Origin: Candidatus Eiseniibacteriota bacterium
GTDB taxonomy: Bacteria > JAFGKV01
Assembly (NCBI GenBank): GCA_025453925.1
Contig: JALOPK010000002.1
Location: forward strand, 1-35,414
Length of the DNA: 35,414 nucleotides
Direction of reading: 5' to 3'
Part shown: one piece after another, positions 1 to 35,414 of the stretch
Position numbering within the stretch: position 1 is the stretch's first letter
How the letters are laid out: each line of letters starts with the position of its first letter
Program-made: the position numbers and the translations under genes
The notes under the pieces: generated by a model
Database searches by the model: none
What the model saw: the letters and a program-made list of their open reading frames with translations, nothing else
What the model was told of the DNA's origin: nothing

Positions 1-131
1 CACCAGCGGCCCGCACCCTTGAACGGGGCAAGGCTGAACAAGAGAAACTCGAATCCGAAACGGCTCCGGAAGCGTGAACTCTGCCCCCGATGTCTCACTC
101 GCGCCGCGACGGATATCGCCCCACAGGCCCT
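1..131 (-). other. Unresolved stretch downstream of folD at the window edge
   Basis: This is the sequence after the folD stop, reading on the minus strand. One minus-strand frame stays open from just before the folD stop to the window edge, but it has no ATG, GTG or TTG that would make a convincing start, and its translation matches no family I recognise. A GTG-started frame (VRHRGQSS...) is also open and also unrecognised. It could be the 5' end of another gene in the glyA-folD operon or plain spacer; the window is too short to tell. Confidence 0.25.
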
Positions 132-989
132 CTATCCGGTTCGTTCAGCGGCCACAACAACGTTGTGCATGAGCATGGCAACTGTCAAGGGTCCGACTCC
201 CTTCGGCACCGGGGTCACGGCAGACGCAATCTCCCTTACTTCACTGAACGCCACATCGCCGACCAGCCGGTCTCCCACCCGGTTGATTCCGACGTCCACC
301 ACGACGGCCCCGGGCTTGATCATGCCGGCGCTGACGAATGCCGGCCTCCCGATGGCTGCAACCAGGATGTCGGCCTCACGGCACACGGCGGGGAGATCCC
401 GCGTCCTCGAGTGGGCGACCGTTACTGTCGCATCGGCCCTCGTCAGCAGGAGCGACATGGGCATTCCGACGATGTTGCTTCTGCCAAGGACCACCGCCCT
501 CGCGCCCGCAATGACGATGTCGTAGAAATGCAGCATTCTCATGACGCCCGCCGGTGTGCACGAGACGAACAGGGGCTCGAAACCCTTGAGTGCCAGCGCC
601 CCCATGTTCATGGGGTGGAAGCCGTCTACATCCTTGGATGGCATCACCGCCTGCTGGATGTGGGCGGTGTCGTACCCCGGGGGCAGGGGAAGCTGCACCA
701 GAATGCCGTGCACACCAGGGTCGCGGTTCCAGGCATCGAGCCGCTCCGACACCGCGGGTTCGCCGGCGTCGGCTGGCAGGTGCTCCTGGCGGGAGTCAAT
801 CCCCAGCCTCGCCGCGGCGCTCACCTTCCCGCGGACGTAGGAGAGGGAGGCGGGGTCATCGCCCACCACCAGCGTGGCCAGCGTTGGAGTGCGTCCGGCG
901 CTCCGGAGCCGCTGGATACGTGAGGCTAAGTCCGCGTAGACATGGTCGCGAACCGGGCCACCCTCCAGCAGTACGAACGAACCCGCCAC
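132..989 (-). CDS. folD: Bifunctional methylenetetrahydrofolate dehydrogenase / methenyltetrahydrofolate cyclohydrolase
   Basis: FolD interconverts 5,10-methylene-THF, 5,10-methenyl-THF and 10-formyl-THF in the cytoplasm using NADP. The family motifs appear in order: YVRGK (the Tyr and Lys of the catalytic YxxxK), QLPLPPG, SKDVDGFHPMN, CTPAGV, the dinucleotide-binding stretch VLGRSNIVGMPMS, DVGINR, and a C-terminal TPVPKGVGPLT (usually TPVPGGVGPMT). The ORF track opens at 1076, inside glyA, but those first 29 residues do not resemble FolD. A GTG at 989, 4 bases after the glyA stop, gives a normal 285-residue protein, so I chose it. It has no strong ribosome site of its own and is probably translationally coupled to glyA. 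The pairing fits the biology: GlyA makes the methylene-THF that FolD uses. Confidence 0.95.
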   Translation of the reverse strand: MAGSFVLLEGGPVRDHVYADLASRIQRLRSAGRTPTLATLVVGDDPASLSYVRGKVSAAARLGIDSRQEHLPADAGEPAVSERLDAWNRDPGVHGILVQLPLPPGYDTAHIQQAVMPSKDVDGFHPMNMGALALKGFEPLFVSCTPAGVMRMLHFYDIVIAGARAVVLGRSNIVGMPMSLLLTRADATVTVAHSRTRDLPAVCREADILVAAIGRPAFVSAGMIKPGAVVVDVGINRVGDRLVGDVAFSEVREIASAVTPVPKGVGPLTVAMLMHNVVVAAERTG

Positions 990-993
990 CGTT

Positions 994-2247
994 CTACTCG
1001 ACTTCAAGAAGGTCGGAGTACAGCGGGAATGCCTCGCACAACTCCCTGACCTTGACGCGCACGGTCTGCGTTTCATTCTCGTCGTCGACGTGGGTCAGCA
1101 CGCGGTCGATAAGGGCGGCGATGGCGCGCATCTCGGGCTCCTTCATTCCGCGGGTCGTCACCGCGGGGGTTCCGATGCGCAGGCCGCTGGCGATGAAGGG
1201 TTTCTCCGGATCGAAAGGAATCGTGTTCTTGTTCACCGTGATCCCGGCCTTGTCCAGCGCCTCTTCCGCCACCTTGCCGGTGAGCTTCTTGGGAATCAGG
1301 CTCACCAGGAAGAGGTGGGTATCGGTGCCGCCGGACACGATGTGGTACCCCAGTTCCGCCATCGCCCTGGCGAACGCCGTCGCGTTGAGCCGCACCTGCC
1401 GCTGATATGCGCGGAACTCCGCGGTCATGGCCTCCTTGAAGCACACCGCCTTCGCCGCGATGATGTGCATGAGCGGACCGCCCTGCGTGCCCGGGAAGTT
1501 CTGGCTGTTGATCGCCTTGGCGAAGTCCTGCTTCATCAGGATGAGCCCGCCCCGGGGCCCACGCAGGGTCTTGTGGGTGGTGCTGGTCACGATGTCCGCG
1601 TGGGGAATGGGGCTAGGGTGTTCACCGGCGGCGACCAGGCCCGCGATGTGCGCCATATCCACCACGAGGTGCGCGCCGACCTCGCCGGCAATGCGCCGGA
1701 ACGCCGGGAAGTCAAGGGTGCGGGGATAGGCGCTGGCGCCGGCCACGATGAGCTTGGGTCGTGCCTCCTTCGCGACCTTCAGCAGTTCGTCGTAGTCGAG
1801 CTGTTCCGTCGCCTGGCTCACTCCGTACTGGACCACGTTGAAGAAACGGCCGGAGAAGTTCACCGGGTGCCCGTGACTGAGGTGCCCACCGTGGGAGAGG
1901 TTCATGCCCAGCAGCGTGTCACCGGGATTCGCGATCGAGAAGTACGCGGTCATGTTCGCCTGAGTGCCCGAGTGGGGCTGGACATTGGCCGCCTCGGCGC
2001 TGAAGAGCTGCTTCGCCCTGTCTCTGGCCAGCGTCTCTGCCACGTCAACGTTCACGCATCCGCCGTAGTAGCGCTTCCCGGGATATCCCTCGGCATACTT
2101 GTTGGTCATCACCGAGCCCATGGCCTCCATCACGGCCCTGCTGGTGAAGTTCTCGCTGGCGATGAGCTCCAGGGTCGTCGCCTGCCGAACGACCTCCGCG
2201 CGGATCGCTTCGAAGATCTCGGAATCAACCGTCTTCAGATGTCTCAT
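994..2247 (-). CDS. glyA: Serine hydroxymethyltransferase
   Basis: This is the PLP enzyme that converts serine and THF to glycine and 5,10-methylene-THF, the main entry to one-carbon metabolism. Recognisable motifs are ELIASENF near the start, [16 protein letters not shown], the PLP-lysine motif [12 protein letters not shown] (Lys about residue 226), and [12 protein letters not shown]. The ORF extends to 2295, but the ATG at 2247 ([12 protein letters not shown]) has GGAAGG nine bases upstream and gives 417 residues, the usual length. The extended start would overlap the M23 peptidase gene. From the chosen start there are 28 bases between the peptidase stop and glyA. folD follows after 4 bases. 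Confidence 0.97.
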
Positions 2248-2275
2248 TTCCTGGGTCCTTCCAGTCATACGCCCC

Positions 2276-4174
2276 TCACGGGGCTCCCGTGTCACATGTG
2301 GGATGAAACACAGCGGGCCGCCCGCGGATATCCGTGGCGACTACCCGGTAGTATCCTTCCGATCCGGTCAAGAAGGCCTCCCGCACAAGAAAGCATGTGT
2401 CGGCGACTGAGGCCAGTGGCCTGCCGCCGCCGACCGAAAAGGCCGCCGGTACCTGGTACACGAGATAGCCCGTCGCGCCGCTCATGCGCCGCCACGACAG
2501 CAGGAGGTCGTGGCCGCTGCGGACGCCCTCGAGGGCAAGCGGCGGGTTCCCGTTCGCCAGGGTGACGGTCATGGAATCGCACGCTACGTTTCCCGCGGCA
2601 TCGCGGACAGTGACCCGCACCACATACGCTCCGTCGGGGTGCAGCCCGGTATTGAAGGCGTGGGCCTCATCGGTGACTTCCGGCAGGCTGTCTCCGTCGC
2701 AGTTGGTGAGGATGTGGTAGAACTCCCGGGTATCATAGTCGCCCGCGGTCGGACATACGGCGTCGTGCTTCCAGAGCACGGGCACGATGAGCTCATCGAA
2801 CGCGCCGCCCTGGTACACATCGATCTCGTGATTGAAGTAGACAGCACACCGATCGTTCACCACAGGGAAGAGAGGGCGGCCCTGGGGATAGATGTGATAC
2901 CGGATCTCATGGGCGCACAGTACCCACGGGCTCTTGGTTCGGTCGCCCACGTGGGCAATGATGTCGACCAAGCCCGTGAGCGAGCCGGCCGGAAGGTAGG
3001 TGGACGTATTGTCCCGGCAGAAGGCCAAGAGCGCCCCATTGGCCTCCAGAAGGAAAGGAGCGTCACCTTCCACAACGTCGTCGGCCAGAAGGAGGGGATT
3101 GCCCGTGCAGAGCCACTCACCGTTCCACGCGGTCCCCGTGGCCGTGATTCGGGCGAAATGAAGATGGGTGAAATCCGCCACCGGCCATGGCACCAAGGTG
3201 CCCAGAAAGTCGCCCTGGGCAACGGTATCGCCCACGCTCACCGCGATGCTCAGCAGGTCAAGGTGGGCATAGAGCCAGCCCTGGCAGGGCCCGGGCCCTG
3301 CCGAATCCCCCACGGCCACGCGCCAGTGGTAGGACCCCGAGGTCGTCAGTACGGCTTTGACCACGCCGGGCGCGACCGCGTACACCGGCTCATAGTGCGC
3401 CCCCATGAAGTCCACTCCGGGATGCCGGTAAGGGAATCCGCCATAGTTCTGGTATTCGCCATAGCTGTTCCCGATGGGGGGGAGCGTGTCCGGCAGAAAT
3501 GGCCACGGGATGCCGCGGGTCGCGGGTTTGAGCGGAGGAAGCGGCATCCGCTCAGGCGGGCCGCGCCGCATGACCATTCCGTCCCAGCACAACCGCACGC
3601 GCCATGCCGACCATTCATCAGTGCCCTGGACAATGCATCCGACGACCCCTGCCGTGGAGCCAAGCCAGGTGATCCGTTCGCCGGCCGCGACGGTGAACAC
3701 CGGCACCGGCTCACGCTGGTCGAGGAGGAACACCGCGCGAGCCGTGGCAACGAGGAGCCGCTCCGCGTCCCAGGTGAGGCCCACCGCGGGGGCGGGGATC
3801 CCGATGGCGTCCGGCGCAGCCCCGCCGTGGATTTCGATGGTGCGCTCTCTGGCGACTGCCACCCGTCCGTCTATGGACACCGCAAACGGGGCACCCGCAG
3901 GATGGCCTCCGACAATCCGGCCTTCTCCATCCGTCACCACGATCCGGTCCCCGGAAAGAAACGCGAACCGCATGCCGCCCGGCGCGACCTGGGGACTGCG
4001 GAAACCCGGCCGCCTCGCCGTGCTGACCAGCCGCCCGTCGGCGGTGAAGAAGCCGATCTCACTCTGCCCCGCGTCATCCACCGCCACCTGCACGAAACCA
4101 TCACGCATGGGGAACCGGTCCACCGGAGCCTTGGTGACGAACACGGCGAAGACCAACGCAAGACAGTGCGTCAC
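2276..4174 (-). CDS. Secreted M23-family metallopeptidase with flanking beta-rich domains
   Basis: The protein has 632 residues and starts at a GTG behind a strong AGGAGG site. A short hydrophobic N-terminus ([11 protein letters not shown]) suggests export. Residues about 30-200 form a beta-rich region with repeated short strands ([20 protein letters not shown]), compatible with a propeller-like fold. The centre is an M23/LytM domain with the zinc ligands intact: HPGVD (His251, Asp255), YAHLD, and THLHF (His337, His339). The C-terminal third looks like Ig/fibronectin-type modules ([18 protein letters not shown]). M23 enzymes cut peptidoglycan cross-links or act as lysostaphin-type endopeptidases; a role in wall remodelling is inferred. 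The gene lies 16 bases after the sensor kinase and just before glyA. The substrate is not visible. Confidence 0.85.
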
Positions 4175-4190
4175 GACCTCCCTCCTGGGG

Positions 4191-6122
4191 TCACAGTTCG
4201 AGGCCTCCCGGCGAGTTGTTTCTCCTGGCCCGCCGGCTTGCGGATCCTGCTCCGGCGTCGAGGTCCGCCGCAGATGATGACGCTCTCGGTGAGGGGAGTT
4301 CGATCACTACCGTCGTCCCCTTTCCCACGGTGCTGGCGATCTCCATTTGCCCGCCATGATCCGAGATGATCCGATTGCAGACCGACAGCCCCAGGCCCGA
4401 CCCCTGCGCCTTGGTGGAGAAGAACGGCGTGAAGACCTGGGGAAGATTCTCGGGAGGGATGCCCTCTCCGGTGTCCACTACTTCGACGCGCACCGAGGCG
4501 GCATCGGCGCGCTCCACGGCGCGCACGACGAGCACCCCGCCGTTGGGCATCGACTCCACGCCGTTCAGCAACAGGTTGAGGAAAACCTGTTGTACCTGCG
4601 CATCATCCATCATGGCAAGGGGCGCCGGGGTAGGCAGTTCGATGTTTACCTTCACGGCCTTGTCCGATGCCCTCGTGCCGAGCCCTTGCACTGCCTGCAT
4701 GATCGGCCGGTCGATGGCACACGGTTCGATCCGCGGTCGGGCGGGCCTCCCCAGGGTCAGGAGATCCTGCACGATGCCGTTCACCCTGGTGATCTGCTGC
4801 ACGATCGTGTCGGTGTGGCGCTTGGCCCGTGGATCACCGGACAGAAGACTACCGAGAATCTGCACCCCGGCCAAAACGCTGGCCAGCGGGTTTCTGATCT
4901 CATGCGCCATGCCGGCCGCCATCGCCCCTAAAGATGCCAGTTGGTCCGCACGCCTGACCCGCTCTTCCAGCCGCTTCACGCCCGAGAGATCCTGGAACAC
5001 GAGGATCGATCCCCGCTCCACGTCATCGTCAGGCTCGATGGGGGCGGCGCTCACGCCCAGTACGATTGATTTTCCGCTGGGCAGGCGCACCCTCTGTTCC
5101 ATGCGCATCACCGACTCGCCTGTCCTGATGGCGCGGGAGAGGGCGTCATCCCGCTTGAGGCCGAGAATCTCCGCGGCGTGCCGGCCAACCGTGTCGGCGT
5201 CGGTCAAGGACAGGACCGCCGTTCCGTGCCGGTTGATGGAAAACACCCTTCCCTCGGTGTCGAGCACCATGATCCCCGACGGCACATGGGCGAGGAGTTT
5301 GGACACGATGCGCTTGGATCCGGCGGATCCCGCTCCGGAGAGGAGGGCGTCGATCAGCATGGAAAGTGCGGTGACCCGTTGTTGTTCCCTGGCTCCGAAG
5401 GGAGCGCCTTCCAGGCCGTGCACCAGGAAGAGGCGGAGGGTCGGCCCGGACCGGCCCAGGGGGACGACCAACACGTCACCTCCATGGGGCGTGTGCTCGA
5501 ACTCCGCACTGGGAAGCCTTTCTTTGAGAAGAACCGGGCCCTGGGCGGAGATCATCTCGCGAGCCGATCTTGCGGTGCCGGCCACGCGGTCGACCAGAGC
5601 CGCGCCGGAGAGGTCGCCGGTGTCGGCGAGCGTAACGAGGGCTCCCCGGCGGACCTCGCTCAGTCTCGCGTAGCGGCATCCGATCAGGCGGCGCGCCGCT
5701 TCAACGATGGTGTGGTGGAACCCGTCGCCAGGCTTGCTCGCGAAGATAGGCTCCCAGATGAGGTTGTCGCTCCACAGTCTGGAGAGGCGGAAACAGAGCT
5801 CATCCGGCGTATAGGGCTTGATCAGAGCCTCCCACCCCGCCGCCGCCGCCCGTTCGAGGACTTCCCTGCCGGAGGATGGGCGCCCCGTCAGCACGACGCA
5901 CCGGCAGGCGGTCTGCAGCGCCGCGATGCCCGCGGGGCCGGCCTCCTCCAGATCCACGACGACCGTGACTCCCGTCCATCGCGGGTCGCCGGGAGGCGGG
6001 AAGTCCGCGGGGGAGTGGCACGCGGTCACCAGAGCGCCTTTGGCGGCGAGAGCCCTCTCGATCTGCGGCTTGAAGTGGCGTGTTTCGAGGAGGTAGATTT
6101 CCGCGAGTTCCAGCACGTTCAC
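4191..6122 (-). CDS. Soluble sensor histidine kinase: receiver-like, GAF, PAS, HisKA, HATPase (NtrB-like)
   Basis: The protein has 643 residues and no membrane segment, so it is cytoplasmic. Residues about 8-118 resemble a degraded receiver domain: VVVDLEEAG supplies an Asp57, VVLTGR a Thr, and LIKPYTP a Lys, but the usual acidic pair at the first strand is reduced to LLETR. A GAF-like domain follows (about 130-265), then PAS (about 270-390, GIMVLDTEGRVFSINRHG). The H-box GMAHEIRNPLASV carries His407. The ATPase domain shows NLLLNGVESM, VDTGEGIPPE and GSGLGLSV. It starts at GTG 6122, or possibly at the second GTG (6116), which is better placed after GGAG. It is divergent from the response regulator at 6394 and is the likely phosphodonor, by inference. 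Confidence 0.92.
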   Translation of the reverse strand: MNVLELAEIYLLETRHFKPQIERALAAKGALVTACHSPADFPPPGDPRWTGVTVVVDLEEAGPAGIAALQTACRCVVLTGRPSSGREVLERAAAAGWEALIKPYTPDELCFRLSRLWSDNLIWEPIFASKPGDGFHHTIVEAARRLIGCRYARLSEVRRGALVTLADTGDLSGAALVDRVAGTARSAREMISAQGPVLLKERLPSAEFEHTPHGGDVLVVPLGRSGPTLRLFLVHGLEGAPFGAREQQRVTALSMLIDALLSGAGSAGSKRIVSKLLAHVPSGIMVLDTEGRVFSINRHGTAVLSLTDADTVGRHAAEILGLKRDDALSRAIRTGESVMRMEQRVRLPSGKSIVLGVSAAPIEPDDDVERGSILVFQDLSGVKRLEERVRRADQLASLGAMAAGMAHEIRNPLASVLAGVQILGSLLSGDPRAKRHTDTIVQQITRVNGIVQDLLTLGRPARPRIEPCAIDRPIMQAVQGLGTRASDKAVKVNIELPTPAPLAMMDDAQVQQVFLNLLLNGVESMPNGGVLVVRAVERADAASVRVEVVDTGEGIPPENLPQVFTPFFSTKAQGSGLGLSVCNRIISDHGGQMEIASTVGKGTTVVIELPSPRASSSAADLDAGAGSASRRARRNNSPGGLEL

Positions 6123-6180
6123 TCTCCGGTCTTCGATCAGCGGGACCAGGAAGATACCCTATGCGCTGATCCCGGCAAAG

Positions 6181-6246
6181 GTGGAGGATGGAGGATTGGA
6201 AGAATGGAAGGGTGCAAGAGTGGAAGAGTGGAAGAGTGGGGGGAGG
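6181..6246 (+). repeat. Purine-rich imperfect minisatellite in the divergent regulatory region
   Basis: The plus strand is almost all purine plus T, with loose 8-10-base units such as GGAGGATGGAGGATTGG and GAGTGGAAGAGTGGAAGAGT. It lies in the 271-base gap between the kinase gene (minus) and the response-regulator gene (plus). The ORF track reads it as a Lys/Trp/Gly/Arg-rich peptide, which is the expected artefact of such a repeat. The remaining gap holds no gene. Confidence 0.75.
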
Positions 6247-6319
6247 CGCGATGACTGTGCACGGTGAACAGTGGCCGGCAGACAGTGAATTCCTGGCGCT
6301 GCGAGGCCAGTCGCAACCC

Positions 6320-6347
6320 TTGACCGCATGCGGCCGGCCGCTACCTT
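6320..6347 (+). promoter_or_regulatory. Possible sigma-70-type promoter for the response-regulator operon
   Basis: TTGACC and TACCTT are separated by 16 bases and lie about 47 bases upstream of the start at 6394. The -35 match is good and the -10 match poor, so this is only a suggestion. The start itself has GAGGTGCCTATG, a well-spaced ribosome site. Confidence 0.25.
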
Positions 6348-6393
6348 GGGTAAAGAAGGCTATGAGGTACACCAGGGATCGGGTGAGGTGCCT

Positions 6394-7656
6394 ATGACGG
6401 ACGAACTGGATGCCCTTGAGGAGGCGCCGAATCATTCGCGCCACGCCATACTCATCGTCGACGACGAGGTCACATTCCGGCGGTCGCTGTCGGAGGGTAT
6501 CTCCCTTCTGAGCGGCGACAAGTACCAGCCTGTGGGGGTCGGTTCGGTCGACCAGGCCCTGGCCCTGCTCAAGCATCGCCCCTTTGCCGCGCTGGTGACG
6601 GATATCCGGATGCCCGGGAAGGACGGTCTCCAACTCCTTCTTGAGATGAAGCGGCAGTCCATTCGGGTGCCGACTTTGGTCACCACGGCGTATGGCTCGC
6701 CGGCCGTGCATGCCCAGGCGGCGCGGAGCGGAGCAGTACGGTACATGGAGAAGCCGTTTCCTCTGGAGCACCTCATCGACTTCCTCGACGCCGCCACGGC
6801 GGAAGTTCAGACCGCCCGCGCCCGCTCGCTGGACCTCGTCGAGGTGGTGGAGATGCTGTGCATGGGCGGACGCGATATGCGGGTCGCCGTGCGCACCCGA
6901 GACATCCAGGGAAGCCTCTACATCAAGACCGGCGAGATCGTGCACGCGACCATGGGTGAGCGTACCGGCAGCGAAGCCTTGCTGGATCTGCTTGCCCTGC
7001 CGCAAACCCAGATCTCCACCGACCCGGGCGAGGAAGCGCCCGAAATCACCATCGATGTACCGTGGCGCGAGTTGACCGAGGAGGCGTGGCGGAGACGAAC
7101 GCTCATGGCGCCTCGCCACGCGGGGGCGGCGCCGCCCACGGCGCCCGAGCCCGCACCGGTTGAGGCACCCGAAACCACGATCTCGACGGAGGCCGAGCAG
7201 ATGCTCGCGAGGCCGGTTGAGCCGGCACTTCCGGCACCCGAACCATTGTCCCCCCCCGCTCCCCGTTTCTGGGCCGGCGTTGGCATTGCGGATATCGAGG
7301 CCCGGCTCGCGGCAGCGCTTGGATCCCCCCGCCCTCCGACGGTGCTCGAACTCGACGCCGCGGACCAGGCTTCGGCGCTCTTGGCAACGGGCACCGGTGA
7401 GCGCGTGGGCGTTGCGCTGGGCGCGGGAGGTCTGGTGGGGTGTGTCGTCAAAGTGGCGGGAGCGGCGCGGGTGTATGTGCCGGCGGCCAGTCTTCATGCG
7501 GTGCGCGGGGATTGTTTCGGGCCGGCCCTGCCGGAGCGCCGGCTCTATGCCTGCGCCCGGGCGGCTCTTTCCGCCTCGAAAGAACGCACGGGCCGCTGGG
7601 CCGCGCTCAGGTCTCGGGGCGGACACCGAAATGGAGGCGGTCATGGAACCCGATGA
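6394..7656 (+). CDS. Response regulator with receiver and DUF4388 (PATAN-type) domains
   Basis: The ATG at 6394 has GAGG in good position; the longer ORF start at 6328 has none. The protein has 420 residues. Residues about 14-130 are a receiver domain: ILIVDDE (acidic pair), LVTDIRMPGKDG (Asp70), TTAYG, and RYMEKPF (Lys). Residues about 145-235 match DUF4388 (GSLYIKTGEIVHATMGERTG), a domain common in delta-type and related bacteria and thought to mediate protein contacts. A Pro/Ala/Glu-rich linker follows, then an unidentified C-terminal domain of about 120 residues. There is no DNA-binding or AAA+ output domain. The gene overlaps the next start by 14 bases. A protein-interaction output through the following roadblock proteins is inferred. 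Confidence 0.88.
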   Translation: MTDELDALEEAPNHSRHAILIVDDEVTFRRSLSEGISLLSGDKYQPVGVGSVDQALALLKHRPFAALVTDIRMPGKDGLQLLLEMKRQSIRVPTLVTTAYGSPAVHAQAARSGAVRYMEKPFPLEHLIDFLDAATAEVQTARARSLDLVEVVEMLCMGGRDMRVAVRTRDIQGSLYIKTGEIVHATMGERTGSEALLDLLALPQTQISTDPGEEAPEITIDVPWRELTEEAWRRRTLMAPRHAGAAPPTAPEPAPVEAPETTISTEAEQMLARPVEPALPAPEPLSPPAPRFWAGVGIADIEARLAAALGSPRPPTVLELDAADQASALLATGTGERVGVALGAGGLVGCVVKVAGAARVYVPAASLHAVRGDCFGPALPERRLYACARAALSASKERTGRWAALRSRGGHRNGGGHGTR

Positions 7657-7972
7657 GATCGTAGGAATCCTGGGATCACGGCCAGGAGTATCCAGCGTGC
7701 TGATTGCTGATCAGGGCGGGGCAATCCTGGGGCACGCCGGCGACACCGATCCCGAGGCCCTTGCCGCGGCCGCGGTCTTCGTGGTGTCGTGCGTCACCAG
7801 GCTCGGGGATTCGCTGGCTCTGGGTGATCCGCTGTACGTCCTCGCCGCGTCTGCGCACCGAAGGCTGGCGTTCGTCCAGGGAACCGCGGGGTTGGCGGCG
7901 ATGGAACTCTCCGGCCCGGCCGTCGCCTCAGGTGCCTGTCACGAGGCCCTCGCCCTGCTCCACGGGCGATAG
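7643..7972 (+). CDS. Small roadblock/LC7-like protein
   Basis: The protein has 109 residues. The ORF track shows it as part of a longer frame from 7160, but that part overlaps the response regulator. The ATG at 7643 has GGAGG six bases upstream, inside the regulator's last codons, so translation is probably coupled. The fold signature of the roadblock/LC7 family is visible: PGVSSVLIADQGGAILGHAG, then an Ala-rich helix (EALAAAAVFVVSC), GDPLYVLAAS, and a final strand and helix. Bacterial members such as MglB regulate small Ras-like GTPases or act as scaffolds. No GTPase is present in this window. The family call rests on pattern only. Confidence 0.72.
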   Translation: MEPDEIVGILGSRPGVSSVLIADQGGAILGHAGDTDPEALAAAAVFVVSCVTRLGDSLALGDPLYVLAASAHRRLAFVQGTAGLAAMELSGPAVASGACHEALALLHGR

Positions 7973-7999
7973 GGCCGACCGGATGGAAAAGGAGTCATG

Positions 8000-8689
8000 A
8001 TGGTCAAAGAGCAGATTGCTCAGTTGGCGACCGTGTCAGGGGTCATCGGCTGCGGCCTGCTGGCCCGCGATGGCGCGGTGCTTCTCAACATGATGCCGGA
8101 GTTCATCTCGCCGGGCGAAGCGCGAAAGGCCGCCGACGCCGTGGTGGAAGCGATGCTCGGGCTTGAGACACTGGAGGAAGGCGTCTGGGAGATCGACATG
8201 GCCTTCGCCGAGGTGCTGTGCGTGATCCGTCCCGTCGGAACGTCTATCCTGATGCTTCTATGCGACCCCGACGCCAACTTGCCCATGCTGAAGATGAACG
8301 TGAACGTCGCGGCGAAGCGCATAGCGGCCGCGCCCGCCCACGAACTGACCGAGCTGCGGGCCGCCGCCGAGGCGACGCTCCAGGCGGAGCGACAGGCGGA
8401 GCGACAGGCGGAGCAGATCGTCGACGACTCGCTTCCAGTCGATGCGGTCAAGGCAGTCATCGCCGCGATCCGCGAACAGCTCGCCCAGAGCGACGTGTCG
8501 GACGCGATGGTCGACCAGATCCTGGGATCGACGGGTCTCAACCTGGAGGCGCCCACCCGGCCGAGCCTCAGAGCGGCACTCAATGACATTCTCGAGAAGG
8601 GGATCTCGAGGTCCATGGGCCGGGCGGAGGCCACCCGCTGGCTGAACCAACTGGTGAAACAGCACGGCCTCACAAAGCCCGGTGCGTGA
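8000..8689 (+). CDS. Roadblock/LC7-like protein with extra C-terminal domain
   Basis: Two ATGs stand in tandem at 7997 and 8000; AAGGAG is better spaced for the second, giving 229 residues. The N-terminal 115 residues look like a second roadblock-type fold: VSGVIGCGLLARDGAVLLN, a helix with KAADAVVEAMLG, and an ending in MLLCDPDANLPMLKM. An Ala/Glu/Gln-rich linker contains a 12-base tandem repeat (residues QAERQAERQAEQ). The final 95 residues are helical and unidentified. The gene lies 27 bases after the first roadblock gene and is presumably cotranscribed with the response regulator. A dimeric scaffold with its neighbour is plausible but unproven. Confidence 0.62.
   Translation: MVKEQIAQLATVSGVIGCGLLARDGAVLLNMMPEFISPGEARKAADAVVEAMLGLETLEEGVWEIDMAFAEVLCVIRPVGTSILMLLCDPDANLPMLKMNVNVAAKRIAAAPAHELTELRAAAEATLQAERQAERQAEQIVDDSLPVDAVKAVIAAIREQLAQSDVSDAMVDQILGSTGLNLEAPTRPSLRAALNDILEKGISRSMGRAEATRWLNQLVKQHGLTKPGA
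8381..8416 (+). repeat. Three 12-base tandem units within the roadblock-like gene
   Basis: CAGGCGGAGCGA occurs twice and a third copy ends in CAG. It encodes a repeated QAER block in the linker. It keeps the reading frame, so length variation would be tolerated. Confidence 0.85.
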
Positions 8690-8787
8690 ATACTTCGGGA
8701 GGCCTTTCGATGCCCCTCAATCGCGCAGCCTACTGTCGGCGTTCCCGCGCCGATTCCTCACACCTTTTGTCCAGGAGGACACATCTC

Positions 8788-10284
8788 ATGAGAGCGCTCT
8801 CGGTTCTTGTCTGCACACTGATTCTCTCCACCGCGACCTCCCGCGCCGAATCGTACCGCGATATCGAGAAGCGGGTGACCGAGCACCGGCTGCCCAACGG
8901 CCTCACGTTCCTTTTCCTCCCCCGCGGGCAAGCCCCGGTGTTCTCATATGCCACCGTGGTCCACGCGGGCGCCGTGAATGAGCAGTACGGCATCGGTGGT
9001 CTCGCGCACATGATGGAGCACATGGCTTTCAAAGGCACGAGGACGGTGGGCACCACCGACGCCGCGGCCGAAGAGGCGGCGCTCCAGCGGGTGGACGATG
9101 CCTATGTTGCACTGCTGGCCGAGCGGCGCAAGGGGGTGCGGGCGGATTCGGCGTTGCTGGCAGATCTCACCAGCGTGTTCCGCGCTGCGCAGCAGACGGC
9201 CGGCGAGTTCGTCGTGGCCAATGAGTTCTCCAAGATCCTCGACGAGCACGGCGCCGAGGGAGTGAACGCGGGCACGGGCGCGGATCAGACCGTCTACACC
9301 TACGCGCTGCCCTCCAACAAGCTGGAGCTGTGGGCGATGCTGGAGAGCGATCGGATGACCAACACGGTTTTCCGAGAGTTCTACAAGGAGAACGAGGTGG
9401 TGCAGGAAGAGCGCCGTATGCGGGTCGAGTCGTCCGCCGGGGGACGACTCATGGATGAGTTTCTATCCGCGGTCTACAAGGAGCATCCCTACGGACACGG
9501 TTTGATCGGCACACCGTCAGACCTGAAGAGCTTCACCCGGATGGATGGCGCCCGATTCTGGGACACCTACTATCTGGCGAACAACATGACGGTGGCCGTG
9601 GTGGGCGATGTGGACGTCGAGCGCGCCAAGGGAATCGTCACACAGTACTTCTCAGTGGTTCCCTCGGGGCCGGAGCCGCCCCCCGTGATCACCGCCGAAC
9701 CGCCGCAGGCGGCGGAGCGCCGGGTCATTCTCGAAGACGCGGCCCAGCCGTTCCTGGTCGTCGCGTATCACGTCCCCGATGAGAACCATCCCGACTTCCT
9801 CGCCTGTAAGGCCGTGATGGACGTCCTGGCGGGGGGCAGGAGCTCCCGCGCCTACACACGGCTTGTGAAGGAGAGCCAGCAGGCCGTCCAGGTCGGCGGG
9901 TTCGTCGGATACCCCGGCTCCCAATACTCTACCGTGGCGCTGGTATTCGCCGTTGCCTCCACAGGCACCGATATCCACGATCTGGAGACGGCACTGCATG
10001 AGGTTGCATCGTCCATGACGAGCGACCCGATCACCAAGGAAGAACTGGACGGCCACAAGGCCCGCGCGAAGGCGCAGTTCCTTCGGCAGCTCCGCTCGGA
10101 TGAGGGGCTGGCAATGCAACTCGCTCACTTCCAGGAGTTCCAGGGCGGGTGGCGCAACCTATTCACTCATCTGGACAGGGTAGATGCCCTTACCACCGCC
10201 GACTGCAGCAGGGTGGCGGCGGACATGCTTCGACGGAACAACAGAACGGTTGGTATCATCGAGCCGCCGGCTCAGGATCAATAG
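8788..10284 (+). CDS. Exported M16-family zinc peptidase (catalytic partner)
   Basis: The protein has 498 residues from the ATG at 8788, which has AGGAGG nine bases upstream; the longer ORF start lacks one. The N-terminus is a signal peptide (MRALSVLVCTLILSTATSRAES). The inverted zinc motif HMMEH is complete at residues 74-78, and the downstream helix ENEVVQEERRM supplies the third-ligand region. The spacing between them is enlarged by a charged helical insert (QRVDDAYVALLAERRKG). A second M16 half-domain follows (C-terminal about 220 residues). M16 enzymes degrade or process peptides in a clam-shell chamber, and bacterial periplasmic ones often pair with an inactive homologue, here the next gene after 15 bases. 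Confidence 0.93.
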   Translation: MRALSVLVCTLILSTATSRAESYRDIEKRVTEHRLPNGLTFLFLPRGQAPVFSYATVVHAGAVNEQYGIGGLAHMMEHMAFKGTRTVGTTDAAAEEAALQRVDDAYVALLAERRKGVRADSALLADLTSVFRAAQQTAGEFVVANEFSKILDEHGAEGVNAGTGADQTVYTYALPSNKLELWAMLESDRMTNTVFREFYKENEVVQEERRMRVESSAGGRLMDEFLSAVYKEHPYGHGLIGTPSDLKSFTRMDGARFWDTYYLANNMTVAVVGDVDVERAKGIVTQYFSVVPSGPEPPPVITAEPPQAAERRVILEDAAQPFLVVAYHVPDENHPDFLACKAVMDVLAGGRSSRAYTRLVKESQQAVQVGGFVGYPGSQYSTVALVFAVASTGTDIHDLETALHEVASSMTSDPITKEELDGHKARAKAQFLRQLRSDEGLAMQLAHFQEFQGGWRNLFTHLDRVDALTTADCSRVAADMLRRNNRTVGIIEPPAQDQ

Positions 10285-10299
10285 GAAGCGAGAGAGCCC

Positions 10300-12423
10300 A
10301 TGAAAACCGTCACGCCTTTGCTGAGCCTGATTCTGGCAGCACTCTTCTCGTTTGGATCGCTCGCGATGGCGGCGAAACCCTGGGAGGAGTTGACATTTCC
10401 CCCACTCTCGCCGCTTCGCGTGCCGGATGTGCCGGAGCATGTGCTCCCCAATGGGATGACGCTCCTCGCACTTGAGGACCATGAGTTCCCGCTCGTGGAC
10501 GTGACGGCCTACCTCAAGGCCGGCAAGGTCTACGACCCCGTGGAACGGGCAGGACTGGCGGAGATGGCCGCCGAGGTCATCCGCACCGGCGGCAGCACCG
10601 CGACCAGCGGAGACGATCTGGACACCTATCTGGAGTCCATTGGCGCCAGCATCGAGATCCAGTGCGACCGCGACATGGCCACCGTCAGCATGTCGTGTCT
10701 CTCCCAGCACGCCGACGCCGTTCTGGGCAAGCTCGCCGAGCTGCTGCTGAGTCCGGCGCTGCCGGATGAGAAGATCGAGCTGGCGAAGGTAAGCCAGAGA
10801 ACCGCGATCGCGGCGCGGAACGACGAGCCCTTCGACATGGCCCTCCGCGAGTACTCCAAGGTTGTGTTCGGGCGCACCAGCCCCTACGCGAGCCATCCCG
10901 AGTACGCGACCATCGAGGCCATCTCCCGTGACGATATCGAGGCTTTCCATCGCACATTCTACCGTCCCGACGCCATGGTGATGGTGGTGACGGGTGACTT
11001 CCGGAGCAAGACCATGAGGAAGTCGGTGGAGCGGGCCTTCGGCGGATGGTCGGCCCCATCGGAGCCGCTTTCCCTGCTGCCCGCCGTGCCAGAAATGCAG
11101 CCGCGAGGCGTCTACTATGCTCCGAAGCTGGATGTGACCCAGTCCACCATTCTCCTGGGCCACCTTGGATTTCGGGCCGACGACCCCGACTATCCTGCCA
11201 TGAGCCTGCTGGACCAGATACTGGGCGGGGGATTCTCCTCGCGCATCATGAACGAGGTTCGCACCAAGCGTGGGCTGGCGTACGCGGCCCAGTCCATTCC
11301 GGGTCAGGCATATCCCCGGCCGGGCATCTTTGGCGCCTTCGCCGGCACCAAGTCGGAGTCGACGCTGGTGAGCATACGGGTCATGGAACACGAGATCGCC
11401 CGCGTGACCGAGGAGCCGGTCACCACCGAGGAGCTCGAGCGCGCCCGCAGCGCGATTCTCAACTCCTTTGTCTTCAAGTATGATTCTCCCTCCAAGGTCG
11501 CCAACCGCGTCGGCTACTACCGCTTCCACGGGTACTCCCCCGACTTCCTCCGGCGGTACGAGGAAGGTGTCAGGGCTGCCACGCCACAGACGATCCTGGA
11601 TGCCGCACGGCGCAAGATCCATCCCGACAAGCTTTCCGTGCTGGTGATCGGCAACCGGGACCGATTCGGCGAGCCGCTGGAGGCCCTGGGCGAGGTGACG
11701 GAGGTCGATGTTGCGATACCGCCGCCGCCGTCCACGCTGGGCGAGGTCACCCAGACCGATGCGGGGCAGGCCGCGGCCGCCGTTCTGTTAGCACGGGCTG
11801 CCGAACTGGCAGGTGGGGAAGCTTTGCGCGCGGTGACATCGCTGAAGACGGTGTCAGACGCCAACGTGAGCATTCAGGGCATGAAGCTCGCCATCGCCGG
11901 TACCGAGATCCGCGTACTTCCTGATCGTGTCTTCACGTCCCAGAAGCTTCCCTTCGGGGAGATCGTGACCGTGGTGGACGGCGCCGGCGGCTGGATGCGC
12001 GGACCCCAGGGCGTCCAGGACCTGCCCGCGTCCATGGTTGCCGAGGCCGAGGCGGAGCGCATGCGGGAGGTTCTCTGGGTGCTCACGCACTACGGGGAGC
12101 TCTCACTGCAGATCATGGATCCCGTGACAGAGGGTGATGCCTCGCTGCAGCGGGTGTTCGTGGCTTCCGATGCGGTCAAGGACTGGGTGCTCTTCTTCGA
12201 CGCCGACGGCATGCTGGCGGGAATGGACTACCAGGGGATGGACCAGCAGGGTCCGGCCGCGATGTCGGTCCGGTACCGCGGGTTCATGGAAGTCTCCGGA
12301 ATCAAGGTTCCTTCCGCGATTGAGATCCACCGCGAAGGGGAACCCTTCCTGACCGGCACGGTCACTAGCGTCGAGGTGAATCCGGCCATCGACGAGGCGA
12401 TCTTCCAGCGCCCTGCTCCCTGA
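10300..12423 (+). CDS. Exported M16-family homologue without zinc motif, with C-terminal lipoprotein-carrier-like domain
   Basis: The protein has 707 residues and a signal peptide (TPLLSLILAALFSFGSLAMA). Residues about 40-470 are an M16 pair of domains (LPNGMTLLALEDHEFPLV, LDQILGGGFSSRIMNEVRTKRGLAYA). Where HxxEH should be the sequence reads GLAEMAAEVIR, so all three key residues are replaced and this subunit is non-catalytic. The C-terminal 220 residues (from about AGGEALRAVTSLKT) resemble the LolA/LppX-type half-barrel seen in lipid- or lipoprotein-handling proteins; this is a fold guess. It follows the active M16 gene by 15 bases, so a heterodimer is expected. The conserved aromatic/Gly C-terminal substrate-binding region is kept. 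Confidence 0.9.
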   Translation: MKTVTPLLSLILAALFSFGSLAMAAKPWEELTFPPLSPLRVPDVPEHVLPNGMTLLALEDHEFPLVDVTAYLKAGKVYDPVERAGLAEMAAEVIRTGGSTATSGDDLDTYLESIGASIEIQCDRDMATVSMSCLSQHADAVLGKLAELLLSPALPDEKIELAKVSQRTAIAARNDEPFDMALREYSKVVFGRTSPYASHPEYATIEAISRDDIEAFHRTFYRPDAMVMVVTGDFRSKTMRKSVERAFGGWSAPSEPLSLLPAVPEMQPRGVYYAPKLDVTQSTILLGHLGFRADDPDYPAMSLLDQILGGGFSSRIMNEVRTKRGLAYAAQSIPGQAYPRPGIFGAFAGTKSESTLVSIRVMEHEIARVTEEPVTTEELERARSAILNSFVFKYDSPSKVANRVGYYRFHGYSPDFLRRYEEGVRAATPQTILDAARRKIHPDKLSVLVIGNRDRFGEPLEALGEVTEVDVAIPPPPSTLGEVTQTDAGQAAAAVLLARAAELAGGEALRAVTSLKTVSDANVSIQGMKLAIAGTEIRVLPDRVFTSQKLPFGEIVTVVDGAGGWMRGPQGVQDLPASMVAEAEAERMREVLWVLTHYGELSLQIMDPVTEGDASLQRVFVASDAVKDWVLFFDADGMLAGMDYQGMDQQGPAAMSVRYRGFMEVSGIKVPSAIEIHREGEPFLTGTVTSVEVNPAIDEAIFQRPAP

Positions 12424-12522
12424 GCTGATTGGGGCGCCAGCGGGTCGGGGAATCGCGCACGCGGGCTCGCCCAGCACCGGGTAATCGTTGGGGAAGGAGG
12501 CCGCGTCTTCGGCGGATAGACC

Positions 12523-15500
12523 ATGACAATACGACGGACGATTCCGGTGTACATCGGGCTCACGCTCCTGTGCATCATGGCGGTGGCGTACGGTGTCGCC
12601 CACGTGGTGATGTTCCGCAGTTTTGCCCAGGTCGAGCGCCATGACGCGGAAAGGACCCTGGCGCGCGCCCTCGCCGTCCTGGATGCGGAGCTCGCCGAAC
12701 TGGATGCGTTGACGGCCGACTGGGCGAAGTGGAACGACTGCTACGACTTCGTGGGAGGAGCGGCGCCCGATTTCGTCCAGCGCAACGTGCTCGATGAGAC
12801 CTTCCGGACCCTGCGCATCGACGCTATCGTCTTCATGGATCTGGACGGTGAGATCATCGAGGCGAGGGGATTCGACCCAGTTCGCGACACCGGCGCCCCG
12901 TTGCGACAAGACCTGCTCGACTTCCTCCATGGCGGAAGTCGGGCCGCGCTCCAGCAGCGCGGCGACGGCGCGAGTCGCGGTGTTCGAGGGCTGCTTTCCC
13001 TGAGCGGCGGAGAAATGCTCATCGCTTCCTGGCCGGTTCTCACCGGCTCAGGCGCCGGCCCGCCCCGCGGCACGCTCGTCATGTGCCGCCAGCTCAGCGG
13101 GTCCTCGCTGAGAAGTCTGGGCGAGAAAGCCATGGCGCAGCTCCGCATCCGCCCGGCTCACGACCCGGACCTCCTGGATGAGCTGAACGAGGCCCGGGAT
13201 CTCGTCTCCTCGCGATCCAGACTGGTGCTGCCCCTCGACGATGCCACGATGGCCGGGTACGCCGCCGTTCCCGACCTCTCCGGGGGCTCTCCTCTCGTCT
13301 TGAGCGTGGCGATGCCGCGCACCGTCCACCACGAGGCCAAGCGCTCCCTGTGGTACCTCATGACCGCTCTGGGCATCGCCGGGGTTGTGTTCGCCGTCGT
13401 AAGCATTCTGCTGTCCGAACGACTGGTGCTGACCAGGCTCGCCGTTCTCGCCCGCGCGGTCCGCAGCCTCGGCTCCGACGGCCCGGCCAGCAGGCTCCCC
13501 GTGGAGGGGGCGGACGAGCTGGCAGATCTGGGGACGGCCATCAACTCGATGTTGGACGCAGTCCAGCGCTCGCAGATGGTGCTGAGTCGGAGCGAGGAGC
13601 GGTTCCGGCGCATGGCGGACAGCATCGCCGACGGCCTCGCCATCATCGAGGGCACGACGACCGTCTACGTCAATGACCGAGCCTGCGAGATCTTCGGCTG
13701 TCCGCGGGAGGAGCTACTGGCCGTCAGCGGCCTGGACCTGGCGGCCCCGGAAGAGCATGAACGGCTCCAGATCATCATTGAAGACGCGAAGCGGCGGGGG
13801 ATCTACCCGGACGAGCTGGAGTTCTGGATCCGGCGAAAGGACGGCACGCGACGGTGCGTGCACAATCGGTACTCCCTCAGCCGGGTGGGGGAGACGGTCG
13901 CCGGGCGCTTCGTGGTGACCACCGACATCACCGAGCGGAAGATCGCCGAGCAGGCGCTTGAGCGCCTCAAGGATTTCAACGAACGCATCGTGCAGACCAT
14001 GGCGGAGGGTATCGTGGTGGAGAACGACGCGGGGATCTCCACCTTCGTGAATCCCACGGCTGCCGCCATGCTGGGATACGACCCGGGCGATCTGGTGGGA
14101 CACCCGTGGCATGAGGTCATTCCAGCGGATCAGTGGGCGATAGTCGAGGATGCGAATCGTCGGCGGCGGGGAGGAGAGAGCGACCGCTACGAACTCGGAG
14201 TCGTGCGCAAGGACGGGCGCCGCATCCAGATTCTGGTGAGCGGGTGTCCCATGATGGAAAACGGCAAGTTCGCCGGCACCATCGCCGTGTTCAGCGACAT
14301 CACCAGCCGGAAGCGGGAAGAGCAGGAACGGGAGCTCCTCCTGCAGCACACCCGGCAGCAGGCAGCCCAGATCAGTCGAATCATGAACACCGTGCCTGAG
14401 GGCGTGGTGGTCACCGACGAGGCTCTTCACGTCGTGCAGGCGAACCGCACCGCGGAGGAGTACCTGAGCGTGCTCCGGGAGCCCGCTACCGACTCCGTCG
14501 GGCACCTTGGGGGCGTCTCCATCGCCGACCTGGTCGCGACGGAGAGCGCTGCGCGCTGGCATGAGGTTCGGCCGCCGAACTCGGAACGCGTGTTCGAGCT
14601 GACGACCAGACCGCTTGATACCCTGGGGTGGGTGATAGTCATCCGGGAGGTGACCGAGGAGTTCCTGGCGCGGATGCGTGTTCAGGACGCCGAGCGCATG
14701 GCTGCCGTCGGGCAGGTGGCCGCCGGCATCGCCCACGACTTCAACAATATCCTCTCCAGCGTGATCGGGCACGCGCAGCTCCTCTTGCGGGATCGGAGTC
14801 TTCCTCCCACTGTTGCGGACAGGGTCCACGGCATTTCGGAGCAGGGGCACCGAGCGGCCCGGCTGGTCGGCCAGCTCCTGGACTATGCTCGGGAATCCCT
14901 CACCGAACGCTCTCCCGTGGATCTCGCCGTGCTCGTGCGCGATGCGGCCACCATGCTGGGCAGGACCATTCCGGCCTCTGTCCGCCTGTCGGTGTCGCCG
15001 GTGACCGGCACGTGCCGGGTTGTCGGGAACGCCGCCCAGCTCCAGAGGGTGATAGCCAATCTCGCCCACAACGCGTGCGATGCGATGCCGTCCGGTGGCG
15101 ACCTCCGGATCTCCATGACCACCTGTCATTTGAGCCCTGGTGATCTCCCGCTTCCCCAGATGGCCCCCGGGGACTGGGCCGTGTTGCGTGTGGCCGACAC
15201 GGGAAGCGGCATCCCTCCCGAGTACATCCCGCGCTTGTTCCAGCCGTTCTTCACGACCAAGGAGATCGGAAAGGGCACGGGATTAGGGCTTGCCCAGGCC
15301 CATGGGCTGGTGCGGCAGCACCAGGGCTTCATTGACGTCGCCACGCACGTCGGGTCGGGAACCACTTTTACGGTCTACCTTCCACTCATGCATGGCGACT
15401 CGAGTCGCGCTCCCCGGACGGGCGAACCGGGGCCGCCCCGATCGGGCAAGGCGATCCTGCTGGTCGAGGATGAGCCCGCCGTCCTCGACGTGAGCACCGC

Positions 15501-15855
15501 CATGTTAGAGGAACTGGGCTTCAGGGTCCTGCCGGCCTCATCCGGAGATGAAGCCCTGGAACTGCATGGGCGGCATGCCGCGGACATCGCGCTGGTCCTG
15601 ACCGACCTTATGATGCCCGGCATGGATGGGGCCACGCTGGTCGAGAGGCTGGCGGAGCGTGATCCGACCGTCCGGGTGCTGGTTCTGAGCGGATTTCCCC
15701 CTGATGCTTCCGCGCGCCGCCGGCTCACGCCCGCGTGCGTCGGTTGGCTTCAGAAGCCGGTGGTCATGGAACGGCTCCTCGAGGCCGTGGTCGCGGCCAT
15801 GGGCTACGGCATATCGCCGGAGGAGGGTTCCGCCAACTCGTCGATGCGGGCGTGA
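12523..15855 (+). CDS. Membrane hybrid histidine kinase: CHASE4, HAMP, PAS x3, HisKA, HATPase, receiver
   Basis: The protein has 1110 residues. TM1 is at about 7-30 and TM2 at about 275-300 (YLMTALGIAGVVFAVVSILL). Between them is a periplasmic CHASE4-type domain with the typical WAKWNDCYDF signature. HAMP follows (about 300-350), then three PAS-type domains (about 360-480, 485-605, 615-720), the first two each ending in a DIT-type strand. HisKA has AAGIAHDFNNILSS with His738. The ATPase domain shows NLAHNACDAMPSGG, ADTGSGIPPE and GTGLGLAQ. A C-terminal receiver has LVEDEP, LTDLMMPGMDG (Asp1028) and LQKPV. No dedicated regulator gene is adjacent, so output probably passes to a remote phosphotransfer or regulator protein. 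The ribosome site is weak (GGCGGATAGACC). Its 3' end overlaps the convergent TolC-like gene by 52 bases. Confidence 0.94.
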   Translation: MTIRRTIPVYIGLTLLCIMAVAYGVAHVVMFRSFAQVERHDAERTLARALAVLDAELAELDALTADWAKWNDCYDFVGGAAPDFVQRNVLDETFRTLRIDAIVFMDLDGEIIEARGFDPVRDTGAPLRQDLLDFLHGGSRAALQQRGDGASRGVRGLLSLSGGEMLIASWPVLTGSGAGPPRGTLVMCRQLSGSSLRSLGEKAMAQLRIRPAHDPDLLDELNEARDLVSSRSRLVLPLDDATMAGYAAVPDLSGGSPLVLSVAMPRTVHHEAKRSLWYLMTALGIAGVVFAVVSILLSERLVLTRLAVLARAVRSLGSDGPASRLPVEGADELADLGTAINSMLDAVQRSQMVLSRSEERFRRMADSIADGLAIIEGTTTVYVNDRACEIFGCPREELLAVSGLDLAAPEEHERLQIIIEDAKRRGIYPDELEFWIRRKDGTRRCVHNRYSLSRVGETVAGRFVVTTDITERKIAEQALERLKDFNERIVQTMAEGIVVENDAGISTFVNPTAAAMLGYDPGDLVGHPWHEVIPADQWAIVEDANRRRRGGESDRYELGVVRKDGRRIQILVSGCPMMENGKFAGTIAVFSDITSRKREEQERELLLQHTRQQAAQISRIMNTVPEGVVVTDEALHVVQANRTAEEYLSVLREPATDSVGHLGGVSIADLVATESAARWHEVRPPNSERVFELTTRPLDTLGWVIVIREVTEEFLARMRVQDAERMAAVGQVAAGIAHDFNNILSSVIGHAQLLLRDRSLPPTVADRVHGISEQGHRAARLVGQLLDYARESLTERSPVDLAVLVRDAATMLGRTIPASVRLSVSPVTGTCRVVGNAAQLQRVIANLAHNACDAMPSGGDLRISMTTCHLSPGDLPLPQMAPGDWAVLRVADTGSGIPPEYIPRLFQPFFTTKEIGKGTGLGLAQAHGLVRQHQGFIDVATHVGSGTTFTVYLPLMHGDSSRAPRTGEPGPPRSGKAILLVEDEPAVLDVSTAMLEELGFRVLPASSGDEALELHGRHAADIALVLTDLMMPGMDGATLVERLAERDPTVRVLVLSGFPPDASARRRLTPACVGWLQKPVVMERLLEAVVAAMGYGISPEEGSANSSMRA

Positions 15856-17267
15856 GTGACCTTCTGGAGACGGCGGAGCGCCAGATCGAGGTCTACCCGC
15901 GCCGCCAGGAGGTTGGTCCTGGCCCTGAAAAGCGCCAATTGGGCATCCTGGAGCTGCTGGCTGTTGATCGTGCCCGACTCGAACCGTGCGTTCGCGACGT
16001 CGTAGTTCTCCTGTGCAACGCCCAGCGCCTGTTCGAGGAGCGACGCGCGCTCCTGGGTGGTCGCAACGGCGCGGACCGTTGCCCTCACCTCCGCGATGAT
16101 ATCCTGTTCGGCCTGCGCGAGGCCGAGGTCCTCCTGATCGCAGGCGATGGAGGCCTGCCGGATCACCGCTCCCCGGCGACCGAATTCCAGCAGGGGGAAC
16201 GAGAGACCAAGCCGCAGCGTCTGATCCCGCTGGGCATGCTCCCACGCGGGCTCCAGCGTTGTGTCGCGGCGCACCAGATCGACGCCGTAGGAGAGCGTGA
16301 GAACCGGGCCCTGCGATTGCCGGGTCTGGGCCAGGCGGCTTCGCGCGAGACTCAGTCTGAGACGGTGTGACAGCATCTCGCGCCTCCGCTGCAGCGCGTG
16401 GGATACCGCCTTGTCCAACGAGACCCGGGGGGCCGCCTGCGGTTCGGGCGCTCGCAGATCGACAGGCGTGCTCAGGTCGAGGCCCAGCAGAAGCAGAAGA
16501 TCCTCCACCGTCTGCGTGCGCGCGGTCGTGCTGGAGAGGTAGCTCGCCCGCGTGGTCGCTTCCCGGAGTTGAAGATCCAGGGCGTCACCCTTGGACAGGA
16601 GCCCCGAGGCCAGCTTTCGCCTGCCCAGGTCTGCGTACTCCATTGCTACGTTGAGCTCGACGGAGTCGATGCGGGCCTGTTCCTGGGCGCGCACCGCCGC
16701 CAGGAAGGCCGCGGCCACGCGATAGTCCAGCTCCAGTTCCTCGCGCTGGTAGGAGGCCAAGGCGATTTCATGAGACAGATCTGCCTGGTGCAAAGCGATG
16801 CCTGCCCCACTGGACCGGTCCAGAATGGGCTGCTCGAGACTGAGACCCAGTGTGCTGGTGTACGTGGGCTCATCGCCCGTGCCGCTTTCCCTCGGGGCAT
16901 CCTCCCATCGCTGGCCCGACAGCGTAAGCCGCAGGGCGCCGTCGGTCGGAAGCGGGAGGTTGAGGGCCAGATCCCCCGACAGGGTTCTGCTCTCCCGCGC
17001 GTAAAGGGCCAGCTCCCCGGACTCGGGATCCACCTGTTGGGCCGTGTACTGGCGGATGGACGGCGCGGTCATCGATAGATCGAGCTGAGGAAGAAACCTC
17101 TCCGCACGGGCGCGGGTCACGCTCAGGCGGCTGCTTTCCAGGGTGAGCCGGCTCGTCCGCAGGCTCAGGCTCTGCTCGCGGGCGAGCCTCTGGGCCGTCT
17201 CCAGGTCCAGCCTGAGCATCGAACCCGCGGCCGTGAGCGCCGCGAGGAACATGGCGGCGCTATTCAT
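15804..17267 (-). CDS. TolC-family outer-membrane efflux protein
   Basis: The protein has 487 residues with a short N-terminal hydrophobic stretch (AAMFLAALTAAGSM). It shows the TolC-family two-fold repeat of long helices: DLETAQRLAREQSLSL near the N-terminus, EYADLGRRKLASGLLSKGDALDLQ mid-way, and the C-terminal NYDVANARFESGTINSQQLQDAQ with DLDLALRRLQ. Beta segments in between would form the outer-membrane barrel. The start ATG overlaps the permease stop (ATGAATAG, 8 bases), so translation is coupled. It completes a tripartite set with the adaptor and permease. The last 52 bases lie antisense to the end of the hybrid kinase gene. Confidence 0.92.
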   Translation of the reverse strand: MNSAAMFLAALTAAGSMLRLDLETAQRLAREQSLSLRTSRLTLESSRLSVTRARAERFLPQLDLSMTAPSIRQYTAQQVDPESGELALYARESRTLSGDLALNLPLPTDGALRLTLSGQRWEDAPRESGTGDEPTYTSTLGLSLEQPILDRSSGAGIALHQADLSHEIALASYQREELELDYRVAAAFLAAVRAQEQARIDSVELNVAMEYADLGRRKLASGLLSKGDALDLQLREATTRASYLSSTTARTQTVEDLLLLLGLDLSTPVDLRAPEPQAAPRVSLDKAVSHALQRRREMLSHRLRLSLARSRLAQTRQSQGPVLTLSYGVDLVRRDTTLEPAWEHAQRDQTLRLGLSFPLLEFGRRGAVIRQASIACDQEDLGLAQAEQDIIAEVRATVRAVATTQERASLLEQALGVAQENYDVANARFESGTINSQQLQDAQLALFRARTNLLAARVDLDLALRRLQKVTHARIDELAEPSSGDMP

Positions 17268-18531
17268 AGCGCAGCGCCTCGATGGGGGGTATCGCGGCGG
17301 CTCGCCGGGCAGGGTAGTAGCCGAAGATCAAACCGACACTCACCGACACGGTGAAGGCCAGCGCCACGGCCGGAATCGTCGGACTCGCCCTGAACTGGGT
17401 GATCAGATGGATGCTGCCAGCGAGGAGCAGGCCCAACGCGATGCCGAGCAGCCCGCCCGCCAGGCTGATAGTGGATGCCTCCGCGACGAACTGGCCGAGG
17501 ATGTCGGCTCTTCGGGCACCCAATGCCCGCCGGATCCCGATCTCGCGCCGCCGTTCGAGCACGGAGGCAAGCATGATGTTCATGATGCCGATCCCGCCCA
17601 CCAGAAGGCTGATGGCGGCGATGGCGCCCAGCACGATGTTGAACATCCGCTGCTCCTTTTGCTGCTGCGCCATCAACTCCTCGGGAACCACCAGACCGAA
17701 GTCAGCCGCGCCCATGTGGCGGCGCTCGAGGAGCCGCCGGAGGGTCACCGCCGTCGGGCGGAGCGTTTCCTTGGGTGCGACCTTCACGGTGATCTGGGTT
17801 AGCTCGGCGACAGGGGCGACGATGCGGCGGCGTGCGAGATCAGTGTCCAGCGGCACATAGATGTCTCGATTGAGATCCCTCGCCTGCAGCACCCCCGCAC
17901 TCTCGGCGATTCGGGGCGTAGACCTCATCACGCCGACCACGGTGAACCAGTCGCGTTCCACCTTCACCCTCTTGCCCAGGGGGGATCGGATCGGGAACAG
18001 GTCCCGCGCGACGCCTCCGCCCAGCACGCACACCGAGCTAGTCCTCTCGCCGTCCATCTCGTGGAGGAATCGACCGTGCGCGAGAGGCGTCGTAATCACC
18101 TGGAGGAGGTCCGGCGTGGTGGCAACCAGGAGACACTCGGCCTCTTCGTCGGCGGCCAGAACGCGTGCCTTTCGATCAGTCTGGGGGACCACGGCGACCG
18201 CCGTGGGGATCACGGATGAAACGGCATCTGCATCCCGGCGGGACAGGCCCCGCGAGAACGCCGCCCCTTCACCGCGACGGTCTTCGGAGTCCTCGCCCAG
18301 ATCCCGGATAATGATGTTGTCGCTTCCCCATGCCTCATACTTCGCGAGCGCTTCGCGCTTGGCGCCTTCTCCCACGGCCAGCATGGCGATGACCGCGGCG
18401 ACGCCAAAGACGACCCCCAGCGTGGCGAGCATCGACCGCAGCTTGTGGGCACCGAGCCCGGCGACGCCGACGTGGAGGCTTTCGGTCACGCGGGCGCGGA
18501 CCGAATCCAGCAGATCGAACGTCGGTCGCAT
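17260..18531 (-). CDS. MacB-type ABC transporter permease without ATPase domain
   Basis: The protein has 423 residues. TM1 is at about 32-54 (LRSMLATLGVVFGVAAVIAML), followed by a large periplasmic MacB-type core domain (about 60-280). Three C-terminal helices make the FtsX domain (AISLLVGGIGIMNIMLASV, then ERRREIGIRRALGARR and the last two helices). The tail AARRAAAIPPIEALRYE-like motif is typical of MacB and LolC/E relatives. Full MacB carries an N-terminal ATPase, which is absent here. The gene lies 8 bases after the adaptor gene. MacAB-TolC type systems move substrates from the periplasm outwards by a mechanotransmission cycle; the cargo here is unknown. Confidence 0.93.
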   Translation of the reverse strand: MRPTFDLLDSVRARVTESLHVGVAGLGAHKLRSMLATLGVVFGVAAVIAMLAVGEGAKREALAKYEAWGSDNIIIRDLGEDSEDRRGEGAAFSRGLSRRDADAVSSVIPTAVAVVPQTDRKARVLAADEEAECLLVATTPDLLQVITTPLAHGRFLHEMDGERTSSVCVLGGGVARDLFPIRSPLGKRVKVERDWFTVVGVMRSTPRIAESAGVLQARDLNRDIYVPLDTDLARRRIVAPVAELTQITVKVAPKETLRPTAVTLRRLLERRHMGAADFGLVVPEELMAQQQKEQRMFNIVLGAIAAISLLVGGIGIMNIMLASVLERRREIGIRRALGARRADILGQFVAEASTISLAGGLLGIALGLLLAGSIHLITQFRASPTIPAVALAFTVSVSVGLIFGYYPARRAAAIPPIEALRYE

Positions 18532-18539
18532 GAACAGGG

Positions 18540-19868
18540 CTACCCTCTCCCCCTCACGCGGGGCGCTCGGTCGCTCCTGGGCCGCTCCCCTCCCGCACGC
18601 GAGGCCGAATCCTTGGGCTCGGTGGTGAGGCGAGCGTCGGCGGCGCCCGGCTCCACCAAAGAGACCGCCTGGCCGACCGTCAGGCCGCCCGCCACGACCA
18701 CATGATTGTCATTCTTGGGGCCGAGCCGGATCGGAGTCATCACGGACCGGCCGCCCTTCACCGTATAGGCGACCGTGGTGTCGGCGGATCGGTAGACGGC
18801 GTCGATCGGGATCCAGAGGGTATCGGGTATCTCGTCTATGATGATGGTGGAACTCGCGGTCATGCCCGGCCGTAGGATCGGGCTTGGCGTTTCAACCAGC
18901 ACGGAAACCTCGAAGACCTTGACGGGATTGTCGCCGCTCTTCTCCCGGGCAAGGGTCGCCACGGATCGCACCGCGCCGGTGAACAGACTCTCGGGGAAGG
19001 CGTCGAGCCGCACCTCGACTCGCTGGCCTTCCTTGACCTTGGCGACATCCACTTCGGATACCTCGGTTATGACCTCCATCTCGTTGAGGGCCGGCAGCTC
19101 GATGATCGGCTGCCCGGGCCACGGGGTGTCGCCCTCCTGCACCTTCTTGGGCTGTTCGCCGCCCGACCAGACCTTCGGGTAGACCACCAGGCCTTCATTG
19201 GGCGCCAGCAGGGTCAGACTTCCCCGCTCCCGCTGGGCGGTCTCCAGCTGGGCCGTCGCTTGGGAGACGCGGAGCTGGAGCTTCTTCTCGTCTTCCGCGT
19301 TGATGGTGCGCTGGCTCGTCAGTTTGGTCTCGGCCTTGGTGACATCGTTGCGTGAGCGTTCCAACTGGAGTTGCTGCTCTCGCTGCTTCACCTCCGCCTC
19401 GTATTGCATCTGTTCGAGCTGAAGTTCGGCCAACTCATAGGCCGCCTTGACATTTGCCAGATTCGCCTGGAGATCCTCCATCAGGGAGACATTGGCCGCC
19501 AGAGCCCGGGAGAGGTCGGCCTGGGCGATTTCCAGCTCGGACTGTTTCTGTTCGATGGTCTTGTCCAGCGCGCTGGTGTCGAACTGGGCAAGGAAGTCCC
19601 CCTTCTTCACGGTGGACCCTTCGGGCGCCAGCTTCACGACCTGCGGGCGATCGCTCCAGTTGCCGACGCGGGGCGAGGTCACCGTGGCCGACCGGGTTGC
19701 CCGGAGCTCGCCGGTCTCGGTCAGTGAGACGATGAACGTTCCCCGCTGCACGGATGCGGTGGGCGTCTCGGGGGCGGACCGCCGGGTTGCAAGGATCACA
19801 ATCGTTATAACCAAAGCCAGAGTTGCCGCCATGATGGCGCGTTTTCGCAGCAATCCCGTCACACGCAC
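18540..19868 (-). CDS. HlyD/MacA-type periplasmic adaptor
   Basis: I chose the GTG at 19868 (MRVTGLLRKR...), which has GGAGGG seven bases upstream; the ORF track's GTG at 19889 has no such site. The protein has 442 residues. One N-terminal membrane segment (MAATLALVITIVILA) anchors it. A first half-lipoyl strand set (GTFIVSLTETGELRA...) is followed by long coiled coils (about 105-225, rich in Gln, Glu, Lys and Leu), a second lipoyl half (LLAPNEGLVVYP), and beta-barrel domains (EVSEVDVAKVKEGQRVEVRLD, GMTASSTIIID). The Arg/Gly-rich C-terminal tail is unusual. It leads the adaptor-permease-TolC operon. Confidence 0.92.
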   Translation of the reverse strand: MRVTGLLRKRAIMAATLALVITIVILATRRSAPETPTASVQRGTFIVSLTETGELRATRSATVTSPRVGNWSDRPQVVKLAPEGSTVKKGDFLAQFDTSALDKTIEQKQSELEIAQADLSRALAANVSLMEDLQANLANVKAAYELAELQLEQMQYEAEVKQREQQLQLERSRNDVTKAETKLTSQRTINAEDEKKLQLRVSQATAQLETAQRERGSLTLLAPNEGLVVYPKVWSGGEQPKKVQEGDTPWPGQPIIELPALNEMEVITEVSEVDVAKVKEGQRVEVRLDAFPESLFTGAVRSVATLAREKSGDNPVKVFEVSVLVETPSPILRPGMTASSTIIIDEIPDTLWIPIDAVYRSADTTVAYTVKGGRSVMTPIRLGPKNDNHVVVAGGLTVGQAVSLVEPGAADARLTTEPKDSASRAGGERPRSDRAPRVRGRG

Positions 19869-20289
19869 TGGGTTTCCCTCCCCTGTCACGCGTCATCCCT
19901 GTCCGCGGTTGCCCTCCCGGCTGGACGATATGCTCTCGTGGTCGTGACCCGGAGTACACCGGCACACCGGAAGCCACACGGATACGTCAGCAGGTGGTTC
20001 ATTCCGCGATGCCTCATCAAGCAAACACCGCGCCCCGTTCGGTACAAGCCTCCCCCGTGCGGTGCACGCCCCCCTCCTCTTTGGAGGAACCCGCTTCGTC
20101 GCGTCCGCGGGCGAGACCACGCCCTGCCTTGCTCTTGAGGGCCACGCTTTATCGTGTCCGCGGGCGAGACCCACTCGGCCATTCATCATTGCCCGTCGCC
20201 TCCGTTGTCCCCGGCCTTGCCATAGGCCATATTCGGCCCGTGCCCTGAACCAGCCATCTGAGGTATCTCCCGATGCGTCGAGGGTTTCC
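19869..20289. other. Intergenic divergent region with a duplicated 27-base sequence
   Basis: About 420 bases separate the adaptor gene (minus) from the aminotransferase gene (plus). Open frames exist on both strands, but their composition is skewed (Arg, Pro, Cys) and they match nothing. The notable structure is the direct repeat listed next. No convincing promoter was found by eye, though both flanking transcripts must start here. Confidence 0.6.
20092..20171. repeat. Two 27-base direct repeats, 53 bases apart
   Basis: CGCTTCGTCGCGTCCGCGGG... at 20092-20118 and CGCTTTATCGTGTCCGCGGG... at 20145-20171 agree at 24 of 27 positions and share an exact 16-base core, GTCCGCGGGCGAGACC. They may be regulatory sites or copies of a dispersed genomic repeat. 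Confidence 0.8.
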
Positions 20290-21351
20290 ATGATCCATAT
20301 GAATCACGCCAGCCAGGCGGTCCTTCCCGAGGCTTCGATTCGGGCCGCTCATGCCGTATACTCCCACTATGCGGTCGCGGGATCGCTGCCCATCGAGAGG
20401 TGGAAGGAAATCACCGCCACGGCCCGCCATAGGGTCGCCAGCCTCGCAGCGGTCGATGCCGTTGACATCGGCTTTGTCGCCAGCACTACCCACGGTCTGC
20501 AGTGTGCGATGCAGCTCGTGCCATTCCGGCCAGGGGACCGGGTGATCGTGTCCGGGGCGTTCCCGACCATCGTCGCACCATGGATGTATGGATCCGTTGC
20601 CGGCGTGAGGCCCTTGTTCGTGGAGTGGACCGAACCGGAGGCGGTGCTGCAGGGTGTCGCCGCTGCCTGTGCGGAAGGCCCCGTAAAGGCGGTGTTCATC
20701 GATTGGGTGCACTACACCACGGGCCGCATGCTCGATCTGGCGCAGGTGAGGGCGATCATGCCCTCGGATTCCTATCTGGTCGCCGACGTCATGCAGGGGC
20801 TTGGGCTGCTTCCTTCCCCCGCCCGGCACGTCGACATCATGGCTGCCGGCGGGGCCAAGTGGCTCATGGGGCCCGAGGGAACGGGCATCCTCTACCTTCG
20901 GCCCGACCGGCAGTGGAATCCCGGCCCCGTGGGCTGGCTCTCGGCCGAGTATGACGACTTCACCCACTGCATGCCCCCACGCCCGCCTGCTCCGGGGGCT
21001 CGCCGGCTGGAGGCCGGTACCCGCAATACACCCGGCATCGCGGCGCTTTCGGAGAGCATCAACCTGATCCTCGAATCGAACGACCCATGGGGGAAGGTCC
21101 GTCCCATGGTGCAGGCCCTGATCGAGGGCGCGCGACGCCTTGGCCTGGCGACCTCAGTGACGACTCCGGAAAGCGGTATCGTGGGGATCGAGGTCGCCGA
21201 TCCGCCCGCCATCGCCGCCGGCCTGCTGGAGCGTGGCATCCGTGTCTCCGCTCGGGACCGCTGGGTCCGTATCTCCCCCCACTTCGTGAACACGATGGCG
21301 GAAGTCGACACCGTGCTCGCCGCCCTCGCGGATATCCTCGCCGGAGCGTGA
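20290..21351 (+). CDS. Class V aminotransferase (cysteine desulfurase-like PLP enzyme)
   Basis: The ORF track begins at 20062, but the first 76 residues are low-complexity. The ATG at 20290 (MIHMNHASQAVLP) has GAGG seven bases upstream and matches where the family begins (an N-box and Ala/Ser near the start). The protein has 353 residues. Fold-type I features are present: STTHGL (phosphate-binding turn region), DWVHYTTGRMLDL, VADVMQGLG, and the PLP-lysine motif GGAKWLMGPEG (Lys190), then RRLEAGTRNTPGI and a C-terminal RISPHFVNTMAEVD. It is nearer to the isopenicillin-N-epimerase/selenocysteine-lyase branch than to IscS, since no CxS-type active Cys loop is obvious. The substrate is not assignable. 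Confidence 0.88.
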   Translation: MIHMNHASQAVLPEASIRAAHAVYSHYAVAGSLPIERWKEITATARHRVASLAAVDAVDIGFVASTTHGLQCAMQLVPFRPGDRVIVSGAFPTIVAPWMYGSVAGVRPLFVEWTEPEAVLQGVAAACAEGPVKAVFIDWVHYTTGRMLDLAQVRAIMPSDSYLVADVMQGLGLLPSPARHVDIMAAGGAKWLMGPEGTGILYLRPDRQWNPGPVGWLSAEYDDFTHCMPPRPPAPGARRLEAGTRNTPGIAALSESINLILESNDPWGKVRPMVQALIEGARRLGLATSVTTPESGIVGIEVADPPAIAAGLLERGIRVSARDRWVRISPHFVNTMAEVDTVLAALADILAGA

Positions 21352-21367
21352 TCGCTGCCTGTTTCTC

Positions 21368-21403
21368 ATATAGGACATGTCCAATATAGGACATGTCCTA
21401 TAT
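21368..21403. repeat. Tandem palindrome, 16-base period
   Basis: ATATAGGACATGTCCTATAT (21384-21403) is a perfect 20-base palindrome. A near-identical copy, ATATAGGACATGTCCAATAT (21368-21387), overlaps it by ATAT. The AT-rich core stands out from the GC-rich surroundings. It sits 16 bases after the aminotransferase stop, between two convergent genes, so it is not in an obvious promoter position. It could be a paired protein-binding site or part of a terminator. Confidence 0.9.
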
Positions 21404-21436
21404 CAAGCGCCTCCCGCTGCCGCCTTGCACATCTCC

Positions 21437-21579
21437 TGCTGGAGCAGTGTAAACCGCGACCGCTGCCCCAGTGGGAGCGACTTCAGTCGCGATCCGGTAA
21501 TCCCCCGTCGCGCCTCACGGCGCTCCAACATCGTTGGTGCACCAGCCCCGTGCCCTGTTGGAGCGGTGTGAACCGCGAC
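21437..21579. repeat. Cluster of four REP-like hairpin elements
   Basis: Four copies of a (T/G)GGAGCG-stem-loop-CGCGA(C/T) unit occur: 21437-21461 (GGAGCAGTGTAAACCGCGAC), 21470-21495 (GGGAGCGACTTCAGTCGCGA), 21507-21530 inverted (CGCGCCTCACGGCGCTCCAA), and 21556-21579 (GGAGCGGTGTGAACCGCGAC). The stems differ in sequence but co-vary (GCGAC/GTCGC, GCGCC/GGCGC, GCGGT/ACCGC), the mark of hairpins under structural selection. This resembles the GGAGCGxCTTxAGxCGCGA class of REP elements, which are spread by RAYT-type transposases. The cluster fills the gap between two convergent genes. Confidence 0.85.
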
Positions 21580-21585
21580 GGCGCG

Positions 21586-23466
21586 TCAGCGGGCGTTGCG
21601 GACGACGCGGAACCCGAGACGGTCATTCTGGAAGCCGGGGACGATGCCCAGACGGCTGGCCGACCTGCAGGCATCGGCCCGGGTGCGCCAGCTCCCGCCA
21701 CGCTGCACCCGCAGCGTGCCCTGCGGCGGGCCTAAGGGGTTCGACACTGCCTCTGAGGGATACTCGCCGTACCAGTCCCCGCACCACTCGGCGACATTGC
21801 CGTTCATGTCGAACAGGCCCCAGGCATTGGCAGTAGTTGTGGCAACCTCATGGGTGTGGCTGCCCGCATTATCGGTGAACCAGCAGTGCTTCCCCGACAT
21901 GCTTGCGCCCCAGGGGTACGCTGTGGTCGTGCCTGCGCGGCATGCATACTCCCACTCGGCCTCGGTAGGCAGCCGGTAGCCCGGCGCCGATTGGTCCCAC
22001 CATGCCTCCCCCGATTCGACGGGCGGGTTTCCGCCGAACGCCGATGTCAACGCCTTGTCTGCGTAGTAGCAGGGTTTCAACCCTTCCTGCTGCGAACGCC
22101 GGTTGCAGTAGATGACCGCATCGAACCAGGTTACCTGTTCAACCGGACGGTTCGGCCCGCGCCACCGCGAGGGGCTCTTCCCCAGGACCGCCTCCCACTG
22201 GGCAACGGTGACCTCCGTCGCCTGCATGAAGAAGGGCGCAGGCAGCGTCACCTCATGGGAGGCTTCTCCTCCATCACGACCCGCCTCCATGGGCGGTGAT
22301 CCCATGGTGAACGTTCCCGCGGGAACCGCGACGAAGCCCTCTGGCGCCTCGAAGGGGATCGGCGCGGCCAGGCCATCGTCATAGACAAACTCCACCTCCT
22401 GCTGCAGCCATTCAGATTCCGATCCGCCATCGTCGATCGCTTGCGCATAGATGCGCTGGCGACCCTCGGCGACCTCGAACGAGAAGGTCCCCGCCGCCTG
22501 TTCGACTGCAGCCTGCGGGTCATTCACCGCACACCGGTAATGGGCGATCGCGCCATCGTCAGTGCCCTCCAGGAGCACGGTGAGAGTGGTTCCGCGTACA
22601 CGCTCACCGCTCACTGGCGACACGATGCGGACCGACGGAGGCGCATCGATCACCCGGAACTCGAACCGGTGGGGCTCGGAGTAGTTACCATCGCAGTCCT
22701 TGGCCTGGACCTGGAACACATGACTCCCGCGGGGCACTTCCGCGAGTTCCGCGCGTGCGCGTTTAGTCACCACCGGCTCTCCATCGTCCAACTGGTACCG
22801 GTACTCCTCAATGCAGCGCTCGTCGTTGCCGAGGAAGACAAAGGTCGCAAGGCGCGCATCCTTGACGTTCATGACGCCCTTGGGAGTCTCGAGAAGACGA
22901 ACGGTCGGGGGTGCCCCCGTGGCGGTCGGCACGGGCAAAGGCGCGACATAGGGGCGATCCGGCTCGGCCTGCGGCACGATTGGTGGCGCTATGGGCACGG
23001 GTTTCTCCGACGTACACCCCAGCTCCCGCGCCGCATCAGGCATGATCTTGAACAAGTCCTTCAGCCTCTGCCCCATGCGGTTCACCGAACACCTCACCTG
23101 GGCGGTCTGCACATCCACGAGCTCGGCGGTCATGAAGTAGTCGCCCTCGACCTGAGAGAGCGAACCGAGCACGATCCAACGGACATTGAGGATCTCGCCC
23201 ATCTGGATGGCGCACTCGGTCTCGGTGCAGTCGATGAGCTGCACCTGCTGCTCCTTGAGGATGGTCTCCATGTTCTTTCGATCGACCACCACGAAGTTCC
23301 GCTGGTTCACGAACTCGCTGCGCAACCGCTCCGAGATGATGTCGGCCTCCTCCGGTTTCACCAGATTGGCCTTGAAGTGCAACACGGCTAGACGTCGTTC
23401 GAGATCGCCGGCCGTGGCGGACGCTGCGATCATCGTTGCCACGCACACAGTCGCCGACCAGCGCAT
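21586..23466 (-). CDS. Exported CsgG-like / FGE-fold (SUMF1-type) fusion protein
   Basis: The protein has 626 residues, with AAGGAG five bases before the ATG. It has a signal peptide (MRWSATVCVATMIAASATAG). Residues about 25-170 resemble the CsgG/LpoB-type domain (LAVLHFKANLV, then VVVDRKNMETILKEQ and GEILNVRWIVLGSLSQVEG). A Pro-rich linker and two Ig-like beta domains follow (about 210-365). The last 250 residues are an FGE-sulfatase fold: AVPAGTFTMGSPP, YRLPTEAEWEYACRAGT, FDMNGNVAEWCGDW, RGGSWRTRADACRSASR. In true FGE the penultimate motif carries two active-site Cys; here the first is Thr, so catalysis is doubtful. It ends the five-gene operon. No sulfatase is seen nearby. Confidence 0.88.
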   Translation of the reverse strand: MRWSATVCVATMIAASATAGDLERRLAVLHFKANLVKPEEADIISERLRSEFVNQRNFVVVDRKNMETILKEQQVQLIDCTETECAIQMGEILNVRWIVLGSLSQVEGDYFMTAELVDVQTAQVRCSVNRMGQRLKDLFKIMPDAARELGCTSEKPVPIAPPIVPQAEPDRPYVAPLPVPTATGAPPTVRLLETPKGVMNVKDARLATFVFLGNDERCIEEYRYQLDDGEPVVTKRARAELAEVPRGSHVFQVQAKDCDGNYSEPHRFEFRVIDAPPSVRIVSPVSGERVRGTTLTVLLEGTDDGAIAHYRCAVNDPQAAVEQAAGTFSFEVAEGRQRIYAQAIDDGGSESEWLQQEVEFVYDDGLAAPIPFEAPEGFVAVPAGTFTMGSPPMEAGRDGGEASHEVTLPAPFFMQATEVTVAQWEAVLGKSPSRWRGPNRPVEQVTWFDAVIYCNRRSQQEGLKPCYYADKALTSAFGGNPPVESGEAWWDQSAPGYRLPTEAEWEYACRAGTTTAYPWGASMSGKHCWFTDNAGSHTHEVATTTANAWGLFDMNGNVAEWCGDWYGEYPSEAVSNPLGPPQGTLRVQRGGSWRTRADACRSASRLGIVPGFQNDRLGFRVVRNAR

Positions 23467-23533
23467 ACTCGCTCCTTTCAGTGGGGCAGAACAGGCATCA
23501 CGTGCGGGCCGACCCTTCGCTCCCTGCGTGCGG

Positions 23534-25630
23534 TCAAGGGGCGCTCTCCGTGAGGTAGTTCCGGGGAGTGATCGTGCCGTTCTGCGACAGATCGAACACG
23601 TACCACCATAGTCCGGTCCCCGATTGGGGCACGTCCCAGCTCGCGATCACACCGGTGCCTGAGTAGACCACCACCCGTGCGTTGGACTGGGTGATCGGGG
23701 TCTCGTCGCTCGAGTACTTGAGGACCGCGTACTTACAGTCAGCGATAAGCTGATAGATGGTGATCGTCTCGGGACCCTCTCCATCAGTATCGTCGCGGTC
23801 GAGGTAGGCGTAGGGCTCCGAAGTCTCGCTGCCGCGTGAGCCAAACGGATAGTAGATGTGATACTGATCACCGACCCACATATGGCTGTCGAGATCGCGG
23901 GGGCTCGTGCCCCATGACATGACGATGCGATACTGACCCTCCGCCAGTTGCCGGCTGAGCACGAAGTTGGCCACCGCCGACTGACCGGCGAGGACGACAT
24001 CCTTGTTCTCCGTGATGTACCCGGACCGGGATGCCGTCAGGTCGTAGGCCCCGTCCAGGAGCGCGGGGAATTCATACCGTCCGTCCTGACCAGTCGTTGT
24101 TGACCGTGTCATCGGTCCCGCAAGATCGAGTCGCACATCAGCAAGCGCCGAACCCGTCTGTGCATCGGTCACCAGCCCCGATATGCCGACGGATGTCGCC
24201 ACCACGCTCACCACGGCAGTCGGTTCGTCAGGATCATTGCTCAGAATGACGATGGTTCCTGAAGAGGTGTCGAGATCGGTGCCGAATTGGGCGGTCGCAT
24301 GCAGCTCCTGAGTCGCGCCCGGCGCGAGCGTGAAGGATGCAGGACTCACCGACAGCCACGTGAGGTCGTCAGCCACAGTACTCACGTTCAAGATCAGGTT
24401 CCCGATGTTGCGCACGGTGAGTGTCCCTGTCACGCTCTCACCGGGGGTGAACGGGAAGGAGAGTGTCCGCCGTGAGACGTCGATGTTGGGCCACACCTGC
24501 ACTCCGGAGCCGGAGCGAACGGGCCGGATGCCGCTGAACGATGTCGGCATTCCCGGTTCGAGGCCGGTGCGGGATGCCGAGCGGCAGGCGAAGTCGGGGA
24601 AGGCGTATGCCCCCCCGCGGATGACCCGCCACGTGCCGGTTGTCGGCCCGCGGGGGTTGGCGGACGGCGATACGGCGTAGTAGTCGGGATCGAACCAGTC
24701 ATTGCACCATTCGCTCGCATTCCCACTCATGTCATGGAAGCTCCACCCGTTGGGCTCCCGGGTGCCCCCATCGTGCGTCGTATTGCCCGAGTTCCCCGCG
24801 TGCCAGCAGAAGCGATCATCCATAGTCTCGCCCCAGTAGAACTCAGAGTTGGAGCCGGCGCGACAGGCATACTCCCACTCAGCTTCAGTGGGCAGCCGGT
24901 ACCCCGACGCATCCCAGTTCATCCCCACGGTGGGCATCTGCGCCGCCAGATCCGCAGCGTCGTAGAAGGGGACATACCCCTCCCGCAGGCTCAATGCGTT
25001 GCAGAATGCTGCCGCCAGAAACCAGCTCACGGCCTCCACTGGCCGGTCTGCTCCCGGGAATACCGAAGGGTTCTCCCCTGTGACGGTCACGTACTGCTGC
25101 TGTCGCACTTCGTTGCGGGACATCGAGAACGAGTTCACGGTCACCGTATGCACGGGCCGCTCTACACCGTCGCCTACCTGGGGCGACCCCATTTGGAATG
25201 TCCCACCCGGAACCGCCACCATGTCAAGAACCGCACCCGCCCGCGTCATCCGCACGGTTGCGGTCTGCGTCGCGCCCAGCATGACCATCACGGTGGTCTC
25301 TCCCCAACTGGAGAGCAGCCCCCCACGAAACCCCTCGACGCGGATGCGAAGCTGGCCGACCGGCACTTCAAGCTCCAGCCGGCCCCGGGCGCCTCCCTCA
25401 AGGATTTCCATGGCGCGTCGGACCACGAGATCAGGGCCCTGAAACACCATGACGTATGCGCTGTCCACCAGAGAAGGGCTCGCCATGCCGTTGCCGGGGC
25501 CCTCCCACTCCAGTTGGAGGATGAGCTGCGCGGTCTGCGGTGTGATGAGGTCCTGCTGGCAGGAGAGCCCCGCGAGACACACGAGCGGAAGCGCCACCCG
25601 GCCCAGGAACCAGTTCCGGCTTTCTTTCAT
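23534..25630 (-). CDS. FGE-fold lipoprotein with choice-of-anchor, carboxypeptidase-like and DUF2135-like domains
   Basis: The ORF opens at 25825 within the preceding gene; the ATG at 25630 (MKESRNWFLGR...) has AGGAGG nine bases upstream and gives 698 residues. ATG 25636 is possible. The N-terminus looks like a lipoprotein signal ending at LAGLSC, an imperfect lipobox. Domains in order: a beta domain (30-140), an FGE fold (about 145-375, VAVPGGTFQMGSP, YRLPTEAEWEYACRAGS, GGAYAFPDFACRSASR, again with the first catalytic Cys missing), an Ig-like abnormal-spindle/choice-of-anchor-D-type domain (VRNIGNLILNVSTV), a carboxypeptidase-regulatory-like domain (GLVTDAQTGSALADVRLDL), and a DUF2135-like tail (SWGTSPRDLDSHMWV). 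It is probably surface or periplasmic. Confidence 0.88.
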   Translation of the reverse strand: MKESRNWFLGRVALPLVCLAGLSCQQDLITPQTAQLILQLEWEGPGNGMASPSLVDSAYVMVFQGPDLVVRRAMEILEGGARGRLELEVPVGQLRIRVEGFRGGLLSSWGETTVMVMLGATQTATVRMTRAGAVLDMVAVPGGTFQMGSPQVGDGVERPVHTVTVNSFSMSRNEVRQQQYVTVTGENPSVFPGADRPVEAVSWFLAAAFCNALSLREGYVPFYDAADLAAQMPTVGMNWDASGYRLPTEAEWEYACRAGSNSEFYWGETMDDRFCWHAGNSGNTTHDGGTREPNGWSFHDMSGNASEWCNDWFDPDYYAVSPSANPRGPTTGTWRVIRGGAYAFPDFACRSASRTGLEPGMPTSFSGIRPVRSGSGVQVWPNIDVSRRTLSFPFTPGESVTGTLTVRNIGNLILNVSTVADDLTWLSVSPASFTLAPGATQELHATAQFGTDLDTSSGTIVILSNDPDEPTAVVSVVATSVGISGLVTDAQTGSALADVRLDLAGPMTRSTTTGQDGRYEFPALLDGAYDLTASRSGYITENKDVVLAGQSAVANFVLSRQLAEGQYRIVMSWGTSPRDLDSHMWVGDQYHIYYPFGSRGSETSEPYAYLDRDDTDGEGPETITIYQLIADCKYAVLKYSSDETPITQSNARVVVYSGTGVIASWDVPQSGTGLWWYVFDLSQNGTITPRNYLTESAP

Positions 25631-25643
25631 GGTCATCCCCCTC

Positions 25644-26747
25644 CTACCACGTGCGCGCCAGGACGGAACGAACCTCAAGGCCGCTGATATCGGTCTCTCC
25701 GGACGTGGTCCATGCGGTGCCGGAAAGAGTTCCGCCGTCGATCGTGAGAGTGGTCTGCCTGCCCAACCTGAGCCGGGGCCCGATCGAGGCGCCGAACACC
25801 CGGCCTCCTCCGGATCCATACCCATTGTTCCCCTCGATTCTTAGGAAGCCGGTTGCCTCCGCCTTGAGCCAAGGGGCGATCACATACCCTACCCGAAGCC
25901 GGAGCGCACCCTCCGGGCCAAAGGAATTCGCATCTTCGTCCACCAGGCCCGCATCGCTGTCTGCCTTGCCGGCAGCCCGGAACCGCGCCCACATGCGTAC
26001 CTCAACCGGATCGAACAAGCGGGGATAGATCGTCAGCAGACCCCGGATATCGGTCCGCGGCCCAAGTCTGCGCAGCTCATCGCCTTCCCAGAGGTCGCTC
26101 CCGTACACCACCACTGCCACGTCGGTCTTGAGCAGTGCAGGTGCGCTCCCCACCGAAACGCGGCGATAGAGACCCGCCGTGAACACCAGTTCCTCTCCCG
26201 GATCCAGTTCCTCATCGCTGTCCTCATAGGGCTGATACCGCGCGCGGACCGAATAGCCGATCCCGCCCGCGAGAGTGTTCTCCCCCCACGGACGGGCCAC
26301 GGCAATGCCTGCGGTCGCACTGAATCCGTCGATCGGGCTATCCATGGCGAAGCCGAGCTCGTCGCTCGCCACCAACGCGGCGATGGGAAGTTCCTCCTGC
26401 GAGAGCCGCGTAGACGCCGTGGGGACGCTGCAGCCTGCGCGCAGCAAAAGCGTCTGATCCAACGCATACCACGAAGTCTTGAGCACGACATTCCCCACCG
26501 CGGTGAGCTCTTCGTCGGCGGCGTCAAGCACGGTCCGCCCAGGGTTGCTCTTGAGAGTGAGGCCAAACCGCGAACCAAGCGGCAGATCGAGTCTGATGGG
26601 AACGGCGATCTGAGAGACCTCCAGGGTCGTGGTGTCCGCGGATTCCCATTGCCGAAGGGCGAGGCCGAACTCGAGCCGTCCGTTTCGTTGCGCGGCGGCG
26701 GAGCACGCGAACGCCGCGGTCAGCATCACAACGAGTGTCCTTCGCAT
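25644..26747 (-). CDS. Outer-membrane beta-barrel protein
   Basis: The protein has 367 residues with a signal peptide (RRTLVVMLTAAFACSAAAQ) and GGAGGAGAC just before the ATG, overlapping the stop of the previous gene. The mature part consists of alternating amphipathic strands with short turns (ADTTTLEVSQIAVPIRLDLP, LEVRSVLARTW) and ends in an aromatic residue (Trp), the usual recognition signal for the barrel-assembly machinery. No family was recognised. Its stop overlaps the ribosome site of the following FGE-fold lipoprotein gene, so the two are translationally linked. A pore or anchor role in the five-gene set is inferred. Confidence 0.78.
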   Translation of the reverse strand: MRRTLVVMLTAAFACSAAAQRNGRLEFGLALRQWESADTTTLEVSQIAVPIRLDLPLGSRFGLTLKSNPGRTVLDAADEELTAVGNVVLKTSWYALDQTLLLRAGCSVPTASTRLSQEELPIAALVASDELGFAMDSPIDGFSATAGIAVARPWGENTLAGGIGYSVRARYQPYEDSDEELDPGEELVFTAGLYRRVSVGSAPALLKTDVAVVVYGSDLWEGDELRRLGPRTDIRGLLTIYPRLFDPVEVRMWARFRAAGKADSDAGLVDEDANSFGPEGALRLRVGYVIAPWLKAEATGFLRIEGNNGYGSGGGRVFGASIGPRLRLGRQTTLTIDGGTLSGTAWTTSGETDISGLEVRSVLARTW

Positions 26748-26756
26748 CGTCTCCTC

Positions 26757-28220
26757 CTACGGGAAATCGATGTCGATCACAATGGTGGGGGGCCCTGCCT
26801 CCCCCCCGATGGAAGGCTCCCGCGAGTCCTCGCCCGGATCGACGCCTCCGGTGACCACGTCCGCCAGATCGTCGAGGAGATCGGAGGCCAGTTCCTCCTC
26901 CGTCGGGTTCGCACCGGGCCATTCCTCTTCGCCTTCCCTTGCACCCTCATCGACGACACCGGCTCCTTCGTCGCCAGGCCCCGCTTCCTCATCGGCTCCG
27001 CCGGGGCCTTCGTCGTCGGGTGCTGTTCCTTCACCACCTCCGCCTGCCCACCGTTCGCCCGTGCCTCCACCATCATCCCCGCGGCCGTGAGACGACCGCG
27101 CGAGGAACTCCTGTTCGAACTGACTGACATCATCGGCCACGCGGTCAGTCTCGGCGAGCTGCTGCACCTTGTCGGCAGCCTCCCTGAACTTCGGGTCAGC
27201 CTTCGATGCTGCTTGGTAGTGCGTATGGGCCTTGGGCCAATCGCCCGCGTCCTCGGCGGCGAGACCGCGGGAGAACTCCAGGAAAGCGAGCAGGTTCCTG
27301 GTGGGCCTTCGAGAGATCTCCTCTCGTTCGATCTCTGTGAGTTCGATGCCCAAGCGCGAAACCGCGTCAAAGACGATGCCCTTCTCCATATCAAACACGG
27401 CATCAAGCTTGCCACCCACGGGTCTCAGGTTGTCGAGCCGGCCCTGGACCACGTCGGCTACCGCGGACTCGATGTTCACCCCGCCGGGGAAATCCCGATA
27501 CACGCCGTTGAGCACTGTGCCGGCGCCTGCGATCCTTCCCATACGCAGTGCGGTGCGATCATCAACCAGGCCGCTGGCACCCAGGCCAATCTCTTCCAGG
27601 AGCGCCACGACACGCGATCTTTCCAGAACCTGCAACCTACGGACCATGGAAAGGTCGGTCGTGAGGAACTCGGCCAAGCCCCGCCCCAAGACGGCAAGCT
27701 CCGAAGACACGCCGACGTACCGGAAGGGAAAGACGCCGACCGTCAGCCGGGGGAGTGCCTTGGCACGGGATGACTCCTCCTTCACCAGCCGCCCCATCTC
27801 GGTGTGCAGTTGTTGTCGCAGTATGAACCGGATTCTCCCCCGGATCTTGCGCTGGGCGCTCCGGGAAGGGATGGCGGGATACGCCTGGTAGATCTTGACC
27901 GCGCCATCCAGGTCGCCCGCCCGCTCCCGCATCAGACCTCGATAGAGCACACCCTCGGCCGACCAGTACCCCAGGCTTTGAGCGTTGGTGAGCTTCGTCT
28001 CCGCATCTTGATGCCGGCCCGTCCGGTAGTACGCCTGTCCCAGGAGGTCGAGTACCTCGCCGTTGTTGGGGTTCTGCACCGCCAGCGCCTCCAGGATCGG
28101 AAGCGCCTCCGCGCCCTTGTCCTCTGCAACGAGAGACCGTGCCCGTCCGACGCCGCTTGACGCACATCCCAGCACGAGCGCGCACAATGGGATGCACGCC
28201 CACACCAGCAAACGGTGCAC
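26757..28220 (-). CDS. TPR and CsgG-like lipoprotein with acidic C-terminal tail
   Basis: The ORF opens at 28346, but its first 42 residues cover a simple repeat (NPKSEIRN). The GTG at 28220 follows GGAAGTGAG and begins a clean lipoprotein signal (VHRLLVWACIPLCALVLGC), giving 487 residues. TPR-like helices come next (about 25-110, VLDLLGQAYYRTGRHQDAE). A CsgG/TolB-N-like domain follows (about 155-300: VGVFPFRYVG, LTTDLSMVRRLQVLERSRV, GRIAGAGTVLNGVYR), then another TPR (AEDAGDWPKAHTHYQAAS). The last 110 residues are low-complexity Gly/Glu/Asp/Pro. CsgG-type domains form oligomeric outer-membrane pores or bind periplasmic partners. It is 9 bases before the barrel gene. Confidence 0.85.
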   Translation of the reverse strand: MHRLLVWACIPLCALVLGCASSGVGRARSLVAEDKGAEALPILEALAVQNPNNGEVLDLLGQAYYRTGRHQDAETKLTNAQSLGYWSAEGVLYRGLMRERAGDLDGAVKIYQAYPAIPSRSAQRKIRGRIRFILRQQLHTEMGRLVKEESSRAKALPRLTVGVFPFRYVGVSSELAVLGRGLAEFLTTDLSMVRRLQVLERSRVVALLEEIGLGASGLVDDRTALRMGRIAGAGTVLNGVYRDFPGGVNIESAVADVVQGRLDNLRPVGGKLDAVFDMEKGIVFDAVSRLGIELTEIEREEISRRPTRNLLAFLEFSRGLAAEDAGDWPKAHTHYQAASKADPKFREAADKVQQLAETDRVADDVSQFEQEFLARSSHGRGDDGGGTGERWAGGGGEGTAPDDEGPGGADEEAGPGDEGAGVVDEGAREGEEEWPGANPTEEELASDLLDDLADVVTGGVDPGEDSREPSIGGEAGPPTIVIDIDFP

Positions 28221-28287
28221 CTCACTTCCGATTGATCGCGGGCTGGGGGAAGCCGTCCGCCCTCCATTCGCGGTTCCCCTCCCTCCG

Positions 28288-28317
28288 TTTCGGATTTCGG
28301 ATTTCGGATTTCGGATT
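28288..28317. repeat. Four 7-base tandem repeats (TTTCGGA)
   Basis: TTTCGGA occurs four times in a row at 28288-28315, followed by TT. It lies between the genes at 28356 and 28220 and, read on the minus strand, gives the spurious peptide NPKSEIRN. It argues against the long ORF start of the lipoprotein gene. Length changes here would alter the spacing within the operon. Confidence 0.9.
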
Positions 28318-28355
28318 CCTCTGGTATCCGCCGGCTGCCGACTCATCTCATCTCC

Positions 28356-30125
28356 CTACCGTTCGATCCGCGCGCGAATCAGGCCGAGACTGCTTTCCTC
28401 AACGATCACTCTGAGGTTGCCGAACGGGACGCGATTGATCTCCCGGGCCAATTCTGAAGGATGCCCTTCGAATGAGATTTCGAACCGCGCCAGTTCCTTG
28501 TCACGTGAACGCGGGACCACCGTGAGCACGCCGTCAACGCTCTCCCTCACCACACGTTCGATCGTGGTGAGATCGGTCTGACTCCTCACCCCCGTGACCT
28601 CAAAGGCGACAATGCGCCGCCCGTACACTTCCTCGCGGGCGAGGCGCACCAGCTCACGTTCCAGCTCCGTGCCGACCTTCTTGCACATTTCCTGGATCGC
28701 TACCAGCCCCGACTGTACCGCCTGGGGATCGGCTCCGACGCCGCTGCCGCTGACCGTTCCAATAACCTGCCCATTGTCGGCGCGAAGGATCTGGAAGCTC
28801 CCCTCGGCGGTGCTGGAGCGGATGTTTTCGATCCCGTAGCTGCCGATCGCCCCTCCTCCCGAGAGCGCGACCCGCCCTATCACGAGCAGGTCACCACCCT
28901 GCGTGAGCACGTAGGCAGTGAGGTCCTCCGAAGGGAGGCCGGGGGACCGCGCCTGCAGAGTGCGGCGGTATTGGCCGACATCGATCACGCGGAAACCTCT
29001 ATCGGTGAGCATGCCCTGCAATCGCGTCTCTGAGTAGGTCGGCTCCCGCCCTCCACCCGGGATCCCGTACTCCGCGCCGGTGGCGTCTTCCTCCGCCACG
29101 ATCATGACCCGGGGGTGAGCCCATGCCGGGTGGAGCACGCCCAGGGCAATGAGATCGTCCTCCAGCACGCCCCTCGCCACCTGCGCGGCGATCTCCACGA
29201 TCACTGTTCCCGCGGAGTCCCGTTCGCCGGTGACCGTGAAATCGCGCACGTATTCCCGCGAACGGGGGAGCACGTCGTCGCGAATGGACGCTACGTGGAA
29301 TGAAAGGCTATCCTGGCCCATCAAACGACCTGTGGAGCGACGCACTGCCGCCCGAAGCGCATCATCCGTTGCGGCCTCCCGAGCCGCGTCCCGACCCGCG
29401 TCGGTATCGTGCCGGCCGGTGGCGCGCACCAGGCTCACTCGTGCTTCGGTCTGGATGCGGATCTCCATCCTGGCCAGAGCATCACGCGCGACCGAGAAGC
29501 CGGGATCGGTCTTCAGCGCCTCAGCGTACTCGCGCCGGGCCATGTCGAGGTCGCCGGCGTCCTCCAGGCGAATCCCCATGCCGTAGTGGGAGAACGCCGT
29601 CTCAGAGATCCCGGCGGCCGATGGCCTCTCCAGTTTCTTGCCGAGCCTGTCGGCGAACGCCTCTGCCAGCCTCCCGATGAGATCGAGCAGGTCGCCCATC
29701 TTGCCGGTCACTTGCTCCGCTTTGACGAGGCGGGTCGTCTCGGTCTCGACCATCCGCGCATCGATGCGCACCTTCTTGCCCATCACCATGAAGCTACCAA
29801 GCAGCAGATAGCGGGCTCCCACGATCCGCCCGATCCGGCCGGCCGTCTGGTCGTCAACCGCGCCGCTGGCCTGCAGACCGAGCTCCTCGGCAACCTGGCG
29901 GATCCGGGACCGCTCGACGATCTCCAAATCATGCACCTGGGAGAGCTGGGTCGCCAAGGCCGCAGAGAAACCCTGGCTCAACGGGTCGTAGGTCGTCCGA
30001 TCAGTGAGGCTGTTGTTGAGGAAGTCGACAACGGCGAGAGTCTGGGGAGTATCTGCGGCGGAGGCAGGCGCCTGCCATGCGGACAGCGCGGCAAGCGCAA
30101 GACAGGGAACGAATGGCCGGCGCAT
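28356..30125 (-). CDS. Exported CsgG/FlgT-like protein
   Basis: The ATG at 30125 has GGAGG five bases upstream and begins a signal peptide (RRPFVPCLALAALSAWQAPASA); the ORF track's start (30179) lacks one. The protein has 589 residues. Residues about 27-165 are CsgG/FlgO-like (TLAVVDFLNNSL, EIVERSRIRQVAEELGLQ, GRIVGARYLLLGSF). A TPR-like helical segment follows (about 180-225). Residues about 230-315 resemble the FlgT N-terminal domain (RATGRHDTDAGRDAAREAATDDALR). The C-terminal half carries two more alpha/beta domains, including a LPS-assembly or TolB-like middle domain. FlgO/FlgT are flagellar outer-ring proteins in Vibrio; no flagellar gene is present here. It is the first gene of the five-gene operon. 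Confidence 0.8.
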   Translation of the reverse strand: MRRPFVPCLALAALSAWQAPASAADTPQTLAVVDFLNNSLTDRTTYDPLSQGFSAALATQLSQVHDLEIVERSRIRQVAEELGLQASGAVDDQTAGRIGRIVGARYLLLGSFMVMGKKVRIDARMVETETTRLVKAEQVTGKMGDLLDLIGRLAEAFADRLGKKLERPSAAGISETAFSHYGMGIRLEDAGDLDMARREYAEALKTDPGFSVARDALARMEIRIQTEARVSLVRATGRHDTDAGRDAAREAATDDALRAAVRRSTGRLMGQDSLSFHVASIRDDVLPRSREYVRDFTVTGERDSAGTVIVEIAAQVARGVLEDDLIALGVLHPAWAHPRVMIVAEEDATGAEYGIPGGGREPTYSETRLQGMLTDRGFRVIDVGQYRRTLQARSPGLPSEDLTAYVLTQGGDLLVIGRVALSGGGAIGSYGIENIRSSTAEGSFQILRADNGQVIGTVSGSGVGADPQAVQSGLVAIQEMCKKVGTELERELVRLAREEVYGRRIVAFEVTGVRSQTDLTTIERVVRESVDGVLTVVPRSRDKELARFEISFEGHPSELAREINRVPFGNLRVIVEESSLGLIRARIER

Positions 30126-30313
30126 CTGCACCTCCCATGCACGGGAATTCTGATCTACCCCCGAGCGCCCCACATCCACGGACGATGGTTGAAGAAGACG
30201 TCCGCTCTCAGGGAAACAACATGGACACCGAGGCCCGGATCCGTCAAGCAGTCGACCACGGTCCCCCCGCGGTGCCCATCGGTCGGACCGCCAGTCCCGT
30301 CCGGCAGTACTGA

Positions 30314-30351
30314 ACTATAGGGAGGCGAGGAAGCTGTACCCATCAATGGGT
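30314..30351 (-). promoter_or_regulatory. Possible promoter with overlapping palindromic operator for the envelope operon
   Basis: On the minus strand TATAGT (30314-30319) makes a good -10 box; TGGGTA lies 17 bases upstream as a weak -35. That -35 overlaps a perfect 14-base palindrome, ACCCATCAATGGGT (ACCCAT and ATGGGT around CA, 30338-30351), which is the position expected for a repressor. It implies a leader of about 180 bases before the start at 30125. Confidence 0.3.
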
Positions 30352-30606
30352 GGGAGTCATCGGGCTTGGGCAGCAGTGGCGCGACATGGGCCACACTGCG
30401 CGTTCCGGAGACGACTACGGCAGCGAGGGACACCGACCGTGGTGAGTGCACCATCGCCATCAGGTCCAAGCGTGCGGCCCAACCAGGAGCTCTCGTGGCG
30501 GGAGCCCGCCGTGCCACGGCGTGGACCGACGCTCTTGGCCCTTTCCGGCTCATTCGGTCCGGAGGCGCACACGCCGTTCGACAGGGGCCCGCGCAACGCG
30601 TGACAG

Positions 30607-30658
30607 TTGCCCTGACCGGGTCGTGTTGTGTATGTTTGATGCCCGGCTCGAATCGAGC
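30607..30658 (+). promoter_or_regulatory. Possible promoter and palindrome upstream of the knot-family gene
   Basis: TTGCCC (30607-30612) and TATGTT (30631-30636) are 18 bases apart, a moderate sigma-70-like match. A short palindrome GCTCGAATCGAGC (30646-30658) follows at about the expected start of transcription. Support is by eye only. Confidence 0.28.
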
Positions 30659-30720
30659 GCATTCCAGGCGCCCGCTGACCGAGCCGGAACACGGCGACTA
30701 CTCACTCCGGAGGTCATCCG

Positions 30721-30996
30721 ATGCCCAAGCTATACCGAACTGACGTCCCATCCGAAGCTCATCTGAAGGTCTTCGTCACCGATGTCCGCCTGGACGCGGA
30801 CCTGGTTGTTTTCGAGACGAACGACCCCTGGGCCGCCACGGAAAGCGGCGTATGGTACTATACCGACATCAGGTCAGACGCCGACAAGATCGTGTGCTAC
30901 ACCGACATCCGGTCGGAGGCGGACGTGGTCGTGTACAAGACCGACTCGCAATGGGACACGGGTTGGATCAACAACAACAAGGCAGGGCTCCTGTAG
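30721..30996 (+). CDS. Small repeat protein, probable 7(1) septoil knot / DUF6150 family
   Basis: The protein has 91 residues, with GGAGG seven bases before the ATG. It has no signal peptide or membrane segment. It consists of repeating short beta units: VTDVRLDADLVVFET, YTDIRSDADKIVCYT, YTDIRSEADVVVYKT, preceded by a degenerate copy (SEAHLKVF). The pattern [V/Y]xD[V/I/Y][R/K]S[D/E/Q]ADxxV is what I know from DUF6150 proteins, described as very small 7(1)-knotted (septoil) proteins of unknown function. The C-terminus GWINNNKAGLL is also usual in shape (xGWxNxxKxxxL). Assignment is from memory of the repeat pattern, not from a search. A perfect inverted repeat begins 7 bases after the stop. 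Confidence 0.75.
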   Translation: MPKLYRTDVPSEAHLKVFVTDVRLDADLVVFETNDPWAATESGVWYYTDIRSDADKIVCYTDIRSEADVVVYKTDSQWDTGWINNNKAGLL

Positions 30997-31003
30997 ATCA
31001 TGC

Positions 31004-31077
31004 CCTCCTGCTCCTTTGCCGGCCGACGCATCATGCAACCCCGCGGCGCGGAGCGAATCCGGCAAAGGAGCAGGAGG
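31004..31077. repeat. Perfect 19-base inverted repeat with 36-base loop
   Basis: CCTCCTGCTCCTTTGCCGG (31004-31022) and its exact reverse complement CCGGCAAAGGAGCAGGAGG (31059-31077) flank a loop that holds a smaller GCATCATGC hairpin. It lies between the knot-family gene and the MscS gene, both on the plus strand. There is no T-run after it, so it is not a standard intrinsic terminator, though it could still stop or stabilise the upstream transcript. It also contains purine-rich AAAGGAGCAGGAGG 20 to 40 bases before the MscS start. Confidence 0.93.
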
Positions 31078-31110
31078 CGGGGTTCACGCGGACCAGTTGA
31101 CGTACTCTGA

Positions 31111-32052
31111 ATGAGTGGACTTCCATTGCTTCCCGGTCTCACCGGTTGGGCCTCGGTTCTGGACCACCAGAATCGGCTCCTGGCTTCGCTGCTTCTGGTG
31201 CTGCTGCTATGGCTGACCCGTTCCGTCATCCTGCGGGCGGTCCTCAAGCAAACCACCGAGCCCCGGACCCGCTATGCCTGGCAGAAAGGCTCAGGGTACG
31301 CAGTCGCCTCTCTGGCGGCCGTGTTGCTCGTCTTGCTGTGGGTGGAGAGCCTTCGTTCCATCGCCACCATGATCGGTATCCTGACTGCAGGGCTTGCTAT
31401 CGCGCTCAGGGATTTGCTTGTGAATCTTGCGGGCTGGCTGTTCATCATCTCGCGCCGACCGTTCGGACTGGGTGACAGGATACAGATCGGCTCCCACCGT
31501 GGCGATGTCATTGACATCAGACTGTTTCAGTTCACGCTGATGGAGATCGGCAACTGGGTCGACGCGGATCAGAGCACGGGCAGAATCATCCACGTTCCGA
31601 ATGGCATGGTCCTGACCACTCCACTGGCGAACTACAGCAGGGGTTTCCACTACGTCTGGAATGAGATGCCGGTCTTGATTACCTTCGAGAGCAACTGGCA
31701 GGCGGCCAAGGGAATTCTCCTCCGAGTTGCGGAAGCCCACGCAGAGCATCTGACAGATGAGGCGCGACGCCGCGTGATCGAGGCGAGCAGTCGCTTCATG
31801 ATCTTCTACACGAAACTGACCCCTATCATTTATACATCAGTGAAAGACAGCGGCGTGCTGCTGACCATGCGCTACCTCACCGATCCGAAGCACCGCAGAG
31901 ACAGCGAGCACGCGATCTGGGAGAGCGTCCTCACCGAATTCGGCCAACGAAAAGACATTGAGTTCGCGTACCCCACTTGGCGTGCATATGTCCGCGGTGA
32001 GCCTCCACCGCAGGGAGAATCCCCGGCTTTCGTGCCTCCACCTCCCTCTTGA
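31111..32052 (+). CDS. MscS-family mechanosensitive channel
   Basis: The protein has 313 residues with three membrane helices near the N-terminus: about 22-42 (RLLASLLLVLLLWLTRSVIL), 60-78 (YAVASLAAVLLVLLWVESL), and the pore-lining TM3 (TMIGILTAGLAIALRDLLVNLAGW), followed by the conserved RPFGLGDRIQIG and the beta domain with VPNG. This is the minimal MscS plan, with three helices and an alpha/beta cytoplasmic vestibule. The channel would open under membrane tension and release solutes after osmotic downshock. The start ATG has no clear ribosome site, and the C-terminal tail is Pro-rich. The preceding inverted repeat may affect its expression. Confidence 0.92.
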   Translation: MSGLPLLPGLTGWASVLDHQNRLLASLLLVLLLWLTRSVILRAVLKQTTEPRTRYAWQKGSGYAVASLAAVLLVLLWVESLRSIATMIGILTAGLAIALRDLLVNLAGWLFIISRRPFGLGDRIQIGSHRGDVIDIRLFQFTLMEIGNWVDADQSTGRIIHVPNGMVLTTPLANYSRGFHYVWNEMPVLITFESNWQAAKGILLRVAEAHAEHLTDEARRRVIEASSRFMIFYTKLTPIIYTSVKDSGVLLTMRYLTDPKHRRDSEHAIWESVLTEFGQRKDIEFAYPTWRAYVRGEPPPQGESPAFVPPPPS

Positions 32053-32108
32053 GTGGAAGGGGCGCGCGTTTCCGTCTTCTCCGCGTCACTCGTGAAGTCC
32101 CGCAGATT

Positions 32109-32125
32109 CGGGCTCGCGGAGCCCG
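32109..32125. terminator. Hairpin between convergent genes, possible bidirectional terminator
   Basis: CGGGCTC, a GCG loop and GAGCCCG form a 7-base GC-rich stem in the 169-base gap between the MscS gene (plus) and the synthetase-like gene (minus). No T-run follows on either strand, so the terminator call is tentative. Nothing else is seen in the gap. Confidence 0.35.
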
Positions 32126-32221
32126 GCGGGTCGGTGGACACGGGTGATCTCGCCGGGGTTTTGTCGTCGGCTGCTGAGACCCGCATGGCGGGAGCGTATC
32201 GCGAGGCGCCCCGCGAAGTCG

Positions 32222-34579
32222 TTACCGATACATGCTCGTGATGACGCGGCGGTACTTCTGCTGGATCACGCCTCGGCGTTTCTTCAAAGTGTGGGTCAGT
32301 TCGTCCCCGACCTTGAACTCATCGCGGATCAGCCTGAACTGCGATATTCGTTCAAAGGTCTTGAATCCGTTGGCGGGCGAGATCAGGCGCTTGACCTCGT
32401 CCTGGAACAGCTCGATGACCTTCCGGTCGCCGATCATCTCGTCGGGGTCTTGTGGAAGCCCCTTCTCCTCGGCGACCTTGGTCAACGCATCGAAATCCGG
32501 GACCAAGAGCGTGGCCAGGGACTTCTGGTCTTGCCCCACGACGACGGCCTGGGAGATGAACGGGCTCTCCTCGATCTTTGCCTCTATGGGGTAGGGCTCG
32601 ACGTTTTCGCCGCCCAACAGAACGATGGTGTCCTTCGCCCTTCCGAGGAGTTGGATGTCTCCGTTCACGGAGAGACGCCCTATGTCGCCGGTGTTGAACC
32701 AGCCATCCTCGCTCAGCACCTCGCCGGTCGCTTCGGGGTTCTTGTGATACCCCTGCATGACCTGCGGCCCCTTGACGAATACCAGGCCCTTATGGCCCTT
32801 GAGCACCTGTTTCGAAGGGTTCTCCAGACTTCGGATTTCGACCTTGGTGAAGGGGATGGGCGGACCGACCGTGCGGAACATCGACTTGCGGGGGAGCCGG
32901 GCCGATACCACCGGTGACGTCTCGGTGAGGCCGTAGCCCTCGACGATCCTCAGACCGACGGTGTCGAAGAACTCGTCGACATGCTGGGGTAGCGCGCCGC
33001 CTCCCGAGATGGGGAGGATCAGGCGGCCTCCCATCTTCTGGCGAATCGCCGAGAAGATCCTGTGATCGGCGAAGTGGTAGATCGGCGCCAGCAGCGTCAC
33101 GACGAGAACCGCCTTTGCGCGTCGAAGGAACTCCTCCCATGGGAGTGACGTCGCGAATCGGGGCTCTCTCCCTTCGATGACCCGCCAGGAGCGGGAATAC
33201 CACATGGAGAGCTTGAGCAGTGTGAAGAACAGCTTCTGTTTGGATGGTGGCTGCTGCCGCACATTGTTGAGAATACCCTTGTGCAGCCCCTCCCAGACTC
33301 TGGGCACGCTGGCGATATAGTGCGGACGCAGAAGCTCGAAGTCGCGCAACAGCACCTGGCGCAGGGGTTTCGAGTAGGCCAGACTGACGCCGCTGGCGAG
33401 GATGATGTACTCCACGGTCCGCTCGAACACGTGCCAGGGCGGAAGGATCGACATGAAGATCGTGCCGGGCTTGATTCCGAAGTAGTCGGGAAGCACGTCG
33501 ACATTGTGCATGACGTTGGCGTGGGTGAGTACTACGCCTTTCGGTACCCCCGTCGTGCCGGACGTGTAGATGATGGTCGCCACGTCGGTCGGCTTCACCT
33601 CCGCCGCGTAGTCAAGGAACTTGCGGGGGCTCACTGCGCGTTCTTTGCGGCCTTTCTTCAAGAGCAGATCCAGTGGTATGGCATGCTCGGGGCCGCCGTG
33701 GTACTCTTCGTCGAGGACCACGATCGTCTTGAGTTCCGGAAGCTGGTCTCTGATCTTGAGGAGCTTGGAGAGGTCCGTCCCTTCCGGCAAGGCTTCTCCT
33801 CGCTCCAGCTCGCGGCTCAGCCTGGCCAGCCGGTCCAGGACTGCCGCGTACCGTCCCTTCGGTGAAGGAATGGCCTTCAAGGACCGGAGCACGTCGCGCA
33901 CTTCACCTTCAAAGTAACCCATCTCTGCCAAGGCCAGCGCCGCCTCTTGCTTGACTTCCGGGTCCTTGGACCCGAGGAGATCCACCAGCTTGTCGCGGGC
34001 GCCCGCCACTCGGTCGATGTCCCAGAGAGCCCTGGCCAGGGGGATGGCGAGCGCGGGATCCACCGTGGTATCGAAGAGGGCCTGCAAGGGGGGCAGGACC
34101 TTCTCGGGGTCGCCGTGGTGGCCCAAGATGTCGATGGCTGCAATCTTCACTTCCTTGGATCCGGCGGACCTGGCCAGGTTCTCCAGCGCTGCGTGGGCCT
34201 CGGCTTTGGAGTCCTCATCTTCGCTGCCGAGGAGGACTCTCGCGCACGCAAGCTGCCCTCGCTCGCTCGAGCGCAAGAGCTTCGACCTCAAGGCGGGCTC
34301 TGCCGACTTGCCGAGGGACTCGAGCTTCCTCATGGCGGTCCAGAGACCGGCTCCTTCGCCGGAGTCCGCGAGTCCGAGCGCGCTCTCGACCGCAGGGCCT
34401 ACACTGGAGGCTTCCGCCTCCGACTTGCCGGGAGATGAGTCCTGGCCCGGCTTCTCCTCCCGCGCAGGAGCGGATCCCAGGATGACCGGGAAGGCGAGGA
34501 CGATGGCGATGAAGGCGCGCATGGGCAAGACAAGTGATTCGAACGTTCCGGGAAGGAGCCAGGAAGTCCTTGGAAGCAT
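32222..34579 (-). CDS. Chimeric ORF: exported HEAT-repeat region fused to an N-terminally truncated acyl-CoA synthetase
   Basis: The ORF has 785 residues; ATG 34522 is an alternative start that leaves a cleaner signal peptide (MRAFIAIVLAFPVILGSAPA). Residues about 60-250 are HEAT-like helical repeats (SKEVKIAAIDILGHHGDPEKV, DPEVKQEAALALAEMGY). From about residue 268 (LSKLLKIRDQLPELKTIVVLD) the sequence is an AMP-forming long-chain acyl-CoA synthetase: YTSGTTGVPKG (phosphate loop), PPWHVFERTVEY, EGYGLTETSPV, GWFNTGDIG, LGRAKDTIVLLGGENVEP. The usual first 120-140 residues of such enzymes are absent. An exported domain joined to a cytosolic enzyme lacking its N-terminal part is unlikely to work as a synthetase. 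It may be a deletion fusion or an assembly join. Confidence 0.8.
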   Translation of the reverse strand: MLPRTSWLLPGTFESLVLPMRAFIAIVLAFPVILGSAPAREEKPGQDSSPGKSEAEASSVGPAVESALGLADSGEGAGLWTAMRKLESLGKSAEPALRSKLLRSSERGQLACARVLLGSEDEDSKAEAHAALENLARSAGSKEVKIAAIDILGHHGDPEKVLPPLQALFDTTVDPALAIPLARALWDIDRVAGARDKLVDLLGSKDPEVKQEAALALAEMGYFEGEVRDVLRSLKAIPSPKGRYAAVLDRLARLSRELERGEALPEGTDLSKLLKIRDQLPELKTIVVLDEEYHGGPEHAIPLDLLLKKGRKERAVSPRKFLDYAAEVKPTDVATIIYTSGTTGVPKGVVLTHANVMHNVDVLPDYFGIKPGTIFMSILPPWHVFERTVEYIILASGVSLAYSKPLRQVLLRDFELLRPHYIASVPRVWEGLHKGILNNVRQQPPSKQKLFFTLLKLSMWYSRSWRVIEGREPRFATSLPWEEFLRRAKAVLVVTLLAPIYHFADHRIFSAIRQKMGGRLILPISGGGALPQHVDEFFDTVGLRIVEGYGLTETSPVVSARLPRKSMFRTVGPPIPFTKVEIRSLENPSKQVLKGHKGLVFVKGPQVMQGYHKNPEATGEVLSEDGWFNTGDIGRLSVNGDIQLLGRAKDTIVLLGGENVEPYPIEAKIEESPFISQAVVVGQDQKSLATLLVPDFDALTKVAEEKGLPQDPDEMIGDRKVIELFQDEVKRLISPANGFKTFERISQFRLIRDEFKVGDELTHTLKKRRGVIQQKYRRVITSMYR

Positions 34580-34692
34580 GTGTCGGCTGCTTTCTCCACG
34601 ATGGGGGAACCTCGGATGCGGACCCTCGCCATCCTAACATTCCGGAGAAGAGCGAGGCAAAGAATTCATTTCCTGCGACCCTTCGGGGACGA

Positions 34693-34698
34693 TAAAAT
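34693..34698 (+). promoter_or_regulatory. Possible -10 element in the divergent gap before the YifB/ComM gene
   Basis: TAAAAT, in the least GC-rich part of this gap (GACGATAAAATTCC), is one base from the -10 consensus. The -35 candidate is poor. It is 69 bases before the ATG at 34767. Confidence 0.2.
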
Positions 34699-34766
34699 TC
34701 CACCTCCTGCCTGGGTTTTTCGCGCGGGCCAGCTTTGTCGCCTCGAAGGCTCGAGGTGCGGTGCGC

Positions 34767-35414
34767 ATGGAAGACGTCCCATCGACTCCAGCCGGCCCGA
34801 TCGACCGGCGGCCTCCCTTCCTTCAAGCCGAGTTCCCCTTTCCCTCCCCCCTGCCCAGCGCGTCTGGAAGGACCGCGCCTCGAAGGACCATCGTCAGGAT
34901 CCTCAGCGGGGACTTCCTCGGGATCGAGGGGCGGCCGGTGGAGGTCCAGGTGGATGTTTCCGCGCGTGGTTACCCGGGCTTCCACATCGTCGGGCTTGCC
35001 GGCAAGTCCATCCGGGAAAGCCGTGAGCGGATTCGAGCGGCCCTGCGTAACTGCGGGTACCGGTTCCCTCACGATCAGAGGGTCGTCATCAACCTGGCAC
35101 CCACCGCGGAGGAGAAGGAAGGCTCGGGTTTTGACTTGGCGGTGACGCTGGGCCTCCTCCTTGCAAGCCACCAGCTCAGCTTGAGCGAAGACCTGCTGCG
35201 GGGGGATGGGCTCGTGGCGGGTGTGGGGTTCCTGGGCGAGGTCGGGCTCAACGGGGAGATCCGGCCGGTGCCCGGCGCCCTGCTCGTGGCCCACGCGCTC
35301 AAGGAGCGCGGCGCGTCGCGCATCGTGGTGCCCCGCGAAAATGCCCGCGAGACCGTGCTCGTGGAGGGAATGTCTTCCTTTGCCGCCGGTGACCTGCACG
35401 AGGCCATCGCAGCG
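34767..35414 (+). CDS. YifB/ComM-family Mg-chelatase-like AAA+ ATPase, 5' part only
   Basis: The ORF track misses this gene because it runs off the window, but the frame is open from 34767 to the end (216 residues). The N-terminal domain is clear: RILSGDFLGIEGRPVEVQVD, GFHIVGLAGKSIRESRERIRAAL, VINLAPTAEEKEGSGFDLAV, LGEVGLNGEIRPVPGALL. This domain precedes the AAA+ module in YifB/ComM proteins, which act as DNA helicases that promote branch migration in natural transformation. The first ATG gives about 41 Pro-rich residues before the usual family start, unless a closer non-ATG start is used; I saw none. GAGG lies about 10 bases upstream. The ATPase part lies beyond the edge. Confidence 0.88.
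   Translation, partial: MEDVPSTPAGPIDRRPPFLQAEFPFPSPLPSASGRTAPRRTIVRILSGDFLGIEGRPVEVQVDVSARGYPGFHIVGLAGKSIRESRERIRAALRNCGYRFPHDQRVVINLAPTAEEKEGSGFDLAVTLGLLLASHQLSLSEDLLRGDGLVAGVGFLGEVGLNGEIRPVPGALLVAHALKERGASRIVVPRENARETVLVEGMSSFAAGDLHEAIAA

Follow-up and report, generated by a model that had tools for sequence, protein, structure and literature searches.

A short gene of the DUF6150 family

The window (the whole 35,414-nt stretch of Candidatus Eiseniibacteriota DNA that was analysed) carries on its forward strand a small gene that begins with an ATG at position 30721 and ends with a TAG at position 30996. Its product of 91 residues (MPKLYRTDV...YYTDIRSDADKIVCYTDIRSEADVVVYKT...) has no signal peptide. 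A Shine-Dalgarno sequence, GGAGG, is located on the same strand at 30709–30713, 7 nt 5′ of the start codon, and GGGAGGG occupies the matching position in the congeneric genome G001. The source genome was assembled from a metagenome (3.9 Mb, 502 contigs, completeness 82%) and contains no second gene of this family.

The open reading frame (ORF) is coding and represents a genuine gene. The product is 76% identical to its ortholog in G001, and over the 91 codons the two genes differ by 37 synonymous and 22 non-synonymous changes, with 16, 9 and 49 base differences at the first, second and third codon positions respectively. Rfam and tRNA searches gave no match. A chance ORF with repeat-like composition might be considered because the frame is short and lies in GC-rich DNA where other long ORFs overlap 30721–30996. 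However, this explanation is vanishingly improbable, being refuted by a family score far above the cut-off, by the constraint seen at the codon positions, and by the lack of repeat units in shuffled proteins.

Assignment of the product to the family DUF6150 had been proposed in a preliminary description of this DNA, and the profile search bears it out. The protein matches Pfam PF19647 with 67.3 bits against a curated cut-off of 27, and the match is near full length, pairing residues 4–90 of 91 with profile positions 11–97 of 98. Searches of NCBIfam and PHROGs with the protein gave no match, and the Pfam entry states only 'unknown function'. The gene is thus a real member of an already known, uncharacterised family.

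Repeat units and conserved residues

The same description had the product built of repeats, and this also holds. A 13-residue profile finds four units over threshold in the protein, whereas shuffled DUF6150 members contain on average 0.04 units per protein, so that the repeats are far above chance. These four are unit 1 (residues 4–16, LYRTDVPSEAHLK; positions 30730–30768, 9.6 bits), unit 2 (residues 17–29, VFVTDVRLDADLV; 30769–30807, 20.3 bits), unit 4 (residues 45–57, WYYTDIRSDADKI; 30853–30891, 31.1 bits) and unit 5 (residues 58–70, VCYTDIRSEADVV; 30892–30930, 23.3 bits), all on the forward strand. Two degenerate units, read by eye, complete the series on that strand at positions given by the family alignment: unit 3 (residues 30–42; 30808–30846), which falls below the repeat threshold and is followed by a short insert before Trp45, and unit 6 (residues 71–82; 30931–30966), which ends in a conserved Gly-Trp.

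Across an alignment of 38 DUF6150 members the same layout recurs: units of 13 residues, six in number and of the type VYFVDYESQADLK, with a short insert separating unit 3 from unit 4. Fixed in this alignment are Ala at unit position 10, Asp27, Trp45 and Gly81-Trp82. The window protein retains Trp45 and Trp82 and departs from the family at two places, carrying His14 where 89% of members have Asp, and Thr80 in place of the unit 6 Ala that is likewise present in 89%. The strongly conserved residues all look structural. His, Cys, Lys, Arg and Glu each fail to reach 70% in any column of the 38-member alignment; this speaks, albeit not decisively, against enzymatic activity.

The number of units is not constant, and members with four, five and six are found. 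A four-unit member is encoded at L004:1447–1698, while its congener L019 has six; the shorter form may be a natural shortening or an assembly collapse of near-identical repeats. In another member (L056:985–1701, reverse strand), five units of the DUF6150 type are joined to a stretch of low complexity, a membrane segment and, at the C-terminal end, an SH3-like domain, although the match of this last part to bacterial SH3-like domains is weak (E 4e-5).

Distribution and leader peptides

Members of DUF6150 were found in 10 of 386 genomes sampled across bacteria. Two phyla were surveyed more closely: that of genome G260, which shares an identical DUF6150 gene with a Candidatus Coatesbacteria record, has the family in 8 of 14 genomes (7 over the cut-off), and that of the Marinilabiliales genome G400 has it in 20 of 396 (19 over the cut-off). 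No relatives were recovered in a plasmid search, and no DUF6150 gene was found in the family-mate G002. The distribution is therefore sparse yet wide, and the window gene adds a member without a leader from a poorly sampled phylum (three genomes in the set searched).

By a simple hydropathy rule applied to 64 members, a hydrophobic leader precedes the domain in 57. The window protein differs from this majority and belongs to the seven leaderless members (the others being L002, L005, L007, L009, L010 and L051). As it has no leader, it is presumably cytosolic. In a phylogenetic tree with few columns and many open forks, it falls together with L002, L005 and L051 (the last on a long branch); this leaderless quartet has support of 94/92, a value just under the tree's own star level. 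The second leaderless set (L007, L009 and L010) is separate and well supported.

Exported members are also found on phage contigs. In IMG/VR, alignment-based scans revealed DUF6150 genes with a leader on contigs that range from 4 to 348 kb. Five of these viral contigs (L086:3357–3725, L118, L120, L123 and L140) share a gene order in which DUF6150 is followed by genes for an HD-domain protein of approximately 243 residues and for proteins of 234, approximately 390 and approximately 275 residues. In this conserved order DUF6150 looks like a resident phage gene and not stray cargo. The gene is also present in contigs of 344, 348 and 266 kb (L079:4959–5288, L080 and L078:4947–5255, respectively), which are possible jumbo phages; a DNA primase gene adjoins it in the first of these, and in two other viral contigs it is near T4-type DNA ligase genes (phrog_114). 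In a single case (L114:938–4769), DUF6150 is located directly 3′ of an McrB/McrC restriction pair, and this contig may be bacterial.

The abundance of exported DUF6150 genes in viral contigs raises the prospect that the window gene was recently acquired from a phage. We consider this highly improbable, since in the tree the window protein falls among bacterial sequences without leaders and not among viral ones, neither it nor its close group retrieved anything in viral scans, and the gene is surrounded by ordinary chromosomal genes.

Genomic context

A forward-strand hairpin with perfect 19-nt arms (31004–31022 and 31059–31077; folding z = −3.9) lies 3′ of the gene at 31004–31077, in agreement with the long hairpin noted previously. 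It has no T tract. In G001 a hairpin of different sequence is found at the matching place. This conservation of position suggests that the DUF6150 transcript ends here in both species, and we regard the window hairpin as its probable 3′ end, although the missing T tract counts against this.

The 5′ side had been described as a regulatory region of 600 bases. A gap of 541–595 bases does precede the gene, but a regulatory role gains nothing from our searches: no sigma-70-type promoter was matched in the gap, and nothing in 30027 to 30720 could be aligned in the sister species G001.

The hairpin is followed by a gene for an MscS-type mechanosensitive channel on the forward strand (31111–32052; PF00924, 49.7 bits), as the preliminary description had stated, with the suggestion that this context could help to assign a role. 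The window protein could accordingly be pictured as an accessory or regulator of the channel. In both species of the genus the two genes lie side by side in the same orientation and, as one weak point in its favour, G002 lacks DUF6150 and also lacks a close relative of the channel, having distant MscS proteins only. Such a role nevertheless appears quite unlikely. The adjacency is confined to the window and G001 and is absent from 17 other DUF6150 neighbourhoods, in a survey that used the window MscS sequence as query and would miss distant channels. Moreover, hairpins of differing sequence separate the two genes in both species, and most members of the family are exported or phage-encoded. 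The channel gene is probably a separate transcription unit outside any DUF6150 system, and the link looks accidental; the context thus does not serve as a clue to function. For comparison as an empty site, G002 carries the orthologous copy of a ligase gene found near the channel gene; there it sits on a contig of 4.6 kb, and the gene after it encodes an unrelated secretion-type ATPase.

That ligase is encoded in the window on the reverse strand (32222–34579) and is an AMP-binding enzyme with N-terminal HEAT repeats. In G001 and G002 the nearest copies align with it only beyond about residue 239–267, and the HEAT portion may accordingly be specific to the window genome or mark an assembly joint. 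On the other side of the DUF6150 gene, also on the reverse strand, is a CsgG/LpoB-like cluster (21586–30179) with TPR, FGE-sulfatase-like and Ig-like domains, in which several proteins in a row have related N-terminal CsgG domains.

Elsewhere, the neighbour of DUF6150 encodes an aminoacyl-tRNA editing protein in three genomes of one genus and an amino-acid kinase in G242. As neighbours differ between genera, guilt by association failed. Several other neighbourhoods have tandem copies. Three leader-bearing genes stand in a row at L067:7253–8317, and pairs are present in L068, L074 and L075.

Predicted fold

The preliminary description had also proposed that the protein forms a 7_1 (septoil) knot, a name that DUF6150 presumably bears in Pfam or InterPro. 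The reference for such a fold is Q9PR55 of Ureaplasma urealyticum, which to our knowledge has the most complex protein knot known. AlphaFold2 gave no usable model when run on the window protein together with five relatives (pLDDT 34.4). The model considered here is that of L088, a DUF6150 member from a viral contig with 36% identity to the window protein. Its alignment comprised 23 sequences, that of the window among them, and it reached a pLDDT of 94.6 and a pTM of 0.83, with all five models above 91. In the predicted chain every 13-residue unit contributes a short strand and then a tight helical turn, giving six strands in all.

When this model was compared with 350,542 PDB chains using Foldseek, the first four ranks were all Q9PR55 (8iwa A, 8iwa D, 8iwb F and 8jrm; E 0.015 to 0.24), of which the best value, 0.015, is not significant at 0.001. 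Superposition on Q9PR55 aligns 76–81 columns at 12–16% identity, with a TM-score of 0.27–0.36 and an rmsd of 10–11 Å, values that make the similarity local. Several weaker, later matches are trefoil-knotted SPOUT methyltransferases. A search of a viral fold library gave nothing below E 1.

Sequence comparisons establish no relationship to Q9PR55. It was not found in the PDB by DUF6150 sequences or profiles up to E 10 (queries: the window protein, L003, A2 and A3), which returned chance matches only. Likewise, PF19647 had no match over the cut-off among 320 genomes of Mycoplasmatales, the order containing Ureaplasma, in a sample centred on G245 (a code-4 mollicute by its own DNA) and assumed to include Ureaplasma.

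These comparisons show no sequence support, and only local support from predicted structure, for treating DUF6150 as the solved 7_1 knot. The part of the proposal that stands is the likeness of the L088 model to Q9PR55, whose local resemblance makes a 7_1 knot a sensible working hypothesis; poor global superposition and the lack of sequence kinship weigh on the other side. An appreciable possibility is that DUF6150 adopts a compact but unknotted short-coil beta fold, such as a tight solenoid or a related form, and that the Q9PR55 match reflects shared local strand-turn geometry. This would account for a global superposition that fails despite the number of aligned columns, and for the missing sequence relation; solenoid-like repeats are in any case known both knotted and unknotted (PMC13123833). 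Against it, the PDB matches of the L088 model contain no unknotted solenoid; they are headed by Q9PR55 and include the SPOUT trefoils. Since AlphaFold can produce knots that real chains could not tie (PMC10672856), even a knotted DUF6150 model would need experiment.

Discussion

Our favoured view, drawn from sequence features and the model of a relative, is that the window gene encodes a compact, probably entangled, non-enzymatic and cytosolic protein. The gene would be translated from its own ribosome-binding site on what is probably its own transcript, ending at the hairpin. The strands of the product would wind about each other as in a two-strand torus knot of the Q9PR55 kind, and the protein may then serve in the cytosol as a very compact binding or scaffold module that resists unfolding and degradation. 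As every strongly conserved residue looks structural, it may work without catalysis, a weak argument that rests on the absence of catalytic residues. Taken as a whole, the picture of a leaderless, cytosolic, non-catalytic protein wound like Q9PR55 and probably made from its own transcript is held tentatively, at somewhat below an even chance.

A broader and more doubtful idea is that DUF6150 constitutes a natural series of torus knots, in which the number of 13-residue units would set the crossing number. The series would include phage-encoded, Sec-exported members that tie the knot after crossing the membrane, together with cytosolic ones such as that of the window. If the fold is knotted, the family offers a wealth of natural sequences in which the self-tying of small complex knots could be studied, with useful contrasts in unit number, between exported and cytosolic forms, and in the phage versions. 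More interesting as leads are the members found in phages and the differences in unit number.

Three known systems invite comparison. The tail-fibre repeats of cyanophage S-RIM14, the one resemblance found in phage records, contain a look-alike motif, YTDxRxxA (tblastn E 7e-4). However, they are part of a phage protein of 2,228 residues, have another unit spacing (TEGTNLYYTDARADAR) and lack the DUF6150 Trp and Gly positions, and we take the resemblance as convergent. The Knotted Solenoid proteins (3_1) provide a bacterial short-repeat beta architecture that can be knotted; they are known to us from the published work (PMC13123833) and were not recovered in the PDB fold search with L088. The third system is Q9PR55 (PDB 8IWA, 8IWB and 8JRM), whose 7_1 knot was predicted by AlphaFold in a survey that also yielded its 5_1 homologue P73136 (PMC9278004) and was confirmed by crystallography (PMC13352647, PMC11223836). 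DUF6150 has no sequence or profile match to Q9PR55 and superposes on it only locally, but with 89 residues Q9PR55 is similar in length to the window protein, and it provides the best four PDB matches to the confident DUF6150 model.
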